Origin: Profundicola chukchiensis
Lineage (GTDB): Bacteria; Bacteroidota; Bacteroidia; Flavobacteriales; Weeksellaceae
Assembly: GCF_029664245.1 (NCBI RefSeq)
Contig: NZ_JANAIE010000004.1
Span: forward strand, 124,001 to 188,000
Direction: 5' to 3'
Length of the DNA: 64,000 bases
The stretch's first letter is position 1; every line of letters starts with the position of its first letter. The translations under genes were made by a program, and so were the position numbers. A model generated the notes under the pieces. The model was given only the letters and a program-made list of their open reading frames with translations, did no database searches and was not told the DNA's origin. Of the stretch, positions 1-64,000 are shown in pieces.

Positions 1-1
1 C

Positions 2-928
2 GATCATGATTATGTTTTAATCTTATCAGGTGACCAGCTATATCAAATGGATTTTCAGAAAATGCTAGAAGATCACGTTAATTTTGAAGCTGATGTTTCG
101 ATTGCTACCATTCCAGTGGATGCCGAGGATGCTACAGGATTTGGCATTATGAAAACTGATGAAAATGATAATATTACTTCTTTTATTGAGAAACCCAATG
201 CAGATCAATTAAAAGATTGGACTTCAGAAACAGGGGATAAAATGAAATCAGAAGGAAGAAATTATCTAGCTTCGATGGGGATTTATCTCTTTAATAAAAA
301 GGTGTTAAGAGATTTATTATCTGAAAATGAAGGAGCGGATTTCGGTAAAAATATCATTCCAGCTTCGATTGGTAAGTATAAAATCAATTCATATCAATAC
401 GAGGGATATTGGACAGATATCGGAACTATTTCCTCTTTTCACGAGGCGAATTTAGATTTAACAAATAATCTACCTCAATTTAATTTATACGACAACGAAA
501 ATTCTATTTTTACGCACGCGCGTATGCTTCCGCCGGCCAAAGTGGTTGGAACTTCTTTGGAGAATGTAGTTTTATCTGAAGGTGCTATTTGCCATGCAAG
601 TAGAATTGAGCATAGTGTGATTGGAATCAGAACTAGAATCGGACGTGGAAGTAATATTTATGACACCTATATTATGGGAAGCGATTATTATGAAACCATA
701 GAAGATATTGAGGAATTTAATGAAAAGGGAATTCCAGCAATGGGAATTGGCGAGAGATGTAATATTAAAAATGCTATTTTAGATAAAAATGTTAGGGTTG
801 GGGATGATGTAAGGATTATCGGTAGCAGTAGTTTAGAGGAACGTGAAACGAAAGCCTATAAAATTGTAGACGGTATTGTAGTGGTTAAGAAAGATGCAAT
901 TTTGCCCAACGGAACCGTTATTGAATAA
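2..928 (+). CDS. glgC: Glucose-1-phosphate adenylyltransferase, 5'-truncated
   Basis: ADP-glucose pyrophosphorylase makes ADP-glucose from glucose-1-phosphate and ATP, the committed step of bacterial glycogen synthesis, in the cytoplasm. The frame is open to the left edge of the window. The first visible residues include LSGDQLYQMDF, the conserved nucleotidyltransferase segment, so the first in-frame ATG (47) is internal and the gene begins outside. Further support comes from FIEKP, SMGIYLFNKKVL and YWTDIGTI, followed by a C-terminal left-handed beta-helix-like region. About 308 residues are visible of a family length near 420. The stop is 32 bases before the next gene. The family is confident; the 5' end and operon partners cannot be seen. 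Confidence 0.95.
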   Translation, partial: DHDYVLILSGDQLYQMDFQKMLEDHVNFEADVSIATIPVDAEDATGFGIMKTDENDNITSFIEKPNADQLKDWTSETGDKMKSEGRNYLASMGIYLFNKKVLRDLLSENEGADFGKNIIPASIGKYKINSYQYEGYWTDIGTISSFHEANLDLTNNLPQFNLYDNENSIFTHARMLPPAKVVGTSLENVVLSEGAICHASRIEHSVIGIRTRIGRGSNIYDTYIMGSDYYETIEDIEEFNEKGIPAMGIGERCNIKNAILDKNVRVGDDVRIIGSSSLEERETKAYKIVDGIVVVKKDAILPNGTVIE

Positions 929-960
929 AAAGAATACGAATACTTAAAAATAATATCAAA

Positions 961-1641
961 ATGAAAATTACCTATTTAGGTCACAACAGTCTTTGGATAG
1001 AAACAGAAAATCATAAAATAATGGTCGATCCATTTATTTCTGGCAATCCTTTGAATGATAAAATTAAAGCTTCTCAATTCCATCCAGATTATATTTTATT
1101 AACGCATGCACATGAAGATCATATTGCTGACGTTGAAAATTTAGCCACTTTGGGTAATTCTAAAATCATTTCGAATTTTGAGATTGTTACGTATTACGAT
1201 AAAAAAGGTTATCAAGGCCATGGAATGAACACAGGTGGAAGTTTTGACTTTCCATTTGGTAGATTAACCAGTGTGGTTGCACATCATTCGAGTGTGTTCC
1301 CTGATGGTACTTATGGCGGAAACCCAAATGGATATGTATTGCAAGCTGATGGTAAAACTATTTACATCGCAGGAGATACTGCCTTGACATATGATATGAA
1401 GCTTATTCCATTATTGTGTGGTAAGATTGATTTAGCTATTCTTCCTATAGGAGATAACTTCACTATGGACGCTAAAGCAGCTAGCATGGCGGCAGATTTT
1501 GTTGAATGTGACAAAGTATTAGGTTGTCATTATGATACCTTTCCACCGATTAAGATAGACCATGAGTCGGCTAAAGAAACCTTTAAAGCTGCAAACAAAG
1601 AATTACTTCTATTAGGAATAGGAGAGAGTATGGATGTTTAA
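961..1641 (+). CDS. UPF0173-type metal-dependent hydrolase
   Basis: A 226-residue metallo-beta-lactamase-fold protein of the UPF0173 family. THAHEDH near residue 48 is the HxHxDH metal-binding motif. Later ligands fit VAHHSS, YIAGDTAL and the C-terminal GCHYDTFPP. There is no signal peptide, so it is cytoplasmic. Family members are hydrolases of unassigned substrate and I give none. It follows glgC by 32 bases on the same strand and may be co-transcribed. A bidirectional terminator lies about 45 bases downstream. Confidence 0.9.
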   Translation: MKITYLGHNSLWIETENHKIMVDPFISGNPLNDKIKASQFHPDYILLTHAHEDHIADVENLATLGNSKIISNFEIVTYYDKKGYQGHGMNTGGSFDFPFGRLTSVVAHHSSVFPDGTYGGNPNGYVLQADGKTIYIAGDTALTYDMKLIPLLCGKIDLAILPIGDNFTMDAKAASMAADFVECDKVLGCHYDTFPPIKIDHESAKETFKAANKELLLLGIGESMDV

Positions 1642-1685
1642 TATTAATTAACGCCATAAGGTTTAAGTTGAGTTTAAGCCAAATG

Positions 1686-1722
1686 AAAATCCCTGAGCAA
1701 ATTAATGTTCAGGGATTTTTGA
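1686..1722. terminator. Bidirectional rho-independent terminator
   Basis: The arm AAAATCCCTGA (1686-1696) pairs with TCAGGGATTTTT (from 1709), giving an 11-bp stem with T-rich flanks on both strands. It lies between the convergent metallo-hydrolase and M49 peptidase genes and can serve both. Confidence 0.85.
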
Positions 1723-1742
1723 TTTTTAAATATTAAAGTAAA

Positions 1743-3356
1743 TTATTTTAAATATTGCATTCCTTGATTAAATACAACATCCACTGGAATTCCTGCATCA
1801 TTTAAACGTTGTAAATCTGCTTGTAAATCAGCTGGGATAATTCCTTTGGTGTTTACCAATTCTTCTACACCTTCGTAATCTCCATTTCCTTGAAGCTCAA
1901 GAATTAATTCAGAAAGTTCGTTCATAGCAACTTCCATTTGGTCGAAGTTAACCTGATAGGTACCATCTGCTTTTTGTGTAAAAGCATTTTTCTCTTTAAA
2001 GAAATTAAAACGAATCATATTGGCTTTACCATGGGCAGAACTAGCTCCAAATCTAACAGATCTAAAGATTCCCGCCATAAAAGTCACCATATAGTCTTTT
2101 ATATCTCCTTCTAATTCGCCTTTCTTAAGAAGTTGATTTACCATATATAAGCCTAAAATATCTGCTTTCCCTTCTTCTAAAGCTGATGCATGCTCTTTTA
2201 AAGCTTCACGAACGCTTCCTTTACCATTCACAGTGTTTTTAATTCCTAAACCGTGAGCAACTTCATGGAACATTGTATTTGCGAAAAAAGCATCAAACTT
2301 CACATGTTTTCTTTGTTCTGGCGTTACCAATTCATTCGAAATCGGAACTAAAATTTTATCAAACTTAGCTTGCATAGCGTTCTTAAGTTGTAAACGACGT
2401 GTTCCTTTCTCTAATTGAACTTGTTCATCATTAGGCAAATTAATCGCAATTGTTTTACTACCGGCATTACAGTCACCAGCATAATAAATTACATCATAAG
2501 CATTTAAATCAGAATCACTTCCTGGAGTTTCTTGCTTATATTTAGTATCCACAGGTAAATTCTTTTGTAGTTCAGGTAAGAAGTCTGCGTATTTCTCTAA
2601 TCGCTTGCTCCATTCCTTATCCTTAACAAGTATATAAGCCTCGTGCGCTGCTTTTTGACCATAAAGTGCATCTTCATAGGTTTCAATTGGACCAATTACA
2701 ATATCGATTCCGTTGTCTTTCATGTCCATCCAAGCCAGATCGCTTTCGTAATATTCATCGGTTAAAAAAGCATCAGCTCTTTTAAGTAAATAATTCTTTA
2801 AACCTGGATCATCCGCATATCTTGCAGCTTGTCTTAAATAATCTGCAGCCATTTTTACTTCAGGCTCAAACATCACGTGATAGGGTATCGTATAAAGGTT
2901 TCCTTCTAAATCTCTTCGAACAAAAGTATATAAGCTATTTCCATCTTTTAGATTGGCTGCTTCGAACTCTTCTTTTGTCATGTTGGTTGGGTAGAAATTT
3001 GCTCCCAAAGGTTTGTCGCTGATTCCTTTCACAAAAGATTTATTGCCGGCTAAACGATCCCAAGGGCCATAATTGATTTCAGCGAATTTCTTGGCGTCAC
3101 CTTTTAGATAATCTAATAAGGCATTCTTTTTACCATAAGCTTCATACCAAAATAATTCATTCATAATATCAGCCGCTTTCATAAGATAAGGAAGCATCTT
3201 ACGTTCGTTAGCTGATAGTTGAGATAAGTCGGTAGTAAGCGTAAAACTAGTATATTTATCTACATTCACGGGAACTTGATTAGATTGTGAAACAGAGGTG
3301 GTTCCGCACGAACTCATGAGATAGAGCGCCGGAATTAATAACAATAATTTCTTCAT
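1743..3356 (-). CDS. Lipoprotein of the dipeptidyl-peptidase III (M49) family
   Basis: A 537-residue predicted surface or periplasmic zinc peptidase. The N-terminus MKKLLLLIPALYLMSSCG is a lipoprotein signal with the lipobox Cys at about residue 17. The zinc site reads FHEVAHGLG near residue 363, then LEEGKADILGLY about 30 residues later; EExxAD is the second M49 signature. The first motif is the five-residue HEXXH rather than the HEXXGH of classical DPP III, a variation already known in some bacterial members. DPP III enzymes release dipeptides from the N-terminus of short peptides; the substrate here is inferred. No partner gene is adjacent. Upstream of the start TAACTTTA (minus strand) is one base off the Bacteroidota -7 consensus. 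Confidence 0.8.
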   Translation of the reverse strand: MKKLLLLIPALYLMSSCGTTSVSQSNQVPVNVDKYTSFTLTTDLSQLSANERKMLPYLMKAADIMNELFWYEAYGKKNALLDYLKGDAKKFAEINYGPWDRLAGNKSFVKGISDKPLGANFYPTNMTKEEFEAANLKDGNSLYTFVRRDLEGNLYTIPYHVMFEPEVKMAADYLRQAARYADDPGLKNYLLKRADAFLTDEYYESDLAWMDMKDNGIDIVIGPIETYEDALYGQKAAHEAYILVKDKEWSKRLEKYADFLPELQKNLPVDTKYKQETPGSDSDLNAYDVIYYAGDCNAGSKTIAINLPNDEQVQLEKGTRRLQLKNAMQAKFDKILVPISNELVTPEQRKHVKFDAFFANTMFHEVAHGLGIKNTVNGKGSVREALKEHASALEEGKADILGLYMVNQLLKKGELEGDIKDYMVTFMAGIFRSVRFGASSAHGKANMIRFNFFKEKNAFTQKADGTYQVNFDQMEVAMNELSELILELQGNGDYEGVEELVNTKGIIPADLQADLQRLNDAGIPVDVVFNQGMQYLK

Positions 3357-3800
3357 AATTAAAAAATAAAACTAAAGTTACAATTTTGAAAGCAGAATGC
3401 TCAAAAATTTATTCATTGAATTAAAATTAAATAGTCTTTTGTGGAGTTGAAGTAGGTAGAATAGGAAAGAGGTCCTCGTTCTGTATAAAAACGCTAGAAC
3501 TCAAATGATTTTCTTGATATCAAAAATAATTTGAATAATAGACTGCAGTTTTTAACGTCCTGATCAACCTCTTAATGCACATTGCTATGCAATGCTTAAC
3601 TATGAAATAAAATTATTAACTAATGAATTATAAATTTAACGCGTAATGGCGAGATATATTTCTACTGAAGCTCTAATTAACAAAAGTTTAATAGAATGTT
3701 TAAAGCTGACTCAATATACTAAATAATTGTCGATTTATAAAGCTTATTGATACTCAGTTTGTTATTGAATGTAAATAATTGAAAAATGAAATTTAAGTAA
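3357..3800. other. Gene-free spacer of about 440 bp
   Basis: AT-rich spacer between the M49 lipoprotein start and the folA terminator. I see no coding frame with family resemblance, no RNA gene and no repeat shared with the rest of the window. The only local structure is CATTGC-TAT-GCAATG at 3580-3594, a 6-bp inverted repeat without a T-tract, which could equally be chance or an operator. Confidence 0.5.
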
Positions 3801-3838
3801 AAAAATAAAAGCCTAACTTCAATGGAAATTAGGTTTTT
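3801..3838 (-). terminator. Terminator for the folA operon
   Basis: An imperfect stem pairs CCTAACTTC (3812-3820) with GAAATTAGG (3825-3833), with one mismatch and an AATG loop. Read leftward it is followed by a T-rich run (A-rich on the + strand at 3800-3810). It sits 30 bases past the folA stop. Confidence 0.7.
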
Positions 3839-3867
3839 ATGAGATTGTGTATCAATTATTTTTCTAT

Positions 3868-4365
3868 CTACGGTTTTTGAGTTTTTCGATTGATGTAGGT
3901 TCTATAACTAAACTCGAAAGGCAAAGTCTCAATCCAATGTTTTTCATCTTCTATACACTCAAAATATTCCGGAATTTCTGGAAAATAAGTATCTCCATCA
4001 AAATGTTTGTGAATGCGTGTGATTTCTAATTTGTTGGCTAAATGTATAGATTGCTCATAAATACTTCCACCACCGATTATGTAGATTTCGTTGTCTAGTT
4101 CTTGAGCTTTTTCAATGGCTTCTTCCAAAGATTTAAGCCAAGTTACTTGATCTGTATCTTCATGATCTTGACTAGAAACCACAAAATGATGTCTTTTGGG
4201 TAAAGGTTTACTACCGAAAGACTCGAAAGTTTTTCTACCCATAATCATAGGATGGCCAAGCGTTAATCGCTTAAATCTTTTTAAATCTTCTGAAATGTGC
4301 CATATCAATTGGTTGTCTCTACCAATGATGTTATTCTCTGAAACGGCAACTATTAAATTAATCAT
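3868..4365 (-). CDS. folA: Dihydrofolate reductase
   Basis: A 165-residue cytoplasmic enzyme that reduces dihydrofolate to tetrahydrofolate with NADPH. The hallmarks are INLIVAVSENNIIGRDNQLIW at the N-terminus, then SEDLKRFKRLTLGHPMIMGRKTFESFG (NADPH/folate loop) written here by its key parts, and IYIIGGGSIYEQ. Length is typical for a monofunctional bacterial DHFR. Its start overlaps the terC stop by 8 bases, implying translational coupling in the leftward run OMP-terC-folA. A terminator follows. Confidence 0.95.
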   Translation of the reverse strand: MINLIVAVSENNIIGRDNQLIWHISEDLKRFKRLTLGHPMIMGRKTFESFGSKPLPKRHHFVVSSQDHEDTDQVTWLKSLEEAIEKAQELDNEIYIIGGGSIYEQSIHLANKLEITRIHKHFDGDTYFPEIPEYFECIEDEKHWIETLPFEFSYRTYINRKTQKP

Positions 4366-5314
4366 TTTGCTTAATTAAAGAAACTATAACACCTACTGTA
4401 ATACTCAACAGAATCACGCTTAAAGATAGCCATTCTGGAATATCTATATGGTGCATTAAAATTAATTTGATACCGATATAGAACAAAATTACGAAAACAC
4501 TATACTTAAGATAATGGAACTTCTCTAGCATATTGGCTAAAAAGAAATACATTGACCTTAAACCTAAGGTTGCAAAAATGGTTGCATAGAAAACAAGCAA
4601 TGCATCTTGTGTAATCGCTAAAATAGCTGGAATACTATCCACAGCGAACATAATGTCGGTAAACTCGATTAGGATTAAAGCTGCAAATAGAGGAGTAGCT
4701 AATCTTCTTCCATTTTGAATGGTAAAGAATTTATTTCCATCTAATCCAGAGCTAAAATTAAAATATTTACTCAATAATCTATTTCCTAATGATTCTCTAA
4801 CGTGCTCATCCTCTTCTTTATGTGTAATTTCCTCATACAGCATTTTGAAGGCGGTTAAGATTAAGAAACCTCCGAAAACATAAGGAATCCATGTAAGTTT
4901 GTTGAATAAAACAACACCTACGGCAATCATTAAACCTCTAAAGAAAATAGCACCTAAAATTCCCCAGAACAAAGCTTTGTGCTGGTATTTAAGCGGAATT
5001 TTATAGGATTTAAAGATCATCGCAATCACGAATAGATTATCCACTGATAGTGATAACTCGACAAGGTAACCTGTCACGTATTTCATTACCGCTCCTTTAG
5101 CCGTAAGTTCGGTAGGATTGTCGACAATTTCGCGATCGTATAAAAAGTATATAACTATGGATTGCGCCAATGCCATTAAAATCCAAAAGGCAGTTTCACG
5201 CGCCGTTTTCTTGTTAGATATATTATCATTCTTGTGAAGAACGAATAAATCAAAAAATAGGAGTAAGACAATAAAGGCTATTAACCCACTCCAAACTAGA
5301 ATCATATTATCCAT
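4358..5314 (-). CDS. TerC/Alx-family integral membrane protein
   Basis: A 318-residue polytopic inner-membrane protein with about eight or nine hydrophobic segments and acidic intramembrane stretches typical of TerC (ELSLSVDNLFVIAMIFK and EFTDIMFAVDSIPAIL). Family members are linked to tellurite resistance, and Alx-type relatives to manganese handling; the ion here is not deducible. The start lies 3 bases from the upstream beta-barrel gene and the 3' end overlaps folA by 8 bases, so the three genes are probably one transcript. I give no symbol because terC and alx cannot be separated from sequence alone. Confidence 0.88.
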   Translation of the reverse strand: MDNMILVWSGLIAFIVLLLFFDLFVLHKNDNISNKKTARETAFWILMALAQSIVIYFLYDREIVDNPTELTAKGAVMKYVTGYLVELSLSVDNLFVIAMIFKSYKIPLKYQHKALFWGILGAIFFRGLMIAVGVVLFNKLTWIPYVFGGFLILTAFKMLYEEITHKEEDEHVRESLGNRLLSKYFNFSSGLDGNKFFTIQNGRRLATPLFAALILIEFTDIMFAVDSIPAILAITQDALLVFYATIFATLGLRSMYFFLANMLEKFHYLKYSVFVILFYIGIKLILMHHIDIPEWLSLSVILLSITVGVIVSLIKQND

Positions 5315-5317
5315 AAA

Positions 5318-5839
5318 TTATAAAGATATTGCTACACCACCAAAGGGGCGAACTGGACTACTGAATACACTATCATCTTCATCATGCAAAACATTGTACA
5401 TAATACCTACTTGAAAACGAACTGGACCAGGTGTAGAGTAACCACCACCTAACCAAAGTGCACTTTCGTCAATGCTAATCTCATGATTGTTTGATAATAT
5501 TTTTTGATTTCCTGTAAAATGTTCAAAGTGACCACGTGCAAATAAACCATCAAAAACATGATAATTCATATAAGGTCCACCTGAAAACAAGTTAGATTTA
5601 TAATAATCACTCTTACTATATTGATAACCAGCAGAAACACCTGCTTCTAATTTTGGAGTAATCATATAACCAGCAGATGGAGCTATGTTTAAACCAAAAT
5701 AACCATTGTTACCAAAGTTTAATCCTAAACCACCACCAACACGCCACTTACCTTCTGTAACATTAGAACCTACAGATATCTGTGAAAAGCCGAATTGAAG
5801 CGTTGCTACCAAAACAACTAAAGAAAGTATTTTTTTCAT
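5318..5839 (-). CDS. Small outer-membrane beta-barrel protein
   Basis: A 173-residue protein with the signal peptide MKKILSLVVLVATLQFGFSQ, followed by alternating Gly/aromatic strands (VGGGLGLNFGNNGYFGLNIAPSA, SAGYQYSKSDYY) and a C-terminal GGVAISL strand ending in a hydrophobic residue. This is the pattern of an eight-stranded OmpW/OmpA-like porin barrel. Specific function unknown. It is the first gene of a leftward run with terC and folA, 3 bases ahead of terC. A -7 element lies 15 bases upstream of its start. Confidence 0.75.
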   Translation of the reverse strand: MKKILSLVVLVATLQFGFSQISVGSNVTEGKWRVGGGLGLNFGNNGYFGLNIAPSAGYMITPKLEAGVSAGYQYSKSDYYKSNLFSGGPYMNYHVFDGLFARGHFEHFTGNQKILSNNHEISIDESALWLGGGYSTPGPVRFQVGIMYNVLHDEDDSVFSSPVRPFGGVAISL

Positions 5840-5853
5840 GGATTAATTTTACA

Positions 5854-5861
5854 CAAAGATA
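5854..5861 (-). promoter_or_regulatory. -7 element for the OMP-terC-folA run
   Basis: The minus strand reads TATCTTTG, an exact match to the Bacteroidota -7 consensus TAnnTTTG, 15 bases upstream of the start at 5839. No clear -33 TTTG is seen at the usual spacing. Confidence 0.55.
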
Positions 5862-6015
5862 AGACCAAATTTAAAAATCGACTTGATGGATTTAACTTAA
5901 TAGCTTAAAATCGATACATATAACATAATTCATGGATTTGAACTTCTGAAATTTGAATTAAATAATGTAAATTTACCCTAGCACTTAACACTTTTGATTC
6001 AAATATTATCTTTTT

Positions 6016-8229
6016 ATGACGGAGGAACAAATTAAGGAGGAGAACGCAGAAATAGCGAGAAGGTATAGAGATTTATTGCTTAATACATATCGCAACCTAA
6101 ACGAAGATGATAAAAAACTGATTCGTAGGGCTTTTGATTTAGCGGTCGATGCACACCAACATCAGCGCAGGAAATCGGGAGAACCCTATATCTATCATCC
6201 GATTGCGGTGGCTAAAATCATTGCAGATGAAATTGGCTTAGGAGCAACAAGTATTGCAGCTGCACTTATGCATGATGTGGTTGAAGATACCGAATACACG
6301 CTAGAGGATATGGAGGCGATGTTTGGTAAAAAGATTGCCAAAATTATCGATGGATTGACTAAAATCTCTGTTTTAAATAATCAAGAGTTATCTATTCAGT
6401 CTGAGAACTTTAGGAAATTGCTTTTAACCTTATCAGAGGATGTTAGAGTTATCTTGGTGAAGATTGCCGACCGTTTGCATAACATGCGAACTTTGGATGC
6501 TATGCCGCAGCACAAACAGCTCAAAATCGCCTCTGAAACCGTCTTTATTTATGCACCCTTGGCGCATAGAATGGGATTGTATAATATCAAAAGTGAGTTA
6601 GAAGATTTAAGTTTAAAATATACCCAACCAGAGAACTACGCCGACATTAAAAAGAAATTAAAAGAATCGGCGGAGGATAGAAAAAGATACATTCAAAAAT
6701 TTAGTGATTCGATTTCAGATCGATTGGACGAAGAAGGATTAGAATATCAAATTAAAGGTCGTTCTAAATCAATTCATTCCATCAATCGCAAAATGCAAAC
6801 CCAAGGTGTAAGCTTCGATCAGGTGTATGATAAGTTTGCGATTCGTATTATTTATCGTTCTGACAAGAAAAATGAGAAATTTATTGCTTGGAAGATTTAT
6901 TCGATTGTAACGGATATTTATAAACCAAATCCATCTCGTTTAAGAGACTGGATTACACAACCAAAACCTACGGGTTATGAATCACTTCACATTACCGTTA
7001 TGGGAGATGATGGTAAATGGGTAGAAGTTCAAATTCGTTCGGAGCGAATGGATGAAATCGCAGAAAAAGGTATTGCTGCTCACTATAAGTATAAAGAGAA
7101 CTATAAGGTAGAAGATTCTAAAGTTGATGAATGGATTTCTCAGGTGAGGGAGATACTTGAAAATCAAGATATACAAGATACTACCGAGTTTATTGATAAC
7201 TTTAAGCTTAACTTATATACCAAAGAAATTTATGTGTTTACGCCGATGGGTGAGTTGATTTCATTGCCTAGAGGAGCTTCTTCTTTAGACTTTGCCTATG
7301 CTATTCACACCAATATTGGAGATACTTGTTTGGGAGCAAAAGTTAATGGTAAGCTATACCCTTTAAGTCATGAGTTGAGAAGTGGTGATCAAGTAGAAAT
7401 TATTACTTCTAAGAATCAACAACCTAAATTAGATTGGTTGGATTATGTAACAACTTCGCGTGCAAAATCCAAAATTAAAGCGGCCTTAAATGCAGAGAAA
7501 AGACAATCGGCTGAGGAAGGAAAAGAGATTTTAGAGCGTAAGCTACGCCACTTAAGGCTAACGGCTAACGAGAAAACCATTAACAACATGGTGAGTTTCT
7601 TTAATGAAAGAACTTCGCAGGATTTATTTTATCATGTGTTGACAGGTAAAATTAGTAACGCTGATATTAAGCGATTCGCAGAAAAGAATTCTGGAGTTGT
7701 TGGTTTCATTAATCGTTTCCGTTCTAAATCTATTGGTAAATCCAAGGAGGAATATGTAATGCCGCCAAGTGGTAAATTAGATTTAATTGTTTTTGGTGAC
7801 GAAGAAAAGAAACTAGATTATACATTGGCTAATTGTTGTAATCCGATTCCTGGTGATAAAGTATTTGGTTTCGTAACTGTGAATCGAGGGATTAAAGTTC
7901 ATAAATTAACTTGTCCAAATGCTATTGAATTACAGGCAAATTACGCCTATAGAGTTCAAAAGGCTAAATGGGTAGACTCTTCTCAAATCACCTTTAGAAC
8001 TGAAATCATTATTAAAGGTATTGATAGAATGGGACTGGTAAAAGATATTACTGATGTCTTATCCAATAACTTAAATATCGACATGAAGAGTATTAATTTC
8101 TCTTCTGAAGATGGAATATTTAATGGTAATATCTTGGTTTCGGTGGCCAATAAATCACATTTAGATAGTGTGATGCAGCGATTGAAAAATGTAGAAGGAG
8201 TTACAAAAATTAATAGAAAACAAGATTGA
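6016..8229 (+). CDS. rel: Bifunctional (p)ppGpp synthetase/hydrolase (Rel)
   Basis: A 737-residue stringent-response enzyme. The N-terminal HD hydrolase domain spans about residues 40-200 (HDVVEDT near 85 and KIADRLHNMRTL near 152). The synthetase domain follows at 240-370 (PNPSRLRDWITQPKPTGYES near 310). Then come a TGS domain near 400-465, a Cys-containing region LANCCNPIPGDKVFGF near 605 and a C-terminal ACT domain from about 660. Both catalytic domains keep their signatures, so it should make and degrade (p)ppGpp. It is followed 36 bases later by a Fur-family gene on the same strand. No second RelA/SpoT is present in this window. Confidence 0.95.
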   Translation: MTEEQIKEENAEIARRYRDLLLNTYRNLNEDDKKLIRRAFDLAVDAHQHQRRKSGEPYIYHPIAVAKIIADEIGLGATSIAAALMHDVVEDTEYTLEDMEAMFGKKIAKIIDGLTKISVLNNQELSIQSENFRKLLLTLSEDVRVILVKIADRLHNMRTLDAMPQHKQLKIASETVFIYAPLAHRMGLYNIKSELEDLSLKYTQPENYADIKKKLKESAEDRKRYIQKFSDSISDRLDEEGLEYQIKGRSKSIHSINRKMQTQGVSFDQVYDKFAIRIIYRSDKKNEKFIAWKIYSIVTDIYKPNPSRLRDWITQPKPTGYESLHITVMGDDGKWVEVQIRSERMDEIAEKGIAAHYKYKENYKVEDSKVDEWISQVREILENQDIQDTTEFIDNFKLNLYTKEIYVFTPMGELISLPRGASSLDFAYAIHTNIGDTCLGAKVNGKLYPLSHELRSGDQVEIITSKNQQPKLDWLDYVTTSRAKSKIKAALNAEKRQSAEEGKEILERKLRHLRLTANEKTINNMVSFFNERTSQDLFYHVLTGKISNADIKRFAEKNSGVVGFINRFRSKSIGKSKEEYVMPPSGKLDLIVFGDEEKKLDYTLANCCNPIPGDKVFGFVTVNRGIKVHKLTCPNAIELQANYAYRVQKAKWVDSSQITFRTEIIIKGIDRMGLVKDITDVLSNNLNIDMKSINFSSEDGIFNGNILVSVANKSHLDSVMQRLKNVEGVTKINRKQD

Positions 8230-8240
8230 ACATAATTTCG

Positions 8241-8248
8241 TATTTTTG
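8241..8248 (+). promoter_or_regulatory. -7 element upstream of the Fur-family gene
   Basis: TATTTTTG matches TAnnTTTG and lies 17 bases before the chosen ATG (8266). It suggests that the regulator can be transcribed independently of rel. Confidence 0.5.
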
Positions 8249-8265
8249 TCGGTTCAAGGTTGAAC

Positions 8266-8736
8266 ATGGATAGCAAAGAATTAGATAGAGTAACGATTGA
8301 CGATCAGGTTTTAATAGTTAGGGAGGTTTTAACCAACTTTCTTGATGAGCATAAACACCGTAAAACGCCAGAGCGTTATGCGATATTAGAAGAAATTTAT
8401 CGTGTAAACGATCATTTCGATATTGATGAGCTTTACATGAGAATGAAAGATAAAAAATATCGTGTGAGTCGTGCCACTTTATATAATACTATAGAACTTT
8501 TATTAGAAGCTAAATTGGTTCGTAAGCATCAGTTTGGTGATAATCAGGCGCATTTTGAGAAATCTTATTTCGACAAACAACATGATCATATTCTGCTTAC
8601 CGATACAGGGGAGGTTTTAGAGTTTTGCGATCCAAGAATCCAGACCATTAAGGATACGATTGAGGAAGTATTTGATATTAAAATAGAAAAACATTCGTTG
8701 TATTTTTATGGTACAAGAAAACCTAAAAATGTTTAA
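8266..8736 (+). CDS. Fur-family transcriptional regulator
   Basis: A 156-residue DNA-binding metalloregulator. The winged-helix N-terminal half includes [15 protein letters not shown] and [20 protein letters not shown]. The C-terminal half begins [19 protein letters not shown], with the HxH metal ligands. The CxxC pair that normally forms a structural zinc site after HDH is replaced (LLTDTG), leaving one Cys in FCDPRI. I chose ATG 8266; a TTG six bases earlier is in frame but has no extra support. Fur proteins use metal to repress iron or zinc genes; which metal is unknown here. The 3' end overlaps the OstA-like gene by 8 bases. Confidence 0.88.
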
Positions 8737-10312
8737 ATTCTTCTGGGTTTTAATGTTATTGCCTATGATGGCTTTAGCTCAGAATAAACCTAAGAAGATT
8801 AAACAAATCCATTCCAACAGAATTCAAAAGATTCCAGGTAAATACGACGGAAATCTGCTTTTATCAGGAAAAGTAATATTGGAACACGACGGCGCAATTC
8901 TTAGAGCCGATAGTGTTGTTTATTATGAATTAGAAAATTACTTCAAGGCATTTTCTAATGTGGAGTTGGATATGCAAGAAAATCATCTTGCCTCTGATGC
9001 TTTAGAATATAACGGAAATACCAAAATCGCCAAAGCTACGGGCGATGTTGTGTTAAGAGATTCAGAGCAAACTTTATACACAGACAAATTAGAGTATAAC
9101 AGAAATACGCAAAAGGCTTATTTTAATACCGGAGGAACAATCGTTTCTAATAATGAGACGATTACCAGCCAAGAAGGTGTGTATGACTTAGTTACAAAAA
9201 GTATTAAATTCGATAAGGATGTTCGAATTGTAAACAAGGATTATTACATAGAAAGTAAGAATATTCGCCATTATGCAGATGGAGATTATATGGAGTTTTT
9301 TGATGATACTTATATTCAAAACCGTAAGAATCCCAATCAATTCATTAGAACGACTAAAGGAAAGTATTTCTTAAATAAAAAAGAGGCTTTTTTAGAAAAT
9401 AGATCTTCTGTTCACATGGATGGAACCGTTTTAACCGCAGATGATATTTATTTTAATCAAACATCTGGATATGGAAAGGGAACAGGTGATGTTTTGATTG
9501 ATAATCCTAAGGAAAAACAATTTATTCGTGGTGGTTTTGGGGAGTATTTCCAGCAACAAGATTCGGGTTATGTTACACAGAAGGCTTATGCGGTGAGAGC
9601 TTTTGAAAAAGATTCTCTTTACTTACATGCAGATACTTTGATGTCTACCAAACGAAATGAAAAGAATCTAATCAGAGCTTATCACAAAGCTAAATTCTTT
9701 AAAAGTAATCTTCAGGGAAAAGCAGATTCAATTTCTTTTGCAGAAGATAAAGGTGTGATGAGATTCTTTCGAAAACCAGTTGTTTGGAGTGGTTATCGAC
9801 AAATTACAGGTGATACGATTTCTGTTTACATTAATACTGTTGCAGAGCGCCTTGATTCGATGAAAGTAAGACAAAATGCGTTTGCTATTTCCAAAACAGA
9901 TTCTATAACTGAAACTCAGTTTCATCAAATGAAAAGCCGCGAAATGCTAGGACTTTTTGTTGATGAGCAATTAGATTGGGTTCAAGGCGAAGGAAATGCT
10001 CAAACCTTGCTCTATATGGAGGAGGAGAAAAAAGATAGCACAAATTCTAATCTGCCACCGGTGAAAGAATTAATTGGTATTAATCGTTCAGATTGTGGAA
10101 TTGTAGAAGCTGATTTCGAGGAAAGAGAAATTAATGTTTTAGCTTGTAGGATTAATGCTGAATCTAAGGTTTATCCACCAAGCAAACTGCCCGAAGATCA
10201 AAGAAAATTACCAGATTTTGTTTGGCGAGTAGATGAGCGTCCACAAGTGTGGAGAGATATTTTTGTAGTAGATGAAAAAGGGCTAAGCGAGGAATTAAAT
10301 ACTGAAAAATAG
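8729..10312 (+). CDS. OstA/LptA-like periplasmic protein
   Basis: About 527 residues from the chosen start. [18 protein letters not shown] is a signal peptide and begins at ATG 8729; the upstream in-frame ATG at 8708 would add seven residues before it. The mature protein is built of repeated short beta-strands of the OstA/LptA type ([58 protein letters not shown]), the fold that forms the lipopolysaccharide bridge across the periplasm. It is longer than enteric LptA, as usual for the Bacteroidota versions. It overlaps the Fur-family gene and is probably co-transcribed. A role in LPS transport is inferred from the fold. Confidence 0.8.
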
Positions 10313-10374
10313 ACCTTTTGATATTTAATTTTAATGCTAGTTTTCTTTAAAACTTAAAATTACTTTTTCAAAGT

Positions 10375-11526
10375 CTAATCCACCACAACCCTGGGAATGT
10401 CATTGGGCAGACGTGTGAGAAGCTCATAGTTCACTTGGTTACTAATATCGCTAAATGATGACACGGTGATGTCTTTGTCACCATCGCGGCCGATGATGGT
10501 AACTGAATCTCCTACTTGAACGTCATCAATATCAGTAATGTCAACAGAGATAATATTCATGTTTACGATACCTACCACTTGAGCATATTCACCATGTATC
10601 AAAACCTTTCCTTGATTGGTAAGAGCTCGTGCAAACCCATAACCATAACCTATTGGTATCGTGGCAATTTTCATGTCTTTGCTTGCAAAATAGGCGGTTC
10701 CATAACCAATAAATTCTCCGGTTGCAACCTCTTTAACACTCATTACTTGGCTTTTCCAAGTTAAGCCACGACGCAATGGATCATCTACTTCTTTATGTTG
10801 AGTAAGGTAGTTGATCATCACCTCGTTGGTAGGGAAAAATCCATATTGCATTATACCAACTCGAACCATATCAAACTGTGTTTCAGGGAATCTAATCGTT
10901 CCTGCAGAACACGAGACATGTCTATATTTTGGTTCGATGTCCATAGCTTTAAGCTGCTTAAGCGTCTTTTTGTAATTAATTAGCTGATTCTTAATGCGAT
11001 AATAGTTAGCAATGCTTTCCGCGCCCGCCAAGTGAGTACAAAGTCCATAAAGCTCTAAATAGTCCGCATTTTTCTTAAGTAACTCAACCGCTTGATTCAA
11101 ATCATCATTAGATAAACCTGTACGGTTCATTCCGGTTTCAATCTCGAAATGAACTTTAGCTTTTTTATTTAGTTCTTTACAAAGTTCAATCGCTTGCTCT
11201 AAACGATGAATATCAAAAATATAAAACTCAATATCTTTCTCAATTACCCATTCTAGCTGAGCTGGAGTCAACATGCCCATGACCATAATTTCGGTATCTG
11301 GACCACAAACCTGCTTTACTCTAAATGCCTCATCACCATTAAAAACAGAAAAATGATTCACTCCAATTTCCTCCAACACAGGAACAATGACTTCAATACC
11401 ATGTCCATAAGCATTTCCTTTTATGACAGAGGAAAACTTAACATTGGGTAGGAGTATAGATTGTATGAAATCATAGTTTTGTTTAAAAGCAGACTTGCTA
11501 ATTTGAATATAGGTAGATGGATGCAT
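10375..11526 (-). CDS. alr: Alanine racemase
   Basis: A 383-residue PLP enzyme converting L-alanine to D-alanine for peptidoglycan. The PLP lysine lies in SSVIKGNAYGHG near residue 38. The C-terminal beta domain carries GEFIGYGTAYFA with the second catalytic Tyr, and the substrate-proximal FDMVRVGIMQYG is present. Length is typical of the stand-alone racemase rather than the MurF-Alr fusion found in some Bacteroidota. The start is 20 bases downstream of the M20 amidohydrolase stop on the same strand, so the two are likely co-transcribed. It converges on the OstA-like gene with a 62-bp gap in which I see no clear terminator. Confidence 0.95.
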   Translation of the reverse strand: MHPSTYIQISKSAFKQNYDFIQSILLPNVKFSSVIKGNAYGHGIEVIVPVLEEIGVNHFSVFNGDEAFRVKQVCGPDTEIMVMGMLTPAQLEWVIEKDIEFYIFDIHRLEQAIELCKELNKKAKVHFEIETGMNRTGLSNDDLNQAVELLKKNADYLELYGLCTHLAGAESIANYYRIKNQLINYKKTLKQLKAMDIEPKYRHVSCSAGTIRFPETQFDMVRVGIMQYGFFPTNEVMINYLTQHKEVDDPLRRGLTWKSQVMSVKEVATGEFIGYGTAYFASKDMKIATIPIGYGYGFARALTNQGKVLIHGEYAQVVGIVNMNIISVDITDIDDVQVGDSVTIIGRDGDKDITVSSFSDISNQVNYELLTRLPNDIPRVVVD

Positions 11527-11546
11527 AAATTGAGTTTTAATCTAGT

Positions 11547-12671
11547 TTAACCTAAAATTTCTTTTTGAATCGCAAAGAAAATATCCGAAGCATGATCGAT
11601 TAATTCATCTGGGAAATCATAGTCTGGATTGTGAAGCGCAGGACAATTTTCCCCAGAACCAATTCCAAACATAGCACCCTTAAAGTTTTGAGTAAATAAT
11701 CCAAAGTCTTCTCCCCATTTAAATGGATAAGCTCGTTTTTGATTACTAAAATTATGTTTCTTGATGACTTGATCTAAAATATCCACCGCTTCATCGTGGT
11801 TTTCATTCGCTTGAAAGTCTTGTGTAAAATCGAAACTAACTTGTAGCGACTCTTTTTGGGCTTCTTTCTTAGAAATCTCTTTGATATTTTCTACTAATTC
11901 ATTCAGTGCTTTCTGTGTCCAACATCTCAAAGTGAAATGAAGTTCACCATAGCCTGCCGAAATCCCATAATCTTTGGCTCCTAAAGTTTGGTAAATTGGA
12001 GTTACCACAGAAAAATCCTTATCGTTTATGTCATTTTTAGCAATAGCTAAACTTCGTTGCATAATCTTAGACATAGCCAAGGCGGGATTGTCGCCATGTT
12101 CGGGTTCGGCAGCGTGTGATGTTCTTCCGTTTAATTTTATGATAATACTGGTGACTGCTGGAGTAAATGAATCATATTTATATACGATTTCATTCAATGG
12201 GTAGCCTGGTAAGTTGTGATATGCAAAAATAAAGTCAGGATGATAATCTTTAAATTTCTCATCATGGAATATGGCATAAGCGCCTTCGCCATTCTCTTCT
12301 GCTGATTGAAAAAGCAAGATCACTCTTCCAACATTAGGTGGCTGTTGATCTAATTTCTCAGCTAAGGCCAATAAACAGGTAAGATGTCCATCGTGGCCAC
12401 ATTTGTGTGAAACTCCCTCAGTCAAGGATTTATAATCAAAATCATTAACTTCTTGAATAGGAAGTGCATCTAATTCTGCTCTAAAACTAATGGTTTTTCC
12501 TTCTTTTCCACTATCGAAAATGGCTAAAATACCGGTGTTTCCAATATTGGGAACAATTTCACAATTATAATTCTTAAGAATCTCAACTACTTTTTTGGCG
12601 GTTTTATATTCTTTACCAGAAAGTTCTGCGATTTGATGAAACTCTTTGCGTATTTCCGAAAACTTTTTCAT
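11547..12671 (-). CDS. M20-family amidohydrolase
   Basis: A 374-residue metallo-amidohydrolase of the N-acyl-L-amino-acid amidohydrolase/hippurate hydrolase group. Metal-binding segments are SHKCGHDGHLTCLLALA, AEENGEGAYAIF and FIFAYHNLPGYP. The dimerisation insert holds GRTSHAAEPEHGDNPALA, and the closing ligand is in ALHNPDYDFPDE. No signal peptide is present, so it is cytoplasmic. Family members cleave N-acyl groups from amino acids or peptides; the substrate is unknown. A -7 element lies at 12728-12735. Confidence 0.88.
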   Translation of the reverse strand: MKKFSEIRKEFHQIAELSGKEYKTAKKVVEILKNYNCEIVPNIGNTGILAIFDSGKEGKTISFRAELDALPIQEVNDFDYKSLTEGVSHKCGHDGHLTCLLALAEKLDQQPPNVGRVILLFQSAEENGEGAYAIFHDEKFKDYHPDFIFAYHNLPGYPLNEIVYKYDSFTPAVTSIIIKLNGRTSHAAEPEHGDNPALAMSKIMQRSLAIAKNDINDKDFSVVTPIYQTLGAKDYGISAGYGELHFTLRCWTQKALNELVENIKEISKKEAQKESLQVSFDFTQDFQANENHDEAVDILDQVIKKHNFSNQKRAYPFKWGEDFGLFTQNFKGAMFGIGSGENCPALHNPDYDFPDELIDHASDIFFAIQKEILG

Positions 12672-12727
12672 TTGAGCAATATAATCAAAAGCTCGCTTTT
12701 ATGCCAAGATTAAAGCCGATAATAGCG

Positions 12728-12735
12728 CAAAACTA
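12728..12735 (-). promoter_or_regulatory. -7 element for the amidohydrolase-alr pair
   Basis: The minus strand reads TAGTTTTG (TAnnTTTG), about 57 bases before the amidohydrolase start. It overlaps the stop codon of the preceding gene. Confidence 0.45.
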
Positions 12736-13404
12736 TCTAGCAGGACCTTTATAGAGTTTAGCTTTTAAATATTTATTCCCATAAATTTCTGTAATCATAA
12801 TCCAAGCATCTTTGGTTTCATCTATTATTTGATAATAAAACATGTCGCCAGGTGATATCAATTGATTTCTTTCTGGGTTATCACTCCGTAAAAAGGTTAA
12901 ACGAAACGTACAATCATCGCCCCAATTTACATGATTCACTGTAGTGGTTTGGTCGGTAAAGAAATCCTGCCAAACTTTTTCTGTGAAAACAACATTCACG
13001 AACTTATCGCCACTTGCCGTATAGTGAAACTCTTCTTCTTTTTTAAATCGACTGCAAGCTTCTGCTGTTAGATTATAGGCTGGACGAACCTCGTAAATGT
13101 TCTCATCCTCTGATTCCAACGAATGTACACTTTCTAGTTTGTTTTTGTAAAAGTCACAAGAGTTATGTAATTCCTCAAAAATTCTATTAATAATTTCGTT
13201 GGGATCTGATTCTGGGTGGTATATAATGAATTCTAAAATTAATTCATCAAAAATAAGATCAAGACTATAATTTAAATCATGCTCTTTAAGGCTCTCCATT
13301 CTTTCGCATACTTTATTCGTTAGAAGCCTATATTCTTTTTTGGTCTGAGCTGAAACCTGAAAGCATAGGAGGCATGTAAATATTAAAAAGTAAAGTTTTT
13401 TCAT
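12733..13404 (-). CDS. Secreted protein of unknown function
   Basis: About 223 residues. I place the start at the ATG of MKKLYFLIFTCLLCFQVSAQ, a clear signal peptide. The longer frame adds 16 residues that would bury it. The mature part has no family I recognise. It contains four Cys residues (CERM, SCDFY, ACSRF, DDCTF) that could form disulfides, an acidic middle section, and a C-terminal half with alternating beta-like pattern (FYYQIIDETKDAWIMITEIY). Probably periplasmic or exported. It lies 61 bases upstream of the M20 gene on the same strand. Confidence 0.65.
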   Translation of the reverse strand: MKKLYFLIFTCLLCFQVSAQTKKEYRLLTNKVCERMESLKEHDLNYSLDLIFDELILEFIIYHPESDPNEIINRIFEELHNSCDFYKNKLESVHSLESEDENIYEVRPAYNLTAEACSRFKKEEEFHYTASGDKFVNVVFTEKVWQDFFTDQTTTVNHVNWGDDCTFRLTFLRSDNPERNQLISPGDMFYYQIIDETKDAWIMITEIYGNKYLKAKLYKGPAR

Positions 13405-13532
13405 TCCAGTCGTTTTTACGAATATAAATAATCCTAACCTTAAAATTTGCAATGATTTATGAATATTTTAGTGTCATAATTTAGAATTCAATATTATTCT
13501 TTGTATTTTTAGACCACTTAAATTACATTAAA

Positions 13533-14723
13533 ATGCTATATCATAAATTAGGTAAGATTCCACCTAAAAGACATACAGTTTTTAAATCAGAAGAGGGAAA
13601 GTTTTATTATGAGCAACTATTTGGAACTGAAGGGTTTCATGGTTTTTCGTCATTGCTTTATCACATCCACCGTCCGACACAAATTAAAACAGTGGGCGAG
13701 GGTAGAGATGTGTCACCAAAAGCTGCTGTGCAAAAAAATATCACACCACGTTTGGTGAAAGGTTTCCATGTTAAACCTCAAGATGATTTTTTAGAAGGTA
13801 GAACGACCTTATTTTTTAATAATGACTTGACAATTGGAGTATCTGCTCCTAAAAAATCTATGACCGATTACTTCTATAAAAATGGTAATCAAGACGAAAT
13901 GCTTTTTATTCACGAAGGAAGTGGAGTTTTGAAAACCATGTTGGGTAGTATCGAGTTTGAATATGGTGACTATTTAATTATCCCAAGAGGAACGATTTAC
14001 CAGCTTCATTTTAATGATGAGAATAATAGGTTGATGGTATTGGAGAGTAATTCACCAATTGAAACACCATCTAGATATCGCAATCAATTTGGTCAGTTAT
14101 TGGAGCATTCTCCTTTCTGCGAACGAGATATTAAACTACCAACTTATCAAGAGCCTATCGATGAAAAAGGAGATTTCTTGGTTAAAGTTAAAAAAGAAGG
14201 AATGTTGTATGATATTAATTACGCAACACATCCTTTTGATGTCGTAGGTTGGGATGGATATTTCTTCCCATATGGATTTAGTATTCACGATTTTGAGCCA
14301 ATTACAGGTAGAATTCACTTGCCACCTCCAATTCATCAAACCTTCGAAGGGCATAATTTTGTAGTCTGTTCGTTTGTGCCTAGACTATATGATTATCATC
14401 CAGATTCGGTTCCTGCACCATATAATCATAGTAATATTGACTCAGAAGAGGTATTATATTATGTAGATGGTGATTTTATGAGTAGAAATCATATTGAAAA
14501 AGGTTTCTTTACATTACACCCAGGTGGAATCCCACATGGACCACATCCAGGAGCTATGGAGCGCAGTATTGGAAAGAAAGAAACAGGCGAGTTAGCCGTG
14601 ATGGTAGATCCATTTAGACCATTGCAATTAACTCAAGAAGCATTGGATTTAGAGGATGAAACCTATGTTACTTCTTGGTTAGAAGAGGAGGACATGAAAG
14701 GAATTCCTCCGCAAATAGAATAA
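13533..14723 (+). CDS. hmgA: Homogentisate 1,2-dioxygenase
   Basis: A 396-residue iron-dependent ring-cleavage enzyme turning homogentisate into maleylacetoacetate in tyrosine/phenylalanine breakdown. The central cupin strand is EMLFIHEGSGVLKTMLGSIE. The C-terminal iron-site region reads FTLHPGGIPHGPHPGAMERS, with conserved His and Glu. It is shorter than the roughly 430-450 residues of the animal enzyme, mostly at the N-terminus. The hpd gene, which makes homogentisate, lies 817 bases downstream on the same strand with one gene between them, consistent with a tyrosine-catabolic operon. Confidence 0.92.
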   Translation: MLYHKLGKIPPKRHTVFKSEEGKFYYEQLFGTEGFHGFSSLLYHIHRPTQIKTVGEGRDVSPKAAVQKNITPRLVKGFHVKPQDDFLEGRTTLFFNNDLTIGVSAPKKSMTDYFYKNGNQDEMLFIHEGSGVLKTMLGSIEFEYGDYLIIPRGTIYQLHFNDENNRLMVLESNSPIETPSRYRNQFGQLLEHSPFCERDIKLPTYQEPIDEKGDFLVKVKKEGMLYDINYATHPFDVVGWDGYFFPYGFSIHDFEPITGRIHLPPPIHQTFEGHNFVVCSFVPRLYDYHPDSVPAPYNHSNIDSEEVLYYVDGDFMSRNHIEKGFFTLHPGGIPHGPHPGAMERSIGKKETGELAVMVDPFRPLQLTQEALDLEDETYVTSWLEEEDMKGIPPQIE

Positions 14724-14800
14724 TATAGAGCATGAGATTAACTAGAGTTTAAATATTCTTTAATCAAATGAAAATTTAATACTAGTTAAAAATAATAATT

Positions 14801-15535
14801 ATGAAACTTTCGAATATAGTTCTTGGTCTTATTCTCGCACTCGCAGTTGTTGTGGGGGCTGCAATTATTGGCAATGCATATAAGTATAAATATAGGGTCA
14901 ATGAAACTATAGAAGTTACGGGCTTAGGTAAAAAAGATTTTCAAGCTGATTTAATTATTTGGAATGCTGATTTTCAAACTAATAATTTTGATTTGAAAGC
15001 TGCATCTCAACAATTAAGTGACGACAAAAGGAAAGTAGAAGAATACTTGATAAGTCAAGGCGTTAAAAAGGAAGAAATTGTCTTTAGTGCGGTTAGTATT
15101 TCTAAGGATTTTGAATACAGATATGATAATAATGGTGGCTCCCAAAGAATTTTCAATGGGTATAGCTTGCTTCAGTCTGTAGAAGTAAAATCTAAAGATT
15201 TAGAGCGTATTGAGAATGTTTCTAGAGAGATTTCTAATTTAATCTCCCAAGGAATTGAATTAAACTCAAGTTTACCGAGTTATTACTTTTCGGGATTAGA
15301 AGATTTAAAATTAGAATTGATTTCTCAAGCCACAGAAAATGCTAGAAAACGCGCCGAGAATATTGCAAAGGAATCTAATGCAAGCCTTGGTGAATTAAAA
15401 CAAGCTCGACTTGGGATTTTTCAAATTACCGGTCAATATAGTAACGAAGAGTTTACCTATGGTGGTGTATTTAATACCACATCAAAAGATAAAACAGCAA
15501 ATATTACAGCAAAATTAGAGTTTAAAATAAAATAA
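14801..15535 (+). CDS. SIMPL-domain protein with N-terminal membrane anchor
   Basis: A 244-residue protein of the SIMPL (DUF541) family. Residues 5-27 are one hydrophobic segment (NIVLGLILALAVVVGAAIIG) that is either an uncleaved anchor or a signal. The rest fits SIMPL, from VNETIEVTGLGKKDFQADL to ENARKRAENIAKESNASLGE and a C-terminal KTANITAKLEFKIK. Bacterial SIMPL proteins are periplasmic or envelope proteins with poorly known roles, sometimes tied to oxidative stress. It sits 77 bases after hmgA and 5 bases before hpd, so it is almost certainly co-transcribed with hpd. Confidence 0.82.
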   Translation: MKLSNIVLGLILALAVVVGAAIIGNAYKYKYRVNETIEVTGLGKKDFQADLIIWNADFQTNNFDLKAASQQLSDDKRKVEEYLISQGVKKEEIVFSAVSISKDFEYRYDNNGGSQRIFNGYSLLQSVEVKSKDLERIENVSREISNLISQGIELNSSLPSYYFSGLEDLKLELISQATENARKRAENIAKESNASLGELKQARLGIFQITGQYSNEEFTYGGVFNTTSKDKTANITAKLEFKIK

Positions 15536-15540
15536 TAAAT

Positions 15541-16701
15541 ATGAGTAACGAATTAAAAAACACAGAATACGGATTAGAGAAGATCTTTGAAGGTGCACAA
15601 GATTTCTTGCCACTTTTGGGAACGGATCATGTCGAATTCTATGTAGGAAATGCAAAACAAGCAGCTCACTTCTATAAAACAGCTTTTGGTTTTCAATCAT
15701 TAGCTTATTCTGGTTTAGAGACTGGAGTTAGAGATAGAGCTTCTTATGTTTTACAGCAAGATAAAATTCGCTTAGTTCTTACAACACCATTAACGCCAGA
15801 CAATCCAATCAATGATCATATTGTTAAGCATGGTGACGCAGTTAAAATCATTGCACTTTGGGTAGATGATGCAAGAGCTGCTTATGAGGAAACAACCAAA
15901 CGTGGAGCTAAATCTTACATGGAACCTACCGTTTTGGAGGATGAGCATGGGGAAATAGTAAAAGCAGGAATTTATACCTACGGAGAAACTGTTCATTTAT
16001 TCGTTGAAAGAAAGAATTATAATGGTGTTTTCATGCCAGGATACGAAAAATGGGAATCTGAATATAATCCAGAGCCAGTAGGTCTAAAATTCATTGACCA
16101 TATGGTTGGAAACGTAGGTTGGAATGAAATGAATACTTGGGTTAAATGGTATGAGGATGTAATGGGCTTCCAAAATTTCCTTTCATTTGACGATAAGCAA
16201 ATTCACACAGAATATTCTGCGCTGATGTCTAAAGTTATGGCCAACGGAAACGGACGTGTTAAATTCCCTATTAACGAGCCAGCAGAAGGTAAAAAGAAAT
16301 CTCAAATTGAAGAGTATTTAGACTTCTACGGTGGACCAGGGGTTCAGCATATTGCTGTTGCAACCAACGATATCTTATCTACTGTATCAGAAATGCGTCG
16401 TCGTGGTGTAGAGTTCTTATCAACCCCTCCAGCCGCTTATTATGAGGCTATTCCGGCTAGATTGAAAGAATTCCAACATGAGATGAAAGAAGATTTAGAG
16501 CAACTTCAAAAGTTAGGTATTATGATTGATGCCGACGAGGAAGGTTACTTGTTACAAATCTTTACAAAACCAGTAGAGGATCGTCCTACATTATTCTTTG
16601 AGGTTATTCAAAGAATGGGAGCAAGAGGATTTGGTGCTGGTAACTTTAAAGCTTTATTCGAGTCAATCGAAAGAGAACAAGCTAAGAGAGGTACTTTATA
16701 A
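15541..16701 (+). CDS. hpd: 4-hydroxyphenylpyruvate dioxygenase
   Basis: A 386-residue iron-dependent oxygenase that converts 4-hydroxyphenylpyruvate to homogentisate. Two VOC domains are present. The first begins GTDHVEFYVGNAKQAAHFYK. The second carries the iron ligands in FIDHMVGNV and GVQHIAVATNDI, and the final Glu in PTLFFEVIQRMGARGFGAGN. Together with hmgA upstream it supplies the first two committed steps of tyrosine breakdown; the later steps (maleylacetoacetate isomerase, fumarylacetoacetase) are not in this window. A strong terminator follows. Confidence 0.96.
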   Translation: MSNELKNTEYGLEKIFEGAQDFLPLLGTDHVEFYVGNAKQAAHFYKTAFGFQSLAYSGLETGVRDRASYVLQQDKIRLVLTTPLTPDNPINDHIVKHGDAVKIIALWVDDARAAYEETTKRGAKSYMEPTVLEDEHGEIVKAGIYTYGETVHLFVERKNYNGVFMPGYEKWESEYNPEPVGLKFIDHMVGNVGWNEMNTWVKWYEDVMGFQNFLSFDDKQIHTEYSALMSKVMANGNGRVKFPINEPAEGKKKSQIEEYLDFYGGPGVQHIAVATNDILSTVSEMRRRGVEFLSTPPAAYYEAIPARLKEFQHEMKEDLEQLQKLGIMIDADEEGYLLQIFTKPVEDRPTLFFEVIQRMGARGFGAGNFKALFESIEREQAKRGTL

Positions 16702-16723
16702 TTTAACCTTTTAAATACATTTA

Positions 16724-16753
16724 AAAAAAGCCTGCATAATGCAGGCTTTTTTT
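16724..16753 (+). terminator. Terminator of the hmgA-SIMPL-hpd run
   Basis: AGCCTGC-ATAAT-GCAGGCT (16729-16747), flanked by an A-run and followed by seven T. It is a textbook rho-independent hairpin and may act in both directions. Confidence 0.92.
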
Positions 16754-17044
16754 ATGTCTCAATCCAAGAAGATTAGTTGATTTGAGTAAACTTTTTAAGA
16801 ATAAGTGAATATTCCTATGAATACTGTATAGAATTAAATGTTAAAATATTAAGATAATATTTGAGCGGTGTAGAATCTACACTTTTTACTGATAATGTAA
16901 CATTTGAGTGAAATAACTTAGAATCCGTATTGTCAAAACTTAATTTTATTGAAATTTTCTTTGTAAAATGGTTTTTATATTAAATAAATAAAATTTACAT
17001 TTGGGCTGATTTAATTTTAAATGTTCAACAGTTTAAATTTTTTT
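16754..17044. other. Gene-free spacer before the subtilase
   Basis: About 290 bp of AT-rich sequence. The only structure I see is GTGTAGAATCTACAC at 16868-16882, a 15-bp inverted repeat followed by TTTTT, which could be an operator or a weak terminator-like hairpin. No exact TAnnTTTG stands near the subtilase start. Confidence 0.45.
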
Positions 17045-20000
17045 ATGAAGAAACTTTACCAAAGATTAGCCACTGCTCTTATCTTCTTTTCGATAGGGAG
17101 TATTGGCTTAAATGCACAAACTGCTCAACAGAGAGTTGAGATTAAAAAACTAACCAATGTTAGTGAGCTCAAGAGCTTAGGCCTTGAGCTTTCTGATTTT
17201 AATCTGAAAGAAAAACGTAAGGCAGAAAGGATTGCTCTGCAAAGAGGTTGGGAAGTTCAAGGTAGGACCTTAGATGGTGCTTATTTTGAACTAATGAAAG
17301 TAACTGCCGATGGAACGCCTATTTATTATCAGACGTATAATAAAAATGCAGCTATTTCTACAAGAGCAAATACACTAAATTCTGGAGGTCTATTAAACTT
17401 AGACTTAAATGGAGAAGGTATGTTGGTGCATGTATGGGATGGTGGTCATGCTTTGACTACACACCAAGAATATGATGGTCCAGGCGGACAAAATCGAGTG
17501 AGTATTGGAGATAGTGGATATAGTACCAACTATCACTCAGGTCACGTAATGGGCACAATCCTTAGTTCGGGATATCAAGCCAACGCCAAAGGTATGGCAT
17601 CAAAAGCTTATGGTGTTTCATACGATTGGACTAACGATTCCTCAGAAGCTAGTTCGGCAGCGGCTAATTCCATGATTTTATCTAACCACTCTTATGGTTA
17701 TAGAAGTGATATGGTTCCAGATCAATATTTTGGAGCTTATATCGATGAATCTAGAACTTGGGATCAGATTATGTACAACGCACCTTACTATTTAATGGTG
17801 GTTGCTGCAGGAAATGATGGAGGGAATGATAATTATAATGCACAACCTTTAGGAGGTAACTCTGCATTTGATAAGCTTACTGGGCATTCGGTTTCTAAGA
17901 ATAATTTAGTAGTAGCCAATGTTCAAGATGCTCAAATCGATTCACAAGGAAATTTAGTGTCGGTAACTCGTAACTATTCAAGTAGTGAAGGGCCAACAGA
18001 TGATTATAGAATCAAGCCAGATATTGCTGGAAACGGTACAAGTGTTTACTCATCTAGTGTTGAGTCAAGTAGTTCATACCAAACATTAACCGGGACTTCT
18101 ATGGCTTCTCCGAATGTTACGGGAACGCTATTGCTATTACAGCAACATCACACCAATTTATATGGAAATATAATGAAAGCGGCCACTTTAAAAGGGCTTG
18201 CTTTACATACAGCAGATGATATTAGTCCTGTAGGGCCAGATGCAGAAACTGGTTGGGGATTGATGAATGCAAAAGCAGCAGCCGAAGCGCTTTCACAAAA
18301 AGGTAGTAAATCATTGATTGAAGAATTGACTTTGTCTAACAATCAAACTTATACAACGACAGTAAATGTTGCGAATCCACAGGATTTAAAAGTTTCAATC
18401 AGTTGGACAGACCCTGCTGGAAATGCTGTAACAGCTACTAACTCTAGTACACCTGTGTTAGTTAATGATTTAAATTTAGTCGTTACTAAAAATTCAACTT
18501 CTTACTATCCTTGGAAATTAACAGGCGTTACAACCAACGGAAAAGGAGTGAACAATGTAGACCCATTCGAGCGAGTTGATATAAGTAATGCTTCTGATGA
18601 GTATACGATTAAAGTTACACATAGCGGAAGTTTAAGCGGTGGAGCTCAAAATTTCTCATTAATTGTTACTGGAATTTCAGGTCAAGCTTCAGAAGATACA
18701 GTAGCACCTACAGCACCATTAAACTTAGCAGCATCTAACGCAACAGCAACAAGCTTAAACCTAAACTGGAACGCTTCTACAGACAATGTTGGTGTAACAG
18801 GTTATGAAATCTATATGGATAATGTTTTATATGGAACTGTTTCTGGAACTAGTGAGGAGATTACAGGTTTAACACCGAATACAACGTATGCATTTAAAGT
18901 TAGAGCATATGATGCAGCAGGTAACAAATCAAACTTTAGTAACAGCGTTTCAGCGACAACTTTAGACGGACCAGCTGTAGCTTATTGTACATCTAGCAGT
19001 AACAATAGCAATGATGAATATATCAGCAAAGTAGTTTTCGGAAGTATTAATAACTCTTCTGCTAACACAAGGTATAGTGATTATACACATTTATCTACAG
19101 ATGTAACAAAAGGAGAAACTTATACATTAAACTTAACAAAAGCTTGGACAGGAACTGTTTATAATGAAGCTGTAAGAGCATGGATTGATTTTAATGGAGA
19201 TGGTGATTTTGATGATGCAGGTGAATTAATTTTAAATGAACCAGCAGATAAAGTAGCTAATAAGAGCGTAAATGTGGCTATTCCAGCAAATGCTGCAACA
19301 GGTGCGACTCGTATGAGAATTATTATAAGCTACAATAGCGGTGCAGCTGCTTGTGGAACTTATAATTATGGTGAAACAGAAGATTATACAGTTAATATTG
19401 TAGATTCAGTGAGTGATACACAAGCGCCAAGTACGCCTACTTCATTGGCAGTATCAGGTAAAACAACCTCAAGTATTTCTTTAAATTGGTCAGCTTCAAC
19501 GGATAATGTTGGTGTGGTTGGGTATAAAGTATATCAAAATGGAGTTTTTGCTAAATCAGTAACGGGAACTTCAACTACCATGACGAATTTAAGTGAGGGT
19601 ACATCTTACTCATTCAGGGTTTCAGCCATCGACGCTGCGGATAATGAATCAGTTAAGAGTAATAGTGTAAGTGCTACTACAGATGTAAACACGCCTGCGC
19701 CAGTTGATTATTGTTCATTACAAGGTAACAACTCAAGCTATGAGTGGATTGATTATGTAGCCTTAGGAAACATGAGCAATGTTACTGGAAATGATGGTGG
19801 ATATGCAGATTACACCAACAAAGTAGCGAATATTGGATATGGTGCAAATACAGTTTATTTGAGCGCAGGATTCTCAAGTTCAATATATACGGAGTATTGG
19901 TATGTATGGGTTGATTTAAACCAAGATGGTGTATTCTCTTCTTCTGAATTACTGATTAGCGGATCAGCAAGAAGCTCTCAAACATTGAACGGAACCTTGA

Positions 20001-20428
20001 ATATTCCTTCAACAGCTAAGCAAGGAAAAACTCGAATGAGAGTAGCTATGAAATACAACCAAAGCAGCAGTGCATGTGGTAGCTTCGGTTATGGAGAAGT
20101 TGAGGACTACACAGTAAACATCAGTTCTACAGGAGGAAATTCAACTTACGCAAGCATTGAATCAATCGCTTTAATTAGTGTTGATGCAGCAGCGAAAAGA
20201 CTTAATGTATATCCAAACCCAGTTAAATCAGGATTTGTAAACATTAAATCAAATGAGTTGAAAGATGGTTCTTATGAGCTGTTTGATATGAATGGAAGTT
20301 TAATCAAGTTTGGAATTTTCACAGGAGAGTCTATTAAAATTAATGTAGATGGTTTACCAACTGGTAAATATTTCGTTAGAATCTCTAAAGATGGAAGACA
20401 AGCTACAGAAGGTATAATAATTCAATAA
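17045..20428 (+). CDS. T9SS-exported subtilisin-like (S8) serine peptidase with FN3 and GEVED repeats
   Basis: About 1127 residues from ATG 17045, chosen because MKKLYQRLATALIFFSIGSI begins the signal peptide; the longer frame adds eight residues. The subtilase domain has Asp in VHVWDGGH, His in YHSGHVMGTI, the oxyanion Asn in VAAGNDGG and Ser in TGTSMASPNVTG, so the catalytic set is intact. Then come a beta-rich P-like region and two copies of an FN3-GEVED pair (FN3 near 550 and 791, GEVED near 647 and 888). A type A T9SS sorting domain (LNVYPNPVKSGFVNIKS to GKYFVRISKDGRQATEGIII) ends the protein. Expected location is the cell surface or medium; the substrate is unknown. Confidence 0.93.
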   Translation: MKKLYQRLATALIFFSIGSIGLNAQTAQQRVEIKKLTNVSELKSLGLELSDFNLKEKRKAERIALQRGWEVQGRTLDGAYFELMKVTADGTPIYYQTYNKNAAISTRANTLNSGGLLNLDLNGEGMLVHVWDGGHALTTHQEYDGPGGQNRVSIGDSGYSTNYHSGHVMGTILSSGYQANAKGMASKAYGVSYDWTNDSSEASSAAANSMILSNHSYGYRSDMVPDQYFGAYIDESRTWDQIMYNAPYYLMVVAAGNDGGNDNYNAQPLGGNSAFDKLTGHSVSKNNLVVANVQDAQIDSQGNLVSVTRNYSSSEGPTDDYRIKPDIAGNGTSVYSSSVESSSSYQTLTGTSMASPNVTGTLLLLQQHHTNLYGNIMKAATLKGLALHTADDISPVGPDAETGWGLMNAKAAAEALSQKGSKSLIEELTLSNNQTYTTTVNVANPQDLKVSISWTDPAGNAVTATNSSTPVLVNDLNLVVTKNSTSYYPWKLTGVTTNGKGVNNVDPFERVDISNASDEYTIKVTHSGSLSGGAQNFSLIVTGISGQASEDTVAPTAPLNLAASNATATSLNLNWNASTDNVGVTGYEIYMDNVLYGTVSGTSEEITGLTPNTTYAFKVRAYDAAGNKSNFSNSVSATTLDGPAVAYCTSSSNNSNDEYISKVVFGSINNSSANTRYSDYTHLSTDVTKGETYTLNLTKAWTGTVYNEAVRAWIDFNGDGDFDDAGELILNEPADKVANKSVNVAIPANAATGATRMRIIISYNSGAAACGTYNYGETEDYTVNIVDSVSDTQAPSTPTSLAVSGKTTSSISLNWSASTDNVGVVGYKVYQNGVFAKSVTGTSTTMTNLSEGTSYSFRVSAIDAADNESVKSNSVSATTDVNTPAPVDYCSLQGNNSSYEWIDYVALGNMSNVTGNDGGYADYTNKVANIGYGANTVYLSAGFSSSIYTEYWYVWVDLNQDGVFSSSELLISGSARSSQTLNGTLNIPSTAKQGKTRMRVAMKYNQSSSACGSFGYGEVEDYTVNISSTGGNSTYASIESIALISVDAAAKRLNVYPNPVKSGFVNIKSNELKDGSYELFDMNGSLIKFGIFTGESIKINVDGLPTGKYFVRISKDGRQATEGIIIQ

Positions 20429-20454
20429 TTATTGATTATTTGATTTTGAGATGA

Positions 20455-20489
20455 AAGGTGCACTCTAAGGAGTGTGCCTTTTTTTTTTT
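20455..20489 (+). terminator. Terminator of the subtilase gene
   Basis: An 11-bp stem pairs AAGGTGCACTC (20455-20465) with GAGTGTGCCTT (20470-20480) around TAAG. A run of T follows. Confidence 0.92.
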
Positions 20490-20560
20490 GTTTTAAATTT
20501 AAGGCCGAATGCAAAAGTTTATTTAAATAATTACTAACTTAAAAATCTTAATCTCTACTT

Positions 20561-21145
20561 ATGAATAAATTAGATAAAGAATTTTGGAATCAGCGTTGGA
20601 GAAACGGCGAAACCGGATGGGATATTGGTTATGCTTCTCCGGCTATTGTTGATTATTTTGACAAGATTGAAGATAAAGAAATCAATATATTAATTCCTGG
20701 ATGTGGAAACGCCTACGAAGCAGAAGCGCTCAGAGAAAGAGGTTTTAAAAATATTAGAATTTTAGATATTTCAGATGAAGCCGTAGCTCGATTAAAGGAA
20801 AAGTATAAAGATCGTGATGAAATTGAGGTAATACAGCAGGATTTTTTTGACCATCAAGGGCAGTATGATTACATCATAGAACAAACTTTTTTCTGTGCTC
20901 TAAATCCTAACTTAAGACAAGATCATGCGGAGAAAATGCATGAATTGCTTCGACCTAAAGGAGTTTTAGTGGGATTAATGTTTAATAAAAACTTCGAATC
21001 AGATGGTCCACCTTTTGGCGGAACCAAAGAGGAATATCACCCTATTTTTAAGCCTTATTTTAATTTTATACAATTCGATGAAACAAATAAATCCATTCCA
21101 CCTAGGCTAGGAAGTGAGATTTTTATTGAATTGCAAAAGAAATAA
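20561..21145 (+). CDS. SAM-dependent methyltransferase, TPMT-like
   Basis: A 194-residue class I methyltransferase resembling the thiopurine S-methyltransferase family. The opening EFWNQRWRNGETGWDIGYAS is typical of that group, followed by the SAM loop ILIPGCGNAYEAEAL and the acidic strand end RILDISDEAV. C-terminal FFCALNP and PPFGGTKEEYHP also fit. The natural substrate is unknown; thiol or chalcogen methylation is possible from the family. It is 33 bases upstream of a lipoprotein gene on the same strand. Confidence 0.82.
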   Translation: MNKLDKEFWNQRWRNGETGWDIGYASPAIVDYFDKIEDKEINILIPGCGNAYEAEALRERGFKNIRILDISDEAVARLKEKYKDRDEIEVIQQDFFDHQGQYDYIIEQTFFCALNPNLRQDHAEKMHELLRPKGVLVGLMFNKNFESDGPPFGGTKEEYHPIFKPYFNFIQFDETNKSIPPRLGSEIFIELQKK

Positions 21146-21178
21146 TACTAACTTTAAGCCATTAACCTTTAAAAATAA

Positions 21179-22060
21179 ATGATGAAAAAACTATTAATGT
21201 TAAGTCTTCTTTCAGCTTTCATGTTCTCTTGTTCAAGTGACGACGATGGAGTGGGTGGGAGCATAGATCAAAGTGATTATTTTCCCGTAACTCAGAATGC
21301 CATGTGGTTTTATGATTTTAATCAAAGCCTACAAGGAAATAACAACTCTGGAAATACGATTATAGATATCAATGGCTCAACCATGATTGATGGCGAAGCT
21401 TACCAAATTTTAGATAATACCACTTATTTAATTGGATCGATGAACCAGGTATTCTTTAAGAAAAACTTGAATAAAGAAGTTACTATTCGTCCAATGGTGG
21501 ATGTTTTTAATGAATTTGTTGATTTTGGAGATATGAGATTTATTCAAAACAGCATGCAACCAAATACTGTGTTGGTAGAATCTGAAGCTCAGTTAGAGGG
21601 AGATGCGATGCCAATTCCAGAAAACGAAAGCGGAATCACAGGAACGGTTACGCCAACGACTTATATCACCATTAGAAATAGACATATCAATAAGACCAAC
21701 AACATGACGGTAAATTCTATGAGCTACCAAGGAATTACACAACAAAGAATGGAGTATGATATCAAAATGGTTTTAGACATTCAAGCCATTGTTGAGGTAG
21801 GAGGAGAAAGCATTCCATTAAATAGACAGCATGAATTGGTAGAGCAACAACAATATGGAACTTTAGATTTATTTTTAGCTAAAGATGTTGGAATTATTAA
21901 AACGGATTATGACTACTCTTTTAATGACTTAAACCTAACAACCAATATCAGTCTTGGCGGAATTTCAATTGATATTGCAGATTTTGCTCCTGAGGTTTTA
22001 AACTTTAATAATGCGCTAGACATGAGTGGAGCAGCAAGTATAAATGACTTTACTTTCTAG
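21179..22060 (+). CDS. Lipoprotein of unknown function
   Basis: A 293-residue protein beginning MMKKLLMLSLLSAFMFSCSS, with the lipobox Cys near residue 18 followed by Ser/Asp-rich SSDDDGVGG; an acidic stretch after Cys is common in surface-exposed Bacteroidota lipoproteins. ATG occurs twice in a row at 21179 and 21182, so the exact start differs by one codon. The mature part is beta-rich (YFPVTQNAMWFYDF, VTPTTYITIRNRHI) with no family I recognise. A strong terminator follows, so it probably ends a two-gene transcript with the methyltransferase. Confidence 0.7.
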   Translation: MMKKLLMLSLLSAFMFSCSSDDDGVGGSIDQSDYFPVTQNAMWFYDFNQSLQGNNNSGNTIIDINGSTMIDGEAYQILDNTTYLIGSMNQVFFKKNLNKEVTIRPMVDVFNEFVDFGDMRFIQNSMQPNTVLVESEAQLEGDAMPIPENESGITGTVTPTTYITIRNRHINKTNNMTVNSMSYQGITQQRMEYDIKMVLDIQAIVEVGGESIPLNRQHELVEQQQYGTLDLFLAKDVGIIKTDYDYSFNDLNLTTNISLGGISIDIADFAPEVLNFNNALDMSGAASINDFTF

Positions 22061-22084
22061 TTTTTAAACTCATTTTTAATAATA

Positions 22085-22124
22085 AAAAAACGCCCTTGAA
22101 ATTATTTATTTCAAGGGCGTTTTG
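22085..22124. terminator. Bidirectional terminator
   Basis: The arm AAACGCCCTTGAAAT (22088-22102) pairs perfectly with ATTTCAAGGGCGTTT (22108-22122), a 15-bp stem with a 5-nt loop, A-run on the left and T-run on the right. It lies between the convergent lipoprotein and TonB-receptor genes. Confidence 0.93.
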
Positions 22125-22146
22125 TTTGAACTAGATTTTGTCTGAA

Positions 22147-24936
22147 TTAAAACTCAATATCTAATCCTAAATATACTGAACCTGGCATTATTGGAGCCCA
22201 AACCATTCCACCATCAAAGTATTCTCCGAACGGATTTTGAACATCAATAATTGGGTTGTCTTGGGTGTATCCTAAGATGTTTTCAGCGCCTAAATACATT
22301 CTAAGTGTCTTGTTGAATTGTCTTGCAATTTGTGCGTTTAGCAAGAAGTAAGAATCTGCATAATCTGGTGTTTGAAACTCTACAGGATTCGTTGAGGTGT
22401 TTGGAATCCTTTGCTCTCCAACATACTGTAAAGTTGTATCAAAGCTCCATTGGCTACCATTAGCCTTAATCCAAGTATTATAAGCTAAGTTCATAAAACC
22501 TCTATGCTCTGGCGTAAATGGTAAATTTTTAGCACCTGATAAATAATCGCCTTGTGTTTGGTAATTCTTATAAGCTAATCTTGCTTCCAATCGCTTCACT
22601 GGCTCAAAATCCCACTGAATTTGGAATGCTCTAGCATAAGATTTTCCTTCCATATTATAGAAAAGAATCTTTTGCGTTGACTGATCTAAATCTGGTAAGA
22701 TTTGATTTTCGAAATCTGTGATAAAATAGTCTGCAATAATATTCGATTTATTCCCGAAAATTCTAAATTCTTGGTGTAAACTTATTCCATAGTTCCAAGC
22801 GATTTCTGGATCTAAACCATAAATATCACCGCCTCCATCAATAATTTCAACGGTTCTATTGCTCGCTAAGAAGCTCTGAGCTTCAGAAAACACATTGGCC
22901 GTTCTGAAACCTCTTCCTGCCGAAGCACGTAAGGTTGTCTTAGGAAATAAATCATATTTTAAATTCGCTCTCGGCGTAAACTGAGTTCCTGCCAAGTTGT
23001 GGAAATCTACTCTCGAACCTAACACGGCAGTTAATTTGTCTCCGGTATAAGTGTATTCGAAGAAAGCTCCTGGAACTGTTTCTGTTCTTTTGTAATCATT
23101 TACCTGATAAACCTCGTCGTATTGATCATGTAATAACGAAGCTCCCGCTTTGTATTTATGTAATGTACTACCTAAAATACTTTCAAAAATTAAATTAGAA
23201 TAAATGGAACGTTGGATACCATTATAAGGTGTAGTCCCAAAGAAAGATTTCTGCTCATGATAAGTATATTGATTCATCCAACCCAAAGATTGGTAAGGCT
23301 TATCTTTAAATACGTATCCTGTTTTATTCCAAACTTGAAACCTAGAAATATCAATCCCAACGCCATACTTTTCTGTACCTAACTTATGGTAATCTTCAAC
23401 AAAATCAACCTGTCCCGCTGTTCTGTGGTCGTCTATAAAGCTAATCCCGAAGTGAGTTCCTATTCCTGAATTATCTAAATCATTATAATTCAATAAATAA
23501 GTTGCATTTAATTGTTTTCCAATGGGTTGGTCCATAAAACCATCATCATTGCTGTCTTGTCTATCGATAGTTGCATTCGCATGTGCTAAAAAGCTATGTG
23601 CCCACTTTCCATTGATTGTATCAGCATGTACAATATTCCCTTCGATTCTAGAGTTAGTGTCTCCAAAGAAGTTAAGCGATGTTTTATTCTTGTCGTGTGT
23701 CTTGAATAACTCTGTATTTATCTGCCCTGAAATAGATTCATAACCATTGGTTACTGTACTTCCTCCTTTGGTTAATTGAATTCCCTGAACCCATCTTCCT
23801 GGTATGAAATTCATTCCATAAGCGGATGCTAATCCTCTAATTTCTGGTAATAATTCTTTAGTAATCAAAGTGTACTTTTGGTCTAAACCTAACATTTTGA
23901 TTTGTTTGGTTCCGGTTACCGCATTCGCATAATTCACATCAACCGTTGCATTGGTTTCAAAACTCTCCGAAAGGTTACAACATGCTGCTTTTAATAATTC
24001 TTTTGAATCGATATTAAATGTCAATCCAGCGCTTTTCCCGTCTAAAGCTGTCGCTGCTTTATTTCCAACAGCGCTAACATTGGCTAGACTAATTGCGTCT
24101 TCATCTAACCAAGAATAATCCTCATCTTCTTCTGATTCCGTATTACTATCAGCAACACTCTTCTGCTCTGGTGTAGCTTCACCATCCACATGAGTTCCTT
24201 TGCTGTTTTTAATATTATCCCAAGCTGTTACTCGATCATACAAACAGCAATCAGGTAAATTATTGTAATCCTTGTCATCTGCCGTATATAATTGATTATC
24301 GTAACCTGCGGCAGCAACACGGCGCATGATTTTGTCTAAGCTAGTTTTACTTTCGTCAAAATCTAATTCCAATACTTTGGTTTGAATGTTCCAAGTTCCT
24401 TTAGCTGTTGCTTCTTTACTAACTGCAGTTTCTATGGTTTCTTTACACATGCTACAATTTCCACGAACCAAGATTTGCTCTTTAAAGTCTGATGATTTAG
24501 TGATAGTTTTAACTTGGTTTGAAGTTATTGTTGCAAACTCTTGGGGTGCTTCAGCTTGTCCATCAAAATGAGTTCCTTCGCTATTTTCAATATTATCCCA
24601 AGCAGTTACGCGATCATACTGACAACAATCGGCTAAATTTCTATAGTCTTTGTCGTCTGCCGTGTATAATTGATTATCGTAACCAGCTGCCGTAACGCGA
24701 CGCATGATTTTATCTAAATTAGTCTTTTTAGCATCAAAACTTAGTTTTAACACTTTGGTTTTAACATTCCACGTTCCTTCCGCAGAAGATTCTTTTTTAA
24801 CAGCATTTTCAATGTTGTCTTTACACATTCCGCAATTTCCGCGCACCAAAATTTCTTCGGTTGTGATTGTACTTTTTTGTCCAAATAATCCAATGGATAG
24901 GAGCAGAGTCAGTACAAAAAATATCTGTTTATACAT
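22147..24936 (-). CDS. TonB-dependent receptor with two N-terminal heavy-metal-associated (HMA-like) domains
   Basis: A 929-residue outer-membrane protein. The signal peptide is MYKQIFFVLTLLLSIGLFGQ. Two HMA-like domains follow, with GNCGMC (Cys35/Cys38) and GNCSMC (Cys161/Cys164). Each is trailed by a conserved tail containing an AAGYDNQLYTADDKDY-type stretch (first copy TAAGYDNQL), a DCC-YDR Cys pair and GTHxDG. The two copies are exactly 126 codons apart and alike in DNA. After a linker come the plug (KAACCNLSESFETNATVDV; GYESISGQINTELF) and a 22-strand-type barrel ending MPGSVYLGLDIEF. Metal, probably copper-like soft-metal, uptake or sensing is inferred from the CxxC domains and the Cys/His-rich neighbour; the ligand is unproven. 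Confidence 0.88.
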   Translation of the reverse strand: MYKQIFFVLTLLLSIGLFGQKSTITTEEILVRGNCGMCKDNIENAVKKESSAEGTWNVKTKVLKLSFDAKKTNLDKIMRRVTAAGYDNQLYTADDKDYRNLADCCQYDRVTAWDNIENSEGTHFDGQAEAPQEFATITSNQVKTITKSSDFKEQILVRGNCSMCKETIETAVSKEATAKGTWNIQTKVLELDFDESKTSLDKIMRRVAAAGYDNQLYTADDKDYNNLPDCCLYDRVTAWDNIKNSKGTHVDGEATPEQKSVADSNTESEEDEDYSWLDEDAISLANVSAVGNKAATALDGKSAGLTFNIDSKELLKAACCNLSESFETNATVDVNYANAVTGTKQIKMLGLDQKYTLITKELLPEIRGLASAYGMNFIPGRWVQGIQLTKGGSTVTNGYESISGQINTELFKTHDKNKTSLNFFGDTNSRIEGNIVHADTINGKWAHSFLAHANATIDRQDSNDDGFMDQPIGKQLNATYLLNYNDLDNSGIGTHFGISFIDDHRTAGQVDFVEDYHKLGTEKYGVGIDISRFQVWNKTGYVFKDKPYQSLGWMNQYTYHEQKSFFGTTPYNGIQRSIYSNLIFESILGSTLHKYKAGASLLHDQYDEVYQVNDYKRTETVPGAFFEYTYTGDKLTAVLGSRVDFHNLAGTQFTPRANLKYDLFPKTTLRASAGRGFRTANVFSEAQSFLASNRTVEIIDGGGDIYGLDPEIAWNYGISLHQEFRIFGNKSNIIADYFITDFENQILPDLDQSTQKILFYNMEGKSYARAFQIQWDFEPVKRLEARLAYKNYQTQGDYLSGAKNLPFTPEHRGFMNLAYNTWIKANGSQWSFDTTLQYVGEQRIPNTSTNPVEFQTPDYADSYFLLNAQIARQFNKTLRMYLGAENILGYTQDNPIIDVQNPFGEYFDGGMVWAPIMPGSVYLGLDIEF
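24165..24870 (-). repeat. Tandem in-frame 126-codon duplication inside the TonB-receptor gene
   Basis: Two copies offset by 378 bases encode the HMA-like module plus its DCC-containing tail. Long identical or near-identical stretches, for example CTGCCGT[A/G]TATAATTGATT near 24280 and 24658 (+ strand), show duplication at DNA level and not just similar folds. Confidence 0.85.
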
Positions 24937-25095
24937 TCTGTTTGTTGATTTTATATTTTAAAAATGGCTTTAAGAAAGTACCTTCATGGGAATTATTTCA
25001 CTAAAAATTCGTGAATTTGGCCTAAGAATGATTTTCTTAAAAAAGTTTAATGATTTGAGTGGATTCTAAGTTTTAATCTTAAAAACTACGATTCC

Positions 25096-25113
25096 TTCGG
25101 AAAGTTCTCCGAA
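25096..25113. other. Small inverted repeat between the Cys-rich gene and the TonB receptor
   Basis: TTCGGA-AAGTTC-TCCGAA is a perfect 6-bp inverted repeat in the 234-bp gap between the two metal-locus genes, without a T-tract. It could be an operator or a weak processing hairpin. Confidence 0.35.
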
Positions 25114-25170
25114 ATTGTGTATAAGCCTAATTATCTGAATTTGAAATCAGTAATTAGCTTAAAGTAATGA

Positions 25171-25557
25171 TTAAACCTGTTTTGGAGGATTCCAAAAAGT
25201 TAGAGTGAATTGTTGTTGAAATAAATCCTGAAAGTAAGAGGATTGGTTCAACGAGCTAATTTCTTCTTTAATAGAAATTTCTGAATTTTGAGAAGGTGGT
25301 TCAATGCTATGCGTAACCACATGTGCCGCATGATCTTGACATTTGTCTTTGCAAGTGTCCTTACAAGAATGTTGATTGGCAATATCGTCTTCGTGACAAG
25401 ATTTCGCATCAACAGATTCTGAATCAGCATTAACATCTACACAACACATCATTTCTTCCTGCGCTTGATAGTTGAGCTGAAAATTAAGCCCAAGTGATGG
25501 CGTTGCTATAAATAGCAAGGATAAAAATAAGTGAGATATAAAGATGAATTCTCGCAT
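25171..25557 (-). CDS. Small Cys/His-rich exported protein (HYC_CC_PP-like)
   Basis: About 128 residues from ATG 25557; the three-codon-longer frame starts with TTG and overlaps the promoter. An N-terminal hydrophobic signal (FIFISHLFLSLLFIATPSLG) is followed by a Cys/His-rich middle: MMCC, SCHEDD, HSCKDTCKDKCQDHAAHVV. The C-terminus ends QFTLTFWNPPKQV. The Cys pair, Cys cluster and terminal W-x-PPK match the HYC_CC_PP family of small Bacteroidota proteins, often found by metal-linked TonB receptors. It lies 234 bases upstream of such a receptor on the same strand. Periplasmic metal binding is inferred. Confidence 0.75.
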   Translation of the reverse strand: MREFIFISHLFLSLLFIATPSLGLNFQLNYQAQEEMMCCVDVNADSESVDAKSCHEDDIANQHSCKDTCKDKCQDHAAHVVTHSIEPPSQNSEISIKEEISSLNQSSYFQDLFQQQFTLTFWNPPKQV

Positions 25558-25563
25558 CGAACG

Positions 25564-25571
25564 CAAAAGTA
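25564..25571 (-). promoter_or_regulatory. -7 element almost abutting the start of the Cys-rich gene
   Basis: The minus strand reads TACTTTTG (TAnnTTTG), ending only six bases before the ATG at 25557. Transcription would start at or next to the start codon, implying a leaderless or nearly leaderless mRNA. Confidence 0.5.
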
Positions 25572-25763
25572 CAAAACATATTTAAATTAGTATGAATTTA
25601 AATAAGAAGCTATCAATTAAGATTTCATAAGATTACCTACAAGATTTATAGAATTGATATTTTTAATATGTATTTCTTAAGATAATTGTTTAAACTTCGA
25701 TGATTGTGCATTTTCTATAGTAAAATGTGATTTATGTGACTGGGAGTTCGATAAAAATTTGAC

Positions 25764-25771
25764 TATTTTTG
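25764..25771 (+). promoter_or_regulatory. -7 element for trxB
   Basis: TATTTTTG, an exact TAnnTTTG match, 16 bases before the trxB ATG. No clear -33 element. Confidence 0.55.
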
Positions 25772-25787
25772 CAAAAATGATTTTGAC

Positions 25788-26726
25788 ATGACAGACAACA
25801 TACACGAAACCATCATTGTTGGTTCAGGACCTGCCGGATATACAGCAGCTATCTATGCAGCACGTGCAGATATGAGTCCATTAGTTATCACAGGAATGGA
25901 GCCTGGAGGACAACTTACAACGACTACAGATGTTGAAAACTACCCAGGTTATCCAGAGGGAATTATGGGACCAGAGATGATGGGTGACTTCCAAAAACAA
26001 GCTGAAAGGTTTGGTGCAAAAGTGATTATGGATATGGTGACGGAAGTTGAATTTTCTGAAGAGAAAGGAGGAATTCACACCCTAACCACTATGAATGGCG
26101 ATGTTTATAAAACTAAAACCGTTATCATTTCTACAGGAGCTTCTGCTAAATATTTAGGTTTAGAAGACGAAAAGAAATATATGGGAAGTGGAGTTTCTGC
26201 GTGTGCAACTTGTGACGGATTTTTCTATAAAAATCGCGATGTAGTGGTTGTTGGAGCTGGTGATACAGCAGCAGAGGAGGCTACATACTTAGCTAAGATT
26301 TGTAACAAAGTTTACTTATTGGTGCGTAGAGATGTTTTCCGTGCTTCTAACATTATGGAAGAGCGTGTTAAGAATACACCTAACATCGAGATTATGTATC
26401 ATACAGAATTAAAAGGTATGAGTGGTGATAAAGTGGTTGAAAAAGCACACATCATTAATAATCAAACAAACGAAACGAGTGAGTTGGCGGTAGATGGTGT
26501 TTTCATTGCAATTGGACATAAACCTAACACAGACTTATTTGTTGGTAAATTAGATATGGACGAAACAGGTTACTTAATCACTGAGCCTAAATCAACCAAA
26601 ACTAAAGTTCATGGCGTATTTGCTGCGGGTGATGTTCAGGATAGTATCTATCGTCAGGCTGTTACAGCTGCAGGTACAGGGTGTATGGCTGCTATTGATG
26701 CGGAAAGATATGTAAGCGAATTGTAA
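25788..26726 (+). CDS. trxB: Thioredoxin-disulfide reductase
   Basis: A 312-residue FAD/NADPH flavoenzyme that reduces thioredoxin in the cytoplasm. The FAD-binding motif is IVGSGPAGYTAAIYAARA, the redox-active pair is CATCDGFFY near residue 140, the NADPH-binding glycine motif is VVVGAGDTAAEEATYLA, and the C-terminal FAD contact is HGVFAAGDVQDSIYRQAVTA. Length is typical. It is a single gene with its own -7 element and terminator. Confidence 0.97.
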   Translation: MTDNIHETIIVGSGPAGYTAAIYAARADMSPLVITGMEPGGQLTTTTDVENYPGYPEGIMGPEMMGDFQKQAERFGAKVIMDMVTEVEFSEEKGGIHTLTTMNGDVYKTKTVIISTGASAKYLGLEDEKKYMGSGVSACATCDGFFYKNRDVVVVGAGDTAAEEATYLAKICNKVYLLVRRDVFRASNIMEERVKNTPNIEIMYHTELKGMSGDKVVEKAHIINNQTNETSELAVDGVFIAIGHKPNTDLFVGKLDMDETGYLITEPKSTKTKVHGVFAAGDVQDSIYRQAVTAAGTGCMAAIDAERYVSEL

Positions 26727-26753
26727 TTCAATTTAGCTGATTCAAAAATATAA

Positions 26754-26776
26754 AAGGAAGTCGAAAGGCTTCCTTA
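26754..26776 (+). terminator. Probable terminator of trxB
   Basis: AAGGAAG (26754-26760) pairs with CTTCCTT (26769-26775) around TCGAAAGG, followed by an AT-rich but imperfect T-tract. Confidence 0.6.
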
Positions 26777-26803
26777 TTTATTAGATTTAATTTAAAAATT
26801 ACT

Positions 26804-26838
26804 CAAAAAAAAATCCCTTCGACAAGGTCAAAGGGAAT
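26804..26838 (-). terminator. Terminator of the 86-residue gene
   Basis: TCCCTT (26814-26819) pairs with AAGGGA (26831-26836). Read leftward, a long T-run (A9 on the + strand at 26805-26813) follows. Confidence 0.75.
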
Positions 26839-26871
26839 CAAAAATCTATCAATTAATAATCAACTACTTTC

Positions 26872-27132
26872 TTAATTTTGTCTCAAATCACGTTCAAGTT
26901 TTGCAATAATTGGTTTTAATTCATTTAAAAGCTTAATACTTCTTTCCAAGCTTTTTTGATTCTTATCTTGTAATTGAATCGTTAAAATTTTTGCCTTTAA
27001 AATGTCGATTTTAAAAGCTGATCTTTCAATCTTCGTTGGGAATACTGTTTTCGCCTCTTTTTCATTCGTAGGAGAACCAGCACTTAACCATGATGATGCT
27101 ACTAAACCTAAAATTAATAATGATTTTTTCAT
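26872..27132 (-). CDS. Small exported protein of unknown function
   Basis: 86 residues: the signal peptide MKKSLLILGLVASSWLSAG, then a charged, mostly helical mature part of about 67 residues (FKIDILKAKILTIQLQDKNQ and LERSIKLLNELKPIIAKLER) with a heptad-like pattern of Leu/Ile. It has its own -7 element and terminator, which argues that it is a real gene. No family recognised. It is divergent from glyA. Confidence 0.65.
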   Translation of the reverse strand: MKKSLLILGLVASSWLSAGSPTNEKEAKTVFPTKIERSAFKIDILKAKILTIQLQDKNQKSLERSIKLLNELKPIIAKLERDLRQN

Positions 27133-27197
27133 ATCTTCAATTTTTAATAAAAATCACTTAAACAAACTATTTATTAACTGTTTCGTAATTCTGAGTG

Positions 27198-27205
27198 CAA
27201 ATATA
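27198..27205 (-). promoter_or_regulatory. -7 element for the 86-residue gene
   Basis: The minus strand reads TATATTTG (TAnnTTTG), about 65 bases upstream of the start. The same GCAAATATA string (+ strand) recurs upstream of the cold-shock gene. Confidence 0.5.
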
Positions 27206-27367
27206 CGGCGCATATTATGGATTCAACAATGACTTTTGTCGTGTTTTTTAATTAAATGCTTGTTTTTATATGACCTTTGTCACATTCAAATCATAGGCAT
27301 TCACTTTACTTCAAAATCGACTCAATTTTATGTGTGTTTTGAATATGACTTTGATGTTTATTTTCAG

Positions 27368-27375
27368 TATTTTTG
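27368..27375 (+). promoter_or_regulatory. -7 element for glyA
   Basis: TATTTTTG (TAnnTTTG), 27 bases upstream of the glyA ATG. TTTG strings at 27338 and 27350 lie outside the usual -33 spacing. Confidence 0.5.
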
Positions 27376-27402
27376 AGTCTTAAATTTTTTTAAACAATTA
27401 TA

Positions 27403-28665
27403 ATGGATCAAATATTTCAACTTATTCAAGAAGAAAAGCAACGCCAAATCAACGGTATCGAGCTTATTGCTTCAGAAAATTTCGTTAGTGAGAATGTATT
27501 AAAAGCTATGGGTTCTGTGTTAACCAACAAATATGCAGAAGGTTACCCAGGAAAAAGGTATTATGGTGGCTGTGAAGTAGTGGATAAAGTAGAGAATTTA
27601 GCCATTGATCGTTTAAAAGAATTATTCGGTGCTGAGTATGCCAACGTACAACCACACTCGGGATCTCAAGCCAATGCAGCGGTTTACCTAGCTTGTTTAA
27701 AACAAGGAGACAAAATCATGGGATTAGATTTATCTCATGGAGGTCACCTTACGCACGGTTCTCCGGTTAACTTCTCTGGTATTCGTTTTGAAACTTGTTT
27801 TTATGGAGTTGATAAAGAAACAGGACTTATCGACTATGACGCGATGGAGGAGACGGCTAGAAAAGAAAAACCTCAATTGATTATTTGTGGTGGTTCGGCT
27901 TATCCTAGAGATATTGATTATGCTAGATTCAGAAAAGTAGCTGATGAAGTTGGTGCTTTATTAATGGCAGATATTGCTCACCCAGCAGGGCTTATTGCAA
28001 AAGGTTTATTAAACAACCCAGTTCCACATTGTCATATTATTACTTCTACTACCCACAAAACATTACGCGGACCAAGAGGTGGTATTATTATGTTAGGTAA
28101 AGACTTCGAAAATCCTTGGGGCAAAACATTTAAAGGAAAACCAAGAATGATGTCTAGAATTTTAGATAGTGCTGTTTTCCCAGGAAGCCAAGGTGGACCA
28201 TTAGAGCACGTGATTGCGGCAAAAGCAGTTGCATTCGGTGAAGATTTAACGCCAGAGTTTGGGGATTATGCAAAACAAATCATTAAAAATGCTAATGCTT
28301 TAGCAGAAGAATTAGTGAAGAGAGATTACCAATTAACTTCTGGTGGTACAGAAAACCACATGATGTTGATAGATCTTAGAAATAAAGATATTACCGGTAA
28401 AGACGCAGAGGAGGCTTTAGTGAAGGCAGACATCACATGTAACAAAAACATGGTGCCTTTTGATGATAAATCTCCATTTGTAACTTCAGGAATTAGAATC
28501 GGAACACCAGCGATTACTACGCGTGGTCTGAAAGAAAAAGATATGGTTACGATTGCTGACTTTATTGATAGAGTAATTTCGAATCCAACGGATGAAAACA
28601 ACTTAAATAATATCAGTAAAGAAGTTCATGAATTAATGTCAACTTATCCACTTTTCCAATGGTAA
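27403..28665 (+). CDS. glyA: Serine hydroxymethyltransferase
   Basis: A 420-residue PLP enzyme interconverting serine and glycine with transfer of a one-carbon unit to tetrahydrofolate. Features are [30 protein letters not shown], the folate/PLP segment [15 protein letters not shown] and the PLP lysine in [14 protein letters not shown]. Length is standard. The stop codon is directly followed by the ATG of a T9SS type B protein, so the two are likely co-transcribed. The serine biosynthesis genes serC-serA lie about 9.4 kb downstream. Confidence 0.98.
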
Positions 28666-29967
28666 ATGAAATATAATTTAACAATCGTTTTATTAGTTTT
28701 ACTGCAACTGTTAGTAAACGCACAGGGATTACCTAACGATTGTGTGAATTATATTCAAGTTTGTGGAAATTATGATATTAATTTAAATGTTGCTGGCGCT
28801 GGAGCTCAGGAAATTGGTGATAATGCATGTAATTCACAGGAACACAATTCGCTTTGGCTACAAGTAACAATTAAAGAATCAGGAACATTAGGTTTTACAC
28901 TAACACCCGAAAGTCTTTCTATCCAAGAGGATTATGACTTTTGGGTGTTTGGGCCTAATGCACAATGCGGTAATTTGGGTGAAGCGATTAGATGCTCAAC
29001 CACCAACCCACAAGCCGCCGGACAAGCCAATAATCATACGGGCTTAAATGAATCTTCTACCGATGTTTCCGAAGGTCCTGGACCGGATGGAGACTCTTTT
29101 CTCAAATGGTTAGATGTGGTTGCAGGTGAAACTTATTTCATTGTAATCGATAGACCACATGGAAATTCTGCTTTTCAGTTAACTTGGACAGGAACAGCCA
29201 TTTTGGACAATCCTTTATTAGACTACAGTATTTCAAATATTGAAGATATTTATATCTGCGATGTTGATAACGATGGCAGTGAATTATATGATTTTTCGAT
29301 TTGGAACACCTCTGTGGTCGATAGTCAATACCAAATTGAGGTTACCTATCATAGGTCTGAATCGGATGCAGCCATTGGAATCAATCCTCTCAGTTATCCT
29401 GATGAAGTACAGGAAGGAATCTATTATGCGCGGGTAATTCATCTAAATTCCAAATGTTATGATTTGGTACCGATTCGTGTAATTATGTCTAATTTTAAAT
29501 TAGATAGACTAGAGGTGGTGGATGAAAATCAAATCATTGCTCATCATAATATTCCTAGCGATGAAGGATTATATTTTAAACTTGATGATGGCGAATGGCA
29601 AAGTAGTAATGTTTTTAATAATGTTGAGAATGGTGCTCATGTTGTTCAAATGAAATTTGGAGAATGCGTTTCTGATGAAATGCATACTTATATACTTAAA
29701 ACATTTAATGTTATAACACCCAATGCGGATGGATTAAATGATGTGTGGGAACTTAAAGGTTTAGAGAATTTTGAGGGAAGTCAAGTTTATATTTTTGATC
29801 GATATGGTAAAGTGATTTTCGAAAGTCAAGGTGAAAAAGTTTTTAGATGGGATGGAACTTATTATGGTAGAAAACTACCTTCTGGTTCTTATTGGTATCA
29901 TATTAATTTGCCAGATGGAAGGTTTAAAAGGGGACATATTAGCCTACTCAACTCAGATGAACACTAG
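28666..29967 (+). CDS. T9SS type B secreted protein (gliding-motility C-terminal domain)
   Basis: A 433-residue exported protein. The signal peptide ends near LLVNAQGLPNDC. A Cys-containing N-terminal beta domain (VCGNYDINLN; NSLWLQVTI; FWVFGPNAQCG; GETYFIVIDR) is followed by one CDVDNDGSELYDFS module near residue 195 of the same type found five times in the protein at 50861. The C-terminal CHU_C-type sorting domain runs FNVITPNADGLNDVWEL to YWYHINLPDGRFKRGHISLL. Type B domains route proteins through T9SS to surface anchoring. No PorP/SprF partner is adjacent. The start abuts the glyA stop with no intervening base. Confidence 0.9.
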   Translation: MKYNLTIVLLVLLQLLVNAQGLPNDCVNYIQVCGNYDINLNVAGAGAQEIGDNACNSQEHNSLWLQVTIKESGTLGFTLTPESLSIQEDYDFWVFGPNAQCGNLGEAIRCSTTNPQAAGQANNHTGLNESSTDVSEGPGPDGDSFLKWLDVVAGETYFIVIDRPHGNSAFQLTWTGTAILDNPLLDYSISNIEDIYICDVDNDGSELYDFSIWNTSVVDSQYQIEVTYHRSESDAAIGINPLSYPDEVQEGIYYARVIHLNSKCYDLVPIRVIMSNFKLDRLEVVDENQIIAHHNIPSDEGLYFKLDDGEWQSSNVFNNVENGAHVVQMKFGECVSDEMHTYILKTFNVITPNADGLNDVWELKGLENFEGSQVYIFDRYGKVIFESQGEKVFRWDGTYYGRKLPSGSYWYHINLPDGRFKRGHISLLNSDEH

Positions 29968-30117
29968 CTTATAGAAAAATATTTAATATTTTTTAGTTCC
30001 TAATTATTTTAAAATGAATAGCTTAATAATTGAATTCAAAATTCTATTAAAAAAAGTGATTTCAGGATTTTTAAATTTCAAATTTATTTTGTTCTTTTGC
30101 CCTGTAATTTAATTATT

Positions 30118-30190
30118 GCGGGAGTAGCTCAATTGGTAGAGCTTCAGCCTTCCAAGCTGATTGTTGCGAGTTCGAGTCTCGTCTCCCGCT
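30118..30190 (+). tRNA. tRNA-Gly (anticodon TCC)
   Basis: A 73-nt cloverleaf. The acceptor stem pairs GCGGGAG with CTCCCGC, the D-arm holds AGCTCAATTGGTAGAGCT, the anticodon stem pairs TCAGC with GCTGA around loop CTTCCAA (anticodon TCC), and the T-arm contains GTTCGAGTC. The discriminator base is T and CCA is not encoded. Confidence 0.96.
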
Positions 30191-30404
30191 CAAATTATTC
30201 TTAGTTGGTTCATGTGATTTTTCCCTTTTAGAACCAAGTTTCAAAATCCCAATAAACTTTATTAATCCATTTAATTTTAAGTCTAAATTCAATGTTTAGA
30301 TCTTGAAGTATTTTGTAATTATTACTATTTGATACAGTTGAATCTATGCTGAATTAAATAAAATCAAAACAAATTTAGCATGGCTTTTTTTGTTTAATTT
30401 TAAA

Positions 30405-30443
30405 AATAAAAAATGGCATCAACTAAAAGTCAATGCCATTTTC
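30405..30443 (-). terminator. Terminator of the M1 aminopeptidase gene
   Basis: AAATGGCAT (30411-30419) pairs with ATGCCATTT (30433-30441). Read leftward, a T-rich run follows. Confidence 0.85.
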
Positions 30444-30462
30444 CTGTCCTCGTGTAATTCGT

Positions 30463-32946
30463 TTATTTCATCCCATTCAAAGTCTTCTGGATAGCTTCGA
30501 TTTGTTTTTCCATCGATGGAGTAGGATTAGCTTTCGCTGCTTCTGTTTTTACTTTCATCGCTCTTTCTACCATCATTTTAATATATGGTAATGCCATCGG
30601 TTGTGATTCTTTTAATTGATTATAAACTAGCTCTTGAAGTCTTAAGACTTTACCAGTCGCTTGTGGGCTGTCAGTTGACATAATCCACACAAAAGCATCT
30701 TCCGCAGGTTTTGCCATCGAAGGGTCTTGCATCGCGGTAAAGCTATAAAATGCAGCTAATTCAGCTATAACATTAAAGTGCGTTGTATCATTTTTAGATT
30801 TCCAATAAGGAATCAAGCTCGCTAATAAATCTGGAGATGTAGCCAAAACATCGTCGTCTAATCCTTCTGATAACTCTAAAGCTCTATTTTTGTCTAACTC
30901 CATAATTCCTAATAATCCAGCTGCTTGAACTGAGAATGATTCAGATTTTAAAGCTTTTTCAAATGTGCTCATATACTTTTTATCATTCAAGGAAACCAAA
31001 TTTTGTAACGCCGCCGCCTGAACTAGCGTTTCTGGATCTGAGCTCGCTAAACTCTCGACTTTGCTCAACCATCCTTTTTTGTTTTTCAAACTTGAAAACT
31101 CAATGCTTGATAAGACTTGTTCGCGAATTCCATCATATGGATCGTCCAAAGCAGCTAATAAGGTCTTTTCGGCTATATCACTGGTTAATTGTTCTCCAGA
31201 TAATTCTTGTAAAGCCAACATTCTATCAGTGTACTCATCTTTTGCCCATTGATAGCGGTTAGCATTTTCTTGAGCAGTGAAATCTTGTGTGATTTCCGCA
31301 ATTAAGTCATGATCTGCATTTACTAAAACCAAATCAGCCTCTTTGTTAGTTTTAAATTTAAAAGTATTTACGGTTTTCTTTTCTACCCAAACTTGATGTC
31401 TTTTTGCTTTTCCGTTTTCATAAACGTCAATCGCAAAAGGGAACTCAAATAGAGGTTTTTGATTTTGTTTAATATGAACGGTTGCTGTTGTAGCATTTTT
31501 CTCAACAATTACATGCATTTTTGGATGTCCATGTCCATAAAACCATTGGTTGAAGAACCAGTTCAAATCACGACCACTTACTTCTTCCATCGCCAAACGA
31601 AGTTGGTGTGCTTCTGCTTTTCCGTATTGATTGTCCTTTAAATATTTCTGTAAACCGGCAAAGAATGCATCATCTCCTAAATAGCTTCTCAACATATGTA
31701 AGATATAACCTCCTTTGTTGTAAGTCACATGATCAAACATATCTTGAACTTTCTCATAATCAAACCTTACCAAATCCTTATTGAAATTAATATCTGCAAA
31801 ATAAGATTGTAAATCCTCAAATCTATGTTCATCTGCCGATGCTTTTCCGTATTTATGTTCTCTCCATAAATATTCGCTATAGTTCGCAAATGCTTCATTC
31901 ATAGATAGATTTGGCCAGCTTTCAGAAGTGACTAAGTTTCCAAACCAGTGGTGCATCAATTCGTGTGCAATTACATCTTCCCATGTATTATCATCTACTA
32001 ATTGTCCATGTTTTTGATGTGCTCTATCTAAGTGAACCACGGCACCTGTGTTTTCCATCGCGCCGCTTATATAGTCTCTTACAACGATTTGAGAGTATTT
32101 ATCCCATGGATAAGGATAATCAAATAATTCAGAGAAGAAAGTCATCATTTCTGGGGTATTCCCGAAGATTTCCTGAGCATAAGGAGCATATTCATGTTCT
32201 ACATAATAATCTACAGGAACGTTTTTCCATTTATCTTTAATGACAGCAAAATCTCCAACACCCATAAAGAATAAATAAGGTGCATGTTTTAAAGTTTGCT
32301 TCCAATAATCTGTTCTGGTGTTGTCATTATTCTGAGTTTGCTTAACCAACACACCATTCGAAAGAGTAACATATTCAGATGGAACCGTCATATACAATTC
32401 TTGAGAAGTTTTTTGGTTTAACTCATCAATCGTTGGAAACCACGCTGAACTAGAGGTAGGTTCTCCCTGTGTCCAAATTTGAATCGGCTTGTTTGGATCT
32501 TCACCTTTTGGATTAATAAAATACAAACCTTTTGCATCTGAAATAGCGCTTCCACCTGCTGCTGCAACCTTTTCTGGCTGAGCTGTGTATTTAATATAAA
32601 CGGTATATTCTTCGTCTTTTTTATATGTTTTATCTAAATCGATACGCAACAAGTCGTCTTTGTAATCATAATTGATTTTTGAGTTTTTTCCATTTTTTAC
32701 CAATGCAACTTCATGAATTAACATAGACTGAGCATTTAAGTTCAATGAATCTGTAGGATAGAAATGTGGCTTTAATGTAATCCAAGCTTCGCCAGGCATG
32801 GTTTGATTTTCATAGTTAAAAGAAACTTTAAGCTTGGTGTGTTCTAAATTATTTATTCTTTCCGCCTCTGGATGGTAAACTTTTTGTCCGAAACCCAAAA
32901 ATGTTGAGCAAAAGAATAAGTAAATAAATAGATGTTTTGGATGCAT
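30463..32946 (-). CDS. M1-family aminopeptidase
   Basis: An 827-residue zinc aminopeptidase with the signal peptide MHPKHLFIYLFFCSTFLGFG, so periplasmic or exported. The exopeptidase motif appears as SGAMENTG near residue 297. The zinc site is HELMHHWFGNLVTSESW near 327, with the third ligand Glu in SMNEAFANYSE. The C-terminal third is helical with HEAT-like repeats (LLAALDDPYDGIREQVLSSI; ALQNLVSLNDKKYMSTF). M1 enzymes remove N-terminal residues from peptides. It stands alone between tRNA-Gly and a divergent serine hydrolase. Confidence 0.93.
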   Translation of the reverse strand: MHPKHLFIYLFFCSTFLGFGQKVYHPEAERINNLEHTKLKVSFNYENQTMPGEAWITLKPHFYPTDSLNLNAQSMLIHEVALVKNGKNSKINYDYKDDLLRIDLDKTYKKDEEYTVYIKYTAQPEKVAAAGGSAISDAKGLYFINPKGEDPNKPIQIWTQGEPTSSSAWFPTIDELNQKTSQELYMTVPSEYVTLSNGVLVKQTQNNDNTRTDYWKQTLKHAPYLFFMGVGDFAVIKDKWKNVPVDYYVEHEYAPYAQEIFGNTPEMMTFFSELFDYPYPWDKYSQIVVRDYISGAMENTGAVVHLDRAHQKHGQLVDDNTWEDVIAHELMHHWFGNLVTSESWPNLSMNEAFANYSEYLWREHKYGKASADEHRFEDLQSYFADINFNKDLVRFDYEKVQDMFDHVTYNKGGYILHMLRSYLGDDAFFAGLQKYLKDNQYGKAEAHQLRLAMEEVSGRDLNWFFNQWFYGHGHPKMHVIVEKNATTATVHIKQNQKPLFEFPFAIDVYENGKAKRHQVWVEKKTVNTFKFKTNKEADLVLVNADHDLIAEITQDFTAQENANRYQWAKDEYTDRMLALQELSGEQLTSDIAEKTLLAALDDPYDGIREQVLSSIEFSSLKNKKGWLSKVESLASSDPETLVQAAALQNLVSLNDKKYMSTFEKALKSESFSVQAAGLLGIMELDKNRALELSEGLDDDVLATSPDLLASLIPYWKSKNDTTHFNVIAELAAFYSFTAMQDPSMAKPAEDAFVWIMSTDSPQATGKVLRLQELVYNQLKESQPMALPYIKMMVERAMKVKTEAAKANPTPSMEKQIEAIQKTLNGMK

Positions 32947-33054
32947 TGTTATTGATTTATAAAAACTTGACGAAATTAAGAAATGTTTCAGAGTATATAG
33001 GAGATATTATATACATTAACTATAATTAAAGGAATACATCATTAAATTTATTTC

Positions 33055-33062
33055 TATTTTTG
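33055..33062 (+). promoter_or_regulatory. -7 element for the serine hydrolase
   Basis: TATTTTTG (TAnnTTTG), 20 bases before ATG 33083. It supports the choice of that ATG over the in-frame TTG at 33068. Confidence 0.5.
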
Positions 33063-33082
33063 AGAGATTGAAAATTAACAAT

Positions 33083-34651
33083 ATGAAATATACTTCGATT
33101 TTTACTTTAGTTTTATTCCTTATTTCCCTTACGGATGTAAGCGCGCAACTATCAGAAAAACAGATTGATAAATTAGTTCAGGAGAGCATTAAAACTTTCG
33201 ATGTTCCAGGAATTTCTGTTGGAGTGATAGAAAATGGAAAAGTAGTTTATGCCAAAGGACATGGCGTAAGATCATTAGCGAATAACAAGCCGATGAACGA
33301 AAATACTCTGGTGGGAGTGGCTTCTAACTCCAAAGGTTTCACTTGTTTCGCTTTGGCATTATTGGTAGATGAAGGGAAATTAAATTGGGATGATAAGGTT
33401 AAAAAATATATTCCTGAATTTGATTTAAAAGATAAATATGCTGCCAACGAATTCACTATTCGTGATTTGGTGACACATAGAAGTGGTTTGAGCTTAGGAG
33501 CTGGAGACTTAATGTTCTTTCCAGAAGGCAACAATTACTCAGTTGATGATGTGATTCATGGAGTGGCACAATTAGAGCCTGAAAGTTCTTTTCGCTCAAA
33601 ATTCCAGTACAATAACAATATGTACAATATTGCAGGAGAGGTTTTGCGTCGCGTAAGTGGTTTAACTTGGGCTGAATTTATTGAAACAAGAATCTTACAA
33701 CCTGTAGGAATGAATAATTCTAAAGGATCGTACAATCGTGTAAGCGATAGAAGCAACATTATCGATGCACATGCGCCTGTAGCAGGAACGATTAAACAAA
33801 TTCCTCATGATTGGAGTGAACTTGCTAATCCAGCAGGAGGAATTATGAGTAATATTACAGATATGCTTACTTGGGCTGAATTTCTTATGAATGGCGGTGT
33901 TACAAAAGATGGTAAACGCTTGATAAGTGAGGAGCAAATGCATGAATTATGGACTTTGCAAACGCCAATTCCAGTGGCGAAAAACCATCCTTATGATACT
34001 AATTTTTATGGCTATGGATTAGGTTGGTTCTTGAGTGACGTAGCAGGAACTTTAGAAGTTACACATTCAGGTGGATTAATCGGAACTGTAACTAAGTTTA
34101 CATTATTACCTGAGAAGAAAATCGGAATTGTTGTACTAACCAATCAGCAATCTGGAGCAGCTTTTTCTGCCATTAATAATGAAATTAAAGATAGTTATTT
34201 GGGGTATAAAAACAGAAATTGGGTAAAGAAATACGGCGATCGTATGGATAATTATTTCAATGAAGTGAACCAAGAAAAGGCTGATGTTTTTGCTCAAGCG
34301 ATTGCTTTTCAGTCAAAAGGATGTATCACCGATAAGGAGCAGATTATTGGAAAATATAAAGATGCATGGTTGGGAGATATCCATATTGTTGAAGAAAATA
34401 AAACTTTGAGAATTAGTATGGATAATCAACCTCAATTAAAAGGAGAATTAATTCCATATAATGCACATACTTATATTGCTAAATGGGATAACAGAAGCTT
34501 TGATGCTGATGCATTTTTATTATTTAATTTTGATGAAAACGGAAAATCAACTGGCTTTAAAATGAAAGCTATTTCTAGCATCACCGACTTTAGTTTTGAC
34601 TTTGTGGATTTAGATATTAAAAGAGTAGAAGAGAAGTCTTCAGATAAGTAA
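33083..34651 (+). CDS. Class C beta-lactamase-like serine hydrolase with DUF3471-like tail
   Basis: About 522 residues. The signal peptide is MKYTSIFTLVLFLISLTDVS, which sets the start at 33083. The hydrolase domain has SxxK in ASNSKGFTC near residue 80, YxN in YNNNMYNIAGEV, and HxG in THSGGLIGT near 330. The last 130 residues resemble the DUF3471 tail (EQIIGKYKDAWLGDIHIVEE; LKGELIPYNAHTYIAKW). Such proteins act on D-amino peptides or esters in the periplasm. True beta-lactamase activity is not implied. Confidence 0.88.
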   Translation: MKYTSIFTLVLFLISLTDVSAQLSEKQIDKLVQESIKTFDVPGISVGVIENGKVVYAKGHGVRSLANNKPMNENTLVGVASNSKGFTCFALALLVDEGKLNWDDKVKKYIPEFDLKDKYAANEFTIRDLVTHRSGLSLGAGDLMFFPEGNNYSVDDVIHGVAQLEPESSFRSKFQYNNNMYNIAGEVLRRVSGLTWAEFIETRILQPVGMNNSKGSYNRVSDRSNIIDAHAPVAGTIKQIPHDWSELANPAGGIMSNITDMLTWAEFLMNGGVTKDGKRLISEEQMHELWTLQTPIPVAKNHPYDTNFYGYGLGWFLSDVAGTLEVTHSGGLIGTVTKFTLLPEKKIGIVVLTNQQSGAAFSAINNEIKDSYLGYKNRNWVKKYGDRMDNYFNEVNQEKADVFAQAIAFQSKGCITDKEQIIGKYKDAWLGDIHIVEENKTLRISMDNQPQLKGELIPYNAHTYIAKWDNRSFDADAFLLFNFDENGKSTGFKMKAISSITDFSFDFVDLDIKRVEEKSSDK

Positions 34652-34695
34652 TTAGGTTAAATTAAGAAAGGTTAGACTGTTTTATATAAAATGCA

Positions 34696-34724
34696 AAATC
34701 CCATCAGTAGATGGGATTTTTTTA
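34696..34724. terminator. Terminator between the serine hydrolase and MFS genes
   Basis: AAATCCCATC-AGTA-GATGGGATTT (34698-34719) followed by a T-run. It is strong for the rightward gene and weaker for the leftward one. Confidence 0.88.
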
Positions 34725-34758
34725 GTTTCTAATTTTTAAAACTTTAATTAAAATTAGC

Positions 34759-36159
34759 CTAATCCTCAGTTTTTAAATTATCACCATCCTTTGTGTGAAG
34801 TCTTCTAAAGATAAAAGCAGTGAAGAAGGTTAATAAACCAATCGTTATAAATGTATATCTAAAGGCTTTGTGAATCTCCACTTCGCCCGAACCAAATTGA
34901 TTTTGATACAGGTTTAAAACCGACATACCAATCGCAATACCAAACCCAATGGCTAATTGCTGATTAACCGTCAATAAACTGTTTCCGCTACTGTTCTGGT
35001 AGTCTCTTAAGTTAGAAATTGCAATCGCATTCATCGCAGTAAATTGAATCGAGTTTAGTATTCCCATGAATAACATCACAGGGATAAACCAAATGATATT
35101 AGCGTCTAATCCTGGAATAGCTAAAGTCATGATAAGAATTCCTAGTGCTCCTGTATTAAACCTTAAAATCTTTCGATATCCAAACTTATTCATCACCGGA
35201 ACCACCATGGTTTTTCCAAACATGGCGGCTAATGCCATTGGCGCAACAATCCAACCTGCTAAAGAAGCTGATTTACCATAAGCAACTTGAACTAAAAGTG
35301 GTATTAATAAAGGAATGGAGCTAATTCCAATTCGGGTAGCTAAATTACCAATTACGCCCACACGAAAAGTCCGAACTTGAAATAAATGTAAGGGGAAAAG
35401 AGGTTTTAAGGCTTTTTGAGCATGTTTAAAATATAAAAACAACATGAGGAATCCTGCCATCAAGAGAACCAAAATTATAGATGTGTTTTTAGGATGACCC
35501 AGTAATTCTAAACCTACAGAAAGTAAAACCGATGCCGAACCAAAAATGAAAAATCCTTTTAAATCTAATTGTGGCTTTTCTTCTTTGTAATCGGGCATAT
35601 ATTTTAAGCTAAATAATAAACCCAAAACTCCCATCGGAATGTTGATAAGGAAAATCCAATGCCAGCTAACCCATTCAACTAAATATCCACCAATCAATGG
35701 ACCAATAATCGGACCTACTAAAGCTGGAATAATAGCATAATTCATGGCTCTAACGATCTCGTTCTTAGGATAAGTTTTAATCATCGAAAGACGAGCTACT
35801 GGTGTCATCAATGCTCCTCCAAGTCCTTGAAAAACACGCGCCATGTCCAATTGTAGTAGATTTTGGGACATAGCACAAAACAGCGACCCAAGGCTAAATA
35901 AGATCAAAGCCAGCATGAAAATCTTTCTTGTACCAAATTTATCCGCTAAATATCCACTCACTGGAATAAATAAGGCCAACGTAAGAACGTAGCTAATAAT
36001 TGCCGACTGCATGTTGAGTACAGATTCGCCTAAATCTTCGGCAATGGCTGGTAATGCAGTGTTAAGAATCGTTGAATCCAACATTTGCATAAAAATAGCC
36101 GTCGCTAGCAGATAAGGCATAAAGCGCTTGACATCTTCTGATGCTACTGTTGAACCCAT
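34759..36159 (-). CDS. MFS multidrug transporter, DHA2 (EmrB/QacA) type
   Basis: A 466-residue inner-membrane exporter with about 12-14 hydrophobic segments. Motif A-like GYLADKFGTRKIFML, the DHA2 motif LDSTILNTALPAIAEDLG near residue 27 and motif C-like IIPALVGPIIGPLIGGYLVE support the family. No membrane-fusion partner (EmrA) is adjacent. Drug or metabolite efflux driven by protons is expected; the substrate is unknown. It begins 4 bases after a 67-residue ORF on the same strand. Confidence 0.9.
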   Translation of the reverse strand: MGSTVASEDVKRFMPYLLATAIFMQMLDSTILNTALPAIAEDLGESVLNMQSAIISYVLTLALFIPVSGYLADKFGTRKIFMLALILFSLGSLFCAMSQNLLQLDMARVFQGLGGALMTPVARLSMIKTYPKNEIVRAMNYAIIPALVGPIIGPLIGGYLVEWVSWHWIFLINIPMGVLGLLFSLKYMPDYKEEKPQLDLKGFFIFGSASVLLSVGLELLGHPKNTSIILVLLMAGFLMLFLYFKHAQKALKPLFPLHLFQVRTFRVGVIGNLATRIGISSIPLLIPLLVQVAYGKSASLAGWIVAPMALAAMFGKTMVVPVMNKFGYRKILRFNTGALGILIMTLAIPGLDANIIWFIPVMLFMGILNSIQFTAMNAIAISNLRDYQNSSGNSLLTVNQQLAIGFGIAIGMSVLNLYQNQFGSGEVEIHKAFRYTFITIGLLTFFTAFIFRRLHTKDGDNLKTED

Positions 36160-36163
36160 ATAA

Positions 36164-36367
36164 TTATTTTTCCAAAGCTTGAATTAAGTCTTCTAAAGTT
36201 TTATTTTTTTCTTCGTTGTCCATTTTTCCCTTGTACTCTTTTAGTTTGGCAATGGTTGAAGATTTACTCTCGAGATTGATGCCATTAATTCTGCCAACTA
36301 AATCCTCAATAATTTGATCTGAATAGTTCGCCAGATTTATTTGATTGATAATTGTCTGTATTTCCAT
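36164..36367 (-). CDS. Small helical protein of unknown function
   Basis: 67 residues, highly charged and predicted helical (IIEDLVGRINGINLESKSST, IAKLKEYKGKMDNEEKNKTL). No signal, Cys or recognised motif. Its support is position: it is separated from the MFS start by 4 bases and from the acyl-CoA reductase stop by 68 bases, all on one strand, and there is no longer alternative frame. Could be a co-transcribed small protein; might be spurious. Confidence 0.5.
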   Translation of the reverse strand: MEIQTIINQINLANYSDQIIEDLVGRINGINLESKSSTIAKLKEYKGKMDNEEKNKTLEDLIQALEK

Positions 36368-36435
36368 GATATATTTTTATTTAAAATTACTAAAATTTAA
36401 TTTGAACGAACTAAGGCAAGTTATTTAAACGAGTC

Positions 36436-37470
36436 CTATAATTCCATCAACCACTTTAGGGTATCTACATTGTCTGCATAATCCCACAATTGTGGCTGTT
36501 GTGCATGTCCAAAAGGAATACCACTTTCGGATTTTTCTACCACGGCTTGAATTTTTTCTTCGTTTTGCGCTAAATGCTCCTTCAACTTGTCTTTATCTTC
36601 ATAATACTCATAAGATACAGTAGAAATAGGAGAGAAGAAATCTTCACCCTCTTTAAACAAAACAAATCCATTTTCTAAAATCGGAATTTGCTTCATTAAA
36701 AATATCGTTCTGAAATAATCATAATTATTAGCGTATTTATGATGGTGAATGATGTCTTTCCAAGGATATAGTGCATTGAAAATTTTGTCTAAATCATAAC
36801 CTTTGGGTACAAACAATTTGGTGATATTTCTACAGCCTAAGCCAAAATATTGCAACATATCATGTGCTAAACCTTCTAAATCCTCTTCTGTTTCGCTACC
36901 ATCTAAAATGGCTACAGAAGTACGGTTTCTACGAATTAAGTTAGGAACTTTTTTAAAATAAGCTTCAAAATATCGAGCTGTATTATCACTTCCCGTTGCA
37001 ATCACTGCGTCATAATTCTCCAATCTTTCTACACTTTCGTATTGATCCTTGAATTTAGGTTCGATTTCAAAAAGTAGGTCAAGTACATAAGGAATCAAAA
37101 CGTCGTCTTTACTCGAAAGCTTTACCTGTGCTTTGTTTCCTGAGATTAAAACTGTTAAAATATCATGAAAGCCCACCATAGGAATATTACCTGCAGCAAC
37201 GATTCCAATAGTTTTATTTTTGGACTCAATTTGAGCATAAGGTTCGAGCCATTTTTCTAGGTTTTCCTTCTTTAAAGCTTCCGCCCAGGATTTTATGGCA
37301 TATAGTTGATTTTCAATAGTAAACCAGCTGTTTTTAGCTTTAGAACCATGTAGCATTTGATTGAATTTCTCTTGATTCTCAGAGGTATCTATTTTATCGA
37401 AATTATTTACGAACGATTCTAAATAATTACCTAAAACAGAAAATGATTCTATTCGTTTAGCAGTTTGCAT
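36436..37470 (-). CDS. LuxC-like acyl-CoA reductase
   Basis: A 344-residue member of the acyl-CoA reductase (LuxC) family. TIGIVAAGNIPMVGFHDILT is a nucleotide-binding-like segment. YFGLGCRNITKLFVP holds the likely catalytic Cys near residue 220. NRTSVAILDGSETEEDL also fits. Family members reduce acyl-CoA or acyl-protein to aldehyde with NADPH; the acyl group here is unknown and no LuxD/LuxE is present. It is divergent from a ferredoxin gene, with facing -7 elements in the 40-bp gap. Confidence 0.85.
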   Translation of the reverse strand: MQTAKRIESFSVLGNYLESFVNNFDKIDTSENQEKFNQMLHGSKAKNSWFTIENQLYAIKSWAEALKKENLEKWLEPYAQIESKNKTIGIVAAGNIPMVGFHDILTVLISGNKAQVKLSSKDDVLIPYVLDLLFEIEPKFKDQYESVERLENYDAVIATGSDNTARYFEAYFKKVPNLIRRNRTSVAILDGSETEEDLEGLAHDMLQYFGLGCRNITKLFVPKGYDLDKIFNALYPWKDIIHHHKYANNYDYFRTIFLMKQIPILENGFVLFKEGEDFFSPISTVSYEYYEDKDKLKEHLAQNEEKIQAVVEKSESGIPFGHAQQPQLWDYADNVDTLKWLMEL

Positions 37471-37480
37471 CTTTATTGTT

Positions 37481-37498
37481 TAAATTTGTGCAAATCTA
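37481..37498. promoter_or_regulatory. Interlocked divergent -7 elements (reductase / ferredoxin)
   Basis: TAAATTTGTGCAAATCTA contains a rightward TAnnTTTG (37481-37488) and, two bases on, a leftward TAGATTTG (37491-37498 on the minus strand). The ferredoxin ATG is at 37511 and the reductase ATG at 37470. The 18 bases are nearly palindromic, so polymerases at the two promoters should exclude each other. Confidence 0.6.
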
Positions 37499-37510
37499 AT
37501 ATAAAGTATT

Positions 37511-37858
37511 ATGGCAATCAAAATAACAGATGAATGTATAAATTGTGGAGCTTGTGAACCTGAATGTCCAAATAATGCAATCTACGAAGGTGCTATGGAT
37601 TGGCGCTTTTCTGATGGAACTGATTTAACAGGCTATGTAGTAGGGCATAACGGAAGATCTGCAGACGCTGATGAGCCACAAGAGCCTATCAGTGATGATG
37701 TTTACTTCATTGTAACAGATAAATGTACAGAATGTAAAGGATTCCACGACGAGCCTCAATGTGCGGCAGTGTGTCCAGTGGATTGTTGTATTCCGGACGA
37801 AGATCATGAAGAATCTGAAGCAGAATTATTAGCGAAAAAAGAAATGCTTCACTTATAA
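37511..37858 (+). CDS. 4Fe-4S dicluster ferredoxin
   Basis: A 115-residue soluble electron carrier. The first cluster motif is CINCGACEPECPNNAI (CxxCxxCxxxCP), near the N-terminus. The second is CTECKGFHDEPQCAAVCP (CxxCx8CxxxCP) near residue 75. The insert between the clusters and the extended second motif resemble the Allochromatium-type 2[4Fe-4S] ferredoxins. Likely partners are low-potential oxidoreductases; none is encoded beside it except the divergent acyl-CoA reductase. A terminator follows. Confidence 0.93.
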   Translation: MAIKITDECINCGACEPECPNNAIYEGAMDWRFSDGTDLTGYVVGHNGRSADADEPQEPISDDVYFIVTDKCTECKGFHDEPQCAAVCPVDCCIPDEDHEESEAELLAKKEMLHL

Positions 37859-37882
37859 TATTAAAATCCCAACCCGAAGAAG

Positions 37883-37915
37883 GCCGTGTTTATTTGTTTA
37901 AACGCGGCTTTCTCA
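37883..37915 (+). terminator. Terminator of the ferredoxin gene
   Basis: GCCGTGTTTA (37883-37892) pairs with TAAACGCGGC (37899-37908), including one G-T pair. A T-rich stretch follows. Confidence 0.82.
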
Positions 37916-38037
37916 TTTTACTAAGGAGTCAAGGATAAAAAATTTAAAAGCTAGACTTAGAAATCGCCTGAATTTTGATAAAAGATTTACTAAAAAAGAT
38001 TTAATCTAAATATTAAGTAATAGCTATAAATTTTAAT

Positions 38038-38045
38038 TAAATTTG
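38038..38045 (+). promoter_or_regulatory. -7 element for serC
   Basis: TAAATTTG (TAnnTTTG), 19 bases before the serC ATG. It is likely to drive serC-serA and perhaps menC-menE. Confidence 0.55.
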
Positions 38046-38064
38046 ATGCATAAACCATTAAAAT

Positions 38065-39132
38065 ATGAAACGACACAATTTCAGCGCTGGACCTTGTATT
38101 TTACCACAAGAAGTTTTTGAACAAGCTTCTAAAGCGGTACTTAATTTTAACGCATTAGACCTTTCTATATTAGAGATTTCGCATAGAAGTAAGGATTTTG
38201 TTCAAGTGATAGAAAGCGCAAGAAGTCTGGTTAAGAAATTATTGAAACTGGGAGATGATTATGAGGTTTTATTCTTGCAAGGTGGAGCTAGCTTACAATT
38301 TGTAATGGTTCCTTTTAACTTGGCAAAAGAAGGCGGAAATCCTGCTTATCTAAATACAGGTACTTGGGCGTCTAAAGCAATTAAAGAAGCTCAAAGGCTT
38401 TCTACTGTTGATATTGTTGCCTCTTCTAAAGAGCAAGGGTTCAATCATATTCCAAAGGATTATACAGTTAATGAAAATGCAGATTATTTCCACTGCACTT
38501 CTAATAATACCATTTATGGAACGCAAATGAAATCTTTCCCAGATGTGAAAGTACCATTAGTGTGTGATATGTCATCAGATATATTCTCTCGCGAATTAGA
38601 CTTTACAAAGTTTGATTTAATTTATGCGGGAGCTCAGAAAAATATGGGACCTGCTGGAGCTACTTTAGTGGTGGTTAAGAAAGATATTTTAGGTAAAACA
38701 GGCCGAAATATTCCTGCTTATTTAGATTACCAAGTGCATATAGATAAGGATTCTATGTTCAATACACCTTCTGTATTTGCGGTTTATGTTTCTATGTTGA
38801 CGCTGCATTGGTTAGATCAACAAGGTGGAATTCCTGCGATTGAAAAAATCAATCAAGAAAAAGCAAATTTATTATACGCAGAAATCGAGCGAAACCCAAT
38901 GTTTAAAGCTTATGCTGTAGCAGAGGATCGTTCTACAATGAATGCAACATTTAATTTAGTCGATGAGGCTTATCAAGAGAAATTCGATGGCATTTGGATG
39001 GATGCTGGAATCAATGGTTTAAAAGGACACCGTTCGGTAGGTGGTTACCGCGCAAGTATGTACAATGCGCTTAGCTTAGAAAGCGTTCAAGTTTTAGTGG
39101 ATTGTATGCAAGAATTAGAAAAACAAGCTTAA
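38065..39132 (+). CDS. serC: Phosphoserine aminotransferase
   Basis: A 355-residue PLP transaminase making phosphoserine from 3-phosphohydroxypyruvate. The N-terminus is MKRHNFSAGPCILPQEVFEQ. FLQGGASLQFVMVPFN binds PLP phosphate, the Schiff-base lysine lies in IYAGAQKNMGPAGATLVV near residue 190, and the C-terminus has LKGHRSVGGYRASMYNAL. serA follows 21 bases later, giving the two oxidative steps of serine biosynthesis; serB is not in the window. Confidence 0.97.
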   Translation: MKRHNFSAGPCILPQEVFEQASKAVLNFNALDLSILEISHRSKDFVQVIESARSLVKKLLKLGDDYEVLFLQGGASLQFVMVPFNLAKEGGNPAYLNTGTWASKAIKEAQRLSTVDIVASSKEQGFNHIPKDYTVNENADYFHCTSNNTIYGTQMKSFPDVKVPLVCDMSSDIFSRELDFTKFDLIYAGAQKNMGPAGATLVVVKKDILGKTGRNIPAYLDYQVHIDKDSMFNTPSVFAVYVSMLTLHWLDQQGGIPAIEKINQEKANLLYAEIERNPMFKAYAVAEDRSTMNATFNLVDEAYQEKFDGIWMDAGINGLKGHRSVGGYRASMYNALSLESVQVLVDCMQELEKQA

Positions 39133-39153
39133 TTAGAATAGAAAAATAGATAA

Positions 39154-40119
39154 ATGAAGATATTAGTAAATGATGGAATGTCAGCTTCTGGCGCAAAGGC
39201 TTTAAAAGAAGCAGGTTTTACTTTATATGAGGATAAAGTTGCTCAAGATGATTTGATTTCTTTTATGAATAAAGAGCAAATCGATGCCATTTTAGTGAGA
39301 AGTGCAACCAAAGTTGGAAAAGATATCATCGACAATGTAGAGAGCCTTAAACTGATTGGTAGAGGTGGAGTTGGACTTGACAATATTGATGTAGATCATG
39401 CTAGAAAAAAGGGAATTTATGTGATTAACACGCCTGCAGCATCTTCAACTTCTGTGGCGGAATTAGTTTTTGCACATATGTTTGGTATGGCGAGAGGTTT
39501 ACACGATTCCAATAGAAATATGCCATTAGAAGGTGACTCTAGATTTAAGGATTTAAAGAAATCTTATGCAGGTGCGGTTGAATTAAGAGGTAAAACCTTA
39601 GCCGTTGTTGGTTTAGGTCGTATTGGAAAAGAAGTAGCTAAAATTGGTTTAGGTATAGGAATGCACGTAATCGGTGTGGATAGCTCTGATACAGATGGAA
39701 TCAAGACCATTCCTTTCCAATTCTTTAATGACGAAGTTTTCAATTATAAGATTGAGGTAAAACCTATGATTGAAGCCATAGAAGAGGCGGATTTTATTAC
39801 TTTCCATATTCCGGCACAAAAGGATTATGTTATCAGTAAAAAGGAACTAGAAAGCATGAAAACGGGGGTATTTATTGTAAATGCAGCTCGTGGTGGTGTG
39901 ATTGACGAAGTTGCTTTGGTAGAAGCTTTAGATTCAGGTAAAGTAGCTGCAGCGGCTTTAGATGTATTTGAGAAAGAACCTACGCCAGAAATTCAGTTAT
40001 TGATGCATCCAAAATTATCTTTATCACCACATGTGGGAGGATCAACTGTGGAAGCTCAAGATAGAATCGGAGTAGAATTAGCAGATCAAATTTGTGATTT
40101 ATTAAAGGTTGAAGCTTAA
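39154..40119 (+). CDS. serA: D-3-phosphoglycerate dehydrogenase
   Basis: A 321-residue NAD-dependent D-2-hydroxyacid dehydrogenase. The NAD-binding motif is VVGLGRIGKEVAKIGLGIG, the catalytic Arg-containing segment is VNAARGGVIDE, and the His is in LSPHVGGSTVEAQ. It lacks the C-terminal ACT domain of the long SerA form, so allosteric serine feedback of that type is not expected. The position directly after serC makes phosphoglycerate the likely substrate. menC begins 5 bases downstream. Confidence 0.93.
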   Translation: MKILVNDGMSASGAKALKEAGFTLYEDKVAQDDLISFMNKEQIDAILVRSATKVGKDIIDNVESLKLIGRGGVGLDNIDVDHARKKGIYVINTPAASSTSVAELVFAHMFGMARGLHDSNRNMPLEGDSRFKDLKKSYAGAVELRGKTLAVVGLGRIGKEVAKIGLGIGMHVIGVDSSDTDGIKTIPFQFFNDEVFNYKIEVKPMIEAIEEADFITFHIPAQKDYVISKKELESMKTGVFIVNAARGGVIDEVALVEALDSGKVAAAALDVFEKEPTPEIQLLMHPKLSLSPHVGGSTVEAQDRIGVELADQICDLLKVEA

Positions 40120-40124
40120 TATTC

Positions 40125-41132
40125 TTGGAAGCATCATATCAAAAATACATATTAGATTTTAAAGTTCCTAGTGGAACTTCTCGAGGTGTTTTAAGACAAA
40201 AAGAAACTTATTTTTTAGAATTAAAAGATTTTGATAATAAGGGGGTTGGAGAGTGTAATTTATTCAAAGGTTTAAGTGCTGACGATGTTAGTAATTACGA
40301 AGAAGTCCTCTCTGAATTTTGTGAAAAAATCAATCGAGGAGATGAAATTAAATGGGAAGATTATAGAAGATTTCCATCAATTCAATTCGGCTACGAACAA
40401 GCTCTTTTATCTTTAGAAGCAGAGGGAGAAGTTTTATTTCCTTCTGCTTTTACGGATTCTAAAAAGGGAATTCAAATCAATGGTTTAATTTGGATGGGAG
40501 ATTTCGATTATATGAAATCACAGATTCAGGATAAATTAGATCAAGGATTTACATGCATTAAGCTCAAAATTGGTCCGAATTGGGAACAAGAAAAAGCTAT
40601 GTTAACCGAGCTTAGAAAGGATTTCCCGGCGGAACAATTAGAATTAAGAGTAGATGCCAATGGAGCTTTTAGTTTTGAGGAAGCTCAACAAGTTTTAAAA
40701 GATTTAGCAGCTTTAGAAATACATTCGATTGAACAGCCGATTAAAGCCGGAAACTGGCAGGAAATGGCAGACTTATGTAAAACTACACCAACGCCAATTG
40801 CTTTAGATGAGGAATTAATCGGTGTATTTGAATTAGAAGATAAAAAACGTTTGTTGGAGGCTATTCGTCCGCAATACATCATTTTAAAACCTGCCTTAGT
40901 TGGTGGTTTTCAAGGGAGTAAAGAGTGGATAGATCTATCGGAAGAACTAGGCATTGGATGGTGGATTACTTCTGCGTTGGAATCTAATGTAGGTTTAAAC
41001 GCTATTGCACAATGGACATTTACCTTAAATAATCCTATGCCACAAGGTTTGGGGACTGGAGGATTGTTCACCAATAACACAGAATCGCCTTTAGAAATAA
41101 GAGGTGAGGAATTGTGGTTTGTTGGTTTTTAA
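40125..41132 (+). CDS. menC: o-Succinylbenzoate synthase
   Basis: A 335-residue enolase-superfamily enzyme that dehydrates SHCHC to o-succinylbenzoate in menaquinone synthesis. Catalytic segments are CIKLKIGPNW (Lys), LRVDANGAF (Asp), IEQPIKAGNW (Glu) and IALDEELIG (Asp). The substrate-facing N-terminus has PSGTSRGVL. I see no usable ATG; translation appears to begin at TTG 40125, which gives a full-length N-terminus. It is 5 bases after serA and 18 bases before menE. menD, menB and menF are not nearby. Confidence 0.88.
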   Translation: MEASYQKYILDFKVPSGTSRGVLRQKETYFLELKDFDNKGVGECNLFKGLSADDVSNYEEVLSEFCEKINRGDEIKWEDYRRFPSIQFGYEQALLSLEAEGEVLFPSAFTDSKKGIQINGLIWMGDFDYMKSQIQDKLDQGFTCIKLKIGPNWEQEKAMLTELRKDFPAEQLELRVDANGAFSFEEAQQVLKDLAALEIHSIEQPIKAGNWQEMADLCKTTPTPIALDEELIGVFELEDKKRLLEAIRPQYIILKPALVGGFQGSKEWIDLSEELGIGWWITSALESNVGLNAIAQWTFTLNNPMPQGLGTGGLFTNNTESPLEIRGEELWFVGF

Positions 41133-41150
41133 TGTTTTAAACAAGGGAAT

Positions 41151-42128
41151 TTGTTATTAGATTTTACCAAAGAAATTGAATTGCCAAAGGTTGACCAACC
41201 TTGGCAACAAGAAATTATTGACTTTATTCAAGAGTTTTCTGAAAATCAAATAATTACAGTAAATACTTCTGGCTCTACAGGTAAGCCTAAAAGCATTGAA
41301 TTGCCTAAATCTGCCATGATTCAATCGGCTCAGATGACGGGAGAGTTTTTAGGTTTAAAACACGGAGATTCTGCCTTATTGTGCATGCCGGTTAAGTATA
41401 TAGCTGGTAAGATGATGATAGTCCGTGCGATAGAGATAGGCTTGAAGCTTTATTGCGTTGAACCTAAAACGAAAATTGAATTCGATCAAGAAATTAATTT
41501 TGGAGCATTAACACCTATGCAAGCCGAGGCTTCTTTCTTTAATTCCGATTCAACCTTAAAGATGGATAAAGTCATTTTAGGAGGCGCTAAAGTTTCTACG
41601 GATTTAGAAAAGAGATTTGCATCTATCGATATTCAAATCTACGAAACTTATGGAATGACCGAAACTATTACGCATATCGCTATGCGCGAACTCAATCAAG
41701 ATGCTTATTTCAAAACCTTGAAAAATGTAGAAATTAGTCAAGATAACAGAGCTTGTTTGGTGATTAAAACTCCTTATTTTGATGAGGAAATTATCACAAA
41801 TGACGTGGTTGAAATCGTAAATAAAAACAGTTTTAAACTCGTAGGAAGAGTAGATAATATTATAAACTCCGGCGGAATTAAAGTAAATCCAGAAACTTTA
41901 GAAGGCAAACTAAAGCTTTATATAAACACGCCTTTCATTATTCATTATAAGGAAGATAGAGTATTGGGGCAAAAGCTAGTTTTAGTTGTGGAAAGTAAAG
42001 AAGCTTTTGAAATTAACTATCCATCTGATTTAATTCCAAGAAATCAACAGCCTAAAGAAATTATTTTTGTTGATGAGTTTCCTAGAACCATTTCGGGAAA
42101 AATAATTCGTAAGAAAATTAAATTATAA
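41151..42128 (+). CDS. menE: o-Succinylbenzoate-CoA ligase, short form
   Basis: A 325-residue AMP-binding enzyme; the likely reaction is OSB + CoA + ATP to OSB-CoA. The phosphate loop is VNTSGSTGKPKSIEL, the adenylate motif is IYETYGMTETITHIAMR, and the hinge and catalytic lysine are in KLVGRVDNIINSGGIKVNP and FPRTISGKIIRKKIK. It is well below the roughly 450-490 residues of classical MenE, with loss mainly at the N-terminus. The menaquinone role rests on its place after menC. The first possible start after the menC stop is TTG 41151; no ATG lies near. Confidence 0.82.
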   Translation: MLLDFTKEIELPKVDQPWQQEIIDFIQEFSENQIITVNTSGSTGKPKSIELPKSAMIQSAQMTGEFLGLKHGDSALLCMPVKYIAGKMMIVRAIEIGLKLYCVEPKTKIEFDQEINFGALTPMQAEASFFNSDSTLKMDKVILGGAKVSTDLEKRFASIDIQIYETYGMTETITHIAMRELNQDAYFKTLKNVEISQDNRACLVIKTPYFDEEIITNDVVEIVNKNSFKLVGRVDNIINSGGIKVNPETLEGKLKLYINTPFIIHYKEDRVLGQKLVLVVESKEAFEINYPSDLIPRNQQPKEIIFVDEFPRTISGKIIRKKIKL

Positions 42129-42154
42129 TTAAACACAATTAGATTTAAATAGAA

Positions 42155-42190
42155 AGAGATCGTCTTATTAATCCAAGGCGATCTCTATTG
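42155..42190. terminator. Bidirectional hairpin after menE
   Basis: AGAGATCGTCTT (42155-42166) pairs with AAGGCGATCTCT (42175-42186), with one G-T pair. The T-tract is weak on both sides. It separates convergent menE and the SDR gene. Confidence 0.7.
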
Positions 42191-42212
42191 CTTTCAGTAT
42201 ATATTAAACTTT

Positions 42213-42968
42213 TTAGCTATCCTTTACTAAATCAGTAGAAGAGGCTTGTGCTTTAGGAAGAATGGTCACATCCGCGATATTTACATGTGCAGGCGCTTCT
42301 AGAATGTACATAATCAAGTTAGAGACGTCTTTTGCTTGCAGAGCATCATATCCTGAATAAACTGCTTTTGAACGCTCCTCGTCGCCTTTAAACCTAACCA
42401 TAGAGAAGTTTGTTTCTACCAGTCCAGGCGCAATATTGCTCACTTTGATGTTTTTATCTAAAAGTTCTAGCCTAAAACCTTCGGAAATAGCTTCAACAGC
42501 CTTTTTAGAAGCACAATATCCAACGCCATTCTTATAAGTGCTTTTCCCGGCAATAGACGAAATGTTGACAATATGCCCTGGAGCGTTTTCTATCATTAGT
42601 GGAATCACCACTTTTGAAACATACATTACACCTTTTACATTGATGTCGATCATGTCTTCTAAATCCTGCATCATCGCATCTTTAAACTCAGCCAAACCAT
42701 GTGCATTTCCAGCGTTATTGACCAAAACTTGAATCTTTTTCCATTCGTCTGGAAGTGAGTTGACTGCATCATAAACTGCTTGTTTATCTCGAACATCAAA
42801 TTTTAAGGTGATGATTTCGGTTTGAGAAGATAAATCTGACTGTAATCGATCTAACTTTTGTTGATTTCTACCACACAAAATCAGCTTATAATCCATCGTA
42901 GAAAGCTGATACGCCAAGGATTCGCCAATACCCGAAGTGGCGCCCGTAACAAATGCAATTCTTTTCAT
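42213..42968 (-). CDS. Short-chain dehydrogenase/reductase, YdfG-like
   Basis: A 251-residue NAD(P)-dependent oxidoreductase of the classical SDR family. GATSGIGESLAYQL is the cofactor loop, VLVNNAGNAHG the structural NNAG, NISSIAGKS carries the catalytic Ser, and GYCASKKAVEAI the YxxxK pair. It most resembles the YdfG group (NADP-dependent 3-hydroxy acid dehydrogenases); the substrate is not certain. Its start is 44 bases from the divergent glycosylase start. Confidence 0.88.
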   Translation of the reverse strand: MKRIAFVTGATSGIGESLAYQLSTMDYKLILCGRNQQKLDRLQSDLSSQTEIITLKFDVRDKQAVYDAVNSLPDEWKKIQVLVNNAGNAHGLAEFKDAMMQDLEDMIDINVKGVMYVSKVVIPLMIENAPGHIVNISSIAGKSTYKNGVGYCASKKAVEAISEGFRLELLDKNIKVSNIAPGLVETNFSMVRFKGDEERSKAVYSGYDALQAKDVSNLIMYILEAPAHVNIADVTILPKAQASSTDLVKDS

Positions 42969-43012
42969 GCTTATTTTTTTATAAAAATAGGCAATTAGAG
43001 TATTATTGTAGA

Positions 43013-43624
43013 ATGAATCATTCTAAATTATCTACGTCTTTTTATCAACGAAATGATGTCGTTCAAATAGCTAAAGATCTTTTAGGGAAGAAGTTGTGTA
43101 CCAACATCAACAACGAATTTACTTCGGGCATTATTGTAGAAACCGAAGCTTACCGAGCACCTGAAGATCCAGCTTCACATGCCTTTAATAATCGATTCAC
43201 ACCAAGAACTAAGGCTTTTTATGAAATGGGCGGCATTAGTTATGTGTACTTAATTTATGGCGTTTATAAATTATTCAATGTAATTACCAATGTCGAGGGC
43301 ATTCCACATGCGGTATTGATTCGTGCGATTGAACCTGTTGATGGGATAGGTATTATGCTGAAACGTAGAAACTTAAAACAAGTTAAAAGAAATATCACAG
43401 GTGGACCGGGTTTAACTTCTATGGCCTTAGGAATAGAATTAGAGCATAATAATGAATCCTTACAAGAAGATTTGATTTGGATAGAAGATGCTCCCAGAGT
43501 GGATGACAGTGAGATAATTGCATCGGCTAGGGTAGGTTTAGGCCAAAGTGTACCCGAGCCTTATTATTCTATGCCGTGGCGATTTAGAATAAAAGACAAT
43601 CCTTTTACTAGTCCAGCAAAATAA
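43013..43624 (+). CDS. DNA-3-methyladenine glycosylase (AAG/Mpg family)
   Basis: About 203 residues from ATG 43013. The longer frame adds 20 residues overlapping the divergent gene and lacks family resemblance. Features are STSFYQRNDVVQIAKDLLGK, the catalytic Glu region GIIVETEAYRAPEDPASHAF, YVYLIYGVYKLFNVI and NITGGPGLTSMALGI. It excises alkylated purines from DNA in base-excision repair. It ends only 3 bases from the convergent bshA stop. Confidence 0.92.
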   Translation: MNHSKLSTSFYQRNDVVQIAKDLLGKKLCTNINNEFTSGIIVETEAYRAPEDPASHAFNNRFTPRTKAFYEMGGISYVYLIYGVYKLFNVITNVEGIPHAVLIRAIEPVDGIGIMLKRRNLKQVKRNITGGPGLTSMALGIELEHNNESLQEDLIWIEDAPRVDDSEIIASARVGLGQSVPEPYYSMPWRFRIKDNPFTSPAK

Positions 43625-43627
43625 GTT

Positions 43628-44767
43628 TTAATTTTTAAGAACGCCTTTGCATTGGCTTAATTCGCAATACAAATTCTCATACATTGGTAAAATAGCATCG
43701 ATATCAAATTTCAAGGCATGCTTCTTAGCTGATTTCTTAAACTGATTCAGTTTTTCATCATCTTTCAATAAGCCAATTGCTGCTTGTGCCATGGCTTTAA
43801 CGTCACCAATTTCTCTTACATAACCTGTTTCCCCGTCTACATTCACTTCTGGAATTCCACCGGCATTAGAACTCACCACAGGAACTCCCGCAGCCATAGC
43901 TTCTAAAGCGGCTAAACCAAAACTTTCCTGTTGAGATGGTAATAAGAATACGTCTGAAACTTTAAGAATAGAATTTAAATTCTTGACTTTTCCTACGTTT
44001 CTAACTTTATCTTCAATGCCAAATTCATAAATCAATTGCTGAGCATTATCCCATTCAGGACCTTCACCCACAATGATTAATTTAGATTTAACCTCTTTCT
44101 GAATTTCATTGAAAATTTTAATCACATCCATTACGCGTTTCACCTTTCTAAGGTTAGAAACATGGATTACGATTTTCTCATCAGGTTCAGCAAAATTGCT
44201 TCTTATGCAATTCCCATTTTCTTTATAAAGCTGATTATCAATAAAGTTAGGAATAACTAAAATTTCTTTTTTAATATCAAAAACTTCAAAAGTTTCTTTC
44301 TTCAAGCTTTCTGATACTGTGGTAACTACATCCGATTTGTTAATGCTAAACTCTACCGCCGATTTATAAACGGGATGTTTACCAACTAAGGTAATATCTG
44401 TTCCGTGTAAAGTTGTAATCACCGGTAGTGTAATTCCTTTTTCGTGTAAGATTTGTCGAGCGATATAGGCTGCATAAGCATGTGGAATTGCATAATGCAC
44501 ATGAATCACATCCAAACCAACTCTCTCAGCAATATCAACAATTAAGGTACTTAGCGCTAATGAATAAGGCTGATAATGGAATAAATCATATTCTTGAATA
44601 TTCACCTGGTGAAAGGTGATATTAGGAATTGTAACATCTAATCTGGCGGGTAAGCTATAGCTAATAAAGTGTACATTATGCCCTTTTTTGGCCATTTCCA
44701 TACCTAACTCCGTTGCTACAATACCACTTCCTCCATATGTAGGATAGCAGACAATTCCGATATTCAT
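43628..44767 (-). CDS. bshA: N-acetyl-alpha-D-glucosaminyl L-malate synthase
   Basis: A 379-residue GT4 glycosyltransferase starting bacillithiol synthesis by joining UDP-GlcNAc to L-malate. N-terminal [20 protein letters not shown] is the BshA hallmark, with [18 protein letters not shown] and the C-terminal donor site [20 protein letters not shown]. bshB and bshC are not in the window. It implies that the organism uses bacillithiol as a low-molecular-weight thiol. TATCTTTA about 20 bases upstream of the start is one base off the -7 consensus. Confidence 0.93.
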
Positions 44768-44833
44768 ATTCCTGTAATTTGAATGTAAAGATATTAATTG
44801 AATAGAAAGAAGGAGCTATAAAGGAGAAAGAAA

Positions 44834-44919
44834 TTTAAGAGACAATGAAAAAGTCAGTACTTTTCACTCATCATTTTTCAATTTCCATTCGTCACTTTTC
44901 ATTCTTCATTTTTCACTTA
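44834..44919. repeat. Degenerate pyrimidine-rich tandem tract
   Basis: The + strand reads as many imperfect copies of an 8-10 nt unit built from TTTTCA(C/T)T, for example CACTTTTCATTCTTCATTTT near 44892. It fills most of the 149-bp gap between the GH3 fusion and bshA. There is no coding potential. Confidence 0.6.
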
Positions 44920-47811
44920 ATTAATTGCGTCATAAATACGCTGATGAATTTTCTCTCGGATATCGTGTTGAATTAATTTTCTATTCTCTGCCGATGGATA
45001 AACTCGATTTGATAAGAAAATATACACTAAATCCTTGTCTGGATCTGCCCAAGCTAAAGTGCCAGTGAAACCAGAATGTCCAAAGCTAGAAGATGAAACA
45101 CATGGGCAAGCAGGTCCTTTGTTTCCAAATTGCTTGTCAAAACCTAAGCCTCTGCGATTGCTTTGAGCTCTATATTGGTACTTAGTAAATTCACGAATTA
45201 CCTCTTTGCTGAAATATCTTTTCCCTCCATACAAACCATCGTTCAAAAACATTTGCATCATCTTGGCTAAATCATTCGCGTTCGAAAATATACCCGCATG
45301 TCCTGCAACACCACCCATCATAGCAGCACCTTGGTCATGAACATAACCTTGGATTAATTGCTTTCTGAAAATCTGATCATTTTCTGTCGGTACAATTTTA
45401 TCTTTCGGAAACTCATTCAATGGATTATAGGTGGTGAAACTCATCCCTAGCGGAGCATAGAATTGATTCTTAACCTGAATATCTAGCGGTTGATATTTGC
45501 TTCTTTCTAAGTAATCTTTGAATAAATAATAACCTAAATCACTATATCTATATCTTTTAGGAACGCTTTCTTTTAAAAAGATTTTGTTCATCATTGAATC
45601 TTTATAAGAATTCAACATAAACATATTATTTGCTACGGGAATTTCATATCCCGCTTTAGGTGCGCTTGAATAATAGGTAGGAAGAGGTGTGTAGTTCACA
45701 CTATCCAAGGTTTCTTTATAAAAAGGAATCCAAGGATAAAAACCCGCTTGATGCGCTAAGATTTCTCTTGGTGTAACATTGCTTTTATCACTAAAAATAG
45801 CCCTTGGAATTAAATTTCGCAGAGGCTCGTCTAGGTTAAACTTTTTCTGATCTACTTGGTCCATAATTAGTGGAAGTGCTCCAACCACTTTGGTAATGGA
45901 AGCTACATCATACAAATCATCCCACTCAACTTTTTTTTTCTTGTCGTAGGTGAAATAACCAAAGGATTTATCATAAACTACCTTTCCATTCTTTGCTACA
46001 ATAATTTGCATACCCGGCGTAGCTTGAATTTGCATCGCCCAATTCGCAATTTCGTCAATGCGATCTAACATAGCACTGCTCATTCCTACATTTTCAGGGG
46101 CAGAATATCCCAAACGTTGCGTAGTTTCAGTTTCTAAACAACTTCCATAATGATAATCTTTATTAATTGTTACAGGTAATTTACCTTTAAACGGAATCGC
46201 ACCAAAGATTAACTGTGGAACAGCTTTCATTGCATCCTCGTGGTTTTGGTAAGCTACAATGGTGGCATTAGACGTATGATCATCTAAATTTAATAGGGCA
46301 TAAGGACTACCAAAAACACTAAGAATCACCTTAGATTTCATTCCGATTCTGCGAATCAAATCCCTTGAGTTTTGTGATACCACATAAGACTTATAAGGTG
46401 TTTCATTTGATTTATGAACAGAAATAAATACATAGTCATATTTATCTAGGTCATTAACTGTGAATCCTTTGTTTAAGTCGATTTTGTCAACTTCAACATA
46501 TTTTCTTAAATATTGATAGTAATCTTCTTTGTCGCCTTCTTCTAATCCTAACCAAGCGAACTTTTTGCCTTTTATATCAACAATCGGAAGAATAGATTTC
46601 TCATTTTTAAGTAAAGTAGCAGATTTCTCGAATATTTTTTGGGTTAAAGCTTTGCTTTCAGCATCATTTAAATCCGCCATTAAGTTCTTAGTTGAAATAG
46701 GTTTGAAATTATTTAAACCAACAAAATACTTAGACATTAATATCTTTTTCACACTTTCCTCTAATCGACTTTCTGGAATGTCTCCCGATTCAATTCCTGC
46801 TTTGATTTTCTCTTTTCCTACTTTCACAGCTTGAGAGAATAACAAAATATCATTTCCAGCCTCAAAAGCCATATAATCCGTCAATCCATTCGGATAGCTA
46901 TTGGTTACACCGCTCATATTCAAAGCGTCGGTAATAATTAAACCTTTAAAACCTAGCTTTTCTTTTAAAAGTTCAGTTACAATTTTCTTAGATAAGGAAG
47001 AAGGAAGATTCGCATTCGGTTCTAAAGATGGAACGTTCAAATGTGCCACCATAATGCTGGTTAAGCCTCTGTCTATTAAATATCTATATGGATAAAGTTC
47101 GATGGAATCTAATCTTTGGCGATCATGTCCAATTAAAGGAAGGGTTTTGTGAGAGTCTTTATCTGTATCTCCATGGCCAGGGAAATGTTTAGCAGAAGCT
47201 AAAATTCCATTTTTTTGCATTCCATTCATATAGGCAAATCCTTTTTCGCTCACATTCACCGGATCTGCTCCAAATGCACGATTACCAATAATTGGATTTT
47301 TAGGATTCACGTTTACATCCACCACGGGAGCAAAGTTAAAATGAGCTCCAACACGTTTTAAATGATCACTAACTTTGGTTCCCATTTGGGTGATTAAATC
47401 ATTTTCTGCTAGTGCGGCAGTGGTCATGGCCCATGGAAATTTATTTGTGTTTTTTAACCTCATAGATAAATCCCATTCAGCGTCCATTCCAATTAGAAGT
47501 GGAACTTTGCTTAAGCTTTGGAATTCGTTGATCATTTCCACTTGAACTTGAGCATCGTCTTGCATGAAAATCATTCCACCAATTTCTTCTTCTTGAATCA
47601 GTCTTTTTAGCTCTTCTTTGTGAGATGTACCCTTGTTGGAGTAGGCTGCCATCATAAAAAGCTGACCGATTTTTTGGTCCATGCTCATGCTATTATAGAC
47701 ACTGTCTACCCAAGCAGCTTGTCGGACGTCTTTGTAGAGTGGATGCGTGTTGTCCTGCGCCTGTACAGCAACATATAGCATTGATATTAAGAACAGAATG
47801 TGCTTTTTCAT
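44917..47811 (-). CDS. GH3 glycosidase fused to a beta-lactamase-family serine hydrolase
   Basis: A 964-residue exported two-enzyme protein. MKKHILFLISMLYVAVQAQ is the signal peptide. The GH3 domain (about 30-570) has the NagZ signature KHFPGHGDTDKDSHKTLP near 207 and the nucleophile Asp in GLIITDALNMSGV near 294. The second half (about 590-960) is a class C-type serine hydrolase with SxxK in DVASITKVVG near 639, a Tyr motif YSDLGYY near 755 and HxG in FGHSGFTG near 910. Both active sites look intact. The likely target is cell-wall material: beta-N-acetylglucosaminidase plus peptidase/esterase or amidase-like activity. Substrate specificity is inferred. Confidence 0.9.
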   Translation of the reverse strand: MKKHILFLISMLYVAVQAQDNTHPLYKDVRQAAWVDSVYNSMSMDQKIGQLFMMAAYSNKGTSHKEELKRLIQEEEIGGMIFMQDDAQVQVEMINEFQSLSKVPLLIGMDAEWDLSMRLKNTNKFPWAMTTAALAENDLITQMGTKVSDHLKRVGAHFNFAPVVDVNVNPKNPIIGNRAFGADPVNVSEKGFAYMNGMQKNGILASAKHFPGHGDTDKDSHKTLPLIGHDRQRLDSIELYPYRYLIDRGLTSIMVAHLNVPSLEPNANLPSSLSKKIVTELLKEKLGFKGLIITDALNMSGVTNSYPNGLTDYMAFEAGNDILLFSQAVKVGKEKIKAGIESGDIPESRLEESVKKILMSKYFVGLNNFKPISTKNLMADLNDAESKALTQKIFEKSATLLKNEKSILPIVDIKGKKFAWLGLEEGDKEDYYQYLRKYVEVDKIDLNKGFTVNDLDKYDYVFISVHKSNETPYKSYVVSQNSRDLIRRIGMKSKVILSVFGSPYALLNLDDHTSNATIVAYQNHEDAMKAVPQLIFGAIPFKGKLPVTINKDYHYGSCLETETTQRLGYSAPENVGMSSAMLDRIDEIANWAMQIQATPGMQIIVAKNGKVVYDKSFGYFTYDKKKKVEWDDLYDVASITKVVGALPLIMDQVDQKKFNLDEPLRNLIPRAIFSDKSNVTPREILAHQAGFYPWIPFYKETLDSVNYTPLPTYYSSAPKAGYEIPVANNMFMLNSYKDSMMNKIFLKESVPKRYRYSDLGYYLFKDYLERSKYQPLDIQVKNQFYAPLGMSFTTYNPLNEFPKDKIVPTENDQIFRKQLIQGYVHDQGAAMMGGVAGHAGIFSNANDLAKMMQMFLNDGLYGGKRYFSKEVIREFTKYQYRAQSNRRGLGFDKQFGNKGPACPCVSSSSFGHSGFTGTLAWADPDKDLVYIFLSNRVYPSAENRKLIQHDIREKIHQRIYDAIN

Positions 47812-47833
47812 ATAATGAAGGGATTAATGGAGA

Positions 47834-47841
47834 CAAAAATA
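47834..47841 (-). promoter_or_regulatory. -7 element for the GH3 fusion gene
   Basis: The minus strand reads TATTTTTG (TAnnTTTG), 22 bases upstream of the start at 47811. It gives the fusion its own promoter after the icd terminator. Confidence 0.5.
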
Positions 47842-47857
47842 ATGAACTCAAAAGTAT

Positions 47858-47896
47858 TAAAAAAAATCTCTCCAAAGTCTATGACCTTGGAGAGAT
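47858..47896 (-). terminator. Terminator of icd
   Basis: ATCTCTCCAA (47866-47875) pairs with TTGGAGAGAT (47887-47896). Read leftward, it is followed by a T-run (A-run on the + strand). Confidence 0.9.
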
Positions 47897-47922
47897 GAAC
47901 AATAACAATTTAAAAATATCGA

Positions 47923-50151
<2,229 letters not shown>

Positions 50152-50166
50152 TTATGAATAGGATGG

Positions 50167-50174
50167 CAAATTTA
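50167..50174 (-). promoter_or_regulatory. -7 element for icd
   Basis: The minus strand reads TAAATTTG (TAnnTTTG), 33 bases upstream of the icd start. Confidence 0.5.
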
Positions 50175-50522
50175 ATGAAATCTAGGAGATTTATTTTAAT
50201 ATGACCTATGTTTAAATTTAGAAGGATAAATTTCTTGTCTAGGTAGATTAAAACTTAAGAAATATAGCGAAAGAATATTTTGATAATTTTTTATAAAAAT
50301 TAGCTGAGCCCTTTAAGTAAATAAAATTAAACTAAATACTATATATAGTTGCCTTACATGTTATTAAAACATTATTAATTTACTAACTTGCTAAATGTGC
50401 ATAGTAATGCCTAATTTTTACTGAAACTAATCTTGGCGTAAATGCGCAACTTTATGTTAATATATTTTCCTATATCCGAAAAAATCACTAAAATTGAAGC
50501 TAATTTGTTAATAATTCATTTT
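50175..50522. other. Spacer between icd and the T9SS module
   Basis: About 350 bp, very AT-rich, containing the upstream region of both transcripts. An in-frame ATG at 50442 would extend the next gene but places 27 residues ahead of its signal peptide. No exact TAnnTTTG stands before 50523, and I see no RNA gene or repeat. Confidence 0.45.
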
Positions 50523-50858
50523 ATGAAAAAATTCTTACTGTCCATTATGCTCATATGTTTAATTGGATTGCTACATGCGCAAGAAAAAGAAAATCCAAGA
50601 TTCTCTCTTGCATCTACACATGTTACAAACATTTTGGAACTGGAGTCAAACCCAGTAAATACGATGCAGCTGTCAACTTATATTTTTACAGCTGAGGACA
50701 AAACAACTAATGATGCTAGAATTGTAACAGAATTTGAGATCACTAGGGGAAAACAAGTTAATAAAATAGATATTTCTACTTTACCATCTGGAAATTATTT
50801 CATCGAAATCATCGATAGTGGAAAGAGAATTTATAGAAAATTGTTTACAAAAGAATAA
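50523..50858 (+). CDS. Minimal exported protein resembling a T9SS type A sorting domain
   Basis: About 111 residues from ATG 50523, chosen for the signal peptide MKKFLLSIMLICLIGLLHAQ. The mature part is about 90 residues. Its second half reads like a type A sorting domain (LESNPVN then a beta-sandwich ending IDISTLPSGNYFIEIIDSG and a KLFTKE tail). There is almost no cargo in front of it. It ends 2 bases before a type B T9SS protein that is followed by PorP/SprF, so it is probably part of that operon. Function unknown. Confidence 0.7.
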   Translation: MKKFLLSIMLICLIGLLHAQEKENPRFSLASTHVTNILELESNPVNTMQLSTYIFTAEDKTTNDARIVTEFEITRGKQVNKIDISTLPSGNYFIEIIDSGKRIYRKLFTKE

Positions 50859-50860
50859 TT

Positions 50861-53500
50861 ATGAAAAGACTTTTACAATTAAATTGGGTAAATGCAACCA
50901 TATTTAGCTTGTTTGTGTCATCATTTGCTTTAGCGCAAAATAATACCAATACAACTTGTGCCACGGCTTTGCCTGTGTGTCCAGATAACAACTTCGGGTT
51001 GAATATCCCAAGTGAGATTGGTTCGCAAAATACAGCAAACGAAGCTCCAGGGACTAATTATGGATGTAACTCATCTCAACCCAATCCACTTTGGTATTAC
51101 ATGCGCGTATCTACTACAGGTACAGCGATTTTTGATTTAACTCAGTATACAGGGATGGATCAAACTGGTCAAGGATTAGATGTTGACTTTACCGTTTGGG
51201 GACCATTTGAAAGCGAGCATGCTTGTAACGAATTAACTGCTGATAACGTTGTTGATAGTAGTTATGATCCTACTGCATTTGAGGTTATTGATTTCTATAG
51301 TGGTGATGGTTGTGGACCAGAACCAACAGAAAACCCTCAGGTAGTAAACGCAGGTGAGGTTTATATCATTATGATTACAAACTTCTCTAGACAAGCTGGT
51401 TATATCAACTTAATTCCTAGACCTGAGATGACAGCTACATTCGACTGTTCTATCTTAGGGCCAACTTATTCTTTCTGTGATTATGATGGAAATGGAGAAG
51501 AGACCGTTAACTTAGATAACTATATCGATGAAATTAGTGGTGGAGATGCCAATATTGGTGTTACTTTCCACTCTACATCAGAAGGTGCATATAACTATAC
51601 AGATACTGTTGAGCCAATTCAAACATTTACTTTAGATGAGGCTTTAACTGTTTTTGCTCGTTTAGAGAACTTCACAACGGGTGAAGTTGAAGTGGTTATT
51701 ATTAGTTTCAACTTAATTCCTGAGCCTGAAATGCAAGATACTACGATTAGTTTCTGCGATAACAATGGTGATGGTGTTGAAATCTTTGACCTAACGGTGG
51801 CTGACGTAAATGCAAATGATGAGCAAGAATTAGAATTAAGCTACTATACTTCTCAAGAAGCTGCTGACGAAGGTAATCCTGAAAACGCTATCGAAGATCC
51901 AACCTATTATTCAGCTGCTGATGGTACTGTAATCTATGTTAGAGGTGATGCTGGTGATTGTTATGGTACATCTACTATCACTTTAGAAGTAGTAGAGAGC
52001 ATCGTATTAAACGCAGTAGAGGATTCAGTATGTGATTTGGATGGTGATGGTGTTGAAGTATTTAACTTAAATGATTATACCTCAGAAATTTTAGGTACCA
52101 ACCAAGGAAATATTAGATTCTACTTAAACGAAGCAGACGCTATCGCTTGGAATGATAACTATATTACAGATGTAGAGGCTTACGAAACTGATTCAGTTGT
52201 TTTATATGTTGCGCTTAGTGCAGAAGGTGGATGTGAGTCTACAACTACTTTAACATTAAACGTATTAGATGCTCCACAAGTAAATGATGTTGCAGAAGCT
52301 TATGCTTATTGTGATTTGTTTAATGACGGAACAGAAACTGTAGATTTAACAGTTGCTTTTGCAGATGTGATTGCAGATACTACTGGATTTACAGCTACTT
52401 ATTATTTAAACGAAGCTGATGCGGTTGCTGGTAACGAAAACAATATTGCTAACCCAGCTTCATATGATTTAACAGGAACTACTACAGTTTACATTAATGT
52501 ATCTGCAGGAGATTGTTCTGATGTGGCAATGGTTACTTTTGAGTTGACAGATGGTATTCCAGTGAATGATGTTACTTTAAATGTTTGTTATGCAGACAAT
52601 GGACAAGGAACATTTGACTTAACTACAGCTAACGTTTCAGACGTAGGTACAGTTACTTACTATACTTCAGAAGCAAATGCTATGAACGGAACCAATCCAA
52701 TTGAAAATGCAACATCTTATACAGCGAGCGTACCAAGTGTTGTTTATGCTCAAGTAGCTGATGAGGAATGTGTAAGTATTGCAGAGATCAACTTAGCTTA
52801 CTTTGCTCAACCAGATTTAAATATTCCAGCAGAGGTTTCAATTTGTTCAGGATATTCAGAAATCGTTGATGCAGGAGCAGGTTTTGAAACTTATAATTGG
52901 AGTACAGGTGAAACTACACAAAGCATTGAAGTTGATGAGTTAGGAGCTTATTGGGTAGATGTAACTGATGCTAATGGATGTACTTTCAGACATAACTTTA
53001 GTGTAGTTCCAGGAAATGCACCAACCATTGCTAACATTGAAGTAGGACAAAATTCTTTCACTGTTGTAGCAGAAGGAGGTGTTGAACCTTATGAATATTC
53101 ATTAGGTGGATTTATCTTCCAAGATTCAAACGTATTTGGAAACTTACACCAAGGTACTTATAACATTTATGTGAGAGGTGCAGACGGATGTGTGAGTGAA
53201 TTAGAAGTGGCTTCAATTTTATCTTGGCCAACTATGTTTACACCTAACGGAGATGGTATCAACGATACTTGGAGAGTTCCAGGATTAGAAGTTTACCCAG
53301 GTTCATACATCAGAATCTTTGATAGATATGGTGCAATTGTTCACGAAGCAACGGTAGATAGCAATGTTCTTTGGGATGGTAGAGATTTATCTGGAAACAA
53401 AGTTTCTACACAAGATTATTGGTATATCTTAGAAGTGTCTGACGGTAGAAAATACTCAGGTCACGTAACGGTTAAGAACAGAACAGAAAAAGGTAGATAA
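50861..53500 (+). CDS. T9SS type B surface protein with five Ca-site-like repeat modules
   Basis: An 879-residue exported protein. Signal peptide near residues 1-25 (SLFVSSFALAQ). The N-terminal Cys-containing beta domain resembles that of the protein at 28666. From about residue 204, modules of roughly 90 residues begin CDYDGNGEETVNL, CDNNGDGVEIFDL, CDLDGDGVEVFNL, CDLFNDGTETVDL and a degenerate CYADNGQGTFDLT. The DxDGDG pattern suggests calcium sites. A SprB-like section is followed by the CHU_C sorting domain, MFTPNGDGINDTWRVPG to YWYILEVSDGRKYSGHVTVK. Surface adhesin or motility role is inferred. The adjacent PorP/SprF is the expected partner. Confidence 0.92.
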   Translation: MKRLLQLNWVNATIFSLFVSSFALAQNNTNTTCATALPVCPDNNFGLNIPSEIGSQNTANEAPGTNYGCNSSQPNPLWYYMRVSTTGTAIFDLTQYTGMDQTGQGLDVDFTVWGPFESEHACNELTADNVVDSSYDPTAFEVIDFYSGDGCGPEPTENPQVVNAGEVYIIMITNFSRQAGYINLIPRPEMTATFDCSILGPTYSFCDYDGNGEETVNLDNYIDEISGGDANIGVTFHSTSEGAYNYTDTVEPIQTFTLDEALTVFARLENFTTGEVEVVIISFNLIPEPEMQDTTISFCDNNGDGVEIFDLTVADVNANDEQELELSYYTSQEAADEGNPENAIEDPTYYSAADGTVIYVRGDAGDCYGTSTITLEVVESIVLNAVEDSVCDLDGDGVEVFNLNDYTSEILGTNQGNIRFYLNEADAIAWNDNYITDVEAYETDSVVLYVALSAEGGCESTTTLTLNVLDAPQVNDVAEAYAYCDLFNDGTETVDLTVAFADVIADTTGFTATYYLNEADAVAGNENNIANPASYDLTGTTTVYINVSAGDCSDVAMVTFELTDGIPVNDVTLNVCYADNGQGTFDLTTANVSDVGTVTYYTSEANAMNGTNPIENATSYTASVPSVVYAQVADEECVSIAEINLAYFAQPDLNIPAEVSICSGYSEIVDAGAGFETYNWSTGETTQSIEVDELGAYWVDVTDANGCTFRHNFSVVPGNAPTIANIEVGQNSFTVVAEGGVEPYEYSLGGFIFQDSNVFGNLHQGTYNIYVRGADGCVSELEVASILSWPTMFTPNGDGINDTWRVPGLEVYPGSYIRIFDRYGAIVHEATVDSNVLWDGRDLSGNKVSTQDYWYILEVSDGRKYSGHVTVKNRTEKGR

Positions 53501-53526
53501 ACCATAATTAACAAGTATAAATACAA

Positions 53527-54483
53527 ATGAAACAATTTAAATACAATATAGTTGCAGTTTTTGGGATGTTAATCTGTGGTTTTGGATTTGCCCAACAAAG
53601 TGTCCCTGTTTACGAATCATACTTCATTTCAGAAAAGATGCTTATTAACCCATCTTTCGCTGGAGATTCAGAAGATGTGAAAGCAAAGGTATATCACCGC
53701 CAGCAATGGAAAGATATTGATAACGGACCAGAGACTACAGTAGCATCTGTGCACGGAAATATAATAGATAGAGTAGGATTAGGTATGTATTTCGCAGCCG
53801 ATCAAAATGGAAACACCAAGGTGAATTCATTGAATTTAGCGGCAGCTTATCACATTCCGATTGGAGAGCCTGGTGTTCGTCAGGATGGACAATTCTCTTT
53901 TGGTACTTCTTTAAGCTTTTCAGGCTTTAGATTTGGAGGTGTAACAGAGATTCCAAACGATCCATTATATGACGGAGAAACCAATGTATTCATTCCTTAC
54001 ATCAATTTTGGTGGTAGTGTTCAATACAAAGGTTGGATGGCTGGTGTATCAGTTCTTGATTTAGCATTGGCTTATAACGAACCAATGGTTAATGAATTAG
54101 AGCCAAGCCCTGTTTATTTCTATGGTATGGCAGGTAAGAAATTAAGACTTGCTGAGAGTTTTGAGTTAGAGCCTGTATTGATGTACAGATTCAACAAAGA
54201 CGAAAGAAAGCAATTAGACGCTAATCTTAGAGCTAAATTTTTCTCAGGAAACAACGCTTTTTGGGCAGGAGCTAACTACAGACACGATATGAGCGGAGAT
54301 CAGTCAGAAGGATTGAGTATTTCGCCTATGTTAGGAGCTGAGTTAGGTCGCTTGAACTTTGGTTTTGCATATAATATTGGTTTAACCGATATCGCAACCG
54401 AAGGAGGAGACGGATGGTCTATTAGCTTAGGATATGATATAGATAACTTCTTCAAACCGGGTAAACCGACGATTGAGGAATAA
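53527..54483 (+). CDS. PorP/SprF-family type IX secretion membrane protein
   Basis: A 318-residue outer-membrane barrel protein. The signal peptide ends at LICGFGFAQQ, followed by the family hallmark YESYFISEKMLINPSFAGDS. Later features are MYFAADQNGNTK, GASLSF-like strands and a C-terminal GWSISLGYDIDNFFKPGKPT. Family members are needed for export and attachment of specific type B substrates. Its place 26 bases after a type B gene makes that protein the probable client. A terminator follows. No core T9SS gene (gldKLMN, sprA) is in the window. Confidence 0.93.
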   Translation: MKQFKYNIVAVFGMLICGFGFAQQSVPVYESYFISEKMLINPSFAGDSEDVKAKVYHRQQWKDIDNGPETTVASVHGNIIDRVGLGMYFAADQNGNTKVNSLNLAAAYHIPIGEPGVRQDGQFSFGTSLSFSGFRFGGVTEIPNDPLYDGETNVFIPYINFGGSVQYKGWMAGVSVLDLALAYNEPMVNELEPSPVYFYGMAGKKLRLAESFELEPVLMYRFNKDERKQLDANLRAKFFSGNNAFWAGANYRHDMSGDQSEGLSISPMLGAELGRLNFGFAYNIGLTDIATEGGDGWSISLGYDIDNFFKPGKPTIEE

Positions 54484-54489
54484 CAGTTT

Positions 54490-54549
54490 AATCTTTTGAA
54501 AAGATTATTTTACTTCAATGAACCGAGAAATTTATTTCTCGGTTTTTTT
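54490..54549 (+). terminator. Tandem hairpins terminating the T9SS module
   Basis: A small stem AATCTT/AAGATT (54490-54506) precedes a strong one: AACCGAGAAA (54521-54530) pairs with TTTCTCGGTT (54535-54544), followed by a run of T. Confidence 0.9.
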
Positions 54550-54659
54550 TGTTCTTAAGAAAGGAATAAATCCAATATTTGGAGAAAGTTCATCCTAAGA
54601 TTTAAATCAACTGCAAAACCTGAATCAAAATTATTCTTTTCATTCCTTCGTAGTGGCAC

Positions 54660-54667
54660 TAACTTTG
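54660..54667 (+). promoter_or_regulatory. -7 element for the META lipoprotein
   Basis: TAACTTTG (TAnnTTTG), 36 bases before the ATG. Confidence 0.5.
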
Positions 54668-54703
54668 AAATATACCTAGCTTCAAAAGAAAATCATTAGA
54701 ATT

Positions 54704-55465
54704 ATGAATAAAATTATAGGAATTATGTTTGCCTTTTTTATGGTAAGCTGCGCAGTACAAAATCCATTTGAAACCAAAGCTGTACAAGGTAAATGGGAGA
54801 TTGTATCTTTAAATGGTGAAAAGATTAATAACACGCAACCGGTCTATTTAGATTTCGGAGAGAATAATATGCTAAGTGGTAATACTGGATGTAACCAAGT
54901 AACGGGTAAATACACCGTAACCCTAGATAAAGTTATTACGTTTAGTCAATTAGGAAGCACGAGAATGGCTTGTGAACCGAAACAAATGGCTTTAGAAACA
55001 CAGGTATTGGAAATGCTAGATAAAGTAAATAACTTCAATATTACAGGAGATAAAATATCTTTAAGTATTGGTCTTAACGCTCCTATCGCTGAATTGAGAA
55101 GAATGAGCGATAACGAAATCGTAAATAAATATTGGAAATTGACCGAGTTAGATGGTAAGAAAGTTACCATGTCAGAGAACCAGGAAAAAGAGCAGTACTT
55201 TATTTTGAAAAGTGATCATACCATAACTGGTTTTGCAGGATGTAATACGTTTAATGGTAAGTATACTTTAAAAGAAGGAATGCGAATTAGCTTCGACGAA
55301 AACATGGCGATGACGATGAAGGCTTGTCAAGATGTTGATTTCAATGAAGCTGAATTTTTGCAAGTATTCTTAAAAGCAGATAACTATACTATCCACGACG
55401 ATAAGTTGAGTTTGAATATCGGAAAAAGAACTCCTTTAGCTAAATTCGAAGCTGTATATTTCTAA
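54704..55465 (+). CDS. Lipoprotein with two META (HslJ-like) domains
   Basis: 253 residues. The lipobox is in MNKIIGIMFAFFMVSCAVQN. Two copies of the META fold follow. The first has GKWEIVSLNGEKIN with GNTGCNQVTGKYTV. The second has KYWKLTELDGKKVT with FAGCNTFNGKYTLKEG. Each keeps the GCNxxxGxY signature and a later Met-x-C (TRMACEPK, MTMKACQD). HslJ-type proteins are linked to heat and antibiotic stress in other bacteria; the molecular role is unknown. Single gene between its own promoter and terminator. Confidence 0.88.
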   Translation: MNKIIGIMFAFFMVSCAVQNPFETKAVQGKWEIVSLNGEKINNTQPVYLDFGENNMLSGNTGCNQVTGKYTVTLDKVITFSQLGSTRMACEPKQMALETQVLEMLDKVNNFNITGDKISLSIGLNAPIAELRRMSDNEIVNKYWKLTELDGKKVTMSENQEKEQYFILKSDHTITGFAGCNTFNGKYTLKEGMRISFDENMAMTMKACQDVDFNEAEFLQVFLKADNYTIHDDKLSLNIGKRTPLAKFEAVYF

Positions 55466-55492
55466 ATAATACAAAGCTTTAAAAAAATAACT

Positions 55493-55526
55493 AAGCCATC
55501 TGAATGTAAATTTAGATGGCTTTTTT
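55493..55526 (+). terminator. Terminator of the META lipoprotein gene
   Basis: AAGCCATCT (55493-55501) pairs with AGATGGCTT (55514-55522), followed by a T-run. Confidence 0.88.
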
Positions 55527-55690
55527 GATATTCATAAATTCGGGAGTAACTAAGTACTTTTATGCTTTATATAAACTCAGCAGCTGAATATATTCTTAAG
55601 AACCCATGTTTTTCATTTAATTTTATTACTTTCATCGCTTCAATAATAATTAATCAGGATTTCTTTGGTTAATTTTAAGTTTTAACCAAG

Positions 55691-56845
55691 ATGAATAAAT
55701 TCTTTCTTTTAATTTTCAGCTTATTATTTAGCAACCTTTTCGCTCAAACAGTCGAGCAAAATCTTCTATACATTGTGGATTCCATTCACATTCTAGATAG
55801 ACCTCAAGAACAAATAAGTCAATTACATCCTGAATATATAAATAACATTGCAGTCGTTAAAGACAAGCAAATGATAGAGCAGGAAGGCTATGATAATGTA
55901 GATGGAATTTTATATGTTTTCACGAAAGCTTATGTTCAAAGAGCTGATAGTCTTAAGCAAATTCCTTCCTCCAAAAATATGATACTGAACGATGGTAAAT
56001 GGTACTTAAGAAATCATGATCAAGCCTACACAGGTAGATTTATAGATTACTACATTACCGGACAAAAACAGGGCGAAGGGTATTTACAGCAAGGTAAAGT
56101 AAATGGCAAACGAATGATGTATTATAAAAATGGAGGTACTTCAGATATAGTCCATTATAAAAATGCAGTATTAGATGGAGAAGAGAAGAGATTTTATGAA
56201 AATGGAAGTCTTATGCAGAAAGGAAATTTCACCAATGGCGTGAAAACTGGAGTTTGGGAAATGTACCACAACAATGGTGTGCTTAAACAAAAGTCTAACT
56301 TCAATGCTAAAGGAAACTTGGAGGGAGAATCTATTTCTTTCTATTCCACAGGAAAGCAGAAAGCTAAAATTAATTATAAAGATGGAGTATATCAGAAAGA
56401 TCAAAAGATAGACGAGACTTTTGCTTTATATAACGAAGGTCAAGAATTGTATTCGCAGTCTAAATTCAAAGCGGCTATTAAAAAGTATTCAGAAGCTTTA
56501 AAGATTGATAATAACTGGGCAGAGGGTTATTTTGCAAGAGCTACGGCTAAAGTCAATAATTTAGATTTTGATGAAGCGATAGAAGATTATAATCAAGCCT
56601 TAGTAATTGAACCATTGTATACCGAAGCTTATGCTAATCGTGCCTTTGCTCTCATCGGAAAACATGAAAACAACAATAGTCGAAAGCTTTCTGACTCCAA
56701 AGAAATGACCGTGCAAATAGCTAAAAATACAAAGCTTCCTGTAGCTAGCGCTAAAAAAGTTTGCTCGGATTTAAATAAAGCTATTGAACTTGGAGATGAT
56801 AATCTTATGGTTTTTGAAGCTTTAGAGCAATATTGCAAAAACTAA
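55691..56845 (+). CDS. Exported protein with YwqK/MORN-like repeats and TPRs
   Basis: 384 residues with the signal peptide MNKFFLLIFSLLFSNLFAQ. Residues about 110-235 contain repeats of the type YKNGGTSDIVHYKNAVLDGE, FYENGSLMQKGNFTNGVKTG and MYHNNGVLKQKSNFN, the MORN/YwqK-like pattern. Residues about 240-345 hold TPR units (GQELYSQSKFKAAIKKYSEA, AEGYFARATAKVNNLDFDEA, AYANRAFALIGK). A scaffold role in the periplasm is plausible. The YwqK label as an antitoxin in some databases is not supported here: no toxin gene is adjacent. Confidence 0.8.
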   Translation: MNKFFLLIFSLLFSNLFAQTVEQNLLYIVDSIHILDRPQEQISQLHPEYINNIAVVKDKQMIEQEGYDNVDGILYVFTKAYVQRADSLKQIPSSKNMILNDGKWYLRNHDQAYTGRFIDYYITGQKQGEGYLQQGKVNGKRMMYYKNGGTSDIVHYKNAVLDGEEKRFYENGSLMQKGNFTNGVKTGVWEMYHNNGVLKQKSNFNAKGNLEGESISFYSTGKQKAKINYKDGVYQKDQKIDETFALYNEGQELYSQSKFKAAIKKYSEALKIDNNWAEGYFARATAKVNNLDFDEAIEDYNQALVIEPLYTEAYANRAFALIGKHENNNSRKLSDSKEMTVQIAKNTKLPVASAKKVCSDLNKAIELGDDNLMVFEALEQYCKN

Positions 56846-56866
56846 AATGCTTAATACAATACTAAA

Positions 56867-56903
56867 AATTGGGATGAAGAATTAAATCTTTCATCCCAAT
56901 TTG
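56867..56903. terminator. Bidirectional terminator
   Basis: AATTGGGATGA (56867-56877) pairs perfectly with TCATCCCAATT (56891-56901), between the convergent TPR protein and M24 peptidase genes. Confidence 0.85.
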
Positions 56904-56933
56904 TCTTTAATAAGATTTAATGACGATTTATAT

Positions 56934-58151
56934 TTAATCTACAACATATCCGAAAGGATTATCAATGCTGTGCGCTGGTTCAGTAAACCACCTCGGACCA
57001 TCTTCGGTCATATAAATATGATCCTCTAATCTAACACCAAACTCATCTGGAACTACAATCATAGGTTCAATACTAAAACACATGCCAGCTTGTAAAGGAA
57101 TATTATTTCCACCTACAATAAACGGGTGCTCATGAATTTCTATACCAATTCCATGACCGGTTCTGTGGGGCAATCCCGGTAAATCATAATCAGGACCTAA
57201 TCCATCTGTTTTCAATTGCACACGCACTTGTTCGTCTATGTGAGAACAAGGCTTTCCTAATTGTGCCGCTTCAAAGGCAGCTAATTGTGCCGCTTTTTCT
57301 TTATTCCAAATATCAATTTCTTTGTCACTTGCTTTTCCATAAATATAGGTTCGTGTGATATCAGAAATATAAGACTTGTACCGCGTACCAGTATCAATCA
57401 GCACCATGTCATTTTCTTCTAGCGCTTTAGGCGTTTTAACCCCATGAGGAAAACTAGAATCCTTACCGAATAGAACGATACAGAAATAAGAACCTTTCTC
57501 AACGCCTAATTTTTGATGGGCCTGATGAATAAATTCCTCAACTTCTTGCGCCGTTATTCCAGGTTTTAAGATTTTCGCAGCTGCCTTATGCACTTGCATA
57601 GTTAAATCCATAGCATATTGTAGATGCTCGATTTCGGCTTTGCTCTTGATCATTCTAATATCTCTAATGAGATTTTCAGCACTCGAAATCTCAAATCTTT
57701 TATTTTCTTGAAACTTAGAAACTAAAGTAAATCGAGTGGAATCATCAACTGCTAATTTTATTTTTCCAGAAACATTCGTTGCAATGACTTCTATCGGCGA
57801 TTCATGTTCTTTCCAAGAAATAATATCTCCTTCAATCCCCATAAAATCCTCGAAGGTTCCAATTTCAAATTCAGGAACTATATATTTTAAACTTCCATCT
57901 GCAAAAAGAAGTGCGCCTACCAAGCGTTCAGAAGGACTCCAGTGGGTTTTTGTGAAGTAATACAGATTAGTTCCAGCATTGATGTATAAAGCATCTAAAC
58001 CTTGTTCTTTCAAAGCCGTACAAGCTTTTGCTAATCTTTCTTGAAACTCCTCTTTTTGAATGGGTTGAGGCTCTTGGCTATTAGGTTTTAATTTAGAGAG
58101 TTCTATAGCTGGCGTACTTCCACCAATACCCTTAGATATATTTTGATTCAT
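56934..58151 (-). CDS. M24-family Xaa-Pro peptidase
   Basis: A 405-residue dinuclear-metal peptidase with a creatinase-like N-terminal domain (AKACTALKEQGLDALYINAG) and a pita-bread catalytic domain. Metal ligands fit LIDTGTRYKSYISDITRTY (two Asp), TGHGIGIEIHEHPF (His), FSIEPMIVVPDEFGV (Glu) and LEDHIYMTEDG (Glu). It cleaves X-Pro bonds in small peptides, in the cytoplasm since no signal peptide is present. It begins about 90 bases downstream of the DUF4010 gene on the same strand. Confidence 0.92.
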   Translation of the reverse strand: MNQNISKGIGGSTPAIELSKLKPNSQEPQPIQKEEFQERLAKACTALKEQGLDALYINAGTNLYYFTKTHWSPSERLVGALLFADGSLKYIVPEFEIGTFEDFMGIEGDIISWKEHESPIEVIATNVSGKIKLAVDDSTRFTLVSKFQENKRFEISSAENLIRDIRMIKSKAEIEHLQYAMDLTMQVHKAAAKILKPGITAQEVEEFIHQAHQKLGVEKGSYFCIVLFGKDSSFPHGVKTPKALEENDMVLIDTGTRYKSYISDITRTYIYGKASDKEIDIWNKEKAAQLAAFEAAQLGKPCSHIDEQVRVQLKTDGLGPDYDLPGLPHRTGHGIGIEIHEHPFIVGGNNIPLQAGMCFSIEPMIVVPDEFGVRLEDHIYMTEDGPRWFTEPAHSIDNPFGYVVD

Positions 58152-58240
58152 AAATTTTAAATATTGAAAATGCTAATGTTTAATTTAGCATTACTATCGC
58201 TAAAATTACAAAGAAATGATTGGAATCAAGGATTTGGGTT

Positions 58241-59521
58241 TTAAAAATGCCAAGTCTCTGGCCACAACCAAATCATTAATAATCCCACAATTATAGATAG
58301 GAGCATAGCCGCACCTAGATAAAGTGTTAGTTTTCGATTCCCTAAAACAGCAACAATCACAATCTTAAAAGCAAAATTGGCTAAAACACCTGTCATGATA
58401 AGTCGCCAACCTAATTCAGTAGCCATTCCTCCTTTAATGGAATTGGCCAAGGAAAGCGTGATGGCATCTTTCTTAGCCAAACCACCTATAATCGATACAA
58501 TATAAAGTCCGCTATTTCCAAACTCTTTCTCTGTAAAGGCTACAGCTAATAGAATTAAACCATATAAAATTCCAAACACAAAAGCACTTTTGAATTGCGC
58601 TGGGTTTTTAGGCTCGGGCATTTCTTCTTTATTTTCATCTTTAGAAATGGTATAAAATAATATCACAGAAAGAATCGTCATAAAAATAAAGAGAACCACA
58701 AAGGGAAGGATAAGTTGCGGAAGTTTTTGTGGAACAACAATTCCAATCTCTACAATAACCCGAATGATGGAAACGGTTACAGCTGCAAGAATTACAAAAG
58801 CAGCGACCTTGCTAATCGATTGGGTGCTTTTAGAATAGCGCGCATAACTCACACTGGTTGCCGTACTACTAATAACACCTCCGAGAATTCCATTGGAGAT
58901 CATCCCAGCCTTTTTTCCAACCCATTTGTAGACAAAATACCCTAGAATACTTATTCCAACAATCAGTGTGACCATCAACCAAATATCATGTGGATTCAAG
59001 ACATCGAGCGGACCATAGGTTTCATTGGGCAAAACAGGTAAGATTACCAAAGAAATCCCTACAAAAGTCATTATTGCAGATAGGTCTTTGTCTTTAAGAC
59101 TATCAATGAAATTATGCAGCGTTTCTTTAATATAGAGTAAGACAGCCAAACTTCCCCCAATTACCACGGCAATGACTTGATCGCCTAAGACCAAATAAGA
59201 CCCAATGGCGAACATGAGTAATAAAGCCACTTCTGTGGTTTGCCCTACCGATGTATCAGGTTCTTTTTTGGATTGCACATAATTGGCCATTAGCATCAAG
59301 GAAGTAATAGCCAGACCAAAGGCAGGTAAAATATAAGGATTGTCGAAATCGCGGGTGAGAAAACCAGCCACAACACCCAAAATAGCCACCAACGTAAAAG
59401 TTCTAACGCCAGCCATTGCATTATCAGTCGTCTGCCGTTGTAAGCCTACCAATAGCCCTAAACCAAAGGCAATTCCCAATGTTATTAAGTCCTCATAATT
59501 CATAGATTGATTTAGACTCAA
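58241..59521 (-). CDS. MgtC/SapB-like DUF4010 membrane protein
   Basis: A 426-residue polytopic membrane protein with about 11-13 hydrophobic segments. The N-terminal region resembles MgtC/SapB (LGIAFGLGLLVGLQRQTTDN, MAGVRTFTLVAILGVVAGFL) and the rest matches the DUF4010 arrangement (GGVISSTATSVSYARYSKS, IIGGLAKKDAITLSLANS). The transported or sensed substrate is unknown. Single gene, leftward, with about 280 bp to the cold-shock gene upstream. Confidence 0.85.
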   Translation of the reverse strand: MSLNQSMNYEDLITLGIAFGLGLLVGLQRQTTDNAMAGVRTFTLVAILGVVAGFLTRDFDNPYILPAFGLAITSLMLMANYVQSKKEPDTSVGQTTEVALLLMFAIGSYLVLGDQVIAVVIGGSLAVLLYIKETLHNFIDSLKDKDLSAIMTFVGISLVILPVLPNETYGPLDVLNPHDIWLMVTLIVGISILGYFVYKWVGKKAGMISNGILGGVISSTATSVSYARYSKSTQSISKVAAFVILAAVTVSIIRVIVEIGIVVPQKLPQLILPFVVLFIFMTILSVILFYTISKDENKEEMPEPKNPAQFKSAFVFGILYGLILLAVAFTEKEFGNSGLYIVSIIGGLAKKDAITLSLANSIKGGMATELGWRLIMTGVLANFAFKIVIVAVLGNRKLTLYLGAAMLLSIIVGLLMIWLWPETWHF

Positions 59522-59634
59522 AATCTATACTAAATATGAGATTTAGCTTGTGAATCGTAAAATATTTTAAATTTTAACAATTAACTTGATAATTATTAAA
59601 GCTGAAGAGTACATATTCAATATTTATGTGCTTA

Positions 59635-59644
59635 GCCTTAAGGC
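59635..59644. other. Short perfect palindrome
   Basis: GCCTTAAGGC is a 10-bp perfect palindrome in the 280-bp spacer between DUF4010 and csp. Nothing else is seen in that spacer apart from the csp hairpins. It may be chance. Confidence 0.25.
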
Positions 59645-59727
59645 CATTAATAATCAATTCTTTTTAAAATAAGAAGAAACGGATTGGGTTGGGATGTAGC
59701 GGCATAATTACTTCAAAAAACTAGGAA

Positions 59728-59790
59728 CAAAAAAAGGAGATCATTACTGATCTCCTTGTGTACTTTTATAACACTATCGCTGGGATAGTG
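59728..59790 (-). terminator. Tandem hairpins at the 3' end of the cold-shock gene
   Basis: Reading leftward from the stop, the first hairpin is CACTATC/GATAGTG (59772-59790). Next is the terminator AAGGAGATCA/TGATCTCCTT (59734-59757), followed by a T-run (A7 on the + strand). Confidence 0.85.
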
Positions 59791-59800
59791 AATAATGGGT

Positions 59801-59992
59801 TTAGTCTATAACTTCTACGTTGATAGCGTTTAAACCTTTTCTACCTTCTTGTGTGTCAAAAGAAACTCTATCGTTATCTCTGATTTCTACGTTTAAACCT
59901 GAACTGTGAACGAAAATTTCTTCACCTGATTCTGCTGTAATAAATCCGAATCCTTTTGTCTCGTCGAAAAATTTTACTGTACCTTCTTGCAT
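59801..59992 (-). CDS. Cold-shock domain protein (CspA family)
   Basis: A 63-residue single OB-fold RNA/DNA-binding protein. GTVKFFDETKGFGFITA contains RNP1 (KGFGFI), and EIFVHSSGL contains RNP2. The rest, NDRVSFDTQEGRKGLNAINV, is typical. CspA proteins melt RNA structure and often act as cold-induced chaperones. A -7 element about 205 bases upstream implies a long 5' leader, as for cold-regulated csp genes elsewhere. Tandem hairpins end the transcript. Confidence 0.95.
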   Translation of the reverse strand: MQEGTVKFFDETKGFGFITAESGEEIFVHSSGLNVEIRDNDRVSFDTQEGRKGLNAINVEVID

Positions 59993-60197
59993 TTTAATTT
60001 AATTTAAATGATTAATAATTTTTACAAAAAACCGCCTATATAAAACAAAGCATTAACTAAAATGCACCATGCATCTTTGATAAGTAAACACTAATAAAAA
60101 GTAATTGTAAAAATTTAATTGGAAAGAGAGTAAAACTCGAAATACTAATTGCACTAAATACTATACTATAAAACTATGTAGGTGTTTTTATGTGATG
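59993..60197 (-). promoter_or_regulatory. Putative long 5' leader of the cold-shock mRNA
   Basis: About 200 gene-free bases lie between the csp start and the nearest leftward -7 element. They contain a small hairpin ATGCA-CCA-TGCAT (60062-60074). Inference: a structured leader of the cold-shock type. No known motif is recognised. Confidence 0.4.
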
Positions 60198-60205
60198 CAA
60201 ATATA
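60198..60205 (-). promoter_or_regulatory. -7 element for the cold-shock gene
   Basis: The minus strand reads TATATTTG (TAnnTTTG), preceded by a G on the + strand as GCAAATATA, as upstream of the gene at 26872. It is far (about 205 bases) from the csp start. Confidence 0.45.
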
Positions 60206-60491
60206 GAACGGATAATCCACTCCACCTAATGTTTTATTGAATAATCTTATTAAAACTAAAAAAATCTATAATTAAAATCTATTTTTATGCAGCTAAGTCT
60301 TTTAGCTTTAGCCTATTAAAGAATTTTAAAAATAAATAAAATATTTTGATAAAATAGTGGCCAATACAAGCAAAATCAATCAATTATTCAATTTAGCATC
60401 CAAATTAAGTTTAAGAATGACTGATAATCCTCTAAAATTTTAAAATAAAGTCCATCTTAAAAAATAAATTGAAGTAGAAGAGGAGTCAGCC
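60206..60491. other. Gene-free AT-rich spacer
   Basis: About 285 bp between the csp promoter and the helicase stop. No gene, repeat, or convincing terminator for the helicase is visible. Confidence 0.4.
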
Positions 60492-61847
60492 TTATCGCTT
60501 TCTCTTCTTCTTTTTCATATTTTGAATCTTATCACCACGACGAATTGGCTTCTTGAATTTCTCTTTCATCTGATCACCATAGCTTTTTCGCTTAGCATTA
60601 GATTTTTTATTCTTAGCTGCTTTCTCATGAAAAGAAGCCCCTGGAATAAAATCTACATCATTATAAAATGAAACTTCCTCTTTCGGCTTGTCTTCCTCCT
60701 CTGGCGTAAGTTCTCGAGAAACCTCAACCTCAGCAGGGAATTCATTTAAAGGAATCTGATAATTCATTAAGTTCTCAATATCAGTTTTTAACTCCATTTC
60801 AGCTTCGCTAAACAACAAAATGGAATTTCCTTTATGCTCTGCACGTCCGGTTCTACCAATTCTGTGAATATAGTTTTCTGGATATCTTGGCACATCAAAA
60901 CTAATCACTGTATCAATCTTGTCGATGTCAATACCACGAGAAATTACATCCGTTGCAATAAGGATTCGACTCTTGCCTTCCACAAAATTCTCAATAGCAT
61001 GCATACGATGACTTTGGGTTTTACGAGCATGAATCAATGAAGTATCATCTTGGAAGTCCAAAGTTTCGTAAAGTCGGTCTGCTTTTATTTTAGAAGAAAC
61101 GAAGATTAAAACCTTAGAGAATTTCTCTTCATCGCTTAATAGGTAATTCAACAAATTAGCTTTCGTATAGAAATTGGCCGCTTGATAAGATGATTGACTA
61201 ATATTTTCTAATGGAGTACCACTAATAGAAATAGTTTCTTTTAAAGGATTGATCAAGAAACCTCTAATCATTTCATCTACATAAGTAGTCATAGTTGCGG
61301 AGAATAAAATATTCTGACGTTTTTGAGGAAGAAAACTAAAGATATTTCTCAACTGTGTTCTAAAACCAAAGTCAAGCATAATATCAACCTCATCAATCAC
61401 TAATTTCTTGATTGAATTTAAACGCAAAACATTGGTCATGGCCAAGTCATAAAGTCGCTGTGGCGTACCAACAACCACATCTACACCTTGTGCAATCGCC
61501 TTTTTCTGCGTATTCATGTTCGTTCCACCATAAACAGCCTCAACACGACAATGAATATAAGGCGTAAGTTTTTCGATTTCTTTAACCGTTTGAATCACCA
61601 ATTCCCTGGTAGGAACTAGGATTAAAACCCTAGGATGTGGCTGCTCTGAATAACTTAAGTCCTGAATAATAGGCAGTAAGTAAGCAAAAGTTTTACCTGT
61701 ACCTGTTTGTGCAATCCCCACGAAATCTCTTCCAGACTTAATAGGAGCATAAGCCGCGGATTGAATAGGCGTAGGCTTGCTGATACCAAGATCGCTAAGG
61801 GCATTAACTAATTGCTTTTTTATTTTGAAATCATCGAATGTGTTCAT
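60492..61847 (-). CDS. DEAD-box-family RNA helicase (DEVD variant)
   Basis: 451 residues. The Q motif is GISKPTPIQSAAYAPI, Walker A is AQTGTGKTFAYL near residue 50, motif Ib-like TPQRLYDLA, motif II VIDEVDIMLDFGF near 153, motif III FSATMTTY, and motif VI HRIGRTGRAEHKG near 331. Motif II reads DEVD rather than DEAD. The C-terminal 60 residues are basic and Lys-rich, ending KKKKRKR, a likely RNA-binding tail. It unwinds short RNA duplexes with ATP; a ribosome-assembly or RNA-decay role is usual. It is 500 bp upstream of csp on the same strand. Confidence 0.92.
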   Translation of the reverse strand: MNTFDDFKIKKQLVNALSDLGISKPTPIQSAAYAPIKSGRDFVGIAQTGTGKTFAYLLPIIQDLSYSEQPHPRVLILVPTRELVIQTVKEIEKLTPYIHCRVEAVYGGTNMNTQKKAIAQGVDVVVGTPQRLYDLAMTNVLRLNSIKKLVIDEVDIMLDFGFRTQLRNIFSFLPQKRQNILFSATMTTYVDEMIRGFLINPLKETISISGTPLENISQSSYQAANFYTKANLLNYLLSDEEKFSKVLIFVSSKIKADRLYETLDFQDDTSLIHARKTQSHRMHAIENFVEGKSRILIATDVISRGIDIDKIDTVISFDVPRYPENYIHRIGRTGRAEHKGNSILLFSEAEMELKTDIENLMNYQIPLNEFPAEVEVSRELTPEEEDKPKEEVSFYNDVDFIPGASFHEKAAKNKKSNAKRKSYGDQMKEKFKKPIRRGDKIQNMKKKKRKR

Positions 61848-62046
61848 TCTGTCGTAATATTTAGGCCAAAGTTGTCAGTCTTTGGGCGGAATTAATTCTA
61901 AACTTTAACCGAAAAAGAATTTTCGATTAATTAATAGACCAAGACAAAATTGAGGATTGAGTTTTAAATCAAGTAATTATGAATCTTAAAATCTAAAAAT
62001 TTAGAGTTCACAAAACTAATACTTTTTTGAGTAGGAATTGGTAGAG

Positions 62047-62142
62047 GGTACTTGGAAATAGGTAATTGGTGTAGAGTGGAGGGTCAGGAGTTTAGGGTTT
62101 ATTGTTCGCTGTTCAGCGTTCTCAGTTCCCTGTTTCTCTTTT
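62047..62142. repeat. G/T-rich low-complexity tract
   Basis: Degenerate short units such as GGGTTTATTGTTCGCTGTTC and AGCGTTCTCAGTTCCCTGTT. A related tract with GTTTAGTGTTCAAAGTTC lies at about 62308-62366. No coding potential. Confidence 0.5.
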
Positions 62143-62172
62143 TATAAATAGGGTTATCAAGCTAAGACGCAT

Positions 62173-62198
62173 GTCATTCCGGGCTTGACCCGGAATCT
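62173..62198 (+). repeat. Hairpin repeat A, copy 1
   Basis: A 26-bp unit: an 8-bp stem ATTCCGGG/CCCGGAAT around loop CTTGA, flanked by GTC and CT. It shares the preceding AAGACGyAT with copy 3. Confidence 0.85.
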
Positions 62199-62255
62199 AG
62201 AAAGTTTATTCGAAGAATATTTTTGATCTGTAACTTAAAGATCTAACTCAAAGCA

Positions 62256-62302
62256 AGCTGCTCCACTTTTAAGGGGAGCTGTTCGTAGGACTGAGGGGTT
62301 CT
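62256..62302 (+). repeat. Palindromic unit with AGCT-CTCC/GGGG-AGCT stem
   Basis: An 8-bp stem with one bulged G around loop ACTTTTAA (62256-62280), followed by GTTCGTAGGACTGAGGGGTT. It resembles dispersed palindromic repeats seen in AT-rich genomes. Single copy here. Confidence 0.5.
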
Positions 62303-62406
62303 AGAATTTAGTTTAGGGTGGAGAGTTTATAGTTCTCGGATCACTGTTTAGTGTTCAAAGTTCTGCAGCGTGTACTTTAATTTAGAATTTAAAATTCATA
62401 ATTTCC

Positions 62407-62466
62407 TCTCTTGTCTAAGTTTTCGATACATTTTTGCTTCACAAAAACACTCAAACTGACAAGAGG
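62407..62466 (+). repeat. 60-bp structured repeat B, copy 1
   Basis: Terminal arms CTCTTGTC and GACAAGAG, nested arms AGTTT/AAACT and TTTTTG/CAAAAA around CTTCA, predicting a long interrupted hairpin. It is 59/60 identical to 62785-62844. Confidence 0.88.
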
Positions 62467-62490
62467 CTTTTCGACTCAATTAGTATTTAG

Positions 62491-62546
62491 ACAATATTAA
62501 ACTACTTTTAAACCACCCTTAAACCACCCTTAAACCACGTTAACAG
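62491..62546 (+). repeat. Repeat C, copy 1, with three 11-bp tandem units
   Basis: ACAATATTAAACTACTTT leads into three units of TTAAACCACCC (62508-62540, last unit ends CACGT), then TAACAG. Related copies are at 62858-62892 and 62955-62982. Confidence 0.85.
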
Positions 62547-62547
62547 A

Positions 62548-62573
62548 AGATTCCACATCAAGTGCGGAATGAC
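62548..62573 (-). repeat. Hairpin repeat A, copy 2 (inverted)
   Basis: On the minus strand the stem is ATTCCGCA/TGTGGAAT (one G-T pair) around CTTGA, flanked by GTC and CT like copy 1. Confidence 0.8.
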
Positions 62574-62606
62574 CTTTCAAAGTTTTATTGTTAAAGCAAG
62601 ACGTAT

Positions 62607-62632
62607 GTCATTCTGAGTTTGACTCAGAATCT
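62607..62632 (+). repeat. Hairpin repeat A, copy 3
   Basis: The stem ATTCTGAG/CTCAGAAT around TTTGA. It differs from copy 1 at four stem positions, all forming compensated base pairs, plus one loop position. Confidence 0.85.
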
Positions 62633-62654
62633 CATCTAATTAATCTATCATGTT

Positions 62655-62693
62655 CATTTTTGCTTGATCAAAAACACTCAAGCTAACAATAGG
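62655..62693 (+). repeat. Partial, diverged copy of repeat B
   Basis: It retains CATTTTTGCTT, CAAAAACACTCAA and a diverged CTAACAATAGG end; the inner stem TTTTTG/CAAAAA is preserved with loop CTTGAT. Confidence 0.7.
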
Positions 62694-62704
62694 CCTTATG
62701 TTTT

Positions 62705-62758
62705 CTGTCACATTGAGTGGATTTTTCCTTAGAAAAATTTGTTTCGAAATGTCGACAG
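62705..62758. repeat. Structured element D
   Basis: Outer arms CTGTCACATT (62705-62714) and AATGTCGACAG (62748-62758) pair with one bulge. An inner perfect 7-bp stem ATTTTTC/GAAAAAT (62721-62738) has loop CTTA. Single copy in this window. Confidence 0.65.
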
Positions 62759-62784
62759 AAAGAGAGCTTGACGTCCTTCGTGCT

Positions 62785-62844
62785 TCTCTTGTCTAAGTTT
62801 TCAATACATTTTTGCTTCACAAAAACACTCAAACTGACAAGAGG
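62785..62844 (+). repeat. 60-bp structured repeat B, copy 2
   Basis: One substitution from copy 1 (A for G at unit position 19), 378 bp downstream, followed by repeat C and hairpin A in the same order. Confidence 0.88.
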
Positions 62845-62857
62845 ATTCAAGTCTTAA

Positions 62858-62892
62858 GCTACTTTTAAACAAGCCTTAAACCACGTTAACAG
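62858..62892 (+). repeat. Repeat C, copy 2 (shorter)
   Basis: CTACTTTTAAACAAGCCTTA then AACCACGTTAACAG: the same start and end as copy 1 but fewer 11-bp units. A third fragment, ACAATATTAAACTACTTTTA, is at 62955-62982. Confidence 0.8.
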
Positions 62893-62893
62893 T

Positions 62894-62919
62894 AGAATCC
62901 ACATCAAATGCGGAATGAC
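62894..62919 (-). repeat. Hairpin repeat A, copy 4 (inverted)
   Basis: On the minus strand ATTCCGCA pairs with TGTGGATT (one G-T pair and one mismatch) around TTTGA. It follows repeat C exactly as copy 2 does. Confidence 0.78.
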
Positions 62920-62992
62920 GCCTTGGATTTAGACTTTGTCTTGAATAAAACTTAAACAATATTAAACTACTTTTAAGCCACCTCAAATCTCC

Positions 62993-64000
62993 TTACTCCA
63001 TAGTACTTAAAATACCTTCAATATCCTCAACGGTTGTGTCTGGATTAATAAAGCAGAATCTAGCACAGGTCTCATAGGTCTTGTCTTTTTTCTTCCATTT
63101 AGTAGGAGTAACTAATGCATAACCATCTTTGTGGTTTTTATAAGTCCAGTTTCTGTAATCTTCTGCTTTCCATCCTTTTCTACGGAATAGAACACAACTT
63201 AAACTAGGTTCTCTTACTAATTCTAAATCAGGATGTTCTGTTATCTTGTCTCCTGCGATTTGTGCTAGCTCTAACCCGCGATTAATAGCATTCTCATACA
63301 TCTCTGTTCCGTGCATAGCTAAAGAGAACCATAAAGGTAAACCTCTCAGTCTACGGGTCAACTGAATTTGATAGTCCGAAGGATTAAACCCATCTGCACC
63401 TTCATCCTTAAAAATCTCTAAATACGATCCTTCTTGTGCATGTGCTTCTTTCGCTAAAGATGGATTTTTATAAATCACCGCACCACAATCATATGGTGAG
63501 AACAACCATTTATGTGGATCGATGGTTACACTATCTGCGTGTTTAATACCATTAAAAAGTGGACGAGTTTTAGAAGTTGCTAAGGCTCCACCACCATAAG
63601 CCGCGTCTACGTGAAACCAAATGTTTTCTTTCTTACATACGCTTGCAATGCCATTTAAATCATCAATGATTCCCGCGTTAGTTGTACCTGCTGTAGCAAC
63701 AATAGCAAAGGTTCTAGCTCTATCTTCTGGATTTAATTGGTCGATGTAATTTTGTAATTCATTAGCTTTTAATTCTTCTTCTGATTCAATCAAATAAACA
63801 TCGGCATCTATTACCTTACCAATGGCTTTAATAGAAGAGTGTGCACCAGATGAAGTAATCAATAAACCTCTCTTTGAATCATTTCCAGAATTGTTTTTAC
63901 GCCAAGTTTCTCTCGCTGTCACTAGGGCAGATAGATTCGCAGCTGTCCCACCACTGGTAAACACTCCAAAAGCAGGTTCGGGCATCCCGGTAAGAGATAC
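62993..64000 (-). CDS. PLP-dependent group II decarboxylase, 5'-truncated
   Basis: The frame stays open to the right edge; the ATG at 63985 is internal since GVFTSGGTAANLSAL is a mid-protein motif. About 335 residues are visible. HVDAAYGGGALA binds the PLP ring, and the Schiff-base lysine is in TIDPHKWLFSPYDCGAVIY. C-terminal SCVLFRRKGWKAEDYRNW is typical. Family members decarboxylate aromatic or acidic amino acids (tyrosine/DOPA, glutamate, 2,4-diaminobutyrate); the exact substrate cannot be set from this part. It is cytoplasmic. Confidence 0.9.
   Translation of the reverse strand, partial: VSLTGMPEPAFGVFTSGGTAANLSALVTARETWRKNNSGNDSKRGLLITSSGAHSSIKAIGKVIDADVYLIESEEELKANELQNYIDQLNPEDRARTFAIVATAGTTNAGIIDDLNGIASVCKKENIWFHVDAAYGGGALATSKTRPLFNGIKHADSVTIDPHKWLFSPYDCGAVIYKNPSLAKEAHAQEGSYLEIFKDEGADGFNPSDYQIQLTRRLRGLPLWFSLAMHGTEMYENAINRGLELAQIAGDKITEHPDLELVREPSLSCVLFRRKGWKAEDYRNWTYKNHKDGYALVTPTKWKKKDKTYETCARFCFINPDTTVEDIEGILSTME

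Follow-up and report, generated by a model that had tools for sequence, protein, structure and literature searches.

A TonB-dependent receptor of Profundicola chukchiensis with two tandem HMA modules, a candidate copper-type acquisition receptor of Bacteroidota

The window analyzed here is a stretch of 64,000 nucleotides from Profundicola chukchiensis. It contains the gene of a TonB-dependent receptor (TBDT) which carries two tandem HMA modules in front of its plug. The explanation which we hold to be probable is that this protein is a copper-type acquisition receptor of Bacteroidota, in which a periplasmic metallochaperone is tethered and doubled and which is regulated by a leader. This reading draws on computational results on fold, architecture, the fused-or-neighbouring pattern of chaperone and receptor and purifying selection, and on the leader and the RNA structure found in relatives. 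To our knowledge, the acceptor of a metal ion past an outer-membrane transporter is largely unknown. The evolution of the family suggests such a receiver: most of the sampled module-free lineages have it as a free neighbour, and in others it is a fused domain. Since the receiver occurs free or fused and the module number changes repeatedly, the metal hand-over step becomes directly testable. The same pattern gives a substrate hypothesis for a Bacteroidota-wide receptor family with a plug Cys pair. Among the genomes sampled, 102 of 149 in the class and 31 of 118 in the phylum have such a receptor. Judging by the leader ORF, copper sensing by nascent chains, known in Proteobacteria, may also control this Bacteroidota family.

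No description of a TBDT-HMA fusion was found in titles, abstract beginnings and passages of the open-licence PMC literature, including the available passages of PMC11213822, PMC11960050, PMC7221216, PMC8610252, PMC9426467, PMC9973294 and PMC12914433. The accessible parts of papers on zinc in Riemerella and iron in Elizabethkingia give TonB receptors by locus tag, unmatched to the window family.

Domain organization of the receptor

The features of the locus are as follows.

22087..22123, minus strand: terminator-like hairpin 3' of the receptor, 16 pairs and a T tail, by consensus match only
22147..24936, minus strand: TonB-dependent receptor CDS, 929 aa with no internal stop, comprising a signal-peptide-like N-terminus, two HMA modules, an acidic linker, plug and barrel
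22150..23694, minus strand: beta-barrel, residues 415-929, limits by eye, strands from the AF2 model
23701..24051, minus strand: TonB-box-like segment and plug, residues 296-412, limits by eye
23977-23982, minus strand: plug Cys319-Cys320, Cys at both positions in 183/183 aligned receptors
24052..24183, minus strand: acidic disordered linker, residues 252-295, by composition and pLDDT <50 at 249-295
24184..24495, minus strand: HMA module 2, residues 148-251, CxxC 161-164, Cys pair 230-231
24562..24873, minus strand: HMA module 1, residues 22-125, CxxC 35-38, Cys pair 104-105
24877..24936, minus strand: signal-peptide-like N-terminus, residues 1-20, from the sequence by eye and a predicted helix 2-17
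24937..25170, minus strand: structured intergenic RNA from leader ORF to receptor, 234 nt
25171..25557, minus strand: leader-like ORF, 128 aa with six Cys, ending in FWNPPKQV, CutF/CruR-like by features

The 929-aa protein is a barrel-and-plug receptor by its PF00593 score of 101.9 bits (cut-off 27). Its full-length AF2 model (pLDDT 76.6) has the TBDT fold, with Z of 23.9-27.8 among the structures listed; these include OprC (25.0), ZnuD (24.8) and BtuB (27.4) and indicate no single substrate. The plug region 315-376 is mostly below pLDDT 50. The whole receptor has ten Cys, eight in the CxxC motifs and Cys pairs of the modules and two in the plug. The plug Cys pair belonged to the selection pattern for 160 of the 183 aligned receptors; among the 23 loci chosen otherwise, 22 match the pattern and 23/23 align Cys at both positions. 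His452, placed on the third barrel strand by our own count, is near-invariant (181/183). Terminator-like sites numbered 3 in the region, compared with 2.5 expected in shuffles.

The sequence-only reading had described tandem modules with CxxC and a Cys pair before the plug, 126 codons apart and still alike in DNA. This is confirmed by a 300-nt direct repeat (24175-24474 and 24553-24852) which is 78% identical and spaced by 378 nt. The motifs are also as claimed, GNCGMC and GNCSMC for the CxxC, DCCQYDR and DCCLYDR for the Cys pair, and GTHFDG and GTHVDG at the ends. Its remark on a carboxypeptidase-like domain as the usual N-terminal extension applies to the relatives. In the receptors of loci L134 and L156, PF13715 scores above cut-off and is placed behind HMA, and in module-free relatives such an extension was recognized by eye in the sequence.

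Each module of about 100 residues is composed of an HMA domain and an extension with an invariant Cys pair. The HMA fold, proposed from the sequence, was borne out by structure prediction (pLDDT 95.3), with a match to CopZ (2qif) at Z 10.7 and rmsd 1.0 over 67 residues. PF00403 gives 25.4 bits for the whole receptor against a cut-off of 24.8, and 19.3 and 18.6 bits for the single modules, both under it. The HMA profile matches of the module are mainly copper ATPases and CopZ, along with ZiaA and MerP, so zinc and mercury proteins are likewise matched. In 88 aligned modules the CxxC is invariant and preceded by a consensus G-N; the loop is one residue shorter, and the Met of the usual MxCxxC is absent from it. 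Between module and plug, the window receptor has one His, and many relatives have His-containing linkers (L034 and L035 were left out of this linker comparison).

Distribution of the module among relatives

The relatives were taken mostly best-first by similarity to the window, and Chryseobacterium is therefore over-represented. Neighbours were counted at 156 receptor loci, after exclusion of 4 of 160 whose flanks were too short. Within 300 nt and on the receptor strand, a stand-alone module gene was present at 52/58 module-free loci, 5/31 one-module loci and 0/67 two-module loci. All 58 stand-alone module genes, one of them from a locus dropped for its short flank, possess both CxxC and Cys pair. 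In a later sample, the stand-alone module was adjacent in 13/20 module-free and 0/2 fused cases. The sequence-only reading had suggested counting modules per protein among TonB-HMA fusions; two modules turned out to be common (67 of the 156 loci).

A single clade of all fused receptors was rejected (p 1e-5). Parsimony on an 80-row tree placed three changes in the fused state. A third independent fusion, at L134, was suggested by the tree and gained no support from the test (p 0.725). The fused receptors thus do not form one clade, and chaperone and receptor very likely work together, as judged from the fused-or-neighbouring pattern of the sequences; a single old fusion with later splits is possible and compatible with the rejected one-clade test. 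There are only three independent contrasts between fused and unfused states (sign test p 0.25), so few evolutionary events underlie the pattern.

A Pontibacter plasmid carries a stand-alone module, which has both CxxC and Cys pair, amid genes for RND efflux, TolC, DUF3347, SCO, a four-helix copper protein and a P-type ATPase. CusA/CzcA is found near the module gene in L003, in L004 by sequence reading, and near the receptor relative in Haliscomenobacter. At the Bernardetia and Parabacteroides loci no annotated copper gene besides the HMA gene was found. The Parabacteroides HMA gene is without the Cys pair, and a gene of the sigma-70 family comes after those of the receptor and the HMA protein. 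A flank motif search found trxB near 1 of 160 loci (72 of them with ≥3 kb on both sides), and trxB is also located about 3 kb from the Parabacteroides receptor. The suggestion that the periplasmic part of the receptor handles metal is supported indirectly, because most module-free relatives encode this module separately in an adjacent gene and a stand-alone form occurs in a copper island.

Duplication of the module

The two modules of the window share 72 of 94 residues (E 2e-56). NG86 estimates between them were dN 0.145 and dS 1.22 over 104 codons, and dN 0.137 and dS 1.56 over 85 codons. A dN/dS of about 0.1 with every Cys kept shows purifying selection. The duplication had been proposed as fairly recent or maintained; 'maintained' fits the low dN, while a recent event is ruled out by dS above 1.

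Modules 1 and 2 are 76% identical in amino acids and 56.5% at third positions. Between the window and the nearest congener, the receptor cores reach 76% and 46%, respectively, and are less close than the modules are. The two known congeners have one module each. From these comparisons the duplication looks younger than the split from both congeners, and gene conversion between the window modules is possible. At least eight changes between one and two modules were counted among fused receptors on the 80-row tree. One ancient duplication for the two-module Weeksellaceae-type receptors did not hold, as second modules forming a single clade were rejected (p 0.0004). A grouping of the second modules of the window, L005 and L007 was rejected (p 0.014), as were the module 1 version of this grouping (p 0.036) and a single clade of window, L005 and L007 on the receptor-core tree (p 2.5e-6).

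Leader ORF and intergenic region

The leader-like ORF upstream of the receptor, on which the sequence-only reading is silent, matches a profile of Weeksellaceae-type leaders at 2e-13 and has an N-terminus which is hydrophobic by eye. The published filters for CutF-like proteins, in the part of PMC9973294 available, are a length <150 aa, Pro-Pro in the last 15 residues and a same-strand downstream gene within 1000 nt. With 128 aa, Pro-Pro at 124-125 and the receptor 234 nt downstream, the window leader agrees with all three. It has no match to NF047658 (HYC_CC_PP, score 28), a threshold passed by the leaders of L139, L153 and L002, and no Pfam match to DUF2946. At 155/160 loci the receptor is preceded by a Cys-rich ORF whose last 45 residues include Pro-Pro, by a lenient filter with no control of its own. 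Pro-Pro within the last 12 residues occurs in 42/42 Weeksellaceae-type leaders vs 5/528 other neighbours. In these 42 leaders it starts 42-49 positions past the last Cys, and three residues follow it in 40/42.

The window region 24920-25200 folds with z -4.38, and 0/200 shuffles were as stable, whereas the intergenic RNA of congener G018 has ordinary stability (z -0.17). Among leader regions, 34/42 had z under -2, compared with 8/84 random stretches and 33/78 other intergenic regions of the same strand, taken from 430 candidates. As these control intergenic regions are also often stable, part of the leader-region stability is general to intergenic regions. A stem of at least 8 bp from leader end to receptor start was detected in 53/55 non-redundant loci vs 89/245 control intergenic regions, after near-duplicates and intergenic lengths outside 40-250 nt were dropped; the window, with 0 bp, is one of the two exceptions among the 55. 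Compensatory changes were observed in the stem of relatives (21/25 two-module and 15/17 module-free sequences used). Rfam gave one chance-level match, Ref70 (E 0.78). A perfect inverted repeat lies upstream of the window leader ORF. Its reading as an operator was rejected, as 79 homologous upstream regions show no conspicuous counterpart of it and relaxed genome matches were 16 vs 17 per strand in the backwards control.

According to the available parts of PMC9426467, PMC9973294 and PMC12914433, CruR and CutF are copper-sensing leaders, CruR precedes a copper-importing TBDT, and copper sensing by nascent chains was shown in Proteobacteria. The window leader, rich in Cys and with Pro-Pro near its C-terminus, resembles them and probably sets receptor translation according to copper.

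Proposed mechanism and alternative explanations

We infer copper as the metal, import as the direction, a Cys-to-Cys relay and regulation by the leader as parts of the best explanation. The receptor would bring the metal, free or chelated, across the outer membrane using TonB energy. Two HMA modules, on flexible linkers before the TonB box, would accept it on the periplasmic side, with the invariant Cys pair of the plug as a plausible donor, and would pass it on to periplasmic acceptors. Tethering and doubling should raise the chaperone concentration at the pore and limit free periplasmic metal, and the leader ORF probably tunes receptor translation to copper. A bolder version, which we put forward only tentatively and find rather doubtful, is a self-contained copper entry machine. 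Here, the nascent Cys-rich leader would read copper and set receptor translation, the plug Cys pair would get Cu(I), and HMA modules, one or two in number and tethered at the TonB box, would take it over from there directly, so that no metal would ever be free in the periplasm. Such a machine would be the first case of a metallochaperone covalently attached to a TonB-dependent transporter, reached more than once from the two-gene form.

The identical architecture could serve zinc or another soft metal instead of copper, which we regard as rather unlikely. The zinc ATPase ZiaA is among the profile matches, and some CutF-like leaders may bind nickel or cobalt, not all being thought copper-specific in the available part of PMC9973294. 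The genome also has a separate receptor with OprC-like CxxxM and HxM, which falls short of the TIGR01778 cut-off (263 bits against 472) and may already provide for copper uptake. Nevertheless, the stand-alone module sits with copper genes, the nearest fold and profile matches are copper chaperones, and the window leader is Cys-rich, unlike the His-only form linked to nickel or cobalt in the same part of PMC9973294. It is similarly improbable, to about the same degree, that the modules are a periplasmic sink or buffer against toxic metal entry and not a delivery relay. The repeated change in module number and the His-containing linkers of relatives would suit storage; however, the window linker has one His, and tethering at the TonB box should favour transfer at the pore no less than storage.

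In receptors that have a signalling domain, it is positioned directly before the TonB box, and the window modules directly precede a TonB-box-like segment. They might thus sense metal and gate the receptor or its TonB contact, in a regulatory role like FecA-type signalling domains, for which the sigma-70-family gene at the Parabacteroides locus also speaks. We give this little probability, as most module-free relatives export the module as a protein of its own, for which gating in cis is impossible, and no sigma or anti-sigma gene was recognized by eye in the neighbour translations beside the window receptor. Equally improbable is that the second module arose by neutral duplication and is of no functional consequence. 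Both known congeners manage with one module, but the low dN/dS with all Cys retained and the origin of two modules in several lineages argue against it.

Comparison with known systems

The proposed copper receptor resembles several described systems and differs from each. Like OprC/NosA (TIGR01778), it has a TonB-dependent barrel and plug and a proposed role in copper import, and a profile-profile comparison with ten OprC-like sequences gave probability 97 with alignment from residue 383 onward. Membership was rejected, as TIGR01778 is absent among the family matches of the window receptor at E up to 1 and the locus is not among the two TIGR01778 matches of the genome at E up to 1e-10. Neither CxxxM nor HxM of the OprC copper site occurs in its 929 residues, and it differs in the invariant plug Cys pair and N-terminal HMA modules. 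With CrtA/BfrG of Bordetella it shares the position downstream of a small ORF which contains Cys, has Pro-Pro near the C-terminus and in the window is putatively exported. CrtA, compared here by its description, belongs to a family with no conserved Cys, two conserved His and a PepSY_TM protein as usual neighbour (PMC12914433 and PMC9426467, in the parts available), whereas the window family conserves Cys319-Cys320, has an HMA chaperone as fused or adjacent partner and belongs to the phylum Bacteroidota.

The modules share the fold of CopZ/MerP-type HMA metallochaperones and have CxxC in the equivalent place, but with GNCxxC in place of GMxCxxC, a C-terminal extension carrying the invariant Cys pair, and export and fusion to an outer-membrane receptor. 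Stem-loops between leader and next gene are common to CutF-like sensors (PMC9973294) and the relatives of the window locus. The window itself differs in its intergenic region, which is longer than most and folds otherwise, and in having a TBDT downstream of the leader where the CutF-like sensors, as described in the available part of that paper, have a multicopper oxidase.

Receptor with two HMA modules

The receptor gene and one further protein gene of the window were read as follows.

24936..22147, minus strand: TonB-dependent receptor ORF, 929 residues, no stop inside
17021-20428: 1135-aa exported protein; its sequence resembles that of a subtilisin-like protease, carries fibronectin-type repeats and closes with a T9SS-type end

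The Pfam scan of the receptor gave PF00593 (101.9 bits) and PF00403 (25.4 bits against a cut-off of 24.8). Its N-terminal third is encoded by a tandem direct repeat of 300 nt with 78% identity and a spacing of 378 nt, and the two encoded modules, M1 and M2, are identical at 72 of 94 protein positions (E 2e-56). The ten cysteines of the receptor are a CxxC and a Cys pair per module plus one pair in the plug. The features listed in the sequence-only reading (CxxC, Cys pair, module ends, 126-codon repeat) were all recovered in this ORF.

The full-length AlphaFold model, built on a 37-sequence alignment, had a mean pLDDT of 76.6. The two modules reached about 90, whereas confidence was low in the linkers (249-295 and parts of 118-148) and in most of the plug stretch 315-376. 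The HMA fold proposed in the same reading was borne out when a single module was modelled on 88 modules (pLDDT 95.3). Foldseek and VIA grouped it with CopZ, MerP and copper ATPase domains (CopZ 2qif, Z 10.7, rmsd 1.0, 67 residues), though the matches listed span mainly module residues 1-69 and barely test the C-terminal extension. By these models the modules, which stand in tandem, have an HMA fold. The Cys pair of the extension is invariant among the 88 aligned modules. The barrel adopts the fold common to TonB-dependent receptors and is uninformative on substrate, since BtuB (Z 27.4), OprC (25.0) and ZnuD (24.8) all match it.

The receptor family spans Bacteroidota. It was found in 102/149 genomes of the class at E 1e-60 and in 31/118 genomes of the phylum. 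The window probably belongs to Weeksellaceae: L010, a member of its family, has a receptor core identical to that of Weeksellaceae locus L095, and among named relatives Moheibacter lacus is closest (65%). Plug residues Cys319 and Cys320 are aligned in 183/183 receptors, 160 of which were chosen by a pattern holding that pair and 23 not, and His452 is aligned in 181/183. Receptor N-termini in Weeksellaceae hold either one HMA module or two, plus a linker. The carboxypeptidase-like extension assumed to be usual was present in part: L134 and L156 have CarboxypepD_reg after HMA with PF13715 scoring above its cut-off, as has L059 with a score below it, while module-free receptors, by eye, carry either a CarboxypepD_reg-like part on its own or hardly anything.

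Modules fused to the receptor or encoded beside it

Enough flank was available at 156 of 160 receptor loci to count stand-alone module genes that share the receptor's strand and lie no more than 300 nt away. Such a gene adjoins 52/58 module-free, 5/31 one-module and 0/67 two-module receptors, and all those counted have CxxC and the Cys pair. In a later phylum sample it was found at 13/20 module-free and 0/2 fused loci and was absent from most of the sample's distant members. Parabacteroides distasonis (L183) has an HMA gene after the receptor relative, with a sigma-70-family gene next; it possesses CxxC but no Cys pair, in which it differs from the 58 stand-alone module genes that were counted.

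A single clade of fused receptors was rejected (p 1e-5), so that fusion either arose at least twice or is old and was later undone by splitting; under parsimony the fused state must change three times. Only three independent fused/unfused contrasts exist (p 0.25), which puts significance out of reach with these alone. Genes fused in some lineages and adjacent in others are a classical sign of joint action, and the fused-or-neighbour pattern accordingly suggests that chaperone and receptor act together. Judged from gene arrangement, their functional coupling is very probable.

History of the duplication

The duplication had been called fairly recent or maintained. With dS of 1.2-1.6 and dN/dS of about 0.1 between M1 and M2 it is old and under purifying selection, so maintenance stood and recency did not. 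Both known congeners have one module. In the module tree, M1 and M2 are sisters (99/83), and the one module of congener G042 joins them next (99/95). Grouping M2 with the second modules of the near two-module relatives L005 and L007 was rejected (p 0.014), as was the same grouping with M1 (p 0.036) and a single clade of Weeksellaceae-type second modules (p 0.0004). These results therefore leave a separate doubling in the window lineage, or homogenisation by conversion. On the 80-row tree, fused receptors must have switched between one module and two at least eight times.

Sphingobacterium L156 and L157 also have two modules before the receptor, with the CarboxypepD_reg domain of L156 lying between them; this doubling is separate and falls outside Weeksellaceae. 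In congener G018 (L006) the receptor frame is broken immediately before its single CxxC, which may be sequencing error or decay.

Leader ORF and intergenic RNA

Upstream of the receptor the following features were observed.

25557..25171, minus strand: leader ORF, 128 aa, six Cys, C-terminus FWNPPKQV
25580-25603: ATTTAAATT-N6-AATTTAAAT, a perfect inverted repeat 5' of the leader ORF
25788-26726, divergent from the leader: thioredoxin reductase-like ORF, read from sequence

A Cys-rich ORF with Pro-Pro within the last 45 residues lies upstream of the receptor in 155/160 loci, and leaders of 79/80 named loci fall in two families. In Weeksellaceae-type leaders Pro-Pro is within the last 12 residues in 42/42 (control neighbouring ORFs, 5/528) and begins 42-49 positions past the last Cys (n=42); in the window leader this distance is 51. 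In the other type it is within the last 22 residues in 35/37, against 12/528 other neighbouring ORFs.

Intergenic folding gave z under -2 in 34/42 leader-receptor regions, 8/84 random stretches and, as a second control, 33/78 other same-strand intergenic regions. Pairing of at least 8 bp between leader end and receptor start occurs in 53/55 non-redundant loci against 89/245 controls. Leader end and receptor start are linked in Flavobacterium by a 12-bp stem in which two-sided changes are kept at 6/12 pairs. The consensus fold of Chryseobacterium and kin has a central hairpin (two-sided changes at 8/9 pairs) and an extra small hairpin across the Pro-Pro codons, and lacks the joining stem. The window region is strongly folded (z -4.38) and, as an exception among the 55 loci, has no direct stem; congener G042 has z -2.36 and a 15-bp stem. 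Since the window lacks this stem and G018 has z -0.17, the leader mechanism in the window organism is drawn from relatives. That the leader controls receptor synthesis is somewhat favoured.

Elsewhere in the genome the inverted repeat has no exact copy, and relaxed matches were at control level; relatives showed no matching repeat. TACTTTTG at 25564-25571 fits the Bacteroidota -7 promoter consensus; as it ends six bases 5' of the leader ATG (25557), the leader may be translated from an almost leaderless mRNA. The thioredoxin reductase-like ORF is probably unrelated because, within the flanks examined, it adjoins 1/160 receptor loci. Among the ORFs before the leader within L093-L135 (mostly Chryseobacterium), those mostly at -3 look by eye like a response regulator (34 loci), those mostly at -4 like a histidine kinase (30 loci), and those mostly at -2 encode a protein bearing NPPHGEPYHRC-type repeats (33 loci).

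Metal and proposed mechanism

Module profile and fold matches favour copper chaperones, with zinc and mercury proteins also included. A Pontibacter plasmid carries a stand-alone module with CxxC and Cys pair amid genes for RND efflux, TolC, DUF3347, SCO, cytochrome c, a four-helix copper protein and a P-type ATPase. CusA/CzcA adjoins the module gene in L003 and, from reading the sequence, in L004, and in Haliscomenobacter it is 3' of a receptor relative. In these cases genomic context favours copper. Against it stand the Bernardetia and Parabacteroides loci, where no annotated copper gene was found besides an HMA gene, and a second receptor in the window's own genome with OprC-like CxxxM and HxM. 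In a Bizionia (flavobacterium) survey, an OprC-like receptor is named as copper importer, and the other TBDTs are said to be without that motif (PMC11213822). Altogether copper is the likely metal, and import the decidedly likelier direction of transport.

The second receptor (L175, C32:42148-44064) carries ACPNRM and HVM. Upstream on its strand is a small three-Cys ORF ending in HPPIA, possibly another CutF-like leader.

We propose that metal would enter via the plug, meet the plug Cys pair and be handed to the tethered HMA modules before the TonB box, which would pass it to periplasmic acceptors, while the leader would tune receptor synthesis to copper.

The leader part extends known work, as PMC9973294 already reports that Bacteroidota commonly have CutF-like leaders and that TonB-type genes are frequent neighbours of these. 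CruR is described in PMC9426467 and PMC12914433 as the leader that senses copper for the copper importer CrtA; its RAPP lies 45 residues past CxxC and three residues short of the C-terminus. Among the literature matches listed, seen in part and from open-access papers, no earlier description of a TBDT with a tethered metallochaperone was found. Each part is of a known kind, and it is their combination, a TBDT with one or two tethered metallochaperones, that would be new.
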